The notes under the pieces are model-generated. The model was given only the letters and a program-made list of their open reading frames with translations, was not told where the DNA came from and searched no databases. Below are positions 1 to 64,000 of a DNA stretch of 64,000 nucleotides, piece after piece. Position 1 is the stretch's first letter; every line of letters begins with the position of its first letter. This DNA is from Streptomyces lienomycini. Its GTDB lineage: Bacteria; Actinomycetota; Actinomycetes; Streptomycetales; Streptomycetaceae. The stretch spans positions 3,596,001 through 3,660,000 of the forward strand of contig NZ_CP116257.1 in the NCBI RefSeq assembly GCF_027947595.1, written 5' to 3'. The position numbers were made by a program, and so were the translations under genes.

Positions 1-380
1 CGGTCGACCCAGGGACGCAACAGCGCCCGGTATCGGGCCAGTTGCGCGGGATCGGTCACCGGTTGGGCGTAGCCCGTCACCACGACGCTCCACCCCAGGT
101 GTGTGTCCGGGTCGATCGAGTCGGCCTCGTAGGCGACCACCACACCCGGATCGCCGGCCTTCTGCGTACGGGAGGTCAGGGCCGCGCCCTCGTGGGTGCG
201 GATGATGATGTCCCCGTCGTCCAGGACGTGGTTGACCGGCCGGATCGTCGGCAGCGCCTGCCTGGTGAAGACGACCCGCCCCAGGGAGACACTGCCCAGC
301 AGCGCGAGGGCCTCCTCGCCGCCCAGCTCGGTGCTGCGGCGAGGGGCCACCGGAGGCGAGGGGACGTACTCGGAGGTCAT
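1..380 (-). CDS. Pyridoxamine 5'-phosphate oxidase-like protein (3' end cut by window edge)
   Basis: The ATG at 378-380 on the minus strand opens a frame that runs off the left edge, giving about 126 residues. The protein reads [10 protein letters not shown]..., then a split-barrel start ([52 protein letters not shown]). This is the pattern of the FMN/F420-binding PNPOx-like split-barrel family, common among small actinobacterial redox proteins. Substrate and cofactor cannot be told from the sequence. It is divergent from the response-regulator gene, and the 243-bp region between them carries palindromes that resemble DevR/OsdR sites, so control by that regulator is plausible. Family confidence is good; function is open. 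Confidence 0.75.
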
Positions 381-449
381 GGCATGCTTTCGTCGGAGTC
401 CACAGATTTCGGTCGCTTCATTGGAGCCCCGCCGACGAGCCGTGTGCTA

Positions 450-537
450 GGGCCGTTCGGCCCCCAGAACGCGTCCGCCCGGCTCGGCTCCGGCCGCCCG
501 CGGAAGACTGGGCCGACCGGCCCTGGCCCTTCGGCCC
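450..537. promoter_or_regulatory. DevR/OsdR-like palindromes in divergent promoter region
   Basis: GGGCCGTTCGGCCC at 450-463 and GGGCCGACCGGCCC at 510-523 are 14-bp palindromes 60 bp apart. A weaker copy, GGCCCTTCGGCCC, is at 525-537. They lie between the PNPOx-like gene and the response-regulator gene. Dormancy-type (DevR/DosR, OsdR) regulators bind GC-rich palindromes of this size, so autoregulation is the simplest reading. Assignment to this regulator is inferred. Confidence 0.6.
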
Positions 538-623
538 CGGGCACTGGAGGATCTCCGCAGGAGGAGCCGTCGTCCCCGCGGGGGCAGCGGCTCGCCACGA
601 GAGCGCAGACGAGGAGTACTGGC

Positions 624-1316
624 ATGGCGGACACCGAGCAGCCCGGCCCCGGGGACCCGATCCGGGTCTTCCTGCTGGACGACCACGAGGTCGTACGGCG
701 CGGCGTGCGCGACCTGCTCGACGACGAGCCCGGCATCACGGTGGTCGGCGAGGCGGGCACGGTCGAGCAGGCCCTGGTCCGGGTGCCCGCCCTGCGCCCC
801 CACGTGGCGGTGCTCGACGTACGGCTGCCCGACGGCGACGGCGTGGGCGTCTGCCGCGAGCTGCGGTCCCGCATGCCGGAGCTGGCCTGCCTGATGCTGA
901 CCTCGTTCGACGACGAGGAGGCCCTGCTGGACTCGATCATGGCGGGCGCGGCCGGGTACGTGCTCAAGCAGATCCAGGGCTCGGACCTCGTCAACGCGGT
1001 GCGCACGGTCTCCGCCGGGCAGTCGCTGCTCGACCCGAGCGCGGCGACCAAGCTGATGGCGCGGCTGCGCGGCGAACAGACGCGGGAGGAGGTGCCGGAC
1101 GCCCTGCCGGGCCTCACCGACCGCGAACGGGAGATCCTCGCCCTCATCGGCGAGGGCCTGACCAACCGGCAGATCGGACAGCGGCTCTACCTCGCCGAGA
1201 AGACGGTGAAGAACCACATCTCCCGGCTGCTGGCCAAACTCGGCGTCGAGCGCCGCATCCAGGCCGCCGTCATCGCCACCCAGGCGCAGGACCGGCTGCG
1301 GCAGGACCGGCACTGA
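624..1316 (+). CDS. NarL/LuxR-family response regulator, DevR/OsdR-like
   Basis: A 230-residue two-domain regulator. The receiver domain (about residues 13-135) has the acidic pair at D19-D20, the phospho-acceptor Asp65 in [11 protein letters not shown], and a conserved Lys in GYVLKQI. A GerE-type helix-turn-helix follows ([22 protein letters not shown], then [15 protein letters not shown]). The frame extends far upstream, but the ATG at 624 matches the family start and follows GAGGAG at 611-616. A GAF-domain histidine kinase begins 110 bp downstream on the same strand, so the two form a cognate pair. Length and kinase type match DevR/DosR of mycobacteria and OsdR of Streptomyces, which respond to hypoxia or nitric oxide; the signal here is inferred. 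Confidence 0.9.
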
Positions 1317-1426
1317 GCCGGCCGCCCGAACCCCTCCCGAGCCCCGTCCGAGCGGGGACCGCTACCGTTGGTGGGTGACCGGGGCGGCCGGCTGCCGGCG
1401 CGTCCCAGGGACCTGGAGGATCACCC

Positions 1427-3154
1427 GTGGAGAGCCCTGACCAGGCGGAAGCCCGGGTACGCCTGCCGCAGCTGCGGCTGGACGAGCTGCTGGAGGAACT
1501 CCAGGCCCGGCTCGACGCCGCCCGCGGCACCCGCGACCGGGTCCACAGCCTGCTCGAGGCGGTGCTCTCGGTGGGCCGGGAGCTGGACCTCGAGCATGTG
1601 CTGCACAGCATCGTGGAGGCGGCGGCGGCCCTCGTCGACGCCCGGTACGCCGCTCTCGGCGTGATCGGACCGGACGGCAAACGGCTCTCGGCGTTCCACA
1701 CCGTCGGGGTCGGCGAGGAGCAGATCGCCCGCATCGGCGCCTACCCCGAGGGCCACGGCATCCTGGGCGAGCTGATCCGCCACCCCGAGCCCCTGCGGCT
1801 GCCCGACCTCTCCGAGCACGCGGCGTCGTACGGCTTCCCGCCGCACCACCCGCCGATGAACACGTTCCTCGGTGTCCCCATCCGGGTCCGCGACCAGGTC
1901 TTCGGCAACCTGTACCTGACCGAGAAGCGGGGCGGGGCGCAGTTCGACGAGGAGGACGAGTCGGTCCTGTCGACACTGGCCGTCGCGGCCGGCGTCGCGA
2001 TCGACAACGCCCGGCTGTACGAGCAGTCGCGGCTGCGCGAGCGCTGGCTGCAGGCGAACGCGGAGATCACCCACAGCCTGATGTCAGGCAGCGAGCGCGG
2101 CGCGGCACTCGGCCTGATCGCGGAGCGCGCCCGGGAGATCACCGGCGCGGCCCTGGCCGTGCTCACCATGCCCATGCCGGACACGGACTCCCTGGTGGTG
2201 GAGCTGGCCACTGGACAGGGCGCCGAGGACCACCGCGGCCTGGTGCTGCCCATCGACGACAGCCTCACCGGCCTGGCGTTCTCCACCGCCGAGCCCGTGC
2301 GCAGCCCGGACATCACGCAGGACGCGCGGGTGTCCGCCGCGGCCCCCCGGTTCACCGGGCTCGGACCCGCGGTGGCCGTGCCCTTCGGCGCCGCGGGCGA
2401 GGGCGTACGCGGTGTGGTGCTGCTGGTGCGGCAGGCGGGCCGGGCGGTGTTCTCCGCGAAGGAGACCGAGCCGCTGCAGGGGTTCGCCGCGCAGGCCGCC
2501 CTCGCGATGGAGCTGGCGGAGCGACGCCGGGACGCCGAGCAGATCGCCGTGCTCCAGGACCGGGACCGGATCGCCCGGGACCTGCACGATCTGGCGATCC
2601 AGCGGCTGTTCGCCACCGGGATGACGCTCCAGAGCGCGGGTCGCCTGATCGAGAACGGCTCCGCGTCGGAGCGGGTACTGCGGGCGGTGGACGACCTGGA
2701 CGAGACCATCAAGATCATCAGGTCGACGATCTTCGGTCTCCGCGCGCGCGGCGGCACCGCCGGCGGGGGACTGCGGGGCCGTACGGTGCGGGTCGTGGGC
2801 GAGGCGGCCCCGGTGCTGGGCTTCGCACCGAGCCTGCGGATGGAGGGCCTGCTGGACACGGAGGTCCCCGGTCGGGTCGCCGAGCACGTCGTCGCGGTGC
2901 TGTCCGAGGCACTGACCAACGTCGCCCGGCACGCACGCGCCGACCGGGTGGCGGTGGCCCTGGAGACCGACGGCCACGAGGTACGGCTGACCGTCACCGA
3001 CAACGGCGTGGGCGTCCCGTCCGGGGGCCGCCGCAGCGGGCTGCGCAACATGGCGGAACGGGCCGCGCAGCTGGGCGGCGAGCTGCGGCTCACCGGCCCG
3101 GCGGACGGAGGCACCACCCTGGAGTGGTGGGCACCGGTGCCGGACGAGGGCTGA
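1427..3154 (+). CDS. GAF-GAF sensor histidine kinase, DevS/OsdK-like
   Basis: A 575-residue cytosolic kinase starting at GTG 1427 with CTGGAGGA six bases upstream. The order is two GAF domains (about residues 45-195 and 215-365), then a HisKA_3 dimerisation helix with the phospho-acceptor His387 in RDLHDLAIQ, then an HATPase domain with an N-box (EALTNVARHA, near 490) and G-boxes (DNGVGVPSGG; GLRNMAERA). This is the DevS/DosT layout, in which the first GAF binds haem and senses O2, NO or CO. Whether this GAF keeps its haem ligand was not established. There are no membrane segments. Its partner is the upstream response regulator. Confidence 0.88.
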   Translation: MESPDQAEARVRLPQLRLDELLEELQARLDAARGTRDRVHSLLEAVLSVGRELDLEHVLHSIVEAAAALVDARYAALGVIGPDGKRLSAFHTVGVGEEQIARIGAYPEGHGILGELIRHPEPLRLPDLSEHAASYGFPPHHPPMNTFLGVPIRVRDQVFGNLYLTEKRGGAQFDEEDESVLSTLAVAAGVAIDNARLYEQSRLRERWLQANAEITHSLMSGSERGAALGLIAERAREITGAALAVLTMPMPDTDSLVVELATGQGAEDHRGLVLPIDDSLTGLAFSTAEPVRSPDITQDARVSAAAPRFTGLGPAVAVPFGAAGEGVRGVVLLVRQAGRAVFSAKETEPLQGFAAQAALAMELAERRRDAEQIAVLQDRDRIARDLHDLAIQRLFATGMTLQSAGRLIENGSASERVLRAVDDLDETIKIIRSTIFGLRARGGTAGGGLRGRTVRVVGEAAPVLGFAPSLRMEGLLDTEVPGRVAEHVVAVLSEALTNVARHARADRVAVALETDGHEVRLTVTDNGVGVPSGGRRSGLRNMAERAAQLGGELRLTGPADGGTTLEWWAPVPDEG

Positions 3155-3203
3155 TCGCGAAGGCGCCGCTCGGAGCGGGCCCCGGGTCGGCGCGGGCCCC
3201 CGG

Positions 3204-3662
3204 TCAGAGCAGGCCGCCGCTGCCGTACGGCGCGTACAGGTCGAGCAGCCGGACCCGGGCCGCCTGCAGCCGGTGGGCGACCACCCGGCCGACCCAGACG
3301 GCGACCGCCCGGCCGAACTCCGGGTCGCGGGCGCACATCTCCCGCATGGCGTCCGCGTCGAACTCCCAGGCCCGTACCGGGGTCGTGGCCTCGGCGCCCA
3401 ACTGCCACAGGCAGGGCGGGTAGTGCCAGGACCAGCCGACGAGTTCGCCGTGGCCCAGCGTTTCGATGACGGCGGCCCGGCGGCCGGGGACGCGCAGGTC
3501 GAGACTGACCGTGCCGGTCCGGACGATCCAGAACCGGTCGGCCCGCCGTCCCTCCTCGAACAGTCGGGTGCCCTCCGCGACGGAGACCTCCCGGGCGATC
3601 CGCATCAGTCGCTCGCGGTGGTCGACGGGGAGAGCGGCGGACAGGGTGGTGGCTGAGGTCAT
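3204..3662 (-). CDS. Stand-alone cyclic-nucleotide-binding-domain (Crp-like) protein
   Basis: A 152-residue protein; the ATG at 3662 is preceded by AAAGGAG. The open frame continues upstream, but that part is low-complexity and lacks a ribosome site. Residues about 10-120 form a cNMP-binding beta-barrel (EGTRLFEEGRRADRFWIVRTG, then GRRAAVIETLGHGELVGWSW). The helical C-terminus ends at YAPYGSGGLL, with no winged-helix DNA-binding domain as in full Crp/Fnr proteins of about 220 residues. It therefore probably acts as a ligand sensor rather than a transcription factor. It converges with the kinase gene. Palindromes of the DevR type lie about 225 bp upstream, which suggests membership in the same regulon. 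Confidence 0.75.
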   Translation of the reverse strand: MTSATTLSAALPVDHRERLMRIAREVSVAEGTRLFEEGRRADRFWIVRTGTVSLDLRVPGRRAAVIETLGHGELVGWSWHYPPCLWQLGAEATTPVRAWEFDADAMREMCARDPEFGRAVAVWVGRVVAHRLQAARVRLLDLYAPYGSGGLL

Positions 3663-3886
3663 CGCTCCGGCTCCTTTCGCGCGCTCGCCGCGGACGGACG
3701 GCGAAGGAGCCGCTCGGCGCCGCGGTCGGTCCGGTGGCCCGAGAGGACGGCGCGAGGAGGGGAGGGGGTGCGAGGGCGGCACGAGAACGCCGCTCGCCCG
3801 GCCGCGGGGCCCGTCTCGTCGTTCCCTTCGGGAGCACGCTGTCTGTGGTCACCACCAGCGTCCCGCCGGCCGGCGCATCGCACCAG

Positions 3887-3921
3887 GGGCCGACCGGACC
3901 CGCCCGGGGGCCGTTCGGCCC
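3887..3921. promoter_or_regulatory. Tandem DevR/OsdR-like sites
   Basis: GGGCCGTTCGGCCC at 3908-3921 is identical to the copy at 450-463. GGGCCGACCGGACC at 3887-3900 differs from the second upstream copy at one base. The two start 21 bp apart, two helical turns, as expected for cooperative dimers on one DNA face. They lie upstream of the minus-strand cNMP-binding-domain gene. The rest of 3663-3979 shows no convincing gene. Confidence 0.6.
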
Positions 3922-3979
3922 AGGCCGCCGTCGCCGCGCCCGGGGCCGGGCACGACCGCCGCCCCGGCGGACGCGCCGG

Positions 3980-4147
3980 TCAGCCGACCGGGAAGGGGAG
4001 CCGCGCCGCCGGCCCGCCCAGCGCCGCCGCCTGAGCCGCGGTCGGTGCCCGCCGCCCCGTGCCGACCAGCAGCGCGTCCCGGTCGGTGAACGACGCGGGA
4101 AACGTCGCCGCGACGATCTTCAGCCGGCGGCCGGCGACCCGCCGGGG
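3980..4147 (-). pseudogene. Coding remnant in frame behind glpK
   Basis: After the glpK TGA (4148-4150) the same frame stays open for 56 codons to a TGA at 3980-3982. It reads LKIVAATFPASFTDRDALLV and ends AARLPFPVG. Nearly all third positions are G or C, as in real genes here. There is no ATG or GTG start and no ribosome site; only a CTG at 4121-4123. It may be the tail of a deleted gene once downstream of glpK. The family was not recognised. Confidence 0.4.
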
Positions 4148-5671
4148 TCAGCTCTCGGGGACCTTGACCCAGTCGAGCGTCCGCTGAACGGCCATCTTCC
4201 AGCCCGCGTAACCCTGCGCCCGCCGGTCCTCGGACCACTGGGGCTCCCAGCGCCTGGACTCACTCCAGTGGGTGCGCAGTTCGTCGGTGTCCCGCCAGAA
4301 GCCCGTGGCCAGCCCCGCCGCGTAGGCCGCGCCGAGGGCGGTGGTCTCCGCGACGACGGGGCGGCTGACGGGGACACCGAGGACGTCCGCCTGGATCTGC
4401 ATGCACAGGTCGTTGGCGGTCACACCGCCGTCCACCCTCAGTACGTCGAGGTGGACCGAGGAGTCCTGCTCCATGGCCTCGACCACGTCGCGGCTCTGGT
4501 AGCAGATGGCTTCCAGCGTCGCCCGGGCCAGGTGCGCGTTGTCGTTGTACCTGGCGAGGCCCACGATCGCGCCCCGGGCGTCGGAGCGCCAGTACGGGGC
4601 GAACAGGCCGGAGAAGGCGGGGACGAAGTACATGCCTCCGTTGTCGTCGACGGTACGGGCGAGTTCCTCGCTCTCCGCCGCGGTCTTGATGATCTTCATC
4701 TGGTCGCGCAGCCACTGCACGGCCGACCCGGTCACCGCGATGGATCCCTCCAGCGCGTAGACCGGCGGGCTGTCGCCGAACTGGTAGGCCACGGTGGTCA
4801 GCAGACCGTGCTGCGAACGGACCAGTTCCGTACCGGTGTTGAGGAGCAGGAAGTTGCCGGTGCCGTAGGTGTTCTTGGCCTCGCCGGGCGAGAAGCAGAC
4901 CTGGCCGACGGTCGCCGCGTGCTGGTCGCCCAGCACCCCGGTGATGGGAACGGCGGCGCGCAGCGGCCGGGAGGTGCGGGTCGTGCCGTACGCCTCCCGG
5001 TGCGAGGAGGGGTTGATGGTGGGCAGCATGCCGCGGGGGATGCCGAAGAAGCCCAGGAGTTCGTCGTCCCAGTCGAGCGTCTCCAGGTTCATCAGCATGG
5101 TGCGGCTCGCGTTGGTCACGTCGGTGGCGTGGATGCCGCCGTCGGGACCGCCGGTCAGGTTCCACAGGACCCAGGTGTCGGTGTTGCCGAACACCGCGTG
5201 CCCCCGCTCCGCCGCCTCGCGGACGCCGTCGACGTTCTCCAGGATCCACTGGATCTTCCCGCCCGAGAAGTACGTCGCGGGCGGCAGCCCGGCCTTGCGG
5301 CGGATGACGTCGCCCCGGCCCGAGCGCTCCAGGTGCGCCGCGATGGCGTCGGTGCGGGTGTCCTGCCACACGATGGCGTTGTAGTAGGGACGCCCGGTGC
5401 GCGGGTCCCAGACCACCGTGGTCTCCCGCTGGTTGGTGATGCCGATGGCCGCCAGGTCCGTGCCCGACAGACCGCCGTTGCGCAGGCCGTTCTGCATCAC
5501 CGAGTTGGTGCGTTCCCAGATCTCCACCGGGTCGTGCTCCACCCATCCGGAGCGGGGGAGGATCTGCTCGTGCTCCAACTGGTGCTTCGCGACCTCGTTG
5601 CCGCCGTGGTCGAAGATCATGAATCGGGTGCTGGTGGTTCCCTGGTCGACCGCGCCGATGAAGTCCGCCAT
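4148..5671 (-). CDS. glpK: Glycerol kinase
   Basis: A 507-residue FGGY-family kinase that phosphorylates glycerol to glycerol 3-phosphate with ATP. The N-terminal phosphate loop is [13 protein letters not shown]. The sugar-binding segments ([18 protein letters not shown]) and the second-domain ATPase motifs ([37 protein letters not shown]) are all present, and length is normal for the family. The frame is open to 5905, but the true start is ATG 5671: [11 protein letters not shown] aligns with the family N-terminus and the sequence beyond is inside glpF. It starts 25 bp after glpF, so the two form one operon for glycerol uptake and trapping. Confidence 0.95.
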
Positions 5672-5696
5672 GGTTGCTCCGCCTCTCCGGCCGGTG

Positions 5697-6542
5697 TCAT
5701 TCTTCCGGTGCCGGGACGCGCCCCGGCGGTTCGGGCTCAGCGGCCGGCAGGAACCGGCCGATGAACACCTTGTACAGTCCCGCGCCGAGCACACCGCCGA
5801 CCAGCGGGCCGACGATCGGCACCCAGAAGTAGAAGTTGCCGTACTGGTCCCGCCACGCGTCGTCGTACCCGGTGATGAAGCTGGCCAGCCGGGGGCCGAA
5901 GTCACGGGCCGGGTTGATGGCGTAGCCCGCGTTGGTGCCGAAGGCCATACCGATCGCGACGACGACCAGACCGATGACGAACGGGGCGAGGTTGGCCTTC
6001 GGCGGGTCGTTGAGCAGGTCCGTGAGCGCCATGATCAGAAGCAGCAGGATGGCGGTTCCGATGACCTGGTCGCGGAAGGCGCCCCACTCGTGGACCGGCA
6101 GCCCGGTGTTGCCGTTGGCGGGGAGCGTGGAGAACACGAACTGCGTCTTGAGGGTGTGGCCGGGGTCGGCCTTCGCCAGCGCTTCCGTGTAGTTCCAGCG
6201 GACCAGGAGGGCCGCCACGAACGCGCCCGCCGTCTGGGCCAGCGTGTAGGGGATCACCTTGCGCCACGAGAACCCCTTGAACACGGCCAGCGCGAGGGTC
6301 ACCGCGGGATTGATGTGCGCGCCGCTCAGCCGCGCCGCCACATAGACGCCCAGGGTGACACCGAGGCCCCACGCCCAGGCGATGCTGTCGTGGTCCCCGA
6401 GGCCGCCCGGCGGGTCCGTGAGGGCGCCGCCCGCGATGACCTGGGCCACCACGCCGCAGCCGAAGAGGATGAGGATCAGCGTGCCGGCGAACTCGGCGGA
6501 CAGTTCGCCGAGCAGACCGGATCTTTTGAGCCGCTCAGCCAT
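5697..6542 (-). CDS. glpF: Glycerol uptake facilitator (MIP/aquaglyceroporin family)
   Basis: A 281-residue integral membrane channel with six predicted membrane spans. Both half-helix motifs are intact: [12 protein letters not shown] in the first repeat and [13 protein letters not shown] in the second. The Asp after the second NPAR is the aquaglyceroporin mark, favouring glycerol over water. ATG 6542 is preceded by GGAAGG. It is the first gene of the glpF-glpK operon. The leader contains no clear riboswitch; a GylR/IclR-type operator could be present but was not identified. Confidence 0.92.
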
Positions 6543-6662
6543 GGAAGCTCACCTTCCGCCGGCTTGACCGGCCGTCGACTGTTCGAGCATCTCCTCGGAC
6601 AGATTAAGGTGACTTCCGGCGAACCGCACTTAAGGGACATCCGTGGTGAAGGGTCGCCCGCG

Positions 6663-6681
6663 CCGCCCCGCCCCGGGGCGG
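6663..6681 (-). terminator. Possible hairpin after nadE
   Basis: CCGCCCCG and CGGGGCGG form a perfect 8-bp stem with a 3-base loop. It lies about 85 bp past the nadE stop and 120 bp upstream of glpF on the same strand. No T-run follows, as is usual in Streptomyces. It may instead be part of the glpF leader. Confidence 0.4.
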
Positions 6682-6764
6682 AGCGGGCGCAGGGGACCGG
6701 CCTCACCACCCGCGGTGCTCCGTCGGAGTGATCGGCGCTCGCCGGGCGGGGGCGGACCCGGCGG

Positions 6765-7595
6765 TCAGGGAGCGATCGGCATCCGGCGCTTGTGGTCGGT
6801 CCGCCGGTAGCGGGTGACGATCGTCTCGAAGGCCCGCTCGTTCACCGGCCCGCCCTCCAGGAAGTCGTCGATCTCCTCGTACGTCACTCCCAGGGCGTCC
6901 TCGTCGGCCTTGCCCGGGTCGAGGGTCTCCAGGTCGGCCGTCGGGACCTTCCGCACCAGCTCGGCGGGGGCACCCAGCGCGTCCGCGACGGCGCGCACCC
7001 GGCGCTTGGTGAGGCCCGTCAGCGGTACGACGTCGGCGGCGCCGTCGCCGAACTTGGTGAAGAACCCGGAGACCGCCTCGGCCGCGTGGTCGGTGCCCAC
7101 GACCAGCCCGTTGTGCGCACCGGCCACGGCGTACTGCGCGATCATGCGCTGCCGGGCCTTGATGTTGCCGTACACGAAGTCCTGGTGGTGGGCGTCGCGG
7201 AAGGCCACGTCGGCGGCGAGCAGGGCCTCGAGCGCCGCGTCGCTCGCGGGCTTGATGTCGACGGTCAGCACCTGGTCGGGGTCGATGAAGGAGAGCGCCT
7301 GCTGGGCGTCGTGCTCGTCGGCCTGGACCCCGTGCGGCAGCCGCATCGCGTAGAAGCGCGCCTCGTGACCTGTGGCGCGGGCCCGCTCCACGGCGAGCTG
7401 GCACAGCCTGCCCGCGGTGGTCGAGTCGACCCCGCCGCTGATACCGAGCACCAGGGCGCGCAGACCCGTCGAGGTCAGCCGCTCGGCGAGGAAGGCCACC
7501 CGGCGCTCGATCTCCCGTTCGGCGTCGAAGGTCTCGGCGACCTCCAGTTCCCGGGCGATCTCCTTCTGCAGGGCGATGGACGCCGGCTCGCTCAA
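6765..7595 (-). CDS. nadE: NH3-dependent NAD+ synthetase
   Basis: A 276-residue enzyme converting deamido-NAD+ to NAD+ with ATP and ammonia, the last step of NAD synthesis. The PP-loop SGGVDSTT is near residue 50, and GTDHAAEAVSGFFTKFGDGA carries the second ATP/deamido-NAD contact. There is no glutaminase domain, and the length fits the ammonia-dependent bacterial form. The start is TTG at 7595: AAGGAG lies five bases upstream and MSEPAS is the family N-terminus. It is a single gene, with the secreted multidomain protein gene upstream on the same strand. Confidence 0.93.
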   Translation of the reverse strand: MSEPASIALQKEIARELEVAETFDAEREIERRVAFLAERLTSTGLRALVLGISGGVDSTTAGRLCQLAVERARATGHEARFYAMRLPHGVQADEHDAQQALSFIDPDQVLTVDIKPASDAALEALLAADVAFRDAHHQDFVYGNIKARQRMIAQYAVAGAHNGLVVGTDHAAEAVSGFFTKFGDGAADVVPLTGLTKRRVRAVADALGAPAELVRKVPTADLETLDPGKADEDALGVTYEEIDDFLEGGPVNERAFETIVTRYRRTDHKRRMPIAP

Positions 7596-7656
7596 TTCCG
7601 CTCCTTGTTCGACTGGCAGGGCATGTCTCGTTTCACCCTACCCAGTGGAGCGCAAG

Positions 7657-7687
7657 GTGCGGGGCGGCCGTCAGGTCCGCCCCGCAC
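7657..7687 (-). terminator. Hairpin terminator of the secreted multidomain gene
   Basis: GTGCGGGGCGG and CCGCCCCGCAC form an 11-bp perfect stem with a 9-base loop, 10 bp beyond the stop of the minus-strand gene ending at 7697. The stem is GC-rich and there is no T-tract. Confidence 0.7.
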
Positions 7688-7696
7688 GGCTGCGGG

Positions 7697-10600
7697 TCAG
7701 GTCAGCGGTTCGACCCGGATGTTGCGGAAGCGGACCTTGTTGCCGTGGTCCTGCAGCCGGATCGCCCCGGCGGCCGGCGTCTCGGCCCGCCCCGCCGCGG
7801 TCGGGCCGTCGAGGACGACGTCGTCGTGGACCGTCTCGCCGTTCCACACCACCGTCACCCGCGCGTCGGCGGTCTTGGCGCCGCTGTCGTCGAAGCGCGC
7901 GGCGTGGAAGACGATGTCGTACGTCTGCCAGGTCTCCGGTGCCGTCGCCGCGTTGGTGTCGGGTGCCTTCTTCAGATAGATCGCCCCCGCCTCGTTGGTG
8001 TCCGGGGTGGTGTCGCCGAAGGAGTCGAGGATCTGCAGCTCGTAGCGGTCCTGGAGGTAGATGCCGCTGTTGCCGCGGTCCTGGCCGGTCACGTCGTCCG
8101 CCAGCAGCGGCACCCGGAACTCCACGTGCAGCTTGAAGTCCTGGTAGGCGTCCTTGGTGCGGATGTCGCCGCAGCACACCTCCATCGACCTCTCCTCGGC
8201 CAGCGGCCAGGCCACCTGCCGCCCGTCCGTGTGCTGCCACTGCTCCTGCGAGGCGGCGGTGCCGTCGAACAGGGCGACCCGCGCGCCGTGCGGGTGCACG
8301 GTGATCAGGTCGAGGTTGACGTGGCCGGTGTCGCCGGGGTCGTACCGGTAGGAGAGCGTGTTGTGGCCGGCGCGCAGCCGCACGCTCTCGGTGCGGGTGG
8401 TCCAGGTGTCCCAGTCCCCGGTGGAGGGAAGCCGCGTCTGGCGCACCTTCTTCCCGTTGGCGTACAGCGAGAGCGACTTGCTGCCCTGGAAGGGGTCCGG
8501 GCCGTTGGAGTAGCGCAGGCCCACGTCGTAGGTGCCCGGCTTGCGGACGGTCACGTCGAACGTGGTCGTGGCCCTGCCCTCGGTGGCGTAGCGGTCGACG
8601 AACCCGCTGCCGGAGTAGCCGACGTGGTCGGTGTTGATGCCCGCCCTGCCGGTGAGGCGTGCCTCCTCCGCCTCGTACAGGGTGGCCGCCGGCGGCTGCT
8701 TGCCGGGCATCTCGTTCAGCGTGTACCAGGCCTCGGTGCTCCACAGCGTCTCACCCGAGGCCGAGGTGAACGGCCGCGGGGAGCGCAGGTGCACGACACG
8801 GTCGGGCCGGAGGCCGTCCAGCCGCAGCCGGACGGTGCGGCCGTCGTCCGAGAGCGTCGCCGACCGTACGGCCAGCTCCTCCTCGGCGATCTTCGGGCCG
8901 CCGTAGTCGGAGGTCGGCGTGTAGCGCCACTGCTCGGCCTCGTAGCCGGCCGCGAGGCCGGCGGCCGTCTCGGCGGAGACCGGCTGGGTGTACGTCAGGT
9001 CGAAACCGCCCGGCACGGCCCGCATCTTCTGGATGTCGAAGGTGTTGCCGCCGTTGGGGGTCAGCTTCTGCAGACCGAACTTGAGCTTGCCCTCCTGCCC
9101 CCAGTTGCCGTCGGCGCCCAGGCCGCCGGTGTAGATCGCCCCGTCGGGGCCCATGGAGACACGGTTGACGCCCGCTTCCAGGCCCTGCGTGTAGCGGAAG
9201 ACGGCGCCCTGGTACTGGCCCTTCACCTTCTCCAGGTAGGCGCGCTGCAGGCCGCCGTAGGTGACGTCGCCGATCAGCATCTGGCCCGCGAACCTGCCCT
9301 TGGTCAGGTACAGCGGCGTGGAGGGCGAGTTGCCGATCTCGTTCTGCGGCAGCCACAGCACCGGCTCGGTGACGGGGGAGTCCTCGAAGGGTCCCGCGGG
9401 CTCGGTGTGGTGGTTGAAGAAGCGGTCCTGCTTGATCTGGACGAGCTTCGAGGCGGGCAGCCAGCCGCCCTGGTTGTCGGTGGCGAACAGGCTGCCGCCC
9501 GGCCCCCAGCCGATGCCGTTGGGCGTGCGCAGCCCGCCCGCGATCGGGCTGATCTTCCCCGTCCTCTTGCTGACCTTGTACGTCGTCCCGCGGTTCGGCG
9601 CGGGCTGGGGGGTGGTGGTCGCGCCGCCGAGGTCGATGGCGACGGAGAGGTTCACGTAGAAGTAGCCGTCGCGGTAGAGCAGGCCGAACGCGAACTCGTG
9701 GAAGTTGCCGCCGTAGGGCCAGGTGGCGACCGTGCGGTACTCGTCGGTCACGTCGTCGCCGTCGCGGTCGACGAGCCGGGTCAGCTCGTGCTTCTGCGAG
9801 ACGTAGAGCGAACCGTCCACGTACTTGATGCCCATGGGCTCGCGCAGCCCGCTCGCCACCTTCTCGACGGTGACCTTGTCGCGGCTGGTCCCACCGGTGA
9901 CGTTGTCGAGGAGGTACACCTCACCGGCAACGTTGTCGGTGCCGCCCCAGGTGCTGATCGCGAGCCGTCCGTCGGGCAGCCAGTCCATGCCGGTGACCTG
10001 CGGTTCGAAGCCGTCGGGGCGCAGGTCGGTGAGGGTGAGGTCGGGGCGCACGGAGGTGAGGGGCAGACCGTCGCCCGGGGTGTCGCGCCCGGCCTCGCAC
10101 TCCTTGCGGCCCGGCGCCGTCACCCGGACGACCCCGGCGTCGGTGCTCAGCGCCTCGGTGGGTACGACGGTGAACTCGCTCTCGCCCGGCGGCATCCAGG
10201 ACAGCTGGAGCTGCTGACCGCCGCCGCGGTCGAAGTGCTCGATGCGCAGCGGGTGCGCTCCCGCGGTGAGGTCGACGGTGCCGTCCTTGGGCTCCGCGCC
10301 GTGCAGTCCGTCGTGGTCGATCACGGTGGTGCCGTCGAGGGCCAGCCGGGAGCCGTCGTCGCTGACGAGCCGGAACACGTAGGTGCCGTCGCGCGGGGCC
10401 TGGAGGTAACCGGATGCCTGGGAGACGAAGTTGTCGGCGATGCCGCCGAAGTCCTCGGTGGTGGACCAGTCGACCGTGGGCATCAGCTTGTCGTGGTTGG
10501 GGGTCTGGCCGGGTTTGAGGGTGCACAGCTCGTTCAGCGGCGTCTGGACGTCGAACACGCGCAGCGTGACCCCGGGTTCCTGCGGCGGGATGTCGGCGGC

Positions 10601-10714
10601 GGCCGCCGAGGAGGCCGAGGCCGCCGGGGCGGCCCAGGCGCCACCGGCCGAAACGGCCGACGCCAGCAGGAGGATGAGGTGTCTTCGAGCACGCGATAAC
10701 AGCCGTTGGCGCAT
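7697..10714 (-). CDS. Secreted PA14 / beta-propeller / CBM / DUF1080 multidomain protein
   Basis: A 1005-residue exported protein; ATG 10714 follows GGAGG. A Sec signal peptide (residues about 1-40) comes first. Then follow a PA14 domain (about 45-180, DGTYVFRLVSDDGSRLALDG), a long propeller resembling PQQ-type sugar or membrane-bound dehydrogenases (about 210-560, MDWLPDGRLAISTWGG and GIKYVDGSLYVSQKH), a carbohydrate-binding module of CBM6/35 type (about 675-805, LYEAEEARLTG) and a C-terminal DUF1080 / 3-keto-disaccharide-hydrolase domain (about 808-1005, GNSGIYLQDRYELQILDSFG). The combination suggests oxidation and cleavage of an extracellular carbohydrate, perhaps by a 3-keto-glycoside route. 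Substrate unknown. It is monocistronic. Confidence 0.8.
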   Translation of the reverse strand: MRQRLLSRARRHLILLLASAVSAGGAWAAPAASASSAAAADIPPQEPGVTLRVFDVQTPLNELCTLKPGQTPNHDKLMPTVDWSTTEDFGGIADNFVSQASGYLQAPRDGTYVFRLVSDDGSRLALDGTTVIDHDGLHGAEPKDGTVDLTAGAHPLRIEHFDRGGGQQLQLSWMPPGESEFTVVPTEALSTDAGVVRVTAPGRKECEAGRDTPGDGLPLTSVRPDLTLTDLRPDGFEPQVTGMDWLPDGRLAISTWGGTDNVAGEVYLLDNVTGGTSRDKVTVEKVASGLREPMGIKYVDGSLYVSQKHELTRLVDRDGDDVTDEYRTVATWPYGGNFHEFAFGLLYRDGYFYVNLSVAIDLGGATTTPQPAPNRGTTYKVSKRTGKISPIAGGLRTPNGIGWGPGGSLFATDNQGGWLPASKLVQIKQDRFFNHHTEPAGPFEDSPVTEPVLWLPQNEIGNSPSTPLYLTKGRFAGQMLIGDVTYGGLQRAYLEKVKGQYQGAVFRYTQGLEAGVNRVSMGPDGAIYTGGLGADGNWGQEGKLKFGLQKLTPNGGNTFDIQKMRAVPGGFDLTYTQPVSAETAAGLAAGYEAEQWRYTPTSDYGGPKIAEEELAVRSATLSDDGRTVRLRLDGLRPDRVVHLRSPRPFTSASGETLWSTEAWYTLNEMPGKQPPAATLYEAEEARLTGRAGINTDHVGYSGSGFVDRYATEGRATTTFDVTVRKPGTYDVGLRYSNGPDPFQGSKSLSLYANGKKVRQTRLPSTGDWDTWTTRTESVRLRAGHNTLSYRYDPGDTGHVNLDLITVHPHGARVALFDGTAASQEQWQHTDGRQVAWPLAEERSMEVCCGDIRTKDAYQDFKLHVEFRVPLLADDVTGQDRGNSGIYLQDRYELQILDSFGDTTPDTNEAGAIYLKKAPDTNAATAPETWQTYDIVFHAARFDDSGAKTADARVTVVWNGETVHDDVVLDGPTAAGRAETPAAGAIRLQDHGNKVRFRNIRVEPLT

Positions 10715-10897
10715 TGGTCCTCCGGAAGATGGGGACCGGACCGTGCCGGATATCGCTCCGGTCTCGTGCGGTATGACGGACGTTCCGCCGCCAAGGTAGG
10801 AGACTTCCGCTTGGCATGTCCATACTTTGTCATCGCTGTGTTCAAAGTTCCTGGTGCCCAGAACCGCCGGCCGCGCACCGGGAGACGCCCTCGGGGG

Positions 10898-12217
10898 TCA
10901 GCGCCCCCTGCGCACCCGGGCCGCCGCGCGGGCTTCCGCCGCCTTGCGCGCCTCGACGGCCTTGCGGGATCCCTTCGCGGCGCGGCCCGGCCGGGTGCCC
11001 ATCCCGCGGAAGGGGGCGTTGCCGCTCTCCTTCCCCGGTCCCTCCGGGGGGCGCCTGGCGCCGGTGAGGGTGGTCAGCCGCTGCTCGCCCGAGCGCACCG
11101 GGGTCACCGTCGGCCGGATCCCGGCCTCGGACATCATCCGGTTCACCTCGCGCCGCTGGGCGGGTGTGACGAGGGTGACCACGCTCCCCGCCCGGCCCGC
11201 GCGCGCCGTACGCCCGCCGCGGTGCAGGTAGTCCTTGGCGTCGGCCGGCGGATCGACGTTGACGACGAGGTCGAGGTCGTCGACGTGGATGCCCCGCGCC
11301 GCGACGTTGGTGGCCACCAGCACGGTGACCCCGCCCTCCACGAACCGGGCGAGGGTGTGGGTGCGCTGCGGCTGCGACTTCCCGCTGTGCAGGGCGGCGG
11401 CGGGCACGCCGGCGGCCCGCAGGTGCCGGGTGAACCGGTCGACCCCCGCCTTGGTGTCCAGGAACATCAGCACCCGGCCGTCCCGGGCGGCGATCTCGGT
11501 CGCGGTCGCGTACTTGTCGGCGGGGTGAATGGTCAGGACGTGGTGTTCCATCGTGGTCACCGCGGCCGACGCCGGGTCGACCGAGGCGAGTACGGGGTCG
11601 TGGAGGTGGTCCCGCACCAGCTGGTCGACGTCGCGGTCGAGCGTGGCCGAGAACAGGAGCCGCTGCCCGTCCGAGGGCACCTGCTCCAGGATGCCGGAGA
11701 CCTGCGGCAGGAACCCCATGTCGCACATCTGGTCCGCCTCGTCCAGCACGGTGATCCGCACCCGGTCGAGGTGGCAGTCCCGGCGCGACACCAGATCGGC
11801 CAGGCGTCCCGGCGTCGCGACGACCACGTCGGCGCCGGCGCGCAGCGCCTGGGTCTGCCGGTTGATCGACAGTCCGCCGACGACCGTCGTCAGGCGTACG
11901 CCGAGCGCCCGCGCGTACGGCGTCAGCGCCTCGCTCACCTGCTGGGCGAGTTCCCGGGTCGACACCAGGACGAGGGCCAGTGGCCGCTTCGGCTCCGCGC
12001 GCCGGCCGGCGGTCCTGGCGAGCAGGGCGAGCCCGAAGGCCAGCGTCTTGCCGGACCCGGTCCGCGCGCGGCCGAGGATGTCGTGCCCGGCCAGGGCGTC
12101 GGGCAGGGTCGCCGCCTGGATGGGGAAGGGTTCCGTCACCCCCAGGCCGGTCATCGTCTCCACCAGCACCGGCGGCAGCCCGAGGTCGCCGAAGGACGGG
12201 GTCGGCTTCGCGTTCAT
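10898..12217 (-). CDS. DEAD-box RNA helicase
   Basis: A 439-residue ATP-dependent RNA helicase with the full motif set: Q-motif region (FGDLGLPPVL, PIQAATLP), motif I ARTGSGKT, motif Ia STRELAQQ, motif Ib TPGRL, motif II DEAD, motif III SAT, motif V ATNVAARGIHV, and motif VI HRGGRTARAGR. The basic C-terminal tail, rich in Arg and Lys, is typical of RhlE/CsdA-type actinobacterial members and binds RNA. It probably acts in rRNA maturation or mRNA turnover, often in cold adaptation. AGGAAGG precedes ATG 12217. A strong hairpin lies just upstream. Confidence 0.92.
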   Translation of the reverse strand: MNAKPTPSFGDLGLPPVLVETMTGLGVTEPFPIQAATLPDALAGHDILGRARTGSGKTLAFGLALLARTAGRRAEPKRPLALVLVSTRELAQQVSEALTPYARALGVRLTTVVGGLSINRQTQALRAGADVVVATPGRLADLVSRRDCHLDRVRITVLDEADQMCDMGFLPQVSGILEQVPSDGQRLLFSATLDRDVDQLVRDHLHDPVLASVDPASAAVTTMEHHVLTIHPADKYATATEIAARDGRVLMFLDTKAGVDRFTRHLRAAGVPAAALHSGKSQPQRTHTLARFVEGGVTVLVATNVAARGIHVDDLDLVVNVDPPADAKDYLHRGGRTARAGRAGSVVTLVTPAQRREVNRMMSEAGIRPTVTPVRSGEQRLTTLTGARRPPEGPGKESGNAPFRGMGTRPGRAAKGSRKAVEARKAAEARAAARVRRGR

Positions 12218-12251
12218 GGGGGACCTTCCTGTTCAGGCGCCCGGAACGCGT

Positions 12252-12281
12252 CCGGGTCCGTACCCCTCGGTACGGACCCGG
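12252..12281 (-). terminator. Strong hairpin between hydrolase and helicase genes
   Basis: CCGGGTCCGTACC and GGTACGGACCCGG form a perfect 13-bp stem with the loop CCTC. It is 68 bp beyond the hydrolase stop and 35 bp before the helicase start, both on the minus strand. It is most likely the hydrolase terminator, but it could also be a structured helicase 5' leader. Confidence 0.65.
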
Positions 12282-12348
12282 GCGCTTCGAAGCGTGGGCC
12301 CATTTTACCAGCGGGCGTCCAGGCGTCCGGCGGCCCGCAGTTCCGGGT

Positions 12349-13308
12349 CTACTTGGACTCGATCCGTCCGACCGGGTTCGGTCCGGCGTTCAGCGCGTCC
12401 CGCGCCGTCTGCCACGCGGAGTCCCCCGGGTACAGCTCGGACCTCAGGTAGGCCCAGGCGAGCCGCCGCACCGCGGCCACCCGGCCGGGGTCCTCGTCGG
12501 TGGTCTCCGCGACGTCGTACCCCGCGACTCCGCCGAGCCCGTGCTCCGCGCCGAACAGGGTGAGCAGGGCCTTGGGGCCGGGGGCGAGGGCGTACGGGTC
12601 GGCGTGCCACCCGGGTCCGCGCACCGTGAGGTGGGCGGAGTCGTCCTTGTCACCGGCGACGACGAGCGCGGGCGTCCTCATCGCGGAGAAGTCCGTGGTC
12701 AGGAAGAAGGGCATGCTCTCGGCGGCGGACGCGCTGAGGGCGTCGCCACCCCGGCCGGGCGCGGCGAGCAGGACGCCCGCGCCGATGCGGGGCTCGGTCA
12801 GGTCCACCTCCGTGCCGTCGTCCGGATCGGTGAGCCGGGCGCCCAGGAGCAGGCTCGCGGTGTGGCCGCCCATCGAGTGCCCGGCGACGGCGACCCTGCT
12901 GCGGTCCACTCGGCCGGCGAGTTGGGGGACGGCCCGCTCCAGGGCGTCGAAGCGGTCGAGGACGCGGGTCATGTCCTCGGCGCGCGACCGCCAGAACAGC
13001 GGCGCCCCCGGGGTCGCGGGATCGAGCGCCAGTGACCTGGAACTCAGGTGGGTCGGCTGGACGACGACGAAGCCGTGTGCCGCCCAGTAGTCGGCGAGAG
13101 GGGCGTAACCGTTCAGGGAGGAGAGGTGGTTCGAGTAGCCCTGGCCGTGCGAGAGCAGGATGACCGGCAGGTCGGTGCCCGTCACGGGCGCGGAGACCCG
13201 CACCTGGAGTTCCACGGGCCGTCCCGGCGCGGGCAGCACGACCGGGGCGACGGAGAGGACGGGCGCGGGCGGGACGACGAAGTCGGGTACGGGAGTGGGT
13301 GCGTTCAT
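12349..13308 (-). CDS. Alpha/beta hydrolase, chlorophyllase/dienelactone-hydrolase-like
   Basis: A 319-residue hydrolase. The nucleophile Ser is in VAGHSMGGHT, the oxyanion region is ILLSHGQGYSNH, and later acid and base candidates are in LVVAGDKDDSAH and LFGAEHGLGG. No signal peptide is seen from ATG 13308. The frame runs on to 13437, but the extra N-terminus contains an HPS repeat encoded by a tandem DNA repeat and looks like leader. No strong ribosome site is visible at either start. The substrate, probably an ester, is unknown. The promoter lies between two copies of a palindromic operator, so an unlinked TetR-type repressor likely controls it. Confidence 0.75.
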   Translation of the reverse strand: MNAPTPVPDFVVPPAPVLSVAPVVLPAPGRPVELQVRVSAPVTGTDLPVILLSHGQGYSNHLSSLNGYAPLADYWAAHGFVVVQPTHLSSRSLALDPATPGAPLFWRSRAEDMTRVLDRFDALERAVPQLAGRVDRSRVAVAGHSMGGHTASLLLGARLTDPDDGTEVDLTEPRIGAGVLLAAPGRGGDALSASAAESMPFFLTTDFSAMRTPALVVAGDKDDSAHLTVRGPGWHADPYALAPGPKALLTLFGAEHGLGGVAGYDVAETTDEDPGRVAAVRRLAWAYLRSELYPGDSAWQTARDALNAGPNPVGRIESK

Positions 13309-13328
13309 GAGGTGTATGTCCGTTCGAA

Positions 13329-13355
13329 GACTCGGGTGACTCGGGTGACTCGGGT
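13329..13355. repeat. Tandem 9-bp repeat, three copies
   Basis: GACTCGGGT is repeated three times head to tail in the leader of the hydrolase gene. The unit is a whole number of codons and would read as repeated Ser-His-Pro if translated from an upstream start. Confidence 0.85.
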
Positions 13356-13445
13356 GCTCTGGGGCTGGATCGGCCGCCGCGTCGCTCGTGCGGGCGCAGG
13401 CGTGGCGAGGCCGTTCTGAGGGTGCGCGCGTCAGCACGACAAAGT

Positions 13446-13483
13446 GGGACGCTGTCCCGGTTAAATATACGGGACGCTGTCCC
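13446..13483. promoter_or_regulatory. Doubled palindromic operator around a -10 box
   Basis: GGGACGCTGTCCC occurs at 13446-13458 and again at 13471-13483, 25 bp apart. Between them is an AT-rich stretch whose minus strand reads TATATT, a good -10 box for the hydrolase gene. The GGGAC-N3-GTCCC pattern is typical of TetR-family operators. No regulator gene is adjacent. Confidence 0.7.
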
Positions 13484-13489
13484 GTTTGG

Positions 13490-13924
13490 TCAACGCGTCC
13501 GCTCCGGGGCCTCCGGCGAGCCGCGCCGCGTCGCCCGGACGCGACGGTGACTCCACCCGAGCAGGGCGAACAGCGCGAGGGAGGAGATGATCAGGCTCGC
13601 CCCGGCGGCCCACCCGGAGTACGGCAGCAGGGACACCAGGCCCCACGCCAGGCCGGCGGCGAAGAGGAACAGCCCCACCAGCACCGAGCCCGCGATGCGC
13701 CACCGGGAGGAGACGCTCTCCTCGGCCGCCCGCATCGCCCGCACGCGGACGGGGGCGACGAACCGGTCCAACGCCGGGACGGCGCGCGCCAGCAGCACCA
13801 CCCCGGCGAAGACGAGCAGCAGGCCCGGCCCGGGCAGCACCAGCAGCGCGACGCCGATCACCAGCAGGACGGCGCCCACGACGCCCAGGGCGACGCGCCG
13901 GATGGACTCGACACCCCGCGCCAT
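13490..13924 (-). CDS. PGPGW-motif transmembrane protein
   Basis: A 144-residue membrane protein with about four hydrophobic segments. The first helix carries the family hallmark LLVLPGPG, followed by LLLVFAGVVLLA; a second pair spans roughly residues 80-120. The C-terminus is short and basic. ATG 13924 was chosen because the upstream frame is low-quality and AGGAGA lies 5' of it. This matches the PGPGW (PF09656) group of actinobacterial integral membrane proteins of unknown function. It is divergent from the secreted CocE/S15-type hydrolase and shares a 274-bp intergenic region with it. Confidence 0.7.
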   Translation of the reverse strand: MARGVESIRRVALGVVGAVLLVIGVALLVLPGPGLLLVFAGVVLLARAVPALDRFVAPVRVRAMRAAEESVSSRWRIAGSVLVGLFLFAAGLAWGLVSLLPYSGWAAGASLIISSLALFALLGWSHRRVRATRRGSPEAPERTR

Positions 13925-14198
13925 GGCGCCCCACTCTCCTGCGGTCGGCAAGGTCTCCTGTCGGGTAGGTGTGCCCCACCTTAGGCAGGGATCACCGGGC
14001 GGGCGATTCCGGTGGAGGGCGGGCGAGCGGGCCCCGGCCCGGTCCCGCACGGTGCGCGCGGGGCGGTCCGTCCCGTCCTGTCCGCCAATGCCCGCGGTGG
14101 GGAGGGGAGTTGCCCGGACGCCCCATCGACGTGCGTGGACTTCGCTGCTAGACCTGCACCACCCGTACCACCTGCACCCACCGTTCAAGGAGGAGCAT

Positions 14199-16064
14199 GT
14201 GAGACCACGTCGCGCGGTCGTCCGGACCGCTTCGGCGCTCGTCGCCGCCCTCGCCCTGACCGCCGGTCTCGGCGGCCCGGCCGTCGCGGCCGAGGGGGCG
14301 GAGGCGGGGCCGGCCGCCACCGGGACCGGTCCCGTCACGCACGAGGAGAACGACCGCGTCCCCCAGGGGTCGGTCTGGACCCAGCACTACTTCCCGTCCT
14401 CCGACCGCTCCGGCACCCGGCTCCACGCCGACGTCCTGCTGCCCGAGGGGCTGAAGCGCAAGGAGAAGGTTCCGGTCATCCTGTCGGTCGGCCCGTACTT
14501 CTCCCACGCGGGCCAGACCGGCCCCGAGGGCTGGACCCGCACCGGCCCCTCGGCCCGCTTCCAGGACTTCATCGAGGGCACCGACCTGTTCGACCAGGGC
14601 TACGCCTTCGTCATGGTGGACCTGCGCGGCTTCGGCGGCTCCACCGGCTGCCTGGACTGGGGCGGACCCGGCGAACAGGCCGACGTGAAGGCCGCGATCG
14701 ACTGGGCCGCGAAGCAGCCGTGGTCCACCGGCGCGGTCGGCATGTACGGCAAGTCGTACGACGCCGTCACGGGCCTCATTGGCAACAACCTGGACCAGCG
14801 GGCTCTCAGGGCCGTCGTCGCCCAGGAGCCGGTGTGGGACATGTACCAGTACATCTACTCCAACGGCGTGCCCCGTCCCAACGTGACCGGTACCGCGGGC
14901 GCCTACAACTCCATCGCCTCCATGCCCCCGATGGCGGACGACGATCCCCGCTACCAGGCCGCCGCCCGGTACGAGGAGAGCCACCCGGAGTGCCTGACGG
15001 AGAACTCGGCCGGCTACCGGATATCCGACCAGCGGGACGAGCACTGGACCTCCCGCGACCTGGCGAGAATGGCCAGGGGCAGCGACACCCCGCTCTTCGT
15101 CACCCAGGGCTTCGTCGAGAACAACACCAAGCCCGAGGAGATGGAGGAGTACCTCGACAACCACCGGGGCCCGGAGCGCGGCTGGCTCGGACAGTGGGAC
15201 CACGTGCGCGGCGGCGACCGCGTCGGCGACGGACGCCTGGCCATGGGCCGGGAGGGCTGGTACGACGAGACCCTCTCCTTCTACGACCAGTACCTGAAGG
15301 GCGTCAGGCCGACGGTGCGTTACCCGGCCTACGCCGTCGAGGACTCCACCGGTGCCTGGCGGGCCCAGCGCACGTGGCCCGTCACGGAACGGTCGGTCAC
15401 CCTCCCGCTCGGCGGCGGCTCCTACGTGGACGACGGCGGAGCGTCCGCCCGAGCCGGGCTGACCGCGTCCGGCGGCCCGGCGGCGAAGGCGACGCCGCAG
15501 CCGACCGGCAACTGGGACATGGAGAACGCGCCCGCGACCGAGCAGCCCGCCCCGGCCGGGCTGGCCGCGGAAGCGGCGAAGCGTCAGCGAGCCGGCGAGG
15601 TCGCCTCCAGCTTCTTCGTCTGGTCGAAGCCGCTGAAGAAGGCCACCCGCGTCACCGGCACCCCGCGGCTGTCCCTGACGGCCCGCGGCGAGGGCAACGT
15701 CATGCTCAAGCTGTACGACGTCGCCCCGGACGGCACCGCCGTCATGTTCGACGAACAGGTCTCCCTGGTGAAGTCCGGCCGGATGGGCGTCGACCTGAAG
15801 GCGACCGACTGGACCCTCGCCGCCGGACACGCCCTGGCCGTGGAGATCGGCTCCATCCAGACCGGCTCCTGGCGCGACACGCCCTCCGGCGAGACCGTCG
15901 AGGTCAGGGGGGCCAGGCTCGGGCTCGCTCTGGACGACCCGGCCGACGACGTCGCCACCGCCGGCGACCGGTCGCCGTACCTGGACACGTACCTGCGCCA
16001 GTACACGGTGCGCCTGCCGGCCGGGCCCGGGACGTTCTCGGTGGTTCCGGGTGGCCGGTCGTGA
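14199..16064 (+). CDS. Secreted CocE/NonD-type (X-Pro dipeptidyl-peptidase-like, S15) hydrolase
   Basis: A 621-residue exported serine hydrolase. GTG 14199 directly follows AAGGAGG. The signal peptide is residues about 1-30, ending AVAAEGA. The alpha/beta-hydrolase core has the nucleophile in GMYGKSYDAVTG and DLRGFGGSTG upstream of it. Asp and His candidates are in DTPLFVTQGFVENN and GQWDHVRGG. The C-terminal jelly-roll (PepX_C, about 430-615) includes GTPRLSLTARGEGN. Family members cleave X-Pro dipeptides, acyl esters or glutaryl-beta-lactams; the substrate here is not defined, and an extracellular peptidase is most likely in Streptomyces. Confidence 0.85.
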   Translation: MRPRRAVVRTASALVAALALTAGLGGPAVAAEGAEAGPAATGTGPVTHEENDRVPQGSVWTQHYFPSSDRSGTRLHADVLLPEGLKRKEKVPVILSVGPYFSHAGQTGPEGWTRTGPSARFQDFIEGTDLFDQGYAFVMVDLRGFGGSTGCLDWGGPGEQADVKAAIDWAAKQPWSTGAVGMYGKSYDAVTGLIGNNLDQRALRAVVAQEPVWDMYQYIYSNGVPRPNVTGTAGAYNSIASMPPMADDDPRYQAAARYEESHPECLTENSAGYRISDQRDEHWTSRDLARMARGSDTPLFVTQGFVENNTKPEEMEEYLDNHRGPERGWLGQWDHVRGGDRVGDGRLAMGREGWYDETLSFYDQYLKGVRPTVRYPAYAVEDSTGAWRAQRTWPVTERSVTLPLGGGSYVDDGGASARAGLTASGGPAAKATPQPTGNWDMENAPATEQPAPAGLAAEAAKRQRAGEVASSFFVWSKPLKKATRVTGTPRLSLTARGEGNVMLKLYDVAPDGTAVMFDEQVSLVKSGRMGVDLKATDWTLAAGHALAVEIGSIQTGSWRDTPSGETVEVRGARLGLALDDPADDVATAGDRSPYLDTYLRQYTVRLPAGPGTFSVVPGGRS

Positions 16065-16103
16065 CAAGCTGTGCTCCTGTTGTCCGAGCCCCAGGAGGTC
16101 ACC

Positions 16104-16346
16104 ATGACTGAAGAGTCTTCATCGCAGGCAGGTTCGGAACCGGCCAAGGACGAGAACACCACCGCCGTGACACCCGACGAGAACGGTCAGTACGACCTGA
16201 AGGGCAAGTTCCGCGAGGCGCTGGAGCGCAAGCGCGGCAAACAGGCGGAGGCCGCGGCCCTCGCCGCGGGCGCCGACGTGGCGAAGATCCGAGGCACCCA
16301 CGGTCCGGCCGCCAGCCAGCGGTCGTTCCGGCGCAAGAGCGGCTGA
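16104..16346 (+). CDS. DUF5302-type small protein
   Basis: An 80-residue hydrophilic protein; AGGAGG at 16093-16098 precedes ATG 16104. The N-terminal half is Ser, Glu and Thr rich (MTEESSSQAG). The C-terminal half is basic and helical (KGKFREALERKRGKQAEAAA) and ends in SFRRKSG. This matches the DUF5302 group, found almost only in actinobacteria and of unknown role. It lies 40 bp after the CocE-like gene and could share its transcript; a strong terminator follows. Confidence 0.75.
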   Translation: MTEESSSQAGSEPAKDENTTAVTPDENGQYDLKGKFREALERKRGKQAEAAALAAGADVAKIRGTHGPAASQRSFRRKSG

Positions 16347-16368
16347 GGTCGCACACGACGTCCCACGC

Positions 16369-16400
16369 GGGGCCCGGCCGTGGCAGCACGGCCGGGCCCC
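16369..16400. terminator. Bidirectional terminator before the coelichelin cluster
   Basis: GGGGCCCGGCCGTG and CACGGCCGGGCCCC form a perfect 14-bp stem with the loop GCAG. It lies between the convergent DUF5302 gene and cchA, and can insulate the siderophore cluster on this side. Confidence 0.8.
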
Positions 16401-16449
16401 GCCCGTCCCGGTCGGCGGGTCGGGGGCGACCAGAAGCGATCAGCGGCGG

Positions 16450-17397
16450 TCAGGGGCGGGCGGTCAGATAGCCGCCCATGGAGGTGAAGTAGTCCGTCGC
16501 GGCCAACTCCCGTCCGTCCTCGGTCCGTACCCGTGTGACGGCGAGGCCGTGATCGCGGCCGCGCCGTGCGCCGGCCCCGGCGACGATCACCACGCCCTCG
16601 CCCTCGCGGTAGAAGATCCGTCCGGGCGTACCGCCGTAGCGGCCCTCGGAGACGACGGCGGCGAGGATCTCGAGCCGCCTGCCCCGGTGGAACGTGAAGG
16701 CGCTGGGGTACGGCTCGGACTGGGCCCGCACCAGGCGCTCCAGATCCTCGGCCGGCCAGTTCCAGTCGATGCGGATGTCCTCCTCGGACCGCTTGTGGAA
16801 GAAGCTCGCCCGGGAGCGGTCCTGCTGGGTGAACTCCGTCTGTCCGGCGGCGATCAGCCCGAGGGCGCCGATGGTGACGGGTGCGATGAGGTCGACGGTC
16901 TTGTGGAAGAGGTCCGTGGCGGTGTCCGCCGGCCCGACCGGCACCGCCTCCTGACGCACGATGTCACCGGCGTCCAGCTCGTCGTTCATCATGTGCGCGG
17001 TGACGCCCACTTCGGTCTCGCCGTTGATCAGCGCCCAGATCAGCGGGGAGAACCCGGCGTACTTCGGCAGCAGCGAGTCGTGCACGTTGAGGGTGCCGTG
17101 ACGGGGCAGCCCGAAGATGCGCGGCGGAATCCAGGTCCGCCAGTTGTTGGCCACGATGATGTCCGGGGCGGCGGCCTCCAGACGCGCGAACAGTTCGTCG
17201 TCGTCCGGGCGGTTGCGGATCAGCACCGGGACGCCGTGCTCCTCGGCGAGGTCGGCGACCGAGTCGCTCCAGATCTTCTCGTAGGCGTGCTCGCTCCTGG
17301 GATGCGTCACCACCAGGACCACGTCGTGTTCGGAGTCCAGGAGGGCTCGCAGGGTGCGGTGCCCCCAGGTCTGGTAACCGAACATGACGACCCGCAT
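16450..17397 (-). CDS. cchA: Hydroxyornithine formyltransferase (coelichelin)
   Basis: A 315-residue member of the methionyl-tRNA formyltransferase family, using 10-formyl-tetrahydrofolate. The catalytic set is visible: ILVANNW-type Asn region (DIIVANNWRTWIP), the HxSLLP motif as NVHDSLLPKYAGFSPLIWAL, and the Asp in DELDAGDIVRQE. A C-terminal OB-like domain follows (about 205-315). In coelichelin synthesis it formylates N5-hydroxyornithine to give the formyl-hydroxamate ligand. ATG 17397 follows GAGGAGG. It is divergent from cchB, with an iron box in front of each gene. The assignment rests on family and cluster context. Confidence 0.93.
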   Translation of the reverse strand: MRVVMFGYQTWGHRTLRALLDSEHDVVLVVTHPRSEHAYEKIWSDSVADLAEEHGVPVLIRNRPDDDELFARLEAAAPDIIVANNWRTWIPPRIFGLPRHGTLNVHDSLLPKYAGFSPLIWALINGETEVGVTAHMMNDELDAGDIVRQEAVPVGPADTATDLFHKTVDLIAPVTIGALGLIAAGQTEFTQQDRSRASFFHKRSEEDIRIDWNWPAEDLERLVRAQSEPYPSAFTFHRGRRLEILAAVVSEGRYGGTPGRIFYREGEGVVIVAGAGARRGRDHGLAVTRVRTEDGRELAATDYFTSMGGYLTARP

Positions 17398-17433
17398 GGG
17401 CTTCCTCCTCGCGGCAGGGAATGACCCAGGCAG

Positions 17434-17452
17434 TTAAGCAAGGCTTACCTTA
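17434..17452. promoter_or_regulatory. Iron box (DmdR/IdeR type) for cchA
   Basis: TTAAGCAAGGCTTACCTTA resembles the 19-bp Streptomyces iron box TTAGGTTAGGCTCACCTAA. It lies 37 bp upstream of the cchA start on the cchA side of the divergent promoter. Iron-loaded DmdR1 would repress here. Confidence 0.8.
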
Positions 17453-17528
17453 GTGCGCAACAGCCGCGCAAGACAGTCAAGTTGGCGGGAATCATCCCAC
17501 GGTTCACCCTATCGACAGTCGCATTTCA

Positions 17529-17547
17529 TTAGCTTAGGCTCACCTAA
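17529..17547. promoter_or_regulatory. Iron box (DmdR/IdeR type) for cchB
   Basis: TTAGCTTAGGCTCACCTAA differs from the canonical 19-bp iron box at a single position. It ends 25 bp before the cchB ATG. Confidence 0.92.
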
Positions 17548-17572
17548 GTTTCCGGCGCACGATGGGAGTGAC

Positions 17573-18928
17573 ATGTCACAGGTTCTTCCTGCTGACGCAC
17601 CGCTGGTCCACGACCTCATTGGCATCGGCTTCGGGCCGTCCAATGTCGCCATGGCGATCGCGATCCGCGAACACAACGCACGGCCCGGCGGGCGGGAACC
17701 GCTCGACGCCCGCTTCTTCGAGCAGCAACCGCGCTTCGGCTGGCACCGCGGCATGCTGATCGACGACGCGACCATGCAGGTGTCCTTCCTCAAGGACCTG
17801 GTGACACTGCGCAATCCGGCCAGTGAGTACAGCTTCCTCTGCTACCTGCAGAGCAAGGGGCGGCTGATCGACTTCATCAACCACAAGAACCTCTTCCCGC
17901 TGCGGGTGGAGTTCCACGACTACTTCGAGTGGGCCGCCGCCAAGGTCGACGACATGGTCTCCTACGGCCACGAGGTCGTCGGCGTCGCACCCGTGGTGCG
18001 TGACGGAGCGGAGGACCACCTGGAGGTGACGGTCCGCTCGGGGGAGGGGCTCGAGGTCCACCGCACGCGCAACCTCGTCGTCGGCACCGGGCTGCGTCCC
18101 CTGGTGCCGGAGGGCGTGGAACGCGGCGAACGGGTCTGGCACAACTCCGAACTGCTCGCCAGGGTCGACGCGTTGGAGGGCACCTCGCCCTCCCGGTTCA
18201 TCGTCGTCGGCGCCGGGCAGAGCGCCGCGGAGAACGTCGCCTACCTGCATCGCCGCTTCCCCGGGGCCGAGGTCTGCGCGGTCTTCGCACGCTACGGCTA
18301 CAGTCCGGCCGACGACAGCGCCTTCGCCAACCGGATCTTCGACCCGGCGGCCGTCGACGAGTACTTCACCGCGCCAGGCAGCGTCAAACGCCGGCTGATG
18401 GACTACCACGGCAACACCAACTACTCCGTGGTGGACATCGACCTGATCGACGACCTGTACCGCCAGATGTACCGGGAGAAGGTCCTAGGCGCCGAGCGGC
18501 TGCGCTTCCTCAACGTGTCCCGGCTCACCGACGTCAAGGAGACGCCGGACCGGGTACGCGCCACCGTCACCTCCCTGGTCACCGGCGAGGAGACACTCCT
18601 GGACGCGGACGTCGTGGTCTTCGCGACCGGCTACGGGCAGGCCGACCCCCTCGGTCTGCTCGGTGAGGTCGCGGACCGCTGCCTGCGCGACGACGAGGGC
18701 CGGGTGCGCGTCGAGCGCGACTACCGGATCGCGACGGACCCCGGTCTGCGCTGCGGCATCTACCTCCAGGGCGGCACGGAGCACACGCACGGCATCACGT
18801 CCTCGCTGCTCTCCAACACCGCCGTCAGGGTCGGCGAGATCCTGGAGTCGCTCCTCGACCGGGGTCTCAAGTCCGCTTCCGACGAGGCCCGTACGGTCGC
18901 CGACGGAACCGGCGGCAGCGCGCGTTAG
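17573..18928 (+). CDS. cchB: L-ornithine N5-monooxygenase (coelichelin)
   Basis: A 451-residue flavin-dependent N-hydroxylating monooxygenase of the SidA/PvdA/IucD family, which turns ornithine into N5-hydroxyornithine with NADPH and O2. The FAD motif is GIGFGPSNVAMA near the N-terminus, the NADPH motif is VVGAGQSAAENVAYL (about residues 207-221), and the family-specific D(x)3(L/F)ATGY is present as DVVVFATGYGQ. ATG 17573 follows GGGAG. The product feeds all hydroxamate positions of the NRPS, partly after formylation by CchA. The downstream permease gene overlaps its stop by one base, so translation is coupled. Confidence 0.95.
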   Translation: MSQVLPADAPLVHDLIGIGFGPSNVAMAIAIREHNARPGGREPLDARFFEQQPRFGWHRGMLIDDATMQVSFLKDLVTLRNPASEYSFLCYLQSKGRLIDFINHKNLFPLRVEFHDYFEWAAAKVDDMVSYGHEVVGVAPVVRDGAEDHLEVTVRSGEGLEVHRTRNLVVGTGLRPLVPEGVERGERVWHNSELLARVDALEGTSPSRFIVVGAGQSAAENVAYLHRRFPGAEVCAVFARYGYSPADDSAFANRIFDPAAVDEYFTAPGSVKRRLMDYHGNTNYSVVDIDLIDDLYRQMYREKVLGAERLRFLNVSRLTDVKETPDRVRATVTSLVTGEETLLDADVVVFATGYGQADPLGLLGEVADRCLRDDEGRVRVERDYRIATDPGLRCGIYLQGGTEHTHGITSSLLSNTAVRVGEILESLLDRGLKSASDEARTVADGTGGSAR

Positions 18929-20004
18929 TGTACGACGCCATGACCACGACTGCGGTTGAGCGCCCCGCGTCCGATCCACGGGGCACAACGGATGCCCGTA
19001 GGCGCCGTGTTGCCGGCCTGGGCATTCTCGCGGCGCTCCTCGTGATCGCGGCGGCGGCGTCGCTGGCCGTCGGCGCGCGGGCGCTGAGCCCCGCCGAGGT
19101 CTGGCACGGGCTGTTCGCCGCGCCCGAGTCCGACCAGCGGCTCACCGAGATCCGCCTCATCGTGCAGACCGTGCGGGTGCCCCGCACGGTGCTCGCGGTC
19201 GTGGCCGGAGTCGCCCTGGGCGTCGGCGGGGCGCTGATCCAGGGGTACACCCGCAATCCGATCGCCGACACGGGGCTGCTGGGGGTGAACTCCGGCGCCT
19301 CGTTCGCCGTGGTGTCGGGGATCGCCGCCTTCGGGTTCACCAGCCCCTTCCAGTACGTCTGGTTCGGCTTCCTGGGCGCGGCGCTCGCCGGTGTCGTCGT
19401 GTTCGGACTCTCCAGCATCGGCCGGGGCGCGGGCAACCCGCTGACGCTGGCGCTGGCCGGTCAGGGCGTCACGGTGTTCCTCGCGGCGATGACCACGGCC
19501 GTCGCGCTGACGGACAAGGCATCGCTGAACGCCCTGCGGTTCTGGAACGCGGGCTCGCTGACCGGTGTCGGCTTCGACGTCATCGGGCCCGTGTCCGCCT
19601 TCGTCGCCGCCGGACTGCTGCTGGCGCTGACCACGCTGCCCTCCGTCAACCTGCTCAACCTGGGCGACGACGTCGCGCGGGGGCTCGGGGTGAACACCGC
19701 GCTGACCCGAACCGTCGGCGTCGTCGCCATCACCCTGCTGGCCGGGGCGGCGACGGCGGCCTGCGGCCCCATCGCGTTCCTCGGGCTCATGGTGGCTCAC
19801 GTGGCCCGGTACCTGACCGGCCCGGACTACCGCTGGCTGGTCCCGTACGCCGGTCTGCTCGGGGCCGTCGTGCTGCTGGTCTGCGACATCGTGGGGCGCC
19901 TGGTCGTGAGGCCGGGGGAGTTGGACGCGGGGGTCGTCGTCTCGCTCCTGGGCGCACCGTTCTTCGCCGTCCTGGTGTGGCGCGGCAAGTTCAAGAACGC
20001 GTGA
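18928..20004 (+). CDS. cchC: Ferric-siderophore ABC permease (FecCD family)
   Basis: A 358-residue BtuC/FecCD-type permease with eight to ten membrane spans. Conserved family segments are VRVPRTVLAVVAGVALGVGG, IQGYTRNPIADTGLLGVNSG and GPIAFLGLMVAHVARYLTG, the last being the ATPase-coupling region. GTG 18928 overlaps the cchB stop (TAGTG); ATG 18940, four codons later, is an alternative and neither has a clear ribosome site. It pairs with CchD to form the transmembrane channel of the ferric-coelichelin importer. Confidence 0.9.
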   Translation: MYDAMTTTAVERPASDPRGTTDARRRRVAGLGILAALLVIAAAASLAVGARALSPAEVWHGLFAAPESDQRLTEIRLIVQTVRVPRTVLAVVAGVALGVGGALIQGYTRNPIADTGLLGVNSGASFAVVSGIAAFGFTSPFQYVWFGFLGAALAGVVVFGLSSIGRGAGNPLTLALAGQGVTVFLAAMTTAVALTDKASLNALRFWNAGSLTGVGFDVIGPVSAFVAAGLLLALTTLPSVNLLNLGDDVARGLGVNTALTRTVGVVAITLLAGAATAACGPIAFLGLMVAHVARYLTGPDYRWLVPYAGLLGAVVLLVCDIVGRLVVRPGELDAGVVVSLLGAPFFAVLVWRGKFKNA

Positions 20005-21128
20005 ACGGGGCGGACATGAGGGGCGACGGGACGGACATGCAGGTCAACGGGGCGGAACCGGCAACGGACGGGAGAACGGGTGTGCGGGCGTCGGTGGCGC
20101 CCGGTGTGCGGTTCGGCGGCGTGTCGTTCGTGTGGCGGCCCTGGATCGCGGGCGTCACGCTGCTGCTGGCCGCGGCGGCCTTCCTGGTCTTCTGTCTGTC
20201 CATCGGGGTCGGGGACTTCCCCATCGCCCTGCCCCGGGTCGTCGCCACCGTCTTCGGCGGGGGCGAGCAGGTCGACCAGTTCGTGATCATGGATCTGCGG
20301 ATGCCGCGCGCCCTCGCCGGGGTGGTCGTGGGCGTCGCGCTGGGGGTCTCCGGCGCCCTCACCCAGTCCATCGCCCGCAATCCGCTGGCCAGTCCGGACG
20401 TCCTCGGCATCACCAGCGGTGCCGGGGCGGTCGCGGTGTTCCTGGTGACGGTGTCCGGCGGGGCCGCGACGGCGGTCGTCGACTCGGTGGGCCTGTCTGC
20501 GGCGGCGCTCGCCGGGGGCCTCGGCACCGGTCTGCTGGTGTACTTCATGGCGTGGCGCCGGGGGATCGACGGCTTCCGGCTCATCCTCATCGGCATCTCG
20601 GTGAACGCCGTGATGCAGGCGGCCACGACGTGGCTGCTGGTCACCGCCGACATCAGGGACGTGGCCCGGGCCCAGGCGTGGCTGGTCGGCTCGCTGGACA
20701 ACCGGTCGTGGGAGGAGGTCCACGTCGCCCTGTGGTGCACGCTGGTCCTGCTGGTCGTCGTGGCCTGCGTCGCCTTCCAGTTCAAGCCGCTGCACTTCGG
20801 CGACGAGGTCGCCGCCGGCCTCGGTGTCCGGTACGGGGCGGTGCGCGCGGTCCTGCTGCTGTGCGCGGTGCTGCTGGCCGGCGTCGCGGTGAGCGCGGCG
20901 GGCCCGGTGCCGTTCGTCGCCCTGGTGGCACCGCAGGTGGCGATGCGGCTGCCGAGGTGCCCGACGCCGCCACTGGTGGCCTCCGGCCTGGTGGGGGCTC
21001 TGCTGCTGACCGGCTCGGACCTGGTCGCGCGCACCGCGCTGCCCGTCTCGCTGCCGGTCGGCGTGGTCACCGCGGCGATCGGCGGCCCCTTCCTCGTCTA
21101 TCTGCTGGTGCGGGCGAACCGCAGATAG
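20001..21128 (+). CDS. cchD: Ferric-siderophore ABC permease (FecCD family)
   Basis: A 375-residue second FecCD permease. Family motifs are MDLRMPRALAGVVVGVALGV, TQSIARNPLASPDVLGITSG and AAGPVPFVALVAPQVAMRL. GTG 20001 overlaps the cchC stop as GTGA; ATG 20016 is an alternative. The first 45 residues are hydrophilic and longer than in CchC. It forms a heterodimer with CchC in the importer. Confidence 0.9.
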   Translation: MNGADMRGDGTDMQVNGAEPATDGRTGVRASVAPGVRFGGVSFVWRPWIAGVTLLLAAAAFLVFCLSIGVGDFPIALPRVVATVFGGGEQVDQFVIMDLRMPRALAGVVVGVALGVSGALTQSIARNPLASPDVLGITSGAGAVAVFLVTVSGGAATAVVDSVGLSAAALAGGLGTGLLVYFMAWRRGIDGFRLILIGISVNAVMQAATTWLLVTADIRDVARAQAWLVGSLDNRSWEEVHVALWCTLVLLVVVACVAFQFKPLHFGDEVAAGLGVRYGAVRAVLLLCAVLLAGVAVSAAGPVPFVALVAPQVAMRLPRCPTPPLVASGLVGALLLTGSDLVARTALPVSLPVGVVTAAIGGPFLVYLLVRANRR

Positions 21129-21134
21129 CTGGTA

Positions 21135-21153
21135 CAAAGTAAGGCGAGCCTAA
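21135..21153. promoter_or_regulatory. Iron box for cchE
   Basis: CAAAGTAAGGCGAGCCTAA fits the right half of the 19-bp iron box well and the left half poorly. It lies in the 38-bp gap between cchD and cchE, 13 bp before the GTG start, giving cchE its own iron-controlled promoter. Confidence 0.65.
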
Positions 21154-21166
21154 TCGAGGGGGTCAC

Positions 21167-22030
21167 GTGGTCGTTCAGTCCATCACCGCGACCGGCACGG
21201 GAGTTGACGGAGCCTCACGGCTGGCGGCCCGGGGGATCACCGTCGGGTACGGAGCCCGGTCCGTCATCGACGGTCTCGACGTCACGATCCCGCCCGGGGT
21301 GATCACCACCGTCATCGGACCGAACGGCTGCGGCAAGTCGACCCTGCTGCGCACCCTGTCCCGGCTGCTCAGGCCCACCGGCGGCACGGTCGTGCTGGAC
21401 GGCGAGGACATCGCCGCGCTCCGGACCCGGGACGTGGCGAAGAAGCTCGGCCTGCTGCCCCAGGCGCCGGTGGCACCGGAGGGGCTGACGGTGTCCGACC
21501 TGGTCGCCAGGGGCCGCCACCCGCACCAGAGCTGGCTGCGGCAGTGGTCGTCGGACGACGCCGACGTCGTACGGCACGCACTGGCCATGACCGGTGTGGC
21601 GGACCTCGCGGACCGTGCGGTCGACTCGCTGTCCGGCGGACAGCGCCAGCGCGTGTGGATCTCGATGGCCCTGGCGCAGGGCACCGACCTGCTCCTGCTG
21701 GACGAGCCGACCACCTACCTGGACCTGGCCCACGCGATCGACGTGCTCGACCTGGTCGACGACCTGCACGAGTCCGGGCGCACCGTGGTCATGGTGCTGC
21801 ACGACCTCAACCTGGCCACGCGCTACAGCGACAACCTCGTCGTCATGAGGGAGGGGGTGATCCTGGCGCAGGGGCACCCGCGCGACGTGATCACCGCCGA
21901 CCTGCTGCACGAGGCCTTCGGGCTGCGCGCCAAGGTAATCGACGACCCGGTGGGGGACCGCCCGCTCATCGTGCCGATCGGACGCACTCACAGCGAACTC
22001 GGCGGATCAGTCCCGGAGTTGTCTCAGTGA
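21167..22030 (+). CDS. cchE: Ferric-siderophore ABC importer ATPase
   Basis: A 287-residue FepC/FecE-type ATPase. Walker A is IGPNGCGKST, the signature is [13 protein letters not shown], Walker B is DLLLLDEPTTYLD and the H-loop is VLHDLNLATRY. All catalytic residues are canonical. GTG 21167 starts the family-length protein. It powers the CchC/CchD permease. Its stop codon overlaps the iron box of cchF. Confidence 0.93.
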   Translation: MVVQSITATGTGVDGASRLAARGITVGYGARSVIDGLDVTIPPGVITTVIGPNGCGKSTLLRTLSRLLRPTGGTVVLDGEDIAALRTRDVAKKLGLLPQAPVAPEGLTVSDLVARGRHPHQSWLRQWSSDDADVVRHALAMTGVADLADRAVDSLSGGQRQRVWISMALAQGTDLLLLDEPTTYLDLAHAIDVLDLVDDLHESGRTVVMVLHDLNLATRYSDNLVVMREGVILAQGHPRDVITADLLHEAFGLRAKVIDDPVGDRPLIVPIGRTHSELGGSVPELSQ

Positions 22031-22046
22031 GGGTAGGCTAACCTCA
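22028..22046. promoter_or_regulatory. Iron box for cchF
   Basis: TGAGGGTAGGCTAACCTCA is a near-perfect palindrome matching the core of the DmdR box. It begins inside the cchE stop codon and lies about 70 bp upstream of cchF. Confidence 0.8.
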
Positions 22047-22117
22047 CTCGGCCGCGATAAGGTTTGCTGCCCTCAGACGGGGCGCAGTGGACGGCGCGAC
22101 AGCAAAGGGATCTCCGG

Positions 22118-23176
22118 ATGCTCCTCAGAACGACGCGTATGAAGCCCTGGCGACGACTGGCGGCGGCCCTGTCCGCGGCCGCGCTCGGCGTCGGACTCCT
22201 CGCGGGGTGCGGTTCCGACTCGGACGAACCGGCGGACAAGGCCGGCGGCGACGCCCCGGCCGCTGCCGGAGCCTTCCCGGTCACCGTGGAGCACGCGTTC
22301 GGTACGACGGAGATCGACAAGGCGCCCGAACGGGTCGTCTCCGTCGGCTACACCGACGACCAGACGATCCTCGCCTTCGGCATCAAGCCCGTCGGCATGG
22401 TCGACCAGTACCCGAACCCGGCGGGACAGAGCCCCGACATCAACACCCAGTGGCCCTGGGTGAAGGACAAGTGGGGTGACACCGAGCCCGAGGTCATCAT
22501 GAAGAACGGGGACACGGGCCCCAACTACGAGAAGATCGCCGCGCTGCGCCCCGACCTGATCATCGCGGTCTACTCCGAGATCGACCGGGCCGCCTACGAC
22601 AAGCTCTCCAGGATCGCGCCCACGGTGGGCCGCACCAAGGGCGAGAAGGAGCCCTTCAGCGCTCCGTGGCAGGACAACGCGCTGCACATCGCCAAGGCGC
22701 TCGGCAGGGCCGAGGACGGGAAGAAGATGGTGGCCGGCATCCAGGGCAAGCTGGACGCCGCCAAGCAGGCCCATCCCGAGTTCGCGGACCAGAGGGCGGT
22801 CGTCCTGTCCTGGTACAAGGACTCGGTGGCCCCCTTCACCTCCACCGACGTGCGCGGACGGCTCGTGACCGGCATCGGCTTCACGTACCAGACCGAGATC
22901 GACAAGGTCGCCGGCGGCGACTTCTACACCACGCTCTCGCCCGAGCGCGTCGACCTGGTCGACGTGGACCGCGTCTTCGTCATCAACGACAAGGCGGACC
23001 AGGAGGCGCTGAAGAAGTTCGCACTGTTCACCAACCTGGACGCCGCCAAGAACGGCAAGGTGTCCTACCTGCTGGACAGCGAGGGCCCGGCGGTCGGCGC
23101 GGCCATCTCCCAGGGCACCCTGCTGTCCATGCCGTACGCCGTCGACGAACTCGTCAAGGCGGCCGGGCAGGGGTGA
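22118..23176 (+). CDS. cchF: Ferric-siderophore-binding lipoprotein
   Basis: A 352-residue class III solute-binding protein. The signal peptide ends in a lipobox LLAGCGSD, so the mature protein is anchored by a lipidated Cys on the outer face of the membrane. Binding-protein segments include APERVVSVGYTDDQTILAFG and ALRPDLIIAVYSEIDR. ATG 22118 follows AAAGGGA; ATG 22139 is an alternative. It should deliver ferric coelichelin to CchC/CchD/CchE. It shares a GTGA overlap with cchG. Confidence 0.93.
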   Translation: MLLRTTRMKPWRRLAAALSAAALGVGLLAGCGSDSDEPADKAGGDAPAAAGAFPVTVEHAFGTTEIDKAPERVVSVGYTDDQTILAFGIKPVGMVDQYPNPAGQSPDINTQWPWVKDKWGDTEPEVIMKNGDTGPNYEKIAALRPDLIIAVYSEIDRAAYDKLSRIAPTVGRTKGEKEPFSAPWQDNALHIAKALGRAEDGKKMVAGIQGKLDAAKQAHPEFADQRAVVLSWYKDSVAPFTSTDVRGRLVTGIGFTYQTEIDKVAGGDFYTTLSPERVDLVDVDRVFVINDKADQEALKKFALFTNLDAAKNGKVSYLLDSEGPAVGAAISQGTLLSMPYAVDELVKAAGQG

Positions 23177-24969
23177 GCGCCACCGACACCCGCGCCGCCC
23201 CGGCCGCCCTGCGTACGGCGACGGGCCGCGAGGCCGGCCGATGGGTCGCGGAACACTGCCGCGACGTCCCCTGGCTGACGGCGGCCACGGTGCTCACCAC
23301 GGTGGCCGGAGCGGCGCTCCAGGTGCTGCCGGTGCTGCTGCTGGGCCGGGTGGTCGACGCGGTGGCGGGAGGCCGGTCGCAGTCGATCCTGGTCACGATC
23401 GGGGCCCTGATGGTCGCCGCCGCGCTGCTCGGCGCGGCGGCGACCGCGGTGTCGACCTACCTGATCGGACGGCTGGGCGCCGACCTGCTCGCCCGGCTGC
23501 GGGAGGGCGCCGTCCACGCGGTGCTGGGCATGCCCAGCGCACGCGTCGAGCAGGTCGGCCGCGGGGACGTGCTGTCCCGGGTCGGTGACGACGTCGCCGT
23601 GATCTCCAAGGGCATCCGCACGGCCGTGCCCACGGTGTTCTCGGCGGGCGTCCTCGTCGCCATCGCCACGGCCGGCATGTTCGGCCTCGACTGGCGGCTC
23701 GGTCTGGCGGGCGCCGGGGCGCTGCCCGCGTACGCGCTGGCCCTGCGCTGGTACCTGCCGAGGTCCGCGCCGCTGTACCGGAAGCAACGGGTGGCCCAGG
23801 CCGACCGCGCGCAGGCCCTGATCAGCGGGCTGAACGGCATCGACACGGTCCGGGCCTACCGCCTCGAGGACGCCTTCCGCGAGCGGGTCACCCGTGAGTC
23901 GTGGCGGGTGCGCGACCTCGGCATCGAGGTGTTCCGGTTCTTCGGACGGTTCGTCGGCAGGGAGAACCGCGCCGAGTTCATCGGTCTGTCCCTCATCCTC
24001 CTGGTGGGGTACGCCCTGCTGGAGGCGGACGCGGCCACCCTGGGCGAGGTGTCGGCGGCGCCCCTGCTCTTCCACCGGCTCTTCACCCCGCTGGGCGCCA
24101 TCATGTTCACCTTCGACGAGGCGCAGAAGTCGGGCGCGAGCCTCACCCGCCTGGTCGGCGTGCTGGGCGAGGACACCGAGGCCCGGCTGGTCGGCGACGA
24201 CTCCGTCGCGTCGGCGGCGGCGGGGGCGTACCCGGTACGGGTGCGGGGCCTGACGTTCACCTACCCGGGCGCCGAGGAGCCGGTCCTCAGGGACGTGGAC
24301 CTGACGATCCCGGCGGGCGGCTCGCTCGCCCTGGTGGGAGCGACGGGCGCGGGCAAGACGACCCTGGCCGCCCTGGTCGCGGGCATCGGTACCCCCGACT
24401 CGGGAACGGTGTGCGTCGGGCCGACCGACCTGGCCGGACTGGACGAGGCCGGGGCGCGGGCCCTGGTGAGCCTGCTGACCCAGGAGACACACGTGTTCTC
24501 CGGGCCGCTCGCCGACGACCTCCGGCTGGCCGCGCCGGGGGCGACCGACGCCGAACTCCTGGACGCCCTGCGCACCGTGGGCGCCGGCCAGTGGGTCGAC
24601 GCCCTGCCCGACGGACTGGACACCCCGGTCGGGGAGGGCGGTGAGCGCCTCGACGTGACCAAGGTGGCCCAACTCGCCCTGGCCCGGCTGGTGCTCGGCC
24701 GGGCGCCGGTGGTGGTGCTGGACGAGTCGACCGCCGAGGCGGGCAGCGAGGGGGCCGCCGAGCTGGAGCGGGCCGTGCTGGCCGCCTGCGCGGGCCGCAC
24801 CACGCTGTTCGTGGCCCACCGCCTGACCCAGGCGACGGCGGCGGACCGGATCGCCGTCCTGGACGCCGGACGAGTCGTCGAGGAGGGCACGCACGACGAG
24901 TTGGTGGCTCTGGGCGGCCGCTACGCCCGGCTGTGGCGGGCCTGGCGCGAGGGCGGCCGGGCGGGGTAG
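23173..24969 (+). CDS. cchG: ABC exporter half-transporter, canonical ATP site but degenerate signature
   Basis: A 598-residue fusion of a six-helix membrane domain (about residues 30-330) and an ATPase domain (about 355-595). Walker A is VGATGAGKTT (about 387-396), the Q-loop is LLTQETHVFSG, Walker B plus catalytic Glu is VVVLDEST, and the H-loop is FVAHRL. The signature LSGGQ is replaced by LDVTK near 493 and the D-loop is altered. It starts at GTG 23173 overlapping the cchF stop. With CchI, which keeps LSGGQ but lost the other motifs, it should form a heterodimer with one working ATP site, probably the coelichelin exporter. Confidence 0.88.
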   Translation: MSATDTRAAPAALRTATGREAGRWVAEHCRDVPWLTAATVLTTVAGAALQVLPVLLLGRVVDAVAGGRSQSILVTIGALMVAAALLGAAATAVSTYLIGRLGADLLARLREGAVHAVLGMPSARVEQVGRGDVLSRVGDDVAVISKGIRTAVPTVFSAGVLVAIATAGMFGLDWRLGLAGAGALPAYALALRWYLPRSAPLYRKQRVAQADRAQALISGLNGIDTVRAYRLEDAFRERVTRESWRVRDLGIEVFRFFGRFVGRENRAEFIGLSLILLVGYALLEADAATLGEVSAAPLLFHRLFTPLGAIMFTFDEAQKSGASLTRLVGVLGEDTEARLVGDDSVASAAAGAYPVRVRGLTFTYPGAEEPVLRDVDLTIPAGGSLALVGATGAGKTTLAALVAGIGTPDSGTVCVGPTDLAGLDEAGARALVSLLTQETHVFSGPLADDLRLAAPGATDAELLDALRTVGAGQWVDALPDGLDTPVGEGGERLDVTKVAQLALARLVLGRAPVVVLDESTAEAGSEGAAELERAVLAACAGRTTLFVAHRLTQATAADRIAVLDAGRVVEEGTHDELVALGGRYARLWRAWREGGRAG

Positions 24970-24996
24970 TTAGGTATGCCTAAGTTAGGTTAGCCT
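24970..24996. promoter_or_regulatory. Overlapping iron-box half-sites for cchH
   Basis: TTAGGTATGCCTAA at 24970-24983 is followed directly by TTAGGTTAGCCT at 24985-24996. Both are DmdR/IdeR-like half-sites. They lie between the cchG stop and cchH, 35 bp before the ATG, and may bind two dimers side by side. Confidence 0.8.
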
Positions 24997-25030
24997 GCGT
25001 TGATTCCTTGGAAGGGGCGTTGAGTCTTCG

Positions 25031-28000
25031 ATGATGGAACCGACCGCTTCTCTCGTACGGCTTTCTCCCGGCCACCCGACCGACATACGCAGGCGGACCG
25101 GCTGCGACCTCCCCGACCGGACCATCGCCGAGGCGTGCGCCATCGCACTGTCCTACTGGGCCTCGGGCCACGGACCCGCCGGCCTCGACCTCACCCCGAG
25201 CACCCTGTTCACCGATGTCCTCGGCTGGGCAGGCAACGGCGGCACGGCACCCGGCGGTTGGGACGTCGGAGCGGACGGCCGGACCATCGCCGTCCCGGCC
25301 GGCGTCGTACCGAGGGACGCGCAGCTCGCGCTCGACGACCTGGCCCGCTTCCCGGACCGGCCGCTCGGCACCGTCGGCCCGTCCGGCCCGGCCGAGCGGC
25401 TGGAGCAACTCGCCGGGTGGAACGACACCGACGCCGACCGGGTCCGCCCGACCCTGGTGGAGATGTTCCGCGCTCAGGTGCGCGCCCGGCCGGACGCCGT
25501 GGCCGTCGTCGACGAGCACCGGACACTGACCTACCGCCAGACGGCGGACCTCTCCGCCCAGCTGGCCCATCACCTGATCGAACGCGGGCTCACCGCCGAA
25601 CAGGTCGTCGGCATCTCCCTGGACCGCTCCGCGGAGATGGTGATCGGGCTGCTCGGCGTGCTCCAGGCGGGCGGCGCGTTCGCCCCGCTCGACCCGCACT
25701 GGCCCGCCGAGCGCCGAGCCGTCGTCATCGAGGACGCCGGGATCGTCGTCCAGCTCAACCACTCGGGCGAGCCCGCCCCGGACGAACCGGAAGCCGTGGC
25801 CGTGGACCTCGGCGACTGGCGGCTGGGCACCCACCCCACCGAGGGCACCGGCGTCACCGCCCCCGGCGACGCCCTGGCCTACGTGATCTTCACCTCCGGG
25901 TCGACCGGGCGGCCCAAGGGCGCCATGATCCGGCACGAGGCGATCAGCGAACGCCTGCTGTGGCAGATCCACGAGATCCTGGGCTTCGGCCACGACGACG
26001 CGTCCCTGTTCAAGGCGCCCCTGTCCTTCGACATCTCCATCAACGAGATCTTCCTGCCCCTCGTCAGCGGCGGCCGGCTCGTGATCCTGCGGCCCGGCGG
26101 CGAACGCGACCCGCACCACCTGCTGGGCGTGATCGCCGAACAGCGCGTCACCTTCACGTACCTGGTCTCCTCCATGCTGGACGTGCTGCTGGAGATGGCG
26201 GGCGACTCCGGACGCCTCGACAGCCTCCGGCACGTCTGGTGCGGCGGCGAGGTGCTCACGCCGGAGCTGTACGAGCGCTTCCGCACCCGGCTCGACATCC
26301 CCCTGTACCACGGCTACGGTCCCGCCGAGACGACGATCGGTGTCTCGCACGTCGTCTACCGGGGAGCGGCGGAGCGCCTGTCGACGTCGATCGGCCGGGC
26401 CAACCCCAACACCCGGCTCTACGTCCTGGACGACGAACTGCGCCCCGTCCCGGTCGGCGTCGGCGGCGAACTGTACGCGGGCGGACTGCTGCTGGGCCGG
26501 GGGTACGTGAACGCCCCGGGCCTGACCGCCTCCCGGTTCGTGGCCAACCCCTTCGCCGACGACGGCTCCCGCCTGTACCGGACCGGCGACCTCGCACGCT
26601 TCGCCCCCGACGGCACGCTCGACTTCCTCGGCCGCGCGGACAACCAGATCAAGATCCGCGGCATGCGCCTGGAGATCGAGGACGTCGAGGCCGGTCTCGC
26701 GGAGCACCCCGGCGTCCGCCACACCTGCGTCGTCGCCAGGAAGAACGCGGCGGGCGGCACCTACCTCGTCGGATACGTGATCCCGGCCGCCGGGCACCAG
26801 GACCTGCGCGCGGACGCGGTCAGGACCTGGGCCGACGAGCACATGGTCGCGTACATGGTGCCCACGCACGTCGTCGTCATGACCCGGTTCCCGCTCACCG
26901 CGAACGGCAAGCTCGACCGGAACGCGCTGCCCGAGCCCGATCTCGGCACGGCCCAGGTCACCCCGCCCACCACCGACGACGAGCGCGCCGTGTGCACGGC
27001 CGTCGCGACGCTCCTCCAACGGGACCGGGTCGGCGTCGACCAGGACTTCTTCCGGCTCGGCGGGGACAGCATCCTGGCGATCTCCCTGCTGAGCGCGCTG
27101 CGCGACGCCGGGCTCCACGTCACGGCACGGCAGATCTTCACCCACAGCACGCTGGGCGCGCTGGCCGCGGTGGCGAGCCACGAGGACACCGCGACCGCGG
27201 ACCACCGCGACGTCCCGACCGGCACCGTCGTGGGGTCGCCCGTCGTGCAGTGGCTCGGCGAGACCACGGACGCGATCGACGGCTTCGTCCAGTCGGTCGT
27301 GCTGCGCACCCCCGCCGGCCTGACGGCCGACGCACTCGACGCCGTCCTCGCCGCCGTCGTCCGCCGGCACGCCATGCTGCGGGCCAGGCTGGTACGCGGC
27401 GAGCGATGGAGCTTCGACATTCCGGAGGCGGACCCGGCCGCGACGTCGGCCGCGGCACTCTGGCAGGAGGACGACCGGCCGATCGACGCGTGCGTCGCCC
27501 TCGCCACCGCGGGACTCGACCCGGCCGGCGGGGCCATGCTGCGCGCCGTCTGGCGCCGCGCGGCACGGCAACTGGTCGTCGTCGTCCACCACGTGGTGAT
27601 CGACGGCGTGTCCTGGCGGGTGCTGACGGAGGACCTGGCCACGGCATGGCGGCTGTTAACCTCGGGCGCACCGGTCGAACTCCCCGTCGTCGGCACGTCG
27701 TTCAGACGCTGGACCCAGCTCCTCGAACGCGCGGCGTTCGACGCGGACAGCACCTGTTTCCGGCGCCCGCTGCCGGGCCCGGACCAGCCGCTGGGCAGAC
27801 GCGCCCCCTCCGAGGCCGACACCGTCGCCCACGAGCGGACACGGACCGTCGCGGTCGACGCCCGGACCACGGCCGCACTGCTCGGCGAAACACCCGCCAG
27901 GTTCCACGCGGGAGTCAACGACGTACTCGTGACGGCCCTCGCCGTCACCCTCGCCCGATGGCGCCGCGCCCTCGGCCAGGACCAGACCTTCGCCCACCTC

Positions 28001-31000
28001 GAACTCGAGGGCCACGGACGCGAGCCCGGCTTCGTCGCGCCGTCCGCCGGGTTCGAGCCCGAACTCGCCCGGACCGTCGGCTGGTTCACCACCCTCTTCC
28101 CGGCCACCGTCGACCCCGGTCCGGCCCCCGACCCCACCGCACCCGACTACCTCGCCGCCGCCCTCAAGGCGGTCAAGGAAGACCTCGCACGCGTACCGCA
28201 CAACGGCGTCTCCTACGGCGCCCTGCGCCATCTGGCCCACACGGCCTTCGACACCCCCGCACCCCAGGTGCTCTTCAACTACCTGGGCCGCTTCGCCGCG
28301 GGCTCGCCGGAGGACTGGCAACTCGCACGGACGACAGGCCAGTTGGGTGAGAGGCGCGACCCGCGCATGCGCCTGCCCCGCGCCCTGGAGTTCAACGCGA
28401 TCGCCGAACCCGGCCCCACCGGCGCATACGAGCTGGCCACCGTCATCTCCTGGCCCGACGGCATGTTCACCGACGAGGACATCACGACCCTCGGCACCTA
28501 CTACCGCGAAGCCCTCACCGGCCTCGCCGCGCTCGAACAGGGCGGCCACTCGCCCAGCGACTTCCGCCCGCTGCGGCTCACCCAGGCGGACGTCGACGCC
28601 CTCGACGGCCCGGCGCTGCGGGACATCCTTCCGCTGACCCCGCTGCAGGAGGGCCTGTACTTCCACTCGGTCTACGACGACGCCGCCACCGGCAGCTACG
28701 TCGAGCAGCAACTGCTGACACTGGAGGGCGAGGTGGACCCCGACCGGCTCGCGACGGCGGCCACCCGCCTGCTCACCCTCCACCCGAACCTGGCCGCACG
28801 CTTCGTGGCCCTGGCCGACGGCCGTGTGGTCTGCGTACTGGAGAGCGGGGTCGAGGCGCCCTTCACCACACTGGACCGCCCCGGCATCACCGACGACGAG
28901 ATCCGCGCCCACGCCGAGCACGACCGCCGCACCGGATTCGACCTGTCCGTCGGCCCGCTGACCCGGTACACCCTCATCCGCACCGGAGCCGGCCGGCACG
29001 TCCTGGTGCAGACGGTGCACCACATCATCGCCGACGGCTGGTCGGTGCCGCCCATGCTGCGGACCCTGCTGGCCGAGTACCACGCGCCCGGGTCCGGCCA
29101 CGCCCTCGGCGGGTTCCCCGACCACGCCCGCCGGCTCGCCGGCCGCGACGACGAGGAGGGCGAGCGGGTGTGGCGGGAGCAGTTGGCCGGACTGCCCGGC
29201 CCCACCCTGGTCGCCGAGGGGCACACCCCCTCCGACCGGTTCGCGGACACCGCCGTGACGCCCGGGACCGACGTCGACGCCGCCGCCCGGTCGGCCGGCG
29301 TACCGCTGAGCGTGGCCGTCCACAGCGCCTGGGCCCTCACCCTGGGCGGCCTGCTGCACCGCGACGACGTCGTGTTCGGTTCCACGGTGTCCGGACGCGA
29401 CGTCGACGTGCCCGGCATCGAGGACATGGTGGGCCTGTTCATCAACACCGTTCCCCTGCGTGCCCGGTGGGCCGCCACCACGACCGGGGGCGAGCTGCTC
29501 GCCTCCCTGCGGGCACACCAGAGCGCGGTACTGCCGCACCAGCACCTCTCGCTCGCCGGGATCGCCCGCCGGGCCGGCGCCGGCGCCCTCTTCGACACCC
29601 TGGTGGTGTTCGACGTGGCGACCGACACGGACGACCTGCGGCGACCCGGCGACACCCTCGTCATCACCGGCATCGCCAACGAGGGCGCCCCGCACTACCC
29701 GCTGACCCTGGTGGTGGAACGCACACCCGACGGCCGCCCGCGCTTCAACCTCATCCACGACACCGAGCTGCTCCGGGAGACCGGCGCCCGGGAGATCCTC
29801 GGCATGTTCACCCGGAACCTCACCGGCCTGCTCACCCGCCCGGACACCCCGGTCGGCGACCTGGCGTCCGAGGCGGCCGGGGAGATCGAGCCGATCGGCC
29901 CGGCGACCCTGGGCGAACTGTTCGACACCGCGGCACACCGCCACCCCGGCGCCACCGCCGTCACCCAGTGCGCCCTCGACGGGAGCACCCGCTCGCTGAC
30001 CTACCGCGAACTGGACCTGGCGAAGAACGAGTTGGCCGCCGTCCTGCGCGCGGCCGGTGTCGGACCCGGCAGGCGCGTCGCCGTGGCGGTGCCGCGCTCC
30101 GTCGAGCAGGTCGTCGCCCTGGTCGCCGTCGTCGCGGCGGGCGGGGCCTACGTACCGCTGGACCTGGCGTACCCGGACGAGCGCCTGGAGTACGTCCTCG
30201 CCGACTCCGCGCCGCAGGTCGTCCTCGTGGGACCGGAGCAGCGCGACCGGTTCACGCGGCTGCTCGACCGGGCCGGCGTGGTGGCCCGCGTACTCGTCCC
30301 GGGCGACGAGCCGCCCCCCAGCGCGGCGGAGCCCGCGACCGGCCCCGAACGGCACGACCCCGCGTACGTCATCTACACCTCCGGATCGACCGGCCGGCCC
30401 AAGGGCGTCGTCGTCCCGCACTCCAGCGTGGTGACGCTCCTCGCCCGTACCCGGCCGGCCATGGCCTTCGGACCGGACGACGTGTGGGTCCAGTTCCACT
30501 CCTACTCCTTCGACTTCGCCGTCTGGGAACTGTGGGGCGCGCTCGCGCACGGCGGCGAGCTGCTGGTGCCGGAGTACGCGCTGACCCGTTCCCCGGTCGA
30601 CTTCCACCGCCTGGTTCGGGAGCGCGGGGTGACCGTGCTCAACCAGACCCCGTCGGCCTTCTACCGGTTCGCCGAGGCCGACCGGCACGCGGGCCGGCCG
30701 CTGCCCGCACTGCGCCGCGTCGTCTTCGGCGGCGAGGCGCTCGACCTCGGGCGGCTGCACGACTGGGTCGGGCGGCACGGCACCGACTCGCCCGAGCTGG
30801 TCAACATGTACGGCATCACCGAGACCACCGTCCACGTCACCCACCGGGTACTGACCGGCGCCGACTTCACACCCGGCGCCGCCACCGCCAGCCCGATCGG
30901 CGGTCCGCTCCCCGGCCTCGTCACCCACCTGCTCGACGACCGGCTCCGTCCGGTGCCGCCGGGCCGGGTCGGCGCCATCTACGTCGCCGGCGACCAGGTG

Positions 31001-34000
31001 TCGCTCGGCTACCTGGGCAGGCCGGGACTCACCGCGGGCCGGTTCGTGGCGGACCCGTTCCGGGCGGACGGCTCCCGCATGTACCACACCGGCGACCTCG
31101 CCCGCCGCACCCTCGGCGGCGAGCTGGAGTTCACCGGCCGCGCCGACGACCAGGTGCAGCTCAAGGGATTCCGCGTCGAGTTGGGCGAGGTGGAGTCCGC
31201 GATCCGCGCCGTCGACGGCGTGTCCGACGTCGCCGTCACCGTGGCGGACAGCGAGGACCACCTGATCGCGCACGTCGTGGGCCGGGCGCCCGCGGACCTC
31301 ACCGCCCTCCTGTCGGCGAAGCTGCCCGCCCACATGGTGCCCGGCCGGGTGGTGCCCGTGGACGCCCTGCCGCTGACGGTCAACGGCAAACTGGACCGCG
31401 CGGCGCTGACCGCGCGCGCGGCGTCGACACCCGCGCGGGACACGGCGGACGGCCTGAACGACTCCGTACTCGCCGCACTCGTCGGCATCTTCGCCGAGGC
31501 CCTGCCCGGTGCGCGGCCGGACGCCGACACCGACTTCTTCGGCGCCGGAGGCGACAGCATCGTCGCCATCACCGTGATCAACCGGGCCAGGGCGCTCGGC
31601 CTGCCGATCACGCCCCGCGACGTGTTCCTGCTCCGGACACCCCGCGCGCTCGCCGAACACCTGCCGACGCGCACGGCGGGGCCCGAGGCGCCGCCCGCAC
31701 CCGCCCGCCACGACGACGGCCCGCTGCCGCCCACCCCGATCATCCTGCGGCAGCGGAGACTGGGCGCATCCCTCGCCCGGTTCGCCCAGGCCAGGACGCT
31801 GGCGGCACCCGAGGGCACGGGATTCGCCGACGCGGAGCGCGCCGCGCGCGCCGTCGTCGCCGCACATCCGGCGCTGCGGCTGCGGCTGCGCGTCGACCAC
31901 GGGACGTGGTCGCTGCGCACCGAAGCGGTCCGCGAGGTGACGGTCGCCCGCCGGGCCGGAACCGACGCCGCGGGCGCGGCCGACGCGGCGGCCGACCGGC
32001 TCGATCCCGAGACCGGCGACGTCATCGCCTTCACCTGGCTGGAGACGAGCCGGACCCTCGTCGTCACCGCCCACCACCTCGCCGTCGACGCCGTGTCCTG
32101 GCTGATCCTGCTGGACGACCTGGCCGGCGCGATGCGCGGTGCGGCGGTGGCACCGCCGACCACGTCCTACGCCGAGTACGCGGAGGCACTCACCCGCCGG
32201 TCCACCCACGCGACCGACGACCTGGCCCACTGGATCACCACGCTCGGCGCCCCCGCACCGCTGCCCACCGCCGGGAACCCGCGCGACACGACGGTCGTAC
32301 TCGCCCCCGAGGTGAGCGACCTGCTGACCCGCACCGCGCCCGCCGCACTGGGCCTGGGCCTCACCGAGCTGCTGTGCGGCGCACTGCGCGTCGCGCTGAC
32401 CCGCGTCCAGCCGACGGCCACCGACCTGGCGATCGACCTGGAACGGCACGGCAGGGTCCCGGCCCTCGACCACCACGACTACACCCGTACGGTCGGCTGG
32501 TTCACCTCCGTCGCGCCCGTCCGGCTCACCCCGCACACCGACCCCGTCGCCGCGGCCCGCGAGGTCGCCGAACGCCAGCCGGACGAGCGCGCGCACATCG
32601 CCTACGGCGGGCTCAGGTACCTCAACCCGCAGACCGCCCCGCTGCTCGACGCCGCCCACCCGCAGGTGCTGTTCAACTACCTGGGCCGGGGCGCCGAGTC
32701 CGAGGCACCGCGCCTCACCGGCGGCGACCCGGGCGGCCCGTACGCCGTCGAGGTCAACGCGTGGACCGACGCGGCCACCGGCAGCCTGCACGCGGCCTTC
32801 ACCCTCACCGAGGGGATCCCCGACGAGATCACCGGGCACTGGCACCGCGCCCTCGAACAGATCGTGCGGGCCGCCGCGACGGCCGAGCGCACGGCACCCG
32901 TCACCCCCCTCCAGCGGGGCCTGTTCTTCCAGGCCCAACTGACGGGCCCGGCCGGGCACTACGTGGCCCAGAGCTACTTCACCTTCGAACAGCGCCTGGA
33001 CACCGACGCGCTGGCCGAAGCGATGGCTTACGTGATCGCACGGCACCCGGTGGTGGGAGCGGGCTTCGCCACCGACGACGAGGGAAACCCCGTCCAGGTC
33101 CTCGCCCCGGGCCGGCGCGTCGACGTCCGCACGGTCGAGGCGGCGACGGACACGGAGGTCGACGCGCTGCGGCTGCGCGACCGGGAGCGGGGATTCGACC
33201 CCGGTGAGCCGCCGCTGATCCGGCTGACCGTGGTGCGACGGCCCGGCGACCTCGACGGACTCCTGCTGAGCTACCACCTGCTGCTGTGGGACGGCTGGTC
33301 GCGGGAGATCGTGCTGCGCGACCTGTTCGACGCCTACCGGACCGCCCGCGAGGGAGCGCCCCTCCACCCGGTGCCCGCCACGCCGGGCTTCGAGGACCAC
33401 GCCAGGTCCCTCGCCGCCAGGGACACCGCCGCGTCGGAACGCTTCTGGGTGCGGCACCTGGCCGGCCTGCCCGGCCCGACCCTGCTGGCCGGACCGGCGC
33501 CCGCCCTGCCCGACGACCTGCCGAGCGCACTCGTGCACACGCTGACCTCCGAACGGTCCAACGCGCTCAGGGACGCGGCCAAAGCGCACGGCGTCACCCT
33601 GAACACCGTGCTGACCGGCGCGTTCGGCCTCCTCCTCGGTGCCCGCACCGGACGCGCCGACGCCGTGTTCGGAGTCACCGTCTCCGGCCGGGAGGGCGAG
33701 GGACTGGCCGGCATCGTCGGCGTACTGCTCAACACCGTGCCCCTGTGGACGCGGGCACGGCCGCACGACAGCGTCCGCGGCTACCTGACGGCCGTACAGG
33801 CGGACCGGGTCGAGGCCATGGAGCACGAGCACCTCGGGCTCGGCGAGATCCAGCGGGCCGGCGGCCACGACACCCTGTTCGACAACCTGTTCGTCCTGCA
33901 GAACTTCCTGGACCTGGACGCCTTCGCCGAGATGAACGCCCGGCACGGCATCACTTCGGTGCGGGCCGACGACTCCACCCACTACCCCTTCACCTGGGTC

Positions 34001-35965
34001 GTCACCCCCGGCGACCGGCTCACCGTCAAACTGGAGTACCGGGACCACGACACCCCCGCGGCCCGGCGCCTCCTCGACGACTACGTACGGGTACTCGACG
34101 ACCTGGCCGCGCGCACCGGAGCCACCGGGCCGATCGGATCCCTCCCGGGCCTGGAGCCCGCACCCGGGACGACCCCGCGCACCGACATCGGCACGGACAC
34201 CGTCGTCGACCGCTTCGACCGGGCGGCGGACCGCGAGCCGGGCCGCACGGCCCTCGTCGCCCACGGCTCGACCCTGACCTTCGCCGAACTGCGCGACCGC
34301 AGCCGGGCGGTGGCGGGAGTACTCGTCCGGCGCGGCATCGGCCCGGAGACGACGGTGGGACTCGCGATCCCGCGCTCCCTCGACTCGATCACCGCCCTCT
34401 TCGCCGTACTGCGCACCGGTGCCGCGTACGTGCCGCTGGAGCTGGACCACCCGGACGAGCGGATCGCGACGATCGTCGCGGACGCCCGCCCGGAGGCCGT
34501 GCTCACGGTGAGCACGGTGGCGCACCGGCTGCCCGCCGGCGCCGACCTGATCGAGCTGGACCGGCCGCTGCCCGAGGCCGAGCCGTTCGCGACGTTCGCT
34601 CCGGACGACCCGAACCGGCTGCGGCACCCCGCGTACACCATCTACACCTCCGGCTCGACCGGGCGTCCCAAGGGCGTCGTGACCGAGTACGCCGGACTCA
34701 CCAACATGCTGGTCAACCACCAGCGCCGGATCTTCGAACCGGTCCTGGCGGAGCACGGCCACCGCACCTTCCGCGTCGCCCACACCGTGTCGTTCGCGTT
34801 CGACATGTCGTGGGAGGAACTGCTGTGGCTCGCCGACGGCCACGAGGTGCACGTCTGCGACGAGGAACTGCGCCGCGACGCCCCCCGGTTGGTGGACTAC
34901 TGCCTGGAGCACGGGATCGACGTCGTCAACGTCACCCCGACCTACGCCCAGCAACTGGTCGCCGAGGGGCTGCTCGACGACCCGGCCCGCCGCCCCGCAC
35001 TGGTGCTGCTCGGCGGCGAGGCCGTCACCCCGGCCCTGTGGCGGCGGCTCGCCGAGACCGAGGGCACCGTCGGCTACAACCTGTACGGACCCACCGAGTA
35101 CACCATCAACACCCTCGGCGTCGGCACCTTCGAGTGCCCCGACCCGGCGGTGGGGGTCGCGATCGACAACACGGACGTGTACGTGCTGGACCCGTGGCTG
35201 CGGCCGCTGCCCGACGGCGTCCCCGGCGAGCTGTACGTCGCGGGGATCGGCATCGCTCGCGGCTACCTCGGGCAACCCGCCCAGACCGCGCACCGCTTCG
35301 TCGCCTGCCCGTTCGGCGCACCCGGCGAGCGCATGTACCGCACCGGGGACCTGGTGGTGCGGCGGCCCGACGGGAACCTGATGTATCTGGGCCGCACCGA
35401 CCAGCAGGTCAAGATCCGCGGCCACCGGGTCGAACTCGGCGAGGTCGAGGCCGCTTTCGCCGCGCACCCGGCGGTGCGCCTCGCCGCCGCCGTCGCCCAG
35501 CCCGACCCGCAGGTCGACGGTGCCCACCGGCTGGCCGCCTACCTGGTGCTGGACGGCGCCGACCTGGCCGCCGTCGCCGCCGAAGCGGGCGCCGGGCTGC
35601 CGGACTTCCTGCGCCCGACCCACTACGCCCGGGTCGACCGCATCCCGCTGACCGTGAACGGGAAGGCCGACACCAAGGCCCTCCCGGAGGCCAAGCCGCT
35701 GGGCGCGCTGACCACGGCGGGGGAGCGCGGACCGCAGACGGAGACCGAGACGACGGTGTGCGAACTCTTCGCCGAGGCACTGGACCTGGACGACGACGAG
35801 GTGAGCGCGGTGAGCGACTTCGTGGCCCTCGGCGGACACTCCATGCTGGCGGTGCGGCTGACCGGCCTGCTCCGCCGCGAGTACGGTCCTGTGATCACCA
35901 TCCGTGATCTGTTCACCCTGCGAACCCCGGAAGCGATTGCCCGCCACCTCGATGACGAATCCTGA
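25031..35965 (+). CDS. cchH: Trimodular coelichelin nonribosomal peptide synthetase
   Basis: A 3644-residue NRPS. The order is A1 (core [14 protein letters not shown] near 284), T1 (LGGDSI near 680), E1 ([10 protein letters not shown] near 854), C2 (HHIIADGWS near 1330), A2 (near 1779), T2 (GGDSI near 2172), E2 ([10 protein letters not shown] near 2346), C3 (HLLLWDGWS near 2735), A3 (near 3203) and T3 (LGGHSM near 3598). There is no thioesterase. Pocket residues read D-I-N-Y-W-G-G-I-G for A1 (formyl-hydroxyornithine), D-F-W-N..M-V-H for A2 (threonine) and D-M-E-N-L-G-L-I-N for A3 (hydroxyornithine), as reported for coelichelin. Two epimerases fit the D residues. The known product is a tetrapeptide, so module 1 is used twice. 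The C3 motif lacks the second His. Confidence 0.96.
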
Positions 35966-37652
35966 CACCCAGCGGCCCCGCGCGGGGTCCGACATCCTCC
36001 GCACCGCCCTTCGGCGCAACGTCGGCGCGATGGCCTGGGGGACCGTCCTCATGGGCCTCTACCAGGCCGGTGAGACCGCCTTCCCCATCGCGCTCGGCCT
36101 GATCGTCGAACACACCATGCGCCACCGGAGCCTCGACGCGCTCGGCCTCTCCCTCGCGGCGCTGGCCGTGATCATCACGACCGTGTCGCTGTCCTGGCGG
36201 TTCGGGATGCGGATCCTGCAGAAGGCCAACACGACCGAGGCGCACCGCTGGCGGGTCCGGGTCGCCGACCGCGCACTGCGGCCGGTGGCCTCGGACGTCG
36301 ACCTGAAGTCCGGCGAGGTGCTGACCATCGCCACCGAGGACGCCGACCAGACCGCCGACATCATCGAGGTGGTGCCGCTGCTGATCAGCTCGCTGGTGGC
36401 GGTGGTGATCGCGGCGGTCGCGCTGGGCCTGGCCGACATCAGGCTCGGGCTGCTGGTCATCGTGGGAACCGTCGCGATCCTGTCCGTGCTGAGCGTGATG
36501 TCCAGGCGCATCGGCTCCAGCACCCGCGAGCAGCAGGCCCGGGTGGCGCGGGCGGGCGCCAAGGTCGCCGACCTCATCATCGGCCTGCGCCCGCTGCACG
36601 GCTTCGGCGGCAACCACGCGGCGTTCCGCTCCTACCGCGAGGTCAGCACGGACGCCAGGCGCCAGTCCGTCACCGTCGCCCGGGTCAACGGCGTCTACGC
36701 GGGCACGGCGCTGGCCCTCAACGCGGTGCTCGCCGCCGCGGTGACCCTCACGGCGGGCTGGCTGGCCTTCCGGGGCCGGATCACCATCGGCGAGCTGGTC
36801 ATGGCCGTGGGCCTCGCGCAGTTCATCATGGAACCGCTGAAGCTGTTCTCGGAGATGCCGAAGTACGTGATGATCGCGCGGGCCTCGGCCGAGCGGATGG
36901 CCCTGCTCCTGACCGCGCCGCCGGTGACGACACCGGGACGGGAGCGGCCGTCCGACGGCGCCGACCTGGAGGTCGACTGCGTCCGCCACGGGGAACTGCG
37001 CAAGGTGCGGTTCCGGGTGGCCGCGGGCGAGTTCGTGGCCGTCGCCGCCTACCAGCCGCGTGCGGCGGCCGACCTCGCGGCGATCCTCGCCCTGACCGTC
37101 CCGCCCGACGCGTACGAGGGGACGGTGCGGGTCGGCGGACGGGACCTCGCGGACCTGGCGGTCGAGGGCGTCCGCGCGCACCTGCTGGTCAACCCGTACG
37201 ACGGCGAGATCTTCGCGGGCACCCTCCGTTCCAACATCGACCCGTCCGGCACCAGCGGCAGCGTCCCCGAAGCGGTCGAGGCGTCGATGCTGACCGACGT
37301 CGTCGCCCTGCACCGGGAAGGACTCGACTACGCCGTCCGCGACCGCGGCGCCAACCTCTCCGGGGGCCAGCGCCAACGGCTGTCCCTGGCCCGCGCCCTG
37401 GCCGCCGACACCGACGTCCTCGTGCTGCGCGACCCGACGACCGCCGTCGACGCCGTCACCGAGCAGCTCATCGCACGGGGCGTCGCCGAGCTGCGCCGGG
37501 GCCGCACCACCCTGGTGATCACCAGCAGCCCCGCGCTCCTGGACGCCGCCGACCGTGTCCTCGTCCTGGACGAAGGAGTCGTCACCGCCGAGGACACGCA
37601 CCGCAACCTCCTCGCCACCGACGCGGAGTACTGCCTGGCGGTGACCCGGTGA
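35952..37652 (+). CDS. cchI: ABC exporter half-transporter, intact signature but dead Walker motifs
   Basis: A 566-residue half-transporter whose ATG overlaps the end of cchH by 14 bases. Six membrane helices (about 25-300) precede the ATPase domain. The signature [15 protein letters not shown] (about 469) is perfect. The Walker A site is [12 protein letters not shown] with no GKS/T, Walker B reads LVLRDPTT with the Asp replaced by Arg, and the H-loop reads ITSSP with His replaced by Ser. It cannot hydrolyse ATP at its own site, but it can supply the signature to CchG. It probably works as a heterodimer exporting coelichelin. Confidence 0.88.
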
Positions 37653-37684
37653 CCCGGTGACCGGGTGCGATCAGGGTCACCGGG
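37653..37684. terminator. Bidirectional hairpin between cchI and cchJ
   Basis: CCCGGTGACC and GGTCACCGGG form a 10-bp stem with a 12-base loop, placed right after the cchI stop and 30 bp from the convergent cchJ end. A GTGACCCG repeat in cchI overlaps the left arm. Confidence 0.65.
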
Positions 37685-37714
37685 CGGACCGCTCGGGGCG
37701 TGGCGGGGCGGGGC

Positions 37715-38806
37715 CTATGCGAGGGCCCAGGCCACGTCCCGGAGCAGTGCCTGCCGCCACCCCGCCCGGTCGTGGTCCGACGCGGACCTGGAGACCCGCA
37801 CGGTCGCACCGGCCTGTTCGACCAGGGTCTCCACCAGGGCGCAGTGGGGGAGCATCCGGGTCTCGTGTTCCCCCACGTCGAACGCGATCCGCAGGCCGGA
37901 CAGATCCGGACGCGCGCGCAGGCGTGCCGCGAGGGCACCGCCGACCGGGCCACCCAGCGGGTCCGCGGGGTCCGCGGCGTCGGGCGTCCACCACAGTGAG
38001 GCCGACTGGCAGGCGACGCGCGACACCCACTCGGGGAACTCCAGCGCCGCGTACAGCGCGCTCAGACCGCCGAGGCTCTGTCCCGCGACCACCAGCCGGT
38101 CCGGTTCGGCGCGTACCCCGCTCCGGGCCACCAGCGGCAGCAACTCGTCGCGCACCGCCTCCCACAGCGCGGGCCGGCACGTGAACTCCGCCTCCCGGTC
38201 CCTGGTGGGGAGGAACACGAGAGTGACCGCGGGCGCCTCGCCGCTCGCGAAGGCGGAGTCGAAGGCGGCCGTCGCCGGATGCAGGTACAGCCAGTCGTCC
38301 CCGTCGAGCAGCAGGACCACCGGCCCGCCCCCGCCCACCGGATGGACCCGCACGGTGCGCCGCCCGCCGAGCCGCTCGCTCGTCCAGCGCAGCCGGGTAC
38401 GGGGCAGGGGCAGGACGTCGGCGGCGTCGACCGGGGGCCAGTGCGGCTGGGCGGGGGCGTCCGGGGTGGCGGCGATGGACAGGTCGCCGCCCGCGCCGAC
38501 GGGGTTGAGGGGGTCGGCGTACGCCGTGTCGCCCACGAGGAACCGGTACGTCACCCGCAGGCGTGCCGGCATGCTCACCTCGGCGTACCAGCAGTCCGTG
38601 TCGCCCCACCGCCGCATCGGCACCGGTGCCGACCAGCTCTCGAAGACGATGTTCGCCGCACGCGCTCCGCGCCGCAGGAACAGGGTCGTCCACCCGTCGC
38701 CGTCGGGCAGCGGCACGGGCGACGTCGCGGCGGCCCAGAAGGCGTCGGTGCCGGGCTCTCCGGTCAGTCCGAACGCGGCGAACGTGTCCGCCCCCGCCCG
38801 CCTCAT
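37715..38806 (-). CDS. cchJ: Siderophore esterase (Fes/IroE-like)
   Basis: A 363-residue alpha/beta hydrolase of the enterochelin-esterase family. An N-terminal beta-sandwich (about 1-140, PMRRWGDTDCWYAEV and VTYRFLVGD) precedes the catalytic domain with the nucleophile in VVAGQSLGGLSAL and an Asp/His pair near the C-terminus (FDVGEHE, SASDHDRAGW). ATG 38806 follows AAGGAG; no signal peptide is seen, so it acts in the cytoplasm. It may release the peptide from the thioesterase-less NRPS or cleave the ferric complex after uptake. It is divergent from the MbtH gene with an iron box between. Confidence 0.88.
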   Translation of the reverse strand: MRRAGADTFAAFGLTGEPGTDAFWAAATSPVPLPDGDGWTTLFLRRGARAANIVFESWSAPVPMRRWGDTDCWYAEVSMPARLRVTYRFLVGDTAYADPLNPVGAGGDLSIAATPDAPAQPHWPPVDAADVLPLPRTRLRWTSERLGGRRTVRVHPVGGGGPVVLLLDGDDWLYLHPATAAFDSAFASGEAPAVTLVFLPTRDREAEFTCRPALWEAVRDELLPLVARSGVRAEPDRLVVAGQSLGGLSALYAALEFPEWVSRVACQSASLWWTPDAADPADPLGGPVGGALAARLRARPDLSGLRIAFDVGEHETRMLPHCALVETLVEQAGATVRVSRSASDHDRAGWRQALLRDVAWALA

Positions 38807-38855
38807 GAACGGCTCCTTGTGGAGCGGAAATCCGGAAGGCTAAGCTCATCGCACA

Positions 38856-38874
38856 TTAGGCGAGCCTAACCTAA
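38856..38874. promoter_or_regulatory. Iron box shared by cchJ and the MbtH gene
   Basis: TTAGGCGAGCCTAACCTAA matches the 19-bp iron box closely. It lies between the divergent cchJ (50 bp away) and MbtH-like gene (20 bp away) and can repress both. Confidence 0.85.
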
Positions 38875-38894
38875 TCCATCGGGAGGTATCGGGT

Positions 38895-39107
38895 ATGAGC
38901 ACCAACCCCTTCGACGACGCCGACGGTCGGTTCCTCGTCCTGGTGAACGACGAGGGACAGCACTCGCTCTGGCCGTCCTTCGCAGCGGTCCCCGGAGGAT
39001 GGACGACCGTCTTCGAGGAGAACACCCGGGACGCCTGCCTGGCGTACGTCGAGGCCAACTGGACCGACCTGCGCCCGCGTTCGCCGGCCGGATCCGCGGA
39101 CGCCTGA
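38895..39107 (+). CDS. cchK: MbtH-like protein
   Basis: A 70-residue MbtH-family protein. The family core is complete: [20 protein letters not shown], and [11 protein letters not shown], with the two structural Trp residues and the conserved NWTDLRP end. GGGAGG precedes ATG 38895. MbtH proteins bind and activate NRPS adenylation domains, so it is expected to assist CchH. The symbol follows the usual naming of the last gene of the coelichelin cluster; some sources leave it unnamed. Confidence 0.93.
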
Positions 39108-39121
39108 CCCCCGGACCCCGA

Positions 39122-39140
39122 CGCCCGCCGTACGGGCGGG
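39122..39140 (+). terminator. Hairpin after the MbtH gene
   Basis: CGCCCGCCGTACGGGCGGG can fold with CCCGCC/GGCGGG or CGCCCG/CGGGCG stems, 15 bp after the MbtH stop. The stem is short, so confidence is modest. Confidence 0.5.
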
Positions 39141-39224
39141 AAATCGGTCGCGCTCGCGGGACTCGAGTCGTTAGCCTGCGCCGGAGTGCCCTGCGCTGCG
39201 GGCGCACCGCGAAAGGAGCGGGGC

Positions 39225-39944
39225 ATGGAGATCGAGGGCGTGCGGACCGACCGGTTGGGCCTGCTGCTGGACCAGTTCGACCAGGCCAGGGAGATGGCCC
39301 AGGTGCGCCTGGCGGGGCTGGGTGACGAGGAGTTCCTGTGGGAGCCGGTGGCCGGGTGCTGGTCGATCCGGCGCCGGGGCGAAGCGGTGACGCCCAGGGC
39401 GTACGGGCCGGGCGAGTGGGTGATCGACAAGGGCGCCCCGGACATCCCGGCGAGCGAGTACGCGGAGGTCGCCCGGCAGGCCGCGAGCGGAATGCCGGTC
39501 GCCAAGATCGCCGACGACTGGAGTGTGGGCGTCGAGCGGGTCGAAGAGGTCCTCGCCCACACCGGTCCGCCGGAGCCCGACGCGACACCGGTCACCACCA
39601 TCGCCTGGCGGCTGGCGCACCTGCACTCGTGCTTCGCGGGCCAGTGGGAGTGGACCTTCGGTGAACGGCGGCGCGACCCGAGGGAACTGGTCGACTTCAC
39701 TCCGTCCGCCGCCCTGGCGCTCGAACGGTTCTGGGCGCTGATCGACCGCTGGCGCGAGGACGTCGCCACCGTCACCGAGGAGCAGCTCGACACCGTCGGC
39801 TTCTCCCAGTACCCGTACGGCTCCGATCCCGACGACCCCTACGTCGGCGTCGTGGCCGGGGACAACCTCGAGTTCATCCACCACATGGCCGAGATCGCGC
39901 TCCTGCGCGACCTGTGGCGGGCCCGCCCCGGCACCGCCGGGTAG
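39225..39944 (+). CDS. DinB-superfamily protein
   Basis: A 239-residue cytosolic protein; AAAGGAG precedes ATG 39225. It has the DinB four-helix look: an N-terminal LLLDQFDQAREMAQ helix, a WxxIR loop, a middle helix with a His pair (LAHLHSCFAGQWEW) and a C-terminal helix with EFIHHMAEIALLRDLW. The three His sites could bind a divalent metal. An insert at about 85-115 (GMPVAKIADDWSVGVERVEE) is unusual. DinB proteins include thiol-dependent metalloenzymes such as the mycothiol transferases; this one is not assigned a reaction. It is outside the iron regulon. Confidence 0.7.
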   Translation: MEIEGVRTDRLGLLLDQFDQAREMAQVRLAGLGDEEFLWEPVAGCWSIRRRGEAVTPRAYGPGEWVIDKGAPDIPASEYAEVARQAASGMPVAKIADDWSVGVERVEEVLAHTGPPEPDATPVTTIAWRLAHLHSCFAGQWEWTFGERRRDPRELVDFTPSAALALERFWALIDRWREDVATVTEEQLDTVGFSQYPYGSDPDDPYVGVVAGDNLEFIHHMAEIALLRDLWRARPGTAG

Positions 39945-39956
39945 GCCCGCCGGACC

Positions 39957-40205
39957 CGCGCCCGCCTCTCGTGCCTCGGTGTCGAACCGGGCCCGGCCGC
40001 GCCATGACGTCTTCGGCGAGCCGGGTGAGGAGGCGGGTGAGGCCGTCGCGGTCCGGCCGCGGACAGTCGGCCTGCCCGCTTCGGTCGGCGCGATGACGCT
40101 CGCGCGGCGGTCGTGGGCGTCGGCGACTCGCCGTACGAGACCGCGCTTCTCCGGCGCCTGTACCTGTCGGGTGACGTGCGGAACCGTCACCTGGCGACGC
40201 CGGGC
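39957..40205 (-). pseudogene. MarR-family regulator relic with frameshifts
   Basis: One minus-strand frame encodes VTVPHVTRQVQAPEKRGLVR followed by RRASVIAPTEAGR, the recognition helix and wing of a MarR winged helix. The continuation is then found in a second frame as DGLTRLLTRLAEDVMA, and finally RFDTEAREAG is back in the first frame. The N-terminal helices are missing. This needs at least two frameshifts plus a 5' deletion, so the gene is dead. It lies between the DinB gene and the TetR gene. Confidence 0.65.
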
Positions 40206-40236
40206 GGCTGCCCCGGTGGAGCGGCCGCCGCGGGCC

Positions 40237-40854
40237 TCAGCCGCGAGAACCGTCCGCCGCCGTGTCCGAAGCGCCCTCCTGGGCCCGCCAGCCGTCCAGG
40301 AGCAGGTCGAACACCGTCTCCACGGTCGCCCGCGGATCGTGCCGCCCCGTGGTGAGGGCGGGTACCTCCAGCGCGAACCGCGCCAGCGCCGCGCACGCCG
40401 GGTCGTCCGGCTCACGACCCAGCTCCGCCGCGACGACCGCGCTCAGGGTGCCGGCGTGTCGCATCCACATCCGCTCCCCGTACTCGCGGAGCGCCGGCGT
40501 GTCGTTGACCAGAGCGGTGAATCGCTCCCGGCGCGGATCGGTGGCGATCGGCACCCAGGACTCCAGGGCGTGCGCCCGGAGCGCCTCGACCACACCGAGC
40601 CCCTCGGGCCGTTCCCGGACGGCGGCGGTCAGTGCGGCGTCGACGTCGTCCTCACGGTCGAAGACCAGCGCCTCCTTGCTCGGAAAGTGCGCGAAGAGGG
40701 TCGTCGTCGACACATCGGCCCTGTCCGCGACGTCACGGACGCTGACCCGGTCGAATCCGTGCTCGAGGAAGAGCTCCAGGGCGGCATCGGCGATGGCCTG
40801 CCTGGTCGCCGCCTTCTTGCGCTCGCGGCGGCCGGGGCTGGGGGAGTCGGGCAT
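40237..40854 (-). CDS. TetR-family transcriptional regulator
   Basis: A 205-residue repressor. The N-terminal helix-turn-helix (about residues 15-62) reads AIADAALELFLEHGFDRVSV and then ADVSTTTLFAHFPSKEAL, canonical for TetR proteins. The C-terminal ligand domain is all-helical. It is divergent from the FAD monooxygenase gene, and the 166-bp gap between them holds several AGAAAC-type repeats, so it most likely represses that monooxygenase and itself until a ligand binds. Confidence 0.9.
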   Translation of the reverse strand: MPDSPSPGRRERKKAATRQAIADAALELFLEHGFDRVSVRDVADRADVSTTTLFAHFPSKEALVFDREDDVDAALTAAVRERPEGLGVVEALRAHALESWVPIATDPRRERFTALVNDTPALREYGERMWMRHAGTLSAVVAAELGREPDDPACAALARFALEVPALTTGRHDPRATVETVFDLLLDGWRAQEGASDTAADGSRG

Positions 40855-40886
40855 GGCCTCACCCTAACGCACGGCTGGAACGACAC

Positions 40887-40962
40887 AGAAACTGTAAACG
40901 TGCAGAAACCTGAGCCACGCATAAGACTGAGTCAGTCAGAAACTGGAACAGTTGCAGTTTCT
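40887..40962. promoter_or_regulatory. TetR-type operator cluster
   Basis: AGAAACTG occurs at 40887-40894 and 40938-40945, GCAGAAAC at 40902-40909, and the inverse CAGTTTCT at 40955-40962. The pair at 40938-40962 makes an inverted repeat with a 9-base spacer. Inside it AACTG-GAA-CAGTT (40941-40953) is a second dyad. The local AT content is far above the surroundings. Confidence 0.65.
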
Positions 40963-41020
40963 CACTCACTTCTGCTTTGGTGGGTCCTGCGGGGGATCCC
41001 ATCGACGGAAGGAAGCCACC

Positions 41021-42205
41021 GTGAACCCACCCACGCCCTCGGGCGCCCGGATCAGCATCATCGGCGCGGGCCCCGGAGGACTCACCTGTGCGCGAGTCCT
41101 GCACCGGCACGGCATCGCGGCGACGGTGTACGACCGCGACCCGGACGCGGACGCACGCGATCAGGGCGGCTCGCTCGACCTGCACGAGGAGGACGGTCAG
41201 CTCGCGCTGGGCGAAGCGGGCCTGCTGGAGGAGTTCTTCGAGCTGGCCAGGTGCGAGAGCCAGGAGGAACGCCGCATCGACCCCGCGGGCCGCGTCCTCG
41301 CCCACCGGCTGCCGGGCGAGGGCGAGACGGCCCGCCCCGAGATCGACCGCGGTCAGCTCCGGGAGCTCCTGCTGCGCTCGCTCGACCCCGGGACGGTCCG
41401 CTGGGGGCACACCCTGGAGTCGGTGAGCGGGCCGGCCGACGGACCCCGGACACTGACGTTCGCCGACGGGAGCACCGTGGAGACGGACCTGGTGATCGGA
41501 GCGGACGGCGCCTTCTCCCGCGTCCGCCCGGCGGTGTCCGACGCCGTGCCGCGGTACACCGGGGTCGGCTTCCTCGAGGCGTGGTTCGACGACATGGAGT
41601 CGGCACACCCGGAACTCTCCGCACTGGTGGGCCGGGGCAGCGCCCACGTGGCCGACGGCGAACGGGGTCTCTTCGCGCAGCGCAACAGCGGCGGTCACCT
41701 GCGCGTCTACATCATGCGGCGGGTCCCGCTCGACTGGATGACGGCGAGCGGTCTTCGCCCGGAGGACACCGCCGGCATCCGCGCACGTCTCCTCGGCGAG
41801 TACGCGGCCTGGTCACCGCGGACACTCCGGATGATCACCGAGAACGACGGTCCCTACGTCGACCGCCCCCTCTACGCCCTGCCCGCGCCGCACACCTGGC
41901 AGCACACGCCCGGCGTGACCCTCCTGGGAGACGCCGCACATCTCATGCCCCCGCTCGGCGTCGGCGTCAACCTCGCCATGCTCGACGCCGCGGAACTCGC
42001 GCTCGCCCTCGCCGGCTCCGCCACCGTCGACGACGCCCTGCGCACCTACGAGGAGACGATGCTGCCGCGCTCGGCGCGCTACGCCGAGATGCTCGACGGC
42101 GGCGCCGGGTTCCTGCTGGAGGAGCCGGACGCCGGCGAACTCGCGCGGTTCGGTGAGCCGGGGCGGGGCCCCGGGCACGGGGAGCAGGGCATACCCGGCC
42201 AGTAG
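41021..42205 (+). CDS. FAD-dependent monooxygenase, TetX-like
   Basis: A 394-residue class A flavoprotein monooxygenase. The Rossmann motif IIGAGPGGLTCARVL is at the N-terminus, the DG motif is VIGADGAFSRVRP, and the GD motif is LLGDAAHLMPPLGVGVNLAM. GTG 41021 follows GGAAGGAAG. Length and the GGSLDLHEEDGQ segment match the TetX / tetracycline-hydroxylase group, which also includes many hydroxylases of aromatic or polyketide substrates. Whether it inactivates a drug is unknown. The divergent TetR gene and operator repeats suggest that a small aromatic inducer controls it. Confidence 0.85.
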   Translation: MNPPTPSGARISIIGAGPGGLTCARVLHRHGIAATVYDRDPDADARDQGGSLDLHEEDGQLALGEAGLLEEFFELARCESQEERRIDPAGRVLAHRLPGEGETARPEIDRGQLRELLLRSLDPGTVRWGHTLESVSGPADGPRTLTFADGSTVETDLVIGADGAFSRVRPAVSDAVPRYTGVGFLEAWFDDMESAHPELSALVGRGSAHVADGERGLFAQRNSGGHLRVYIMRRVPLDWMTASGLRPEDTAGIRARLLGEYAAWSPRTLRMITENDGPYVDRPLYALPAPHTWQHTPGVTLLGDAAHLMPPLGVGVNLAMLDAAELALALAGSATVDDALRTYEETMLPRSARYAEMLDGGAGFLLEEPDAGELARFGEPGRGPGHGEQGIPGQ

Positions 42206-42256
42206 GTTCGTGCCGTGGCCGCGCTCGTACCGTTCGTGATCCGGCCGCCGAACCGG

Positions 42257-42308
42257 CCGCGGGCCCCCTCGCGACCGGCGGAACCGGTGAGCACGAGGGG
42301 GCCCGCGG
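42257..42308. terminator. Bidirectional terminator
   Basis: CCGCGGGCCCCCTCG and CGAGGGGGCCCGCGG form a perfect 15-bp stem; ACCGG/CCGGT in the loop can add an inner stem. It sits between the convergent FAD monooxygenase and chitinase genes. Confidence 0.85.
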
Positions 42309-42333
42309 TGGGGCCGTGGTGTGAGCCGGGGCG

Positions 42334-43068
42334 CTAGCAGCTCAGGTTGTCGCCGGGCTCGACGCCCAGGACCTCGGCGAAGCGCTCGTAGCTGTCGATC
42401 CGGCTCTGGACCTGCGCGGGATTGCCCCCGTCGCACTCCAGGCTGCCGTTGATGGCGCGGATGGTCTCACCGAATCCGGCGCCGTTGACCATGGCGTCGT
42501 GCGGGGTCATGGTGCCCGGCCCGTTCTGGGTGTTCCAGTACCACAGACCCGTCTTCCAGGCGACGGCCGAGTCGTTCTGGACCAGGTCGGGGTTGCCCAG
42601 CAGGTCGATGCCGAGCGCGTCTCCGGCCGCCTTGTAGTTGAAGTTCCAGCTGAGCTGGACCGGCCCGCGCCCGTAGTACTTGTCGTTGCCGGCCGGACAG
42701 CCGTACGGCTGGGTGGCGTCGCAGTAGTGCGGGTAGTTGGCGGTGTTCTGCTCGACCACGTGGACCAGACCGCCGGTCTCGTGGCTGACGTTGGCCAGGA
42801 AGGCGGCGGCCTCCTGCTTCTTCACCGTGTCGCTGCCGGTGTTGGAGAAGCCGGGGTAGGCGCTGAGCGCCGCGGTGAGACCGCTGTAGGTGTAGAAGGA
42901 GTTCCTGTTCGGGAACATCTGGTCGAACTGGCCCTCGCCGACGACGAACTCGGCGGCGACGGTACGGGTGCCGGGTTTCTGGGCGACGGCCGACGGCGCC
43001 GTGGTCAGAGTGCACAGGACGGCGGCCGCGCCGGTGGCGGCCAGCAGTGCGAGTTTGCGGTGCTGCAC
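42334..43068 (-). CDS. Secreted GH19 chitinase
   Basis: A 244-residue exported chitinase without a carbohydrate-binding module. The signal peptide is residues about 1-32 (LALLAATGAAAVL to SAVAQ). The GH19 catalytic core follows: FPNRNSFYTYSGLTAALSAY, the catalytic Glu in NVSHETGGLVHVVE, YYGRGPVQLSWNFNY and the family Trp/Asn cleft motif AVAWKTGLWYWN. GTG 43068 was chosen because AGGAG precedes it and the mature start fits. It cleaves chitin beta-1,4 links with inversion. The chitin LPMO gene lies directly upstream on the same strand. Confidence 0.92.
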   Translation of the reverse strand: MQHRKLALLAATGAAAVLCTLTTAPSAVAQKPGTRTVAAEFVVGEGQFDQMFPNRNSFYTYSGLTAALSAYPGFSNTGSDTVKKQEAAAFLANVSHETGGLVHVVEQNTANYPHYCDATQPYGCPAGNDKYYGRGPVQLSWNFNYKAAGDALGIDLLGNPDLVQNDSAVAWKTGLWYWNTQNGPGTMTPHDAMVNGAGFGETIRAINGSLECDGGNPAQVQSRIDSYERFAEVLGVEPGDNLSC

Positions 43069-43183
43069 GGTATCGACTCCTGCTCGGTGGGAGGGACGGG
43101 CGCGGAGAGGGAAGGAGCGGAAGAGGAGCGGCCGCGGCACCCGGACGGGCCCGCGACCGACCCCTTGCGCTCCGACCGGGCCG

Positions 43184-43702
43184 TCAGCCCCCGACGTTGA
43201 CGTCGATACAGGCGTAGAACGCGTTGTCCGTGTCGGCGACGTTCCACACGGCGAGGACCTTCTGCTGCCCGGTGAGTCCGCCGAAGTCGACCTGGTGGTT
43301 CACCACCGCGCCCGGCTTCGCGCCGCCGTCGTCGAACAGCGCGATCCGCTGACCGCCGACGTAGTACTCCCAGGTGCTGGTGGCGTGCTGCGCGGTGAGC
43401 TGCCACGAGAACGTCGTGTTCTTCGACACCGGGGTGACGGTCCAGCCCCTGCTGTCGTCGTCCAGTTCGGCGAAGCGGCTGTTGCCACCGCTGCAACTGG
43501 TCAGTCCCTTGGGGCCTTCGACGCTCTGGGGCTCGTACGTGATGTCGCCGCAGGACACCGTGCCCGCGGCGCACTGGGCCTGGCGGCTGGGCGGGTCGGA
43601 GATGTAGCCGTGTGCGCTCGCCGAGGAGGCGGGAAGGCTCACGGCGACCACGGGGGCGAGCACCGCGCCGATCAGGGCAGCGGTCTTCCGACGTGCGTGC
43701 AT
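43184..43702 (-). CDS. AA10 lytic polysaccharide monooxygenase (chitin-binding protein)
   Basis: A 172-residue secreted copper enzyme. The signal peptide ends ASSASA, leaving His1 of HGYISDPPSRQAQC as the N-terminal copper ligand of the histidine brace. The second copper His is in LTAQHATSTWEYY, and the axial aromatic region is DNAFYACIDVNVGG. It is a single AA10 domain of short length, as in the small Streptomyces chitin-binding proteins. AAGGAG precedes ATG 43702. It opens crystalline chitin by oxidation and so assists the GH19 chitinase encoded next to it. A DasR-type site lies upstream. Confidence 0.93.
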   Translation of the reverse strand: MHARRKTAALIGAVLAPVVAVSLPASSASAHGYISDPPSRQAQCAAGTVSCGDITYEPQSVEGPKGLTSCSGGNSRFAELDDDSRGWTVTPVSKNTTFSWQLTAQHATSTWEYYVGGQRIALFDDGGAKPGAVVNHQVDFGGLTGQQKVLAVWNVADTDNAFYACIDVNVGG

Positions 43703-43886
43703 GGGGAACTCCTTCACATCCGGCCGTTCCGGGGCGCGCGCGGTCAGATGTGGGGGTGACCGGGCACGCCGAGTACGGCCTCTCGTGGGTGGGGCCAGGA
43801 GGCGCGAAGGTGACGCGCACTCGCCGTCCTCGCAGGGGAGTGGGACCCCGGCAAGGCTCAACTCCGCAAACGGAGCGGCGAGTTCT

Positions 43887-43902
43887 GTTGGACTAGACCA
43901 TA
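43887..43902. promoter_or_regulatory. DasR-responsive element (dre-like)
   Basis: GTTGGACTAGACCATA matches the Streptomyces DasR site ACTGGTCTAGACCAGT at the core TGG-N-CTAGACCA. It lies 185 bp upstream of the LPMO gene. DasR represses chitin-use genes until glucosamine-6-phosphate rises, which fits the LPMO and chitinase genes. Confidence 0.75.
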
Positions 43903-43964
43903 CAAGCGGTCGACGTGACCGTGTCAAGAGTGTGGGCTGGACGCCCCCGCGCCGGAGATGTGTA

Positions 43965-43985
43965 CTATGCATATATAGTGCATAG
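43965..43985. promoter_or_regulatory. Inverted repeat upstream of the SDR gene
   Basis: CTATGCA and TGCATAG are perfect 7-bp arms around TATATAG, and a further TGCATATG follows at 43986-43993. The run is very AT-rich for this genome and sits about 90 bp before the SDR start. It is a likely operator, perhaps for the MarR-type regulator encoded beyond the SDR gene. Confidence 0.6.
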
Positions 43986-44072
43986 TGCATATGGCGTGGT
44001 CACCACGGCGCCAGAACGGCTCGGAGGACCGGAGCGGTCCGTGTCCCGGGCGCTCACGAGAGGAGACGGCCC

Positions 44073-44828
44073 ATGAGTTCACTCGGCCTGCAGGGGAAGT
44101 CGGCCATTGTCACCGGGGGTGCCTCCGGCATCGGCGGGGCCATCACCAGGCTGTTCGTCGCGCGCGGCGCCCGGGTCGTCGTCGTCGACCTGCAGCAGGA
44201 GGCGGGCGAGGCCCTCGCCCGTGAACTGGGCGAGTCGGTGGTCTTCCGGCACGGCGACGTCTCCGACCGGGCCGTGGCCGACCTCGCCGTCACGACGGCC
44301 GTCGAGCACTTCGGGAAGCTCGACGTGCTGGTGAACAACGCGAGCGTGTCGCGTCAGAAGCCGTTCGAGGAGCAGACGGACGACGACTGGGACCTCGCCA
44401 TGAACACCAGCCTGTACGCCACGCGCAACTTCATGCTCGCGGCGCTGCCGGAACTGAAGAGGACCGGCAACGCCTCGGTCGTCAACTTCGGTTCCGGTGC
44501 CGGGCTCGACGGCCAGCCCAACCAGGCCTCGTACGCGGCGACGAAGGAGGCCATCCGCGGCCTGAGCCGTGTCGTGGCGAACGAGTGGGCGCCGCACAAC
44601 ATCCGCGTCAACGTGGTGTGCCCGATGGCGCTCACGGCGGGCGTGGCCCAGTGGGCCGAGGCCCGGCCCGAGCAGTACGCGCAGTCCGCGGCCAAGGTGC
44701 CGCTGGGCCGCTTCGGCGACCCGGACCGCGATGTCGCCCCGATCGTCGCCTTCCTCGCGAGCGACGACGCCCAGTACATGACCGGACAGACCGTCATGGC
44801 CGACGGCGGCGCGATCAAACTGCGCTGA
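44073..44828 (+). CDS. Short-chain dehydrogenase/reductase
   Basis: A 251-residue classical SDR. The NAD(P) motif is TGGASGIGGA, the Asp that prefers NAD(H) is in VVVVDLQ, the stabilising motif is NNAS, and the catalytic Ser (NFGSGAG) and YxxxK (SYAATKEA) are present. GAGGAG precedes ATG 44073. The substrate, an alcohol or ketone, cannot be told. It is convergent with a MarR-type gene and has a strong inverted repeat in its promoter region. Confidence 0.9.
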   Translation: MSSLGLQGKSAIVTGGASGIGGAITRLFVARGARVVVVDLQQEAGEALARELGESVVFRHGDVSDRAVADLAVTTAVEHFGKLDVLVNNASVSRQKPFEEQTDDDWDLAMNTSLYATRNFMLAALPELKRTGNASVVNFGSGAGLDGQPNQASYAATKEAIRGLSRVVANEWAPHNIRVNVVCPMALTAGVAQWAEARPEQYAQSAAKVPLGRFGDPDRDVAPIVAFLASDDAQYMTGQTVMADGGAIKLR

Positions 44829-44836
44829 ACCGCCGC

Positions 44837-45334
44837 TCAGTCGCCGGCGCCGGGGGGAGGCGTGGCCCCGCCCTCGCGGGACCACGCGAGTCCCTCCAGG
44901 TGCTCGATGCCCTGGTTCAGTTCGATCAGCAGATCCAGGAACTGCTGGGTCCGCGGACCCGCCCACCCGGACGCCTCGACGAGCCGCGCGGTCCCCGCGC
45001 GGCTGATGGCCCGGTCCGCCTCCAGCCGCTCCAGGCCGAGCGAGGTGGGCCGGAACTTGCGCGCCATCCCGCCGTCGGGGTCCGCGATGCGCTCCACCAG
45101 GCCGTTGCGGAGCATGGCACTGACCTGGCGGTTGATGGTGGAGACGTCCACCTGGAAGGTGTGCGCCAGTTCCTTGAGCGTGAGCGGCTCGCCGGTCTCC
45201 AGCCGGGTCAGCAGCACGTACGCCGAGCGCTCCAGGCTCTGGCCGATGCGCGGACCCCGCGAGGCGACGAAATGCCGGGAGAGCAGGGTGAGTTCCCGTT
45301 CCAGATCGCTCAGCCGGCGCTCCTGCTCGCTCAT
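44837..45334 (-). CDS. MarR-family transcriptional regulator
   Basis: A 165-residue winged-helix regulator. The recognition helix is in LKELAHTFQVDVSTINRQVS, and the wing is ERIADPDGGMARKFRPTSLG. The N- and C-terminal helices form the dimer arms. ATG 45334 starts a normal-length protein. It is convergent with the SDR gene (8 bp apart) and divergent from the inositol-phosphatase-like gene, with a perfect palindrome between. It probably controls one or both neighbours. Confidence 0.9.
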   Translation of the reverse strand: MSEQERRLSDLERELTLLSRHFVASRGPRIGQSLERSAYVLLTRLETGEPLTLKELAHTFQVDVSTINRQVSAMLRNGLVERIADPDGGMARKFRPTSLGLERLEADRAISRAGTARLVEASGWAGPRTQQFLDLLIELNQGIEHLEGLAWSREGGATPPPGAGD

Positions 45335-45372
45335 GTCCCGGTCCCGTTCCGCCGCCCTTGCCCGTTTGTGCC

Positions 45373-45389
45373 ATGTGTATGGTACACAT
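45373..45389. promoter_or_regulatory. Perfect palindrome in MarR divergent promoter
   Basis: ATGTGTA-TGG-TACACAT has 7-bp perfect arms. It lies 39 bp upstream of the MarR start and 43 bp upstream of the leaderless phosphatase-like gene, a typical place for MarR autorepression. Confidence 0.7.
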
Positions 45390-45431
45390 CACGTCGGTGC
45401 GCGGCGCCTGTCGGCCGCTACCCTGCACATC

Positions 45432-46253
45432 GTGATCGACTTGTCTGCGAACCCCGACGACACCGCGGTGGCGACGGCCGCCGCACAGGCCGGCGCGGAG
45501 GCCGTGCGGGCCAGGTACGGACGGCGGCTGGCCCGGTTCGACAAGGGCGACGGCGACTTCGCCACCGACGCCGACGTGGCCGCCGAGGAGGCGATCGTCG
45601 ACGTCATCCGCGCCGCCCGGCCCGGGGACTCGGTCCTCGGCGAGGAGGGCGGACAGCGGGGGGAGGCCCGCGCGGCCCGGCAGTGGCTGGTGGACCCCTT
45701 GTGCGGCACCCTCAACTACGCCGCCGGCACCATGCTGGTGGCCGTCAACGTGGCGTTGCGCGACGGCCCCGCGGCGGTGGCCGACCCCTTCGGCGGCGAG
45801 GTCTTCTTCACCGACGGCGACACCGCCCGGGTCCGACGCGACGGCCACGACACCCCGCTGACCCCCACCGCGGCCACAGGGCTCGTCGACGTGAACCTCG
45901 ATCCGCCGTTCCCCAGCGCCCCCGCGTTCCGCACGGTGGACCTGCTCGCGCACCCCGGCTTCGGACGCCGGTTCCGGCCGCGGGTCGTGTCCACGACGCT
46001 GGCACTGGCCTGGGTCGCCGCCGGAAAGCGCGCCGCCTACGTGACCGACGGCGCCGACCTGACCGGGAGCGTGCACTCCGCGGCCGGCATCGCGCTGTGC
46101 CGGGCCGCCGGGTGCGTCGTCACCGCGGCCGACGGCACCCCGGTCGGCCCCGGGAGCCGCGGCCTGGTGGCGGCGGCCGACGCGGAGACCCACACGACGC
46201 TCCTCGCCCTGATCCGCGAGCGGCACGGCGCGGCCCCGGACGGTCGCGGGTAG
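45432..46253 (+). CDS. Inositol-monophosphatase-like protein with altered metal ligands
   Basis: A 273-residue member of the FIG/IMPase superfamily. The GEE motif (VLGEEGG, Glu71-Glu72) is intact. The second motif, normally DPxDGT, reads DPLCGT, so the second Asp is Cys91. The third, normally WDxAAG, reads VHSAAG, so the Asp is His215. Cys and His can still bind metal, but the usual Mg2+ phosphatase chemistry would change. GTG 45432 has no ribosome site; TACCCT at 45419-45424 is a -10 box seven bases away, so the mRNA is probably leaderless. It is divergent from a MarR gene. Substrate unknown. Confidence 0.75.
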   Translation: MIDLSANPDDTAVATAAAQAGAEAVRARYGRRLARFDKGDGDFATDADVAAEEAIVDVIRAARPGDSVLGEEGGQRGEARAARQWLVDPLCGTLNYAAGTMLVAVNVALRDGPAAVADPFGGEVFFTDGDTARVRRDGHDTPLTPTAATGLVDVNLDPPFPSAPAFRTVDLLAHPGFGRRFRPRVVSTTLALAWVAAGKRAAYVTDGADLTGSVHSAAGIALCRAAGCVVTAADGTPVGPGSRGLVAAADAETHTTLLALIRERHGAAPDGRG

Positions 46254-46387
46254 GGCCGACCGGGTAGAGGTCGCCCCACGCGGAGCCGCCCGCCCGGGAA
46301 ACGCCGCCGGCGCTGCTAGTTTCGCCAGCCGTCGGAGGAATCCGGACGTCTCGGACAGAGGCGGGTGTCGCTTGCGGAGGAGTACGG

Positions 46388-47521
46388 GTGACTGGTGTGT
46401 GCGAGGAACCGTCGGGGACGGGCGCCCCGTTCGGGCGAAGGACCTTCATGGCGTCGGCCGTCCTGACGGCCGCCGCCCCCGTCGCGGCCGCCGCCCCCGC
46501 CCGGGCGGCCGAGCGGCCGGAAGCCGCCGTGTCCGGCTGCCGGTCCGTGGCACGGCTGCTCGCCGTCCCCGAAGGCGGCCGCGGTGCCGACTGGCTGAGG
46601 GAGGCCCTGCAGGTCGCCGTGGCACTCGAACTCGCCACGATCCCGCCCTACCTGTGCGGATGGTGGTCCGTCGGGGACCGCACCGGCCACGCCGCGCGGC
46701 TGATCCGGCGCATCATCGGCGACGAGATGTACCACATGGGCGTCGTCTGCAACCTGCTGGTCGCCGTCGGCGGCCGGCCGCGGATCACGGACGCGGCCCT
46801 CGCCTACCCCGGCCCGTTGCCCGGCGGGGTCCGCGACGGGGTGAACGTCTACCTCTCCGGCCTCGACCGGCCGTTCGTGCGCGACGTGATGATGGCGATC
46901 GAAGCCCCCGAGGCCCCCCTCGCCCGGGGCATCGGCAACTCGCCCAGCATCGGCCGCTTCTACGACGATCTGCTGGCCGCCTTCAGGTCCACGGCTCCCG
47001 AACTGTCGGCCCGCGGGCAGCTGTCCGAGCACATCGGCTCCGACGTGCTGAAGCCCGTGACCGACCTCGACGGCGTGGAACGCGCGATCGAGACCATCAA
47101 GGAACAGGGCGAGGGCACCACCAGTTCTCCCGACGACGCATTCGGCGACGACTACCCGGCCCACTACTACGCGTTCGGGGAGATCTACCACGGCCGGCAA
47201 CTGCGCCAGGAGGAGGACGGCTGGCGGTTCACCGGCGCCCCCGTGCCCTTCCCCGACGCACGCCCCATGGCCCGGGTCCCGGCCGGCGGCTGGCCCGATC
47301 CGCCGAAGCGGGTCCAGGACCTCCTCGACCGGTCCGACACCGCCTACGCCAAGGTGCTGAGCACCCTGGAGCAGGCATGGGCCGACGGCGACGCCCGGAC
47401 ACTGGGTTCCGCCGTCCGGGCGATGCGCGCTCTGGAGGGCCCGGCCCTGGACCTCATGGAGACCGGCATCCCGGGCGCCCCCGGCAACTACGGCCCCCAG
47501 TTCCGGCCGCCCCGCGCGTGA
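46388..47521 (+). CDS. Exported VioB-like ferritin-fold protein
   Basis: A 377-residue protein with a Tat signal (GRRTFMASAVLTAAAP, cleavage near residue 36). The core resembles the ferritin-like domain of iminophenyl-pyruvate dimer synthase VioB (PF12902): E in VALELATIPPYL, ExxH in IIGDEMYHMG, and ExxH in FGEIYHGR, giving a possible di-iron or haem-free oxidase site. A helical C-terminus (about 290-365) follows. GTG 46388 follows GGAGGAG. In violacein synthesis VioB dimerises imino acids, but no partner oxidase gene is next to this one and export is not expected for that role. Function open. Confidence 0.7.
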   Translation: MTGVCEEPSGTGAPFGRRTFMASAVLTAAAPVAAAAPARAAERPEAAVSGCRSVARLLAVPEGGRGADWLREALQVAVALELATIPPYLCGWWSVGDRTGHAARLIRRIIGDEMYHMGVVCNLLVAVGGRPRITDAALAYPGPLPGGVRDGVNVYLSGLDRPFVRDVMMAIEAPEAPLARGIGNSPSIGRFYDDLLAAFRSTAPELSARGQLSEHIGSDVLKPVTDLDGVERAIETIKEQGEGTTSSPDDAFGDDYPAHYYAFGEIYHGRQLRQEEDGWRFTGAPVPFPDARPMARVPAGGWPDPPKRVQDLLDRSDTAYAKVLSTLEQAWADGDARTLGSAVRAMRALEGPALDLMETGIPGAPGNYGPQFRPPRA

Positions 47522-47536
47522 CGCTCGCCGGGACGG

Positions 47537-49042
47537 TCAGTGATTGCCGGCGAGGGCGCCGCCGAGCCGTTCGCGCATGAGGCTGCTGTGCTCGTCGAGA
47601 CCGACGATCTCGACCTGCTTGCCGCGCTGGGCGTACTTGGTCTCGATGGCGTCCAGGGCCGCGACGGACGAGGCGTCCCAGATGTGGGTGGCGGACAGGT
47701 CGATGACGACCTTGTCCGGGTCACCGGCGTAGTCGAAGCGGGTGACCAGGTCGTTGCTGGAGGCGAAGAACAGCTCGCCCGTGACGGAGTAGACGACCTG
47801 GCCCCCGTCGGGGTCGGTGACCGCGGTGACGTCGGCCAGGTGGGCCACCCGCCTCGCGAAGATCACCATCGCGGTGACGGAGCCGACCACGACGCCGATG
47901 GCCAGGTTGCTGGTGGCGACCACGACGGCGACCGTGGCCACCATGACGAGGATCTCGCCGGCGGGCATCCGCCTCAGGGTGCGCGGCGCGACGGAATGCC
48001 AGTCGAACGTCGTGAACGACACCATCACCATCACCGCCACCAGGGCCGCCATGGGAATGTCGGACACGATCGGTCCGAAGACGATGCACAGCACCATCAG
48101 GAACGAGCCCGCCAGGAACGTGGACAGCCGGGTACGCGCCCCGGACACCTTCACGTTGATCATCGTCTGGCCGATCATGGCGCAACCGCCCATGCCGCCG
48201 AAGAAGCCGGTGACGATGTTGGCGATGCCCTGACCGATCGACTCACGGGTCTTGTCGGAGTGGGTGTCCGTGATGTCGTCCACCAGCTTCGCCGTCATCA
48301 GCGACTCCATGAGCCCGACCAGGGCCATGGCGAGCGCGTACGGGGCGACGGTCGTCAGCGTGTCCCAGGTGAACGGCACGTCGGGCAGGCCCGGCACCGG
48401 CAGCGCGTGCGGCAGCTCCCCCTTGTCACCGACGGTCGGTACGGCGATGCCCGCGGCGACGGTGATGACGGTCAGCACGACGATGGAGACCAGCGGCGCC
48501 GGGATCACCCTGGTCACCTTGGGGAAGAGCACCATCAGCAGGAGCCCGCCCGCGACGAGCGGGTAGACGGGCCAGGGCACGTCGGTGATCTCGGGCACCT
48601 GCGCCATGAAGATGAGGATGGCGAGCGCGTTGACGAAGCCGACCATCACCGAGCGCGGCACGAACCGCATCAGCCGGGCCACCCCGAGCGCGCCGAGGAC
48701 CACCTGGAAGACTCCGGCGAGGATGACCGCCGCGACGAGGTAGCCGAGGCCGTGCTCGCGGTTCAACGGGGCGATCACCAGGGCGACGGCGCCGGTCGCC
48801 GCCGAGATCATCGCGCGGCGGCCGCCGACGATCGAGATGGTGACGGCCATGGTGAACGCCGCGAACAGGCCGATCTCCGGGTCGACCCCGGCGATGATCG
48901 AGAAGGAGATCGCCTCCGGGACCAGGGCCAGGGCGACGACGAGGCCGGCGAGGACCTCGGTGCGCCACACCTTCGGGTCGGAGATCCAGTCGGGCTTGAG
49001 GCCGCGCAGGCGCGCGGTGGGGGAGAGCGCGGGAGCAGACAA
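47537..49042 (-). CDS. SulP-family anion transporter with STAS domain
   Basis: A 501-residue transporter with about eleven membrane segments (residues 25-405) and a C-terminal STAS domain (about 415-495, KVVIDLSATHIWDASSVAAL). Family signature segments include GLVVALALVPEAISFSIIAG and GGMGGCAMIGQTMINVKVSG. SulP proteins carry sulfate, bicarbonate or other anions, often with Na+ or H+. The STAS domain lacks obvious fusion to a carbonic anhydrase. Anion specificity cannot be told. ATG 49042 is the family start. A 429-bp gap precedes it. Confidence 0.9.
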   Translation of the reverse strand: MSAPALSPTARLRGLKPDWISDPKVWRTEVLAGLVVALALVPEAISFSIIAGVDPEIGLFAAFTMAVTISIVGGRRAMISAATGAVALVIAPLNREHGLGYLVAAVILAGVFQVVLGALGVARLMRFVPRSVMVGFVNALAILIFMAQVPEITDVPWPVYPLVAGGLLLMVLFPKVTRVIPAPLVSIVVLTVITVAAGIAVPTVGDKGELPHALPVPGLPDVPFTWDTLTTVAPYALAMALVGLMESLMTAKLVDDITDTHSDKTRESIGQGIANIVTGFFGGMGGCAMIGQTMINVKVSGARTRLSTFLAGSFLMVLCIVFGPIVSDIPMAALVAVMVMVSFTTFDWHSVAPRTLRRMPAGEILVMVATVAVVVATSNLAIGVVVGSVTAMVIFARRVAHLADVTAVTDPDGGQVVYSVTGELFFASSNDLVTRFDYAGDPDKVVIDLSATHIWDASSVAALDAIETKYAQRGKQVEIVGLDEHSSLMRERLGGALAGNH

Positions 49043-49404
49043 GAGTGAGGTACCTGTCGTGGTCGGGCACGCCCGGCGGCAAAAAGGGCGTGCGGAGGAA
49101 CGCGGGGGCCGTGGCCGGTCCCGGGGATGGCCGCAGGCGGCGGACCGGCGCCGGAGGCGAGGACGAGGAGGCGGCGTACCGAGCCGACGGGAGCGGCCGC
49201 GGCTCAGCGGCGAAGCGTCACGGCGGGCAGACGGCGGCGCGGGGCATCATGGGCATGCGCTCGCTCTCTCCTGCGACGTCGGGAACCACCGGGGGCTTCC
49301 TCGGCCCCGGCATGGCATTGCGGACCGGGTCTCCCGCGACATGTCGGGTCTCCCGCACCACGGGGAGTGCCGCGCGGCACAGTGGCCCCGGCACCCGGGC
49401 AACT

Positions 49405-49424
49405 CTACCCTAACGTTACGGTAG
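49405..49424. promoter_or_regulatory. MerR-type dyad operator
   Basis: CTACCCTAACGTTACGGTAG is a dyad centred on AACGTT with CTACC/GGTAG arms, the usual shape of MerR operators. It lies 48 bp upstream of the MerR gene and far from sulP (363 bp). The other parts of the 49043-49471 gap hold no convincing gene; a 12-codon open frame on the minus strand (49218-49256, stop included) is the only candidate. Confidence 0.65.
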
Positions 49425-49471
49425 GGATCCAAGCCGCTCGGGCGGCGGCGGAACGAACGACGAGGAAGGCG

Positions 49472-49882
49472 CGCGTGAGCAGCGGGCACATGCAGATCGG
49501 CGAGGTGGCGTCCAGGACCGAGTTGTCGCTGCGCACGATCCGGCACTACGAGGAGACGGGCCTGGTCGTGCCCTCCGCCCGCTCCCAGGGCGGCTTCCGG
49601 CTGTACACGGAGGCCGACGTGGCCCGCCTCATGGTCATCCGCCGCATGAAGCCGCTCGGGTTCACCCTCGACGAGATGCGCGATCTCCTGGAGGCCACCG
49701 ACCGCCTCGACCGCGGCGCCGGGGAGCTGCCCGCCGACGAACGCGAGCGGCTCCTGGAGCGGGTGCGCGCCTTCGAGCGGGCCGCCCGGCAGCGTGTCGC
49801 CGAGCTGCGGACCAAGCTGGCGCGGGCGGAGGAGTTCGCGCAGACCCTGGCCGACCGCCTCACCGACGCGACCGCGCCGTAG
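49472..49882 (+). CDS. MerR-family transcriptional regulator
   Basis: A 136-residue regulator. The N-terminal winged HTH reads MQIGEVASRTELSLRTIRHY, then EETGLVVPSARSQGGFRLY and DVARLMVIRRMKPLGFTLDE. A coiled-coil dimerisation helix follows (about 85-130). There are no Cys residues for metal binding and no large effector domain, so the inducer is unclear. GTG 49472 follows GAGGAAGG; ATG 49487 is an alternative. It likely binds the dyad at 49405-49424 and may control itself or sulP. Confidence 0.9.
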   Translation, partial: RVSSGHMQIGEVASRTELSLRTIRHYEETGLVVPSARSQGGFRLYTEADVARLMVIRRMKPLGFTLDEMRDLLEATDRLDRGAGELPADERERLLERVRAFERAARQRVAELRTKLARAEEFAQTLADRLTDATAP

Positions 49883-49900
49883 GGGCGGCGGGGCGTCGTC

Positions 49901-50287
49901 CTACTGGCCCTGCATGATCTGGATCAGGTTGCCGCAGGTGTCGTCCAGGACGGCCGTGGTGATCGGGCCCATCTCCAGCGGCTCCTGGGTGAAGTGCACC
50001 CCGAGCCCGCGCAGCCGGTCGAACTCGGCCCGCACGTCGTCCACCGCGAAGGAAGCGGCCGGGATGCCGTCCTCGGCCAGCGCCGTCCGGTACGGCCGCA
50101 CCGCGGGGTGGCCGGAGGGTTCGAGCAGCAGCTCGGTCCCGTCGGGAGCCTCCGGGGAGACCACGGTCAGCCACCGGTCCGTGCCCACCGGCACGTCGTG
50201 CTTCCTCACGAAGCCCAGCGTCTCGGTGTAGAAGCGCAGGGCGTGCTCCTGGTCGTCGACGAAGACGCTGGTCAGGTGGATCTTCAT
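49901..50287 (-). CDS. Glyoxalase/VOC-superfamily protein
   Basis: A 128-residue vicinal-oxygen-chelate protein made of two beta-alpha-beta3 halves: TSVFVDDQEHALRFYTETLG at the start and FTQEPLEMGPITTAVLDDTC at the end, finishing GNLIQIMQ. The metal sites typical for the fold can be placed at His4, Glu in LLLEPSG and Gln near the C-terminus. ATG 50287 gives the normal length; the longer upstream frame is unsupported. Substrate unknown. It lies beside, and on the same strand as, the zinc ATPase gene but 86 bp apart. Confidence 0.85.
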   Translation of the reverse strand: MKIHLTSVFVDDQEHALRFYTETLGFVRKHDVPVGTDRWLTVVSPEAPDGTELLLEPSGHPAVRPYRTALAEDGIPAASFAVDDVRAEFDRLRGLGVHFTQEPLEMGPITTAVLDDTCGNLIQIMQGQ

Positions 50288-50372
50288 GGGGTCTTCTCCG
50301 GTGTGTCGGGTCCAGCCGTCGGGTGACGACGCGCTCGGGCGGGCCGGTGCCCGCCGGGACAGCACCTGCCTA

Positions 50373-51131
50373 TCAAGTGCCCGCGTGTCCGGCAACGGCC
50401 CAGACCTCGGCCAGCGCCGACGTGGTGAGCACCCGGTCGGGGCGCCCGTGCCCGGCCAGGGTGCCCTCGCGCAGCAGGAGACAGGCCTCGGCCGACCGTG
50501 CCGCCGCCAGGTCGTGCGTGGCGTGGACGACCGTCACCCCGTCGGCCACCAGCTCGGTCAGGATCGCGGTGATGCGCCCCCCGGCCTGCGGGTCCAGACC
50601 CGTGGTCGGCTCGTCCAGCAGGAGCAGGTCGGACCGCTGGGCGAGCCCCTGGGCGATGAGGGCGCGCTGCCGCTGCCCGCCCGACAGCTCGCCGAGCTGG
50701 CGCCCGGCGAGGTCGCCGATGCCGAGTCGGTCCAGGGCCGAGTCCACGATCAGCCGGTCCCGGCGGTTCAGTCCGCGCCACGGTCCGCGCTCGCCCCAGC
50801 GCCCCATCTCCACGGCCTGCCGGACGGTCAGGGGGAGGGCGTCCGCGACGGCGCCGCGCTGCGGCACGAAGGCCGGTGGACGCTCGCCGTCCCGACGGAG
50901 GTCTCCCGATGTCGGGCGGATCACACCGGCCAGGACCCCGAGCAGCGTCGACTTCCCGCTGCCGTTCGGTCCGACCAGAGCGGTGACGGCCAACGCCGGT
51001 ATGTCGGCGGTCAGTTGGCGGAGCACCGGACGCCCCGGGTAGCCGGCGCACAGCCCCGTCAGACGGACATGGGCACCCCGCCCTGTCGAAGCGGGGGAGG
51101 AGACACGGGATTTGTTGAACATGATTTTCAT
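50373..51131 (-). CDS. Zinc ABC importer ATPase (ZnuC/AztA-like)
   Basis: A 252-residue ATPase of the metal-uptake (3A1.15) group. Walker A is VGPNGSGKST, the signature is [12 protein letters not shown], Walker B is DLLLLDEPTTGLD and the H-loop is ATHDL. It is divergent from the permease gene, and the 14-bp gap plus both starts are covered by one Zur box. ATG 51131 (MKIMFN) has GAGG eight bases upstream; ATG 51122 is an alternative for a leaderless transcript. It powers the adjacent permease. Confidence 0.9.
   Translation of the reverse strand: MKIMFNKSRVSSPASTGRGAHVRLTGLCAGYPGRPVLRQLTADIPALAVTALVGPNGSGKSTLLGVLAGVIRPTSGDLRRDGERPPAFVPQRGAVADALPLTVRQAVEMGRWGERGPWRGLNRRDRLIVDSALDRLGIGDLAGRQLGELSGGQRQRALIAQGLAQRSDLLLLDEPTTGLDPQAGGRITAILTELVADGVTVVHATHDLAAARSAEACLLLREGTLAGHGRPDRVLTTSALAEVWAVAGHAGT
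51116..51130. promoter_or_regulatory. Zur box
   Basis: TGAACATGATTTTCA differs at one base from the palindrome TGAAAATGATTTTCA of Streptomyces Zur sites. It overlaps the first codons of the ATPase gene and ends 16 bp before the permease ATG, so bound Zn-Zur would block both. Confidence 0.85.
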
Positions 51132-51145
51132 TGTAGTGTCCTCGC

Positions 51146-51997
51146 ATGGATTGGTTGACGGCCCCCTTCGAAGTGACGTTCGTGCAACGAGCCCTGTGGG
51201 GCGGCATCCTGGTGTCCGCGATCTGCGCACTGGCCGGCACCTGGGTCGTGCTCAGGGGCATGGCCTTCCTCGGTGACGCCATGTCCCACGGCCTGCTGCC
51301 GGGGGTCGCGCTGGCCGCGCTGTTCGGCGGCAACCTGCTGCTGGGAGCGGTGGCGAGCGCGGCCGCCATGGCGGCCGGTGTCACCGTGCTCGGGCGGACC
51401 CCGAAGCTCTCCCAGGACACCGGCATCGGGCTGCTGTTCGTCGGCATGCTCTCGCTCGGCGTGATCGTCGTGTCGCGATCGCAGTCCTTCGCCGTCGACC
51501 TGACCGGGTTCCTCTTCGGCGACGTCCTCGCGGTCCGCGAGCAGGACCTGCTCATGCTGGGCGTGGCGCTGCTGGTGGCCCTGCTCGTGTCCGTCCTCGG
51601 CCACCGTGCCTTCCTCGCCCTCGCGTTCGACCCGCGCAAGGCCCACACCCTCGGCCTGCGCCCACGTCTCGCGCACGCGGTGCTGCTCGTCCTGCTGGGC
51701 CTCGCGATCGTGGCCTCGTTCCACATCGTCGGCACGCTGCTCGTCCTCGGCCTGCTCATCGCACCGCCGGCGGCGGCCCTGCCCTGGGCACGCGGTGTCC
51801 GGGGCGTCATGGCCCTCGCGGCACTCCTCGGCGTCACCGCCACGTTCGGCGGGCTGCTCCTGTCCTGGCACCTGAGCACCGCCGCCGGCGCGACCGTCTC
51901 GGCCGTCGCGGTGGCCCTGTTCTTCCTCTCCCACGCGACGTCCGGCCTGCGCCACCTCCGTGCGCGCCGGGCCGCGCCCGTCCCGACAGCCGACTGA
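51146..51997 (+). CDS. Zinc ABC importer permease (ZnuB/AztB-like)
   Basis: A 283-residue membrane protein of the ABC-3 family with about eight spans. Family segments are RALWGGILVSAICALAGTWV, MAFLGDAMSHGLLPGVALA and IVGTLLVLGLLIAPPAAA. No ribosome site precedes ATG 51146; TAGTGT at 51134-51139 could be a -10 box seven bases away, so the mRNA may be leaderless. It is the first gene of a four-gene operon with a binding protein and two propeller lipoproteins. Confidence 0.9.
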   Translation: MDWLTAPFEVTFVQRALWGGILVSAICALAGTWVVLRGMAFLGDAMSHGLLPGVALAALFGGNLLLGAVASAAAMAAGVTVLGRTPKLSQDTGIGLLFVGMLSLGVIVVSRSQSFAVDLTGFLFGDVLAVREQDLLMLGVALLVALLVSVLGHRAFLALAFDPRKAHTLGLRPRLAHAVLLVLLGLAIVASFHIVGTLLVLGLLIAPPAAALPWARGVRGVMALAALLGVTATFGGLLLSWHLSTAAGATVSAVAVALFFLSHATSGLRHLRARRAAPVPTAD

Positions 51998-52012
51998 AGG
52001 AGATCCGACCCG

Positions 52013-53257
52013 ATGGACCCCACCGTCCGCGGCAGAGCGACCCCCTGGGCCCCCGCCGCCCTCGTCCTCACCGCCACACTGCTGGCAGCGGGCTGTTCCG
52101 GGCAGCCCGGCGCGGGGCCCGAGCCCACGGCCACCGAGTCGTCCGCCGCCCCGCACGGCTACGTCGAAGGAGCGCGGGAAGCGGCCGAGGAACAGTCCCG
52201 GCTCCTCCTCGGCGACCCCGACACCGGTGCGAGCCGGGTGCTCGACCTCGTCACCGGCGAGGTGCAGGAGACCGCACCGGTGCCCGACGCCACCCGGCTG
52301 ACCACGGACGGCCGCTTCGGCTTCTACCACACCGCCCGCGACGCGCGCGTGGTCGACGGCGGCTCCTGGACGGTGGACCACGGCGACCACGTGCACTACT
52401 ACCGCGCGGCGATACGGGACGTCGGCGCCCTCCCGGCCGACCACGGCGCCGAGATCCGCAGCGACGCCGCGGTGACCGCGGTGACCGGCCGGGACGGCCG
52501 AACCGGACTGTACGACCGGACGGAACTGGCGCAGGGCGGGACCAGGCCCCTCAGGACGCTCGGCGGGACGCACGCCGGCGCCGTCGTGCCCTACGCGGAA
52601 CACCTGGTCGCGCTCACCGGGGACGACGACTCCGCGCAGGTCACCGTGTACGACCGTGAGGGCGGGCGCGTCGCCACGCCGGACGCGACGTGTGTGCGGC
52701 CGCGGGGCGACGCCGTAACCCGCCGGGGAGTCGTCCTCGGCTGCGCCGACGGCGCCCTGCTCGTCCGCGCCGAGAACGGGACGTTCACCGCCGACAGGAT
52801 CCCGTACGGACGGGACGTGCCCGAGAAGGAACGGGCGGCGGCCTTCCGGCACCGGGCCGGCAGCGACACGCTGACGGCACCCGCCGGCGAGCGGGCCGTG
52901 TGGGTGCTGGACGTGACCGACCGCACCTGGACACGGGTGGAGACCGGGCCGGTCCTGGCGGCCAACACGGCGGGGGAGGGAGCCCCGTTGCTCGTCCTGG
53001 AGAGCGACGGCGCCCTGCACGGCTACGACATCGCGACCGGCCGCCACGCCTCCCGGACCAAGACCCTTCTCACCGGGGCCGGGGAAGGCCCGACCGACGC
53101 GAGCGGGCCGGCCGTCGAGGTGGACCGCAGCCGCGCCTACGTCAACGACCGCGCCGGCAGACGCGTGTACGAGATCGACTACAACGACGACCTGCGCGTC
53201 GCACGCTCCTTCGACCTGGACATCGAACCGGGTCTGATGGCGGAGACCGGCCGATGA
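52013..53257 (+). CDS. AztD-like propeller lipoprotein (first copy)
   Basis: A 414-residue lipoprotein. The lipobox is LLAAGCSG, and the mature chain is a series of short beta-strand repeats (RVLDLVTGEVQE, VTVYDREGGRVATPD, WVLDVTDRTWTRV) as in a beta-propeller. His-rich spots (DHGDHVHYYRA, GTHAG) could bind zinc. Length, repeats and operon place it with AztD, the zinc chaperone that hands Zn to AztC-type binding proteins. It is more diverged than the second copy. Its stop overlaps the binding-protein start (ATGA). Confidence 0.7.
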   Translation: MDPTVRGRATPWAPAALVLTATLLAAGCSGQPGAGPEPTATESSAAPHGYVEGAREAAEEQSRLLLGDPDTGASRVLDLVTGEVQETAPVPDATRLTTDGRFGFYHTARDARVVDGGSWTVDHGDHVHYYRAAIRDVGALPADHGAEIRSDAAVTAVTGRDGRTGLYDRTELAQGGTRPLRTLGGTHAGAVVPYAEHLVALTGDDDSAQVTVYDREGGRVATPDATCVRPRGDAVTRRGVVLGCADGALLVRAENGTFTADRIPYGRDVPEKERAAAFRHRAGSDTLTAPAGERAVWVLDVTDRTWTRVETGPVLAANTAGEGAPLLVLESDGALHGYDIATGRHASRTKTLLTGAGEGPTDASGPAVEVDRSRAYVNDRAGRRVYEIDYNDDLRVARSFDLDIEPGLMAETGR

Positions 53258-54243
53258 GGGGCACAGGACGCGCGCGGACCCGGGTGGCACGGCTGCGCCG
53301 CCTGCTGATGGGCCTGCTCGCCCTCGTCACGGCCACCACCGCCACCGCCTGCACGAGCACGCCCGAACAGCCCCGCGTCGTCGTCACCACCAACATCCTG
53401 GGCGACATCACCCGTCAGGTCGTCGGCGACCAGGCTGACGTCACGGTCCTGATGAAACCGAACGCGGACCCGCACTCCTTCGGACTGTCGGCGGTACAGG
53501 CCGCCCAACTGGAACGCGCGGACCTCGTGGTCTTCAACGGTCTCGGCCTGGAGGAGAACGTGCTGCGGCACGTGGACGCCGCCCGCCAGGCCGGGGTGGC
53601 CACCTTCGAGGTCGGCCGGGCCGTCGACCCGCTCACCTTCCGCACCGGCGACGACGGCGGCCCCGACAGGGAGCCGGGACAGCCCGACCCGCACTTCTGG
53701 ACCGACCCCGACCGGGTGCGCACGGCCGTCGGCCTCATCGCCGACCGCGTCACCGAGCACGTGAGAGGCGTGGACGACGACGCGATCCGCGCCAACGCCG
53801 ACCGCTACCAGCAGCAACTGACCGAACTCACCGCCTTCATGGAGCAGTCCTTCGGCCGAGTGCCCGAGGAACGGCGCAACCTGGTGACCAACCACCACGT
53901 CTTCGGCTACCTCGCCGACCGTTTCGGCTTCCGCGTCGTCGGCGCCGTGATCCCCAGCGGCACGACGCTGGCCTCCCCCAGCTCCTCCGACCTGCGCTCA
54001 CTCACCCGGGCCATGCGCGAGGCCGGCGTCCGGACCGTGTTCGCCGACTCCTCGCAGCCCAAGCGGCTCGCCGAGGTCCTGCGCGCCGAACTCGGCGCCG
54101 GGGTGCGGGTCGTCGAGCTGTACTCCGAGTCGCTGACCGCGAAGAACGAGGGCGCCGCCACCTACCTGCGGATGATGCGCGCCAACACCACCGCCATGAC
54201 CGACGGACTGACCGTCGGCCTCTCGAAGGGAACACACAGGTGA
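53254..54243 (+). CDS. Zinc-binding ABC lipoprotein (AztC/ZnuA-like)
   Basis: A 329-residue cluster A-I solute-binding protein. The N-terminal signal ends near TATACTST, a weak lipobox. The zinc ligands are visible: His in NADPHSFGLS, His in DPHFWTDP, His in VTNHHVFGYLADRF and an acidic residue in VFADSSQ. The long His-rich loop of classical ZnuA is absent, as in AztC. ATG 53254 overlaps the previous stop, and its own stop overlaps the next start (GTGA). It receives zinc, likely from the AztD-like proteins, and passes it to the permease. Confidence 0.9.
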   Translation: MRGTGRARTRVARLRRLLMGLLALVTATTATACTSTPEQPRVVVTTNILGDITRQVVGDQADVTVLMKPNADPHSFGLSAVQAAQLERADLVVFNGLGLEENVLRHVDAARQAGVATFEVGRAVDPLTFRTGDDGGPDREPGQPDPHFWTDPDRVRTAVGLIADRVTEHVRGVDDDAIRANADRYQQQLTELTAFMEQSFGRVPEERRNLVTNHHVFGYLADRFGFRVVGAVIPSGTTLASPSSSDLRSLTRAMREAGVRTVFADSSQPKRLAEVLRAELGAGVRVVELYSESLTAKNEGAATYLRMMRANTTAMTDGLTVGLSKGTHR

Positions 54244-55442
54244 ACAAGTCCATACGCGACAGGGCCCTCACGGGGACGGCACTCGCCCTCGCGGTGGCCA
54301 CGGCCCTGACCGCGTGCGGAGGCGACGGCACGTCCCCGTCCGACGCCAAGTCCCAGGACGCCGGGGCCGCCTCACCCGCGGCCCCGGTGAACGACCCCCT
54401 GGTCGCCACCTTCGACGGCGGCCTGTACGTCCTGGACGGCAGGAGCCTCGAACTGACCACCACCATCGACCTGCCCGGCTTCAACCGCGTCAACCCCGCG
54501 GGCGACGAGGACCACGTGGTCGTCTCCACCGACAGCGGCTTCCGCATCCTGAACGCCACCGGGCAGACGCTCACCGACATCGAGTACCGGGGCGCGAAGC
54601 CGGGCCACGTCGTCCGCCACGCCGGGAAGACGGTGCTCTTCACGGACGGCACCGGCGAGGTCAACGTCTTCGAACCCGCCGGCCTCGGCGGCGGCAAGAA
54701 GCCGGAAGGACGCACCTACACCACCGCCGAGGCCCACCACGGTGTCGCCATCGAACTGAGCGACGGCCGTCTCCTCACCACCCTCGGAGACGAGGAGAAG
54801 CGCACCGGCGCCCTGGTCCTCGACAAGGACGGCAAGGAGATCGCACGCAACGAGAACTGCCCGGGCGTGCACGGAGAGGCCGCCGCGAAGGGCGAGGCGG
54901 TCGCCGTCGGCTGCGAGGACGGCGTCCTGATCTACAAGGACGGCAGGTTCACCAAGGTGGACGCCCCCGACGACTACGGCCGCACCGGCAACCAGGCGGG
55001 CAGCGACGAGTCCGCCGTGCTGCTGGGCGACTACAAGACCGACCCGGACGCCGAGTTGGAGCGCCCGACCCGGGTGTCCCTCATCGACACCGGGACCGCC
55101 GAGCTGCGTCTGGTGGACCTCGGCACCAGCTACTCCTTTCGCTCCCTCGCGCGCGGCCCGCACGGCGAGGCACTCGTCCTCGGCACCGACGGCGCCATCC
55201 ACGTCATCGACCCGGACAAGGGCACGGTGCGGAAGAAGATCCCCGCCGTGGGGGAGTGGCGGGAACCGCTGGACTGGCAGCAGGCCCGGCCCACCCTCTT
55301 CGTCCGTGACCACACCGCCTACGTCTCCGAGCCGGGCAGGAAGGCCGTGCACGCCATCGATCTGGACTCCGGCAAGAAGCTCACGTCGGTGACCCTGCCG
55401 AAGGGGACCAACGAACTGTCGGGCACCGTCGCGGGCCACTGA
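54240..55442 (+). CDS. AztD-like zinc chaperone lipoprotein (second copy)
   Basis: A 400-residue lipoprotein with lipobox LTACGGDG. The mature chain is an eight-strand-pair propeller (LVATFDGGLYVLDGRSLELT, AIHVIDPDKGTV, VHAIDLDSGKKLTSV). The AztD zinc motifs appear as AEAHHGVAIELSDG and CPGVHGEAA. GTG 54240 overlaps the binding-protein stop. In Paracoccus, AztD is a periplasmic zinc metallochaperone for AztC; here it would sit on the outer membrane face as a lipoprotein. It ends the operon, and a terminator follows. Confidence 0.82.
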   Translation: MNKSIRDRALTGTALALAVATALTACGGDGTSPSDAKSQDAGAASPAAPVNDPLVATFDGGLYVLDGRSLELTTTIDLPGFNRVNPAGDEDHVVVSTDSGFRILNATGQTLTDIEYRGAKPGHVVRHAGKTVLFTDGTGEVNVFEPAGLGGGKKPEGRTYTTAEAHHGVAIELSDGRLLTTLGDEEKRTGALVLDKDGKEIARNENCPGVHGEAAAKGEAVAVGCEDGVLIYKDGRFTKVDAPDDYGRTGNQAGSDESAVLLGDYKTDPDAELERPTRVSLIDTGTAELRLVDLGTSYSFRSLARGPHGEALVLGTDGAIHVIDPDKGTVRKKIPAVGEWREPLDWQQARPTLFVRDHTAYVSEPGRKAVHAIDLDSGKKLTSVTLPKGTNELSGTVAGH

Positions 55443-55483
55443 CCGGCACACCAGGCACACCGGTACACCGGCGCGACGCGCTC

Positions 55484-55520
55484 GGCGGGGGCGGTCCGAC
55501 CTCGTCGGGCCGCCCCCGCC
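55484..55520. terminator. Bidirectional terminator of the zinc operon
   Basis: GGCGGGGGCGG and CCGCCCCCGCC form a perfect 11-bp stem, extended by GTCCGAC/GTCGGGC inside. It lies between the second AztD gene and the convergent peptidase gene. Confidence 0.8.
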
Positions 55521-55527
55521 CGTTCGC

Positions 55528-56613
55528 TCAGCGGTCGCCGAACCCCGGGGCCGCGGGGCGGGCCAAGGCGGCGACCAGGGCGTCCGCGGGCAGGGCGGGC
55601 ACCGTACGGCCGCCGACACCGGTCGTCGTGGTCGCCGCGAGCAGGGAGTTGAGCACCGCTTCCTCGACGCCGTCCAGGACGGCCTCGAACAGCGGACTCA
55701 GCTCGGCGTCCGCCACCGGGCGACCGGCATCGGGCCGGGTGCCGAAGGCGACCGCGTAGTCGCCGCTGCCGTGGCTGTACGCCGCACCCGTGCGGGCCAG
55801 CGCGAACACCGCGCGCCGAGCCACCCGGGTGAGCTGCCGGGCGTCGAGCGGCGCGTCCGTGGCCATCACGATCACGCAGGACCCGGCGTCCGCCCCGGCG
55901 CCCGGACCACCGGCCCCTGCGCCCAGGGACCGCGGGGTCAGGGTCCGGCCGAGCACCCGCAGCGTGCCGCCGAAGTTCGCCTGCACCAGGGCGCCCACCG
56001 TGAAGCGCCGGTCGCCCAGGTCCCAGACGCGTGAGGCGGTGCCGACACCGGCCTTGAAACCGAGCGCGACGGTGCCGGTCCCCGCACCGACGCATCCCTC
56101 GGCCACCGGCCCGCCCGAGGCCGCGTCGAGGGCGGCCCGCACGTGCTCCTCGTGGACCGGCCGGGCCCGGATGTCGGACAGGAAACCGTCGTTGCACTCG
56201 CCCACCACGGGGTTGAGGCTCCGCACCTCCTCGCATCCCGGCCGCTCGAGCACCCAGCCGACGAGGGCGTCGGCGACCCGGAACGCCGACAGGGTGGAGG
56301 TGAGCAGCACAGGGGTCTCCAGCGTGCCGAGTTCGGCGAGCTGAGTGGTCCCGACGAGCTTGCCGTAGCCGTTGCCGGTGAACACCCCGGCCGGCAGGGG
56401 AGTGCGAGGACCGACGAGGTCGGGCACGACGGCGGTGACCCCGCTGTGCACGTCGGGCGGCCGGCGGACCGTGGTGTGCCCGACGCGGACGCCCGGCACG
56501 TCCGTGATCGCGTCGAGAGGCCCGGTCGCGCCGGATCCGACGACGATCCCCAGGTCACGCGCCCGGCCGCGGGAGGCGCCGGGCGGGGAGTACGGATGAG
56601 GCAGTGGTTCCAT
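55528..56613 (-). CDS. P1/S58-family aminopeptidase (DmpA-like)
   Basis: A 361-residue N-terminal-nucleophile hydrolase. Self-cleavage and the catalytic Ser are expected at GSCVIVMATDAPL, which matches the G-S-x3-x-ATDAPL pattern of DmpA. Other family segments are TDVPGVRVGHTTV, VGECNDGFLSDIR and GAGTGTVALGFKAG. ATG 56613 gives the family N-terminus. These enzymes remove N-terminal D-, L- or beta-amino acids from small peptides. No signal peptide is seen. It is divergent from the pirin gene. Confidence 0.9.
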   Translation of the reverse strand: MEPLPHPYSPPGASRGRARDLGIVVGSGATGPLDAITDVPGVRVGHTTVRRPPDVHSGVTAVVPDLVGPRTPLPAGVFTGNGYGKLVGTTQLAELGTLETPVLLTSTLSAFRVADALVGWVLERPGCEEVRSLNPVVGECNDGFLSDIRARPVHEEHVRAALDAASGGPVAEGCVGAGTGTVALGFKAGVGTASRVWDLGDRRFTVGALVQANFGGTLRVLGRTLTPRSLGAGAGGPGAGADAGSCVIVMATDAPLDARQLTRVARRAVFALARTGAAYSHGSGDYAVAFGTRPDAGRPVADAELSPLFEAVLDGVEEAVLNSLLAATTTTGVGGRTVPALPADALVAALARPAAPGFGDR

Positions 56614-56792
56614 GCGCCCCGACGCTACGCCTGTCACCCGGACCCGCCGGCGGCCACTCGTTCCCACGCCCGCCGGGACGGTGCCGTTCGGCGCGGCCCC
56701 GGGCCTGCTCCTGCGGCCGCGTCCTATCATCGACCCTAGAAGTTGAAAGTGGGACTTCATGGTGAGTGGAGTGGCAGCGAGAGGACGAAGCG

Positions 56793-57764
56793 GTGAGCAA
56801 CACGGAAGCGCACCCCGCCGAACTGAGGTGCGGAGCCCTGGAGAACGGCGTGCCCGCCGCCGACGTGGAGATCCTGACCGCGCGGGACGTCCCGCTCGGC
56901 GGTCCGCGCGCGATGACGGTGCGCCGTACCCTGCCGCAGCGGGCCCGGACCCTGATCGGAGCCTGGTGCTTCGCCGACCACTACGGCCCCGACGAGGTCT
57001 CCGGGTCGGGAGGCATGAACGTCGCCCCGCATCCGCACACCGGTCTGCAGACGGTCAGCTGGCTGTTCAGCGGGCTGATCGAGCACCGGGACAGTCTGGG
57101 CAGCCACGCGCTCGTCAGGCCGGGCGAAGTGAACCTCATGACGGGCGGCCGAGGCATCAGCCACTCCGAGGTGTCCACACCGGACACGACGGTCCTGCAC
57201 GGCGTCCAGCTCTGGGTGGCGCTGCCCGAGGAGCACCGCGACACCGCCCCGGACTTCCGGCACCACGTGCCCGTCCCGGTGGAACTGGACGGCGCCGAGG
57301 TGCGCGTCTTCCTCGGCTCGCTCGCCGGTGACACCTCCCCGGTCGGCACCTTCACGCCCCTGCTGGGCGCCGAGGTGACCCTGGCCGCGGGGGCCGCCGT
57401 AACCCTCGACGTCGACCCCGGCTTCGAGCACGGCGTCCTCGTCGACAGCGGCGACGTCCGCGTCGACGACACGGCCGTACGGCCCGCCGAACTGGCGTAC
57501 ACCGCGCCCGGCCGGCGCACCCTCACCCTGCGCAACGAGGCGCCCGGAGCCGCCCGGCTGCTCCTGCTCGGCGGTCCGCCCTTCACGGAGGAGATCGTCA
57601 TGTGGTGGAACTTCGTCGGCCGGTCGCACGAGGACGTCGCACGCGCCCGCGAGGACTGGACGACGGGGACCCGTTTCGGCGAGGTGCACGGATACGACGG
57701 TGCGCCGCTGCCCGCGCCGGAGCTGCCGAACCTGCCTCTGAAGCCGCGAGGAAGGGCGCGCTGA
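56793..57764 (+). CDS. Pirin-family protein
   Basis: A 323-residue bicupin. The N-terminal cupin carries the metal ligands HPHTGLQTV with His residues spaced as in pirin, and a later His/Glu pair in GGRGISHSEVS. The C-terminal half (about 180-290) is a second cupin without metal residues and ends with EEIVMWWNFVGRS, the pirin C-terminal motif. GTG 56793 follows GAGGAC. Some bacterial pirins have quercetinase activity, others bind regulators; the role here is unknown. Confidence 0.9.
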   Translation: MSNTEAHPAELRCGALENGVPAADVEILTARDVPLGGPRAMTVRRTLPQRARTLIGAWCFADHYGPDEVSGSGGMNVAPHPHTGLQTVSWLFSGLIEHRDSLGSHALVRPGEVNLMTGGRGISHSEVSTPDTTVLHGVQLWVALPEEHRDTAPDFRHHVPVPVELDGAEVRVFLGSLAGDTSPVGTFTPLLGAEVTLAAGAAVTLDVDPGFEHGVLVDSGDVRVDDTAVRPAELAYTAPGRRTLTLRNEAPGAARLLLLGGPPFTEEIVMWWNFVGRSHEDVARAREDWTTGTRFGEVHGYDGAPLPAPELPNLPLKPRGRAR

Positions 57765-57943
57765 CCCGCTGTCCGCGCACTCGGGCACGGATCGCCCGGC
57801 CTCTTGGCCCCGGGCCGCCGCCCATGCCCCGTCGCCCCGCGCGTCTTGCGGGCCGAACCGCTCCCTCCAGCAAGCTGGTTAGATCGGGTCGGGCAATGCC
57901 GACTGGGACCGCGCAGGCGTTCCGCGTCACAGAGGGAGACACC

Positions 57944-60265
<2,322 letters not shown>

Positions 60266-60292
60266 CGCGGAGCCGGCCCGGCTCGCACGGCG

Positions 60293-61039
60293 TCAGGGGC
60301 GCGGTGCGAGCCGCCCGCGCAGGACGGCACACACCCGCTCGCGCTGGGACTCGAGATAGAAGTGGTCGCCGGGCAGCTCGTGGAAGGAGAAGTCGCCTTC
60401 GGCGAGACGCGCCCACTCGGCCGCCTCGTGCGGCTTGACGTACGGGTCCTCGCTCCCCGTGAGGACGACCAGGGGACAGTTCAGCGGAGTGTCGGCCTCG
60501 CGCCGGTAGGTCTCGATGGCCCGGTAGTCGGCCCGGATGGTGGGCAGCAGGACGTCCAGCAGCTCGGGGTCGGCGAGGATCGCCGGGTCCGTCGCGCCGA
60601 GCCGCAGCAGTTCGGCGACCAGCCTGTCGTCCGGCAGCGCGTGGATGCCGTTGTCACGGTTCGCCGAGGGGACGTTCTGCCCGGAGACGAACAGGGCCCG
60701 CAACGAGTGCCCGCGCTCCCGCAGCCGGAGCGTCACCTCGTAGGCCAGGGCGGCCCCCATGCTGTGGCCGAAGAAGGACGTCGGCCGGTCCAGGATCGGC
60801 ACCACCGCGTCGGCTATGCCGTCGGCGAGTTCCGCGACGCTGTCCACCAGCCGTTCCTGGAAGCGGTCTTGTCGACCCGGGTACTGGACGGCGAGGATGT
60901 CGGCCTCGGCAGCGAGAGCGGTCGCCATGGGCCGGAAGAAGGCCGCGGTCCCGCCGGCGTGCGGGAAGCACAGCAGTTGCACGGGCGCGGCCGGCGCGTG
61001 CCGGAAGCCGCGGATCCAGGGGTTGACCGGGAAGAGCAC
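60293..61039 (-). CDS. Type II thioesterase (GrsT/RifR-like)
   Basis: A 248-residue alpha/beta hydrolase. The nucleophile is in FFGHSMGAALAYE, the oxyanion region is LLCFPHAGGTAAFF, and the acid and base are in LTGSEDPYV and LPGDHFYL. GTG 61039 follows GGAGG five bases upstream. Such enzymes remove stalled acyl groups from NRPS or PKS carrier proteins. No carrier gene is adjacent in the window, so its partner probably lies beyond the right edge. It is divergent from the DUF6875 gene. Confidence 0.92.
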   Translation of the reverse strand: MLFPVNPWIRGFRHAPAAPVQLLCFPHAGGTAAFFRPMATALAAEADILAVQYPGRQDRFQERLVDSVAELADGIADAVVPILDRPTSFFGHSMGAALAYEVTLRLRERGHSLRALFVSGQNVPSANRDNGIHALPDDRLVAELLRLGATDPAILADPELLDVLLPTIRADYRAIETYRREADTPLNCPLVVLTGSEDPYVKPHEAAEWARLAEGDFSFHELPGDHFYLESQRERVCAVLRGRLAPRP

Positions 61040-61324
61040 GGGTCCTCCGAGGTGATGTGACGCGGTGTGACGCTGTGACGCGGTGCTGTGCGAGGCAGGG
61101 CGGGCGGCACCTTCATTCCATCACGTACGGCCGTGCCCGTCGGCTCGTTTCGTCCCGCCGGCGGGACACGAATAGCATTCCGGAAACCGGTCCGGGAGCC
61201 CGTTCCTTGATGCGCCTTTATGGCTGCCGATATGGTTTCACAGGCCAATAATTCCGGGCGGGAAGAGTGCCCGAACAATACCTGCACCCTTTTTCCGTGA
61301 TGCCGTCGGAGGGGATCGACAGCA
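61040..61324. promoter_or_regulatory. Divergent promoter region, relatively AT-rich
   Basis: This gap separates the thioesterase gene from the DUF6875-TDO-methyltransferase block. It has more AT than its flanks, notably 61205-61250 with TTTATGG and AATAATTCC. No specific operator could be recognised. The placement suggests shared control of both transcripts. Confidence 0.45.
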
Positions 61325-62020
61325 ATGTCAATCGATGCGTTGGCGATCGACGTCGAGAAGGCCCTCGACAGCGTCGACGAATGGCTGAATTCCTATGTCA
61401 CCCAACCGCACGAGCAGCTCGGCCGCTCCGGCGCGGTGTGCCCGTTCGTGGCACCCGCCCGACGGGCCGGCGCGGTCGAGACGGTGGTGCGGCTGCTGGG
61501 GCCCGCGGCCGGCCTCCCACTGATCAAAGAGGTCATCCGGTGCGGTCTCGAGGAGTTCGAACGGTTTGAGTGGAGGACCCCCAACCCGTCGCTGCGCGCA
61601 CTGATCATCGCGCTTCCCGACCTGCCGCCCGAAGCCCTCGGACTGCTCGACGAGGCACATGCGCAGGTCAAGACCGACAGCGTCGAACGCGGCCTGATGA
61701 TCGGCCAGTTCCACCCCGCGTGCGAGGAACCCGCGGTCCGCAACCCCGCGTTCCGGGTGAGCCGGTCACCCGTCCCCCTGGTGGCGGTGCGGGCGATGGC
61801 CGTGCACGACATCCTCTTCCTCGGTGAACGCGCGGACTGGTTCGCCCAGTACCACCGCCGCTTCGGCGAGCGGTACCGCTCCGAGTCCAACGGGATCGGC
61901 CCGCTGCTGACCACGCTCTACCACAAGGCGCTGGCCCTGCACGGCCCCGGGGGCGGCCCGGGAGCGGCCGACGTGGTCGTCCCCACCGCGCCCCCGTCGC
62001 CCGGGAAGGGGACCGAGTGA
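61325..62020 (+). CDS. DUF6875-type protein in putative biosynthetic cluster
   Basis: A 231-residue cytosolic protein. GGAGGGG precedes ATG 61325. It has the pattern PHEQLGRSGAVCPFVAPARR near residue 28, then a long middle region (LRALIIALPDLPPEALGLLD) and a conserved FHPACEEPAVRNP. This pattern fits the uncharacterised DUF6875 group, which I recall as neighbouring biosynthetic genes; that memory was not verified. One Cys (in VCPF) and the His/Cys/Glu cluster in FHPACEEP are candidate functional residues. It shares a GTGA overlap with the TDO-like gene, so the two proteins are probably made in equal amounts. Confidence 0.7.
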   Translation: MSIDALAIDVEKALDSVDEWLNSYVTQPHEQLGRSGAVCPFVAPARRAGAVETVVRLLGPAAGLPLIKEVIRCGLEEFERFEWRTPNPSLRALIIALPDLPPEALGLLDEAHAQVKTDSVERGLMIGQFHPACEEPAVRNPAFRVSRSPVPLVAVRAMAVHDILFLGERADWFAQYHRRFGERYRSESNGIGPLLTTLYHKALALHGPGGGPGAADVVVPTAPPSPGKGTE

Positions 62021-62880
62021 CCGCCGCCCGCTCGCCCGACGGCCCGCCCGAAGCGCCGGAGCCGCGGTGTCCCTACGGAGGGGGCACCGGCACACCGCCC
62101 CCGACGGCGTACGCCGGGTACGCGGAGATGGACGCCCTCCTCGCGCTCCAGCACCCCCGGACCTCAGCGGCCACCGAACCGGGTTTCATCATTATGAGCC
62201 AGGTCATGGAGTTGCTCTTCGAACTCCTCCGTACCGAATTCACCGCGGCTCGGAACCGACTGTCCGAGGATGCCGTGGACGAGGCGCTGTGGACTTTGCG
62301 CCGGGCCGTCCGGGTGCAGCAGGTCGCGCTCTCGTCGTGGGACTTCTTCAGTGCCATGACTCCGATGGAATTCGCCGAGTTCCGTGACTCCCTGGGCGCG
62401 GCGTCCGGTTTTCAGTCTGCTTCCTACCGCCGCCTCGAATTCCTCCTCGGCAACAAGAACCCGCAGATGGTCCAACCGCACCTCAACGCGTCGAGCCACG
62501 AGGTGGTGGTGCGGCAGTTGCACGAGCCGAGTCTGTACGACGCCGTGCTGCTCCTGCTGCGGCGGCGCGGTCTGCCCGTGGCGGACACCGTCCTCTCACG
62601 CCCCGTGGATGCCTCGTACGAGCCCGACGCCAGTGTGGAGCAGGCCTGGCGCGAGGTGTACGAGAAGAGAGCCGCGCACCACTCGCTGTTCCTGCTGGGC
62701 GAGGCGCTGACCGACGTGGCCGAGTCCTTCGCGCGCTGGCGCTACACCCATCTGACGGTGGTCCAGCGTGTGCTCGGCGGCAAGCCCGGCACGGGCGGCA
62801 CCGACGGGGTGGCATGGCTGGAGCGCATCAGCGGCCACCGGTTCTTCCCGGAGTTGTGGTCCGCGCGATCGTGCCTGTGA
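62017..62880 (+). CDS. Tryptophan 2,3-dioxygenase-like haem protein, active-site variant
   Basis: A 287-residue TDO-superfamily protein starting at GTG 62017. The haem ligand His245 (WRYTHLTVVQR) and the substrate loop KPGTGGTDG are present, as is the Arg pocket GFQSASYRRLEFLLGNKNP. The helix that normally reads FIIVHQAYELWFK reads FIIMSQVMELLFE, so the substrate-contact His is Ser61 and the Trp/Lys pair is lost. It may act on a modified tryptophan or other aromatic amino acid rather than in plain kynurenine synthesis. No formamidase or kynureninase gene is near. Cluster context points to secondary metabolism. Confidence 0.85.
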   Translation: MTAARSPDGPPEAPEPRCPYGGGTGTPPPTAYAGYAEMDALLALQHPRTSAATEPGFIIMSQVMELLFELLRTEFTAARNRLSEDAVDEALWTLRRAVRVQQVALSSWDFFSAMTPMEFAEFRDSLGAASGFQSASYRRLEFLLGNKNPQMVQPHLNASSHEVVVRQLHEPSLYDAVLLLLRRRGLPVADTVLSRPVDASYEPDASVEQAWREVYEKRAAHHSLFLLGEALTDVAESFARWRYTHLTVVQRVLGGKPGTGGTDGVAWLERISGHRFFPELWSARSCL

Positions 62881-62985
62881 GCAGGGGGCCGGTCCGCCCG
62901 CCGGGTCGCCTCCGGGGTCGCCTGCGGATCTCTCCTCCCTTTCACCCCGTCCTCTTCGAAAACTCACCCCATGAGGGAGCGCATC

Positions 62986-64000
62986 ATGTCCAAGGCCGGC
63001 CCCGTCGACCATGACGCTCTGACCCGGATCCTCTTCGGCGCCTCCGCCTTCCGCCTGCTCCAAGCGGGCTGCGAGCTGGGCCTGTTCGCCCGGCTGCACG
63101 ACGAGGGGCCGCTGACCGCCCAGCAGGTCGCCGTCGGGACGAAGCTGCAGCCGAGGGCGGTGCAGACCCTCCTGCTGGGCACGACCTCGCTCGGTCTGAC
63201 CGTGCGCAGCAGGGGGCGCTACAGCAACGCCGAGCTGATCGGGGAGATGATCGGCGACGGCACCTGGAGCATCGTCGAGGACATCGTCCGGTTCGAGGAC
63301 CGCATCACCCTCCCGGCCTCCGCCGACCTGGTCGAGTCGCTGCGGCAGAACACGAACGTCGGACTGCGGAGCATCCCGGGGGAGGGCGACGACCTCTACC
63401 ACCGGCTCGCCGCGCAGCCCGAGTTGGAGGCCCTGTTCTACCAGTGCATGCGTTCGTGGTCACGCCTTTCCAACCCGGTCCTCGTGGACCGTGCCGAGCT
63501 GGCCGGGGTGTCCCGGGTGCTCGACGTCGGAGGCGGCGACGGAGTCAACGCGATAGCGCTGGCCGAGGTGAACCCGGGAACCTCCTTCACCGTCGTGGAC
63601 ATGCCCGGAGCCCTCGACATCGCCGGTCGCAGGATCACCGAGCGGGGCCTGGCCGACCGGATCTCCGTGAAGCCGGGCGACATCTTCGCCGACGACTTCC
63701 CGGACGGCCACGACTGCGTGCTGTTCGCCAACCAGTTGGTCATCTGGTCGCCCGAGGAGAACGCGGCGCTGCTGAAGAAGGCGTACGACTGCCTGCCCTC
63801 CGGGGGACAGGTGCTGATCTTCAACGCGTTCTCCGACGACAGCGGGGACGGACCGCTGTACGCCGCGCTGGACAACGTCTACTTCGCCACGTTGCCGGCG
63901 GCGAACAGCACGCTCTACCACTGGGGGCAGTACGAGGAGTGGCTGCGGGACGTCGGCTTCCAGCGTGTCGAACGGCTTCCCGGCAGGACGTGGACGCCGC
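62986..64000 (+). CDS. SAM-dependent O-methyltransferase (3' end cut by window edge)
   Basis: At least 338 residues. The N-terminal winged-helix dimerisation domain (about 1-100, ALTRILFGASAFRLLQAGCE) precedes a Rossmann methyltransferase domain with the SAM motif VLDVGGGDGVNAIAL and the acidic loop FTVVDMPGALD. This is the plant-type/AcnF-like O-methyltransferase fold (Methyltransf_2) used on small aromatic hydroxyls. ATG 62986 follows GAGGGAG; ATG 62971 is an alternative. It probably modifies the product of the TDO-like enzyme. The downstream genes are outside the window. Confidence 0.9.
   Translation, partial: MSKAGPVDHDALTRILFGASAFRLLQAGCELGLFARLHDEGPLTAQQVAVGTKLQPRAVQTLLLGTTSLGLTVRSRGRYSNAELIGEMIGDGTWSIVEDIVRFEDRITLPASADLVESLRQNTNVGLRSIPGEGDDLYHRLAAQPELEALFYQCMRSWSRLSNPVLVDRAELAGVSRVLDVGGGDGVNAIALAEVNPGTSFTVVDMPGALDIAGRRITERGLADRISVKPGDIFADDFPDGHDCVLFANQLVIWSPEENAALLKKAYDCLPSGGQVLIFNAFSDDSGDGPLYAALDNVYFATLPAANSTLYHWGQYEEWLRDVGFQRVERLPGRTWTP

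Follow-up and report, generated by a model that had tools for sequence, protein, structure and literature searches.

A DUF6875 protein as candidate tryptophan C7-hydroxylase in an actinomycin G-type gene cluster of Streptomyces lienomycini

The DUF6875 protein encoded near the right end of the window, a stretch of 64,000 nucleotides of the Streptomyces lienomycini genome (C1:3596001-3660000), is likely to be a thiolate-heme hydroxylase that acts on C7 of L-tryptophan ahead of the tryptophan dioxygenase (TDO) encoded by the next gene, providing a route to 4-methyl-3-hydroxyanthranilic acid (4-MHA), the chromophore half, that is free of kynurenine 3-monooxygenase (KMO). According to this model, a small heme monooxygenase with its iron held by Cys39 would convert L-tryptophan to 7-hydroxytryptophan, the indole of which would be opened by the coupled TDO to give N-formyl-3-hydroxykynurenine directly, and formamidase, C-methylation and kynureninase would complete 4-MHA. 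In the TDO reaction the C7 atom of tryptophan turns into C3 of kynurenine, and thus a C7-hydroxylase placed before TDO yields 3-hydroxykynurenine without KMO; since TDO would give N-formyl-3-hydroxykynurenine directly, the flavin-dependent KMO would be unnecessary. The heme binding and activity of this particular protein, the role of Cys39 as ligand and the occurrence of hydroxylation before ring opening are features that we infer from the comparisons presented below. Actinomycin D is a clinical drug whose aromatic hydroxylation gene is reported absent from its biosynthetic cluster, acn (PMC6521150), and the DUF6875 protein is probably the hydroxylase for which that cluster had no enzyme reported. 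No role had been proven for an essential acn gene that neighbors those for formamidase and TDO, and if both observations are joined, a single small protein suffices to test the gap in this classic pathway; they also point to a branch of actinobacterial kynurenine chemistry that does without KMO.

The main genes are listed in the table below. As proposed in the first-pass annotation, the DUF6875 and TDO-like genes form a coupled pair, in which the GTG start of the latter sits within the stop of the former, with an overlap of 4 bp. The assignment of the first protein to DUF6875 (180.3 bits in a Pfam scan) lies far above the gathering cut-off of 24.5. The divergent type II thioesterase (TE) is also present, outside the interval 61325-64000 to which that annotation referred, and so is the UvrA-like gene upstream, a label that is apt because its score falls under the cut-off of the UvrA model. 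The real start of this gene is probably near 57902, and its product probably serves self-protection. Orthologs of the UvrA-like protein are found at 85% identity in both Streptomyces sp. DSM 15324 (L012) and S. iakyrus (L013), where those of the TE (75% and 73%, respectively) adjoin it; four further loci (L014, L023, L025 and L057) gave hits to the UvrA-like protein at 47-53%. The methyltransferase reading frame is open at the window end and stops 26 bp beyond it.

Main features of the cluster. Positions above 64000 continue the window numbering rightward on the same contig; genes right of 64000 are a selection, from gene calls and Pfam/NCBIfam scans.
Feature	Position	Strand	Evidence
UvrA-like gene	57602-60265 (whole ORF)	+	TIGR00630 693.8 bits, cut-off 729.8
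Type II thioesterase (TE)	60293-61039	-	Thioesterase PF00975, E 1.2e-54
DUF6875 protein (type 1, acnF-like)	61325-62020	+	231 aa; DUF6875 (PF21780), E 4.7e-53
TDO-like gene	62017-62880	+	287 aa; Trp_dioxygenase PF03301, E 9.6e-51
SibL-like methyltransferase	62971 (or ATG 62986)-64026	+	Methyltransf_2, E 7.8e-24
LmbU-family regulator	64093-64812		
SIP flavoprotein	65292-66236		
NRPS genes, one line	66316-86878	-	
Aryl-AMP ligase	87133-88527		
ABC ATPase	88882-89856		
TetR regulator	90810-91640		
P450	93664-94956		
PhyH-family chlorinase, SyrB2-like	95002-96183		TIGR01762 457 bits, cut-off 226; SyrB2 E 1.7e-128
NRPS genes, other line	95939-116991	+	
Formamidase	match 117012-117845, stop at 117887		59% to S. 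parvulus formamidase
Kynureninase	117884-119176		
MbtH	120722-120934		
184-aa protein	between MbtH and second DUF6875		
Second DUF6875 (type 2)	121566-122306	-	171 bits to PF21780
Second P450	122742-124019		
Second SIP	125673-126491		

On the basis of sequence comparison, the genes at the right edge of the window form the left end of a gene cluster of the actinomycin G type, a further example that is ordinary in kind, and the assignment of the DUF6875 protein is the useful result. The "uncharacterized cluster" of the first-pass annotation is therefore abandoned, since the locus is collinear with the S. iakyrus cluster; of the NRPS or PKS that it had foretold from the TE, NRPS genes were found once the contig was extended to the right, and its expectation of a tryptophan- or aryl-amino-acid-derived product is supported for tryptophan by the gene content. 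Its remark that no kynurenine-pathway partner is adjacent holds within the window, but the cluster does encode formamidase and kynureninase, at a distance of about 54-56 kb to the right. TDO, formamidase, kynureninase and the SibL-like methyltransferase make up the 4-MHA set, and an aryl-AMP ligase is encoded as well; a motif scan found no separate 4-MHA carrier.

The actinomycin G cluster belongs to S. iakyrus (PMC6521150), and in strain NRRL ISP-5482 (L013, L062, L212-L215) collinearity extends over about 61 kb, with the UvrA-like gene at one end and the second copy of DUF6875 at the other. Identities at the left end are 85% for UvrA, 73% for TE, 83% for DUF6875, 79% for TDO and 82% for the methyltransferase; they continue with SIP (81%), the LmbU-like protein (89%), all five NRPS ORFs (70-83%), the ligase (80%), ABC (82%), TetR (82%), SDR (91%) and P450 (86%), and end with formamidase (81%), kynureninase (87%), MbtH (96%) and the second DUF6875 (81%). 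The chlorinase occupies the same place, its core being 91% identical over 312/313 residues. In contrast, nothing closely equivalent to the second P450 (122742) or the second SIP (125673) was found in the part of S. iakyrus compared, their best matches there (40% and 33%, respectively) lying at other genes, and the frame breaks in both NRPS lines are a further difference that belongs to this assembly. In tblastn searches the left end was found repeated in L012 and L013, and the right end in second loci of the same two strains (L065 and L062, respectively). Actinomycin G is chlorinated. The real start of the chlorinase gene is probably near 95955. In a search of nine genomes for this enzyme, DSM 15324 (91%) and S. 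iakyrus (83%, across a longer region that has stops on the upstream side of the gene) gave the closest copies; the genomes of S. iakyrus, S. parvulus and S. galbus hold copies at 53-59%, and none was detected in five of the nine.

The domain content of both NRPS lines fits a five-module assembly, in which the final two modules carry methyltransferase domains and a TE is terminal, and in both lines an epimerization domain after module 2 is suggested by a third condensation-family stretch. Both lines go out of frame in the region of module 3, whose pieces align between them in two stretches, at 83% and 97% identity. Seven of ten adenylation domains were read with a template segment and its residue labels (those after the first module in both lines, save the last of line B), and both lines display Val-like, Pro and Gly-like (DILQLG) codes, which, where readable, fit Val, Pro, Gly and Val after the first residue. 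The actinomycin D cluster of S. costaricanus shares with this locus the 4-MHA genes, MbtH, aryl-AMP ligase, LmbU, TetR, SIP, ABC and UvrA and, by order and size, two DUF6875 genes (PMC6521150). The acn gene table, however, gives one NRPS line and no chlorinase, whereas two lines and a chlorinase are found here, and the 4-MHA genes, consecutive in acn, are divided between both ends (PMC6521150).

The published gene that corresponds to the DUF6875 gene is very probably acnF, and acnU3 is very probably the counterpart of the second copy. The assignment follows from S. murinus (L033, L058), where the DUF6875 protein encoded after the NRPS has 211 aa and the second, beside a 184-aa-type gene and MbtH, has 207 aa; in the acn table these positions are taken by acnF, with 211 aa (the article text gives 212), and acnU3, with 207 aa (PMC6521150), a match in both order and size. 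Inactivation of acnF abolished actinomycin D production and that of acnU3 had no effect (PMC6521150), and the indispensability of acnF is restated in PMC11336835. The family itself has a published function, so the "unknown step" attributed earlier to the DUF6875 protein holds only in that an otherwise unassigned step falls to it: DUF6875 proteins are described as heme-binding L-tryptophan oxidases, some of them C7-hydroxylases (PMC13307353). In the zigralone cluster, where DUF6875 and methyltransferase genes also occur together, deletion of the DUF6875 gene zigI led to a demethoxylated product, and hydroxylation at indole C7 is expected by the authors; unlike the locus studied here, the zig cluster as described names no TDO, its product is a prenylated quinolone (a pyranoquinolone) and methylation gives a methoxy group (PMC13307353). 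That article was the sole match of our literature search on DUF6875, and the only relevant one among the matches listed for a hydroxylase of actinomycin or 7-hydroxytryptophan. A reassignment of acnF to a hydroxylase was absent from the literature searched, but may be contained in a 2025 preprint (Ma et al., doi 10.64898/2025.12.11.692455) cited by PMC13307353.

Structural comparisons point in the same direction. The thiolate-heme enzyme AglA was the top match in both PDB structure comparisons with the DUF6875 model; its heme ligand is Cys44 (PMC12866846). An hhalign comparison aligned Cys39 with the conserved cysteine of YqcI/YcgG proteins (E 0.0045, against 0.11 and 0.35 for control alignments of TDO and flavoproteins), a residue present in 16/16 proteins of that family, and C39, H130 and R156 are invariant across 91 DUF6875 sequences. 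The modeled likeness to the YqcI/YcgG heme N-hydroxylases such as AglA is one of fold only: the best solved fold and the position of the cysteine, a putative ligand in DUF6875, are common to both, but the profile is not, as the DUF6875 protein was unmatched by PF08892 (YqcI/YcgG) at E 0.1. This profile had no match elsewhere in the genome either, and a PDB sequence search with the DUF6875 protein returned no matches at E 10. The substrate atom of AglA is a guanidine nitrogen, unlike the C7 carbon proposed here.

A scan of genome contigs gave 316 DUF6875 relatives, of which the best 80 loci were kept and their neighbors mapped by tblastn with the cluster proteins. A TDO gene lies within the fetched flank (up to 10 kb) at 45 of these 80, so the pairing exceeds chance. 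The actinomycin-type NRPS end occurs with DUF6875 and TDO at 22/80 loci. Besides L012 and L013, these comprise 20 acn-type loci that all display the order NRPS end, DUF6875, formamidase, TDO, kynureninase and methyltransferase, with a P450 next in 14/20 and then LmbU, TetR, SIP and ABC in most where the stretch reaches; the genes are listed in the same sequence in the acn table (PMC6521150). The remaining 23 of the 45 TDO-bearing loci (e.g. L067, L069, L071, L072 and L079) have no actinomycin NRPS end. TDO is absent from the fetched stretch at 35/80 loci, namely 22 type 2 copies of actinomycin clusters and 13 others, one of which (L034) lies at a contig end. Two TDO-less genes (L066, L088) are found near UbiA prenyltransferases; L088 also has an O-methyltransferase gene and in this resembles the zig cluster, and an indole substrate fits such a neighborhood. 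The family is present in 3 of 246 genomes of the phylum survey, including the genome studied here, and in 56/392 of the genus survey (part of them only at E 1e-5 to 1e-6), in which TDO occurs in 385/392. TDO lies within 1.5 kb at 10 of the 29 other genus loci laid out, and for 17 of the remaining 19, identity to the protein studied here is just 31-40%.

A KMO gene is stated to be absent from the acn cluster (PMC6521150). A scan with a profile of eight proteins from the S. lienomycini genome detected no flavin monooxygenase-like ORF between 55001 and 131000, and likewise none at the 22 acn-type loci (flanks up to 10 kb); such an ORF occurs at 6/45 TDO loci, none of them acn-type (L031, L035, L041, L064, L075, L089). 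The whole genome holds 41 PF01494 matches, and a KMO label was absent from two nine-protein sets of the stronger ones, although an NCBIfam model for KMO may not exist; among solved structures, one match (L103) resembles 6-hydroxynicotinate 3-monooxygenase more closely than KMO. With flavin monooxygenases encoded outside the cluster, and the DUF6875 gene overlapping that of TDO, the protein might be a non-enzymatic partner or regulator of TDO while a KMO located elsewhere hydroxylates. We regard this as very improbable, given the invariant Cys/His/Arg set with its modeled match to a heme-enzyme fold and the heme binding and tryptophan oxidation published for the family (PMC13307353).

Hydroxylation of kynurenine or N-formylkynurenine once the ring has been opened, with DUF6875 as a heme replacement for KMO, would fit the same missing step and gene set, and the TDO, which has the usual catalytic residues save the distal histidine, could take tryptophan itself. 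Nevertheless, the reported DUF6875 substrates are tryptophan or indoles (PMC13307353), and the TDO-less genes near UbiA prenyltransferases also speak against this order of events, which we consider unlikely. The acn authors guessed that acnF performs the final dimerization of two 4-MHA pentapeptides (PMC6521150), and in favor of this are the loss of product without acnF and the lack of an enzyme assigned to that step (PMC6521150); more than half of the TDO-bearing loci, however, are those without an actinomycin NRPS end, and the family also serves the zig cluster, which makes a pyranoquinolone (PMC13307353), leaving this role with hardly any probability. Returning to C7 hydroxylation, we lean slightly toward a broader reading, in which actinomycin producers hydroxylate first and cleave later, acnF was misassigned to dimerization, and the same DUF6875-TDO pair provides a KMO-free route in the non-actinomycin clusters of Streptomyces, Nocardia, Umezawaea, Rhodococcus, Nocardiopsis, Actinophytocola, Embleya and Amycolatopsis.

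The methyltransferase had been annotated as an O-methyltransferase, a label to be corrected, as its closest solved relative is SibL (4qvg, E 3.9e-119), a 3-hydroxykynurenine C-methyltransferase in published work, far ahead of any O-methyltransferase (next structure, 5.4e-29). By sequence it is closest to, and predicted to be, a SibL-type enzyme of this activity. The TDO-like protein scores 297.1 bits against TIGR03036, below the NCBI equivalog cut-off of 390.7. In XcTDO numbering it keeps His240, Arg117 and Thr254 and has serine at distal position 55; His240 is the proximal heme ligand, Arg117 and Thr254 bind the substrate and His55 is the distal residue of XcTDO. The change from histidine to serine at position 55 was considered as a marker of DUF6875-linked enzymes and dropped, as distal serine is not specific. 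Linked TDOs have 40 Ser, 15 Gly and 1 Thr (n=56, some perhaps the same strain twice) and housekeeping Streptomyces TDOs 29 Thr and 1 Ser (n=30); with histidine in neither group, the marker is at best Ser/Gly versus Thr and is confounded with descent. The type 2 DUF6875 protein keeps the invariant residues, yet its acn counterpart, acnU3, is dispensable (PMC6521150).

The second DUF6875 gene (type 2) is kept across actinomycin clusters, with 22 type 2 loci among those fetched from other genomes (L043-L065) placed next to an MbtH gene and an acnU4-like gene, and the invariant Cys, His and Arg residues are retained in the type 2 proteins. In the acn actinomycin D cluster of S. costaricanus its counterpart is very probably acnU3, a gene described as dispensable in the acn paper (PMC6521150). 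One of the two SIP-family flavoproteins could serve as electron source for the proposed DUF6875 heme enzyme; nevertheless, that paper reports the SIP gene acnQ to be dispensable.

Features in the window and in the contig continuation
Feature	Sequence	Position	Strand	Remarks
Probable separate NRPS region	window	25031-39108		3644-aa ORF, then further ORFs and an MbtH-like gene
FAD monooxygenase	window	41051-42079		top NCBIfam model Tet(X), score far under the Tet(X) cut-off
Second DUF6875 gene (type 2)	contig continuation	121566-122306	-	adjoins MbtH and acnU4-like gene
SIP-family flavoproteins, two	contig continuation	65292-66236 and 125673-126491		in and beside the actinomycin G-type cluster

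In both NRPS lines the reading frame is lost near module 3 (contig continuation ~75800-76300 and 104000-108000), either through sequencing error or through real damage, and the module 3 pieces of one line are 83-97% alike to those of the other. The probable separate NRPS region looks like a cluster of its own, whose product may be a siderophore; its MbtH-like gene displays a 62% match to S. parvulus MbtH.

DUF6875 is also found in other gene settings. Five loci (L067, L069, L071, L072 and L079) combine it with TDO and kynureninase, with no match to the SibL-like methyltransferase or to the actinomycin NRPS, and are perhaps devoted to other 3-hydroxyanthranilate-type products. Formamidase, kynureninase and DUF6875 are grouped in S. 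spirodelae, with TDO not matched in this 20-kb locus (L042), and the DUF6875 matches of three genomes (L129, L130 and L135) contain an in-frame TGA. Housekeeping Streptomyces TDOs adjoining kynureninase (L092, L158-L186) lack the distal His55 (XcTDO numbering), carrying Thr in 29 of 30 cases and Ser in the other.
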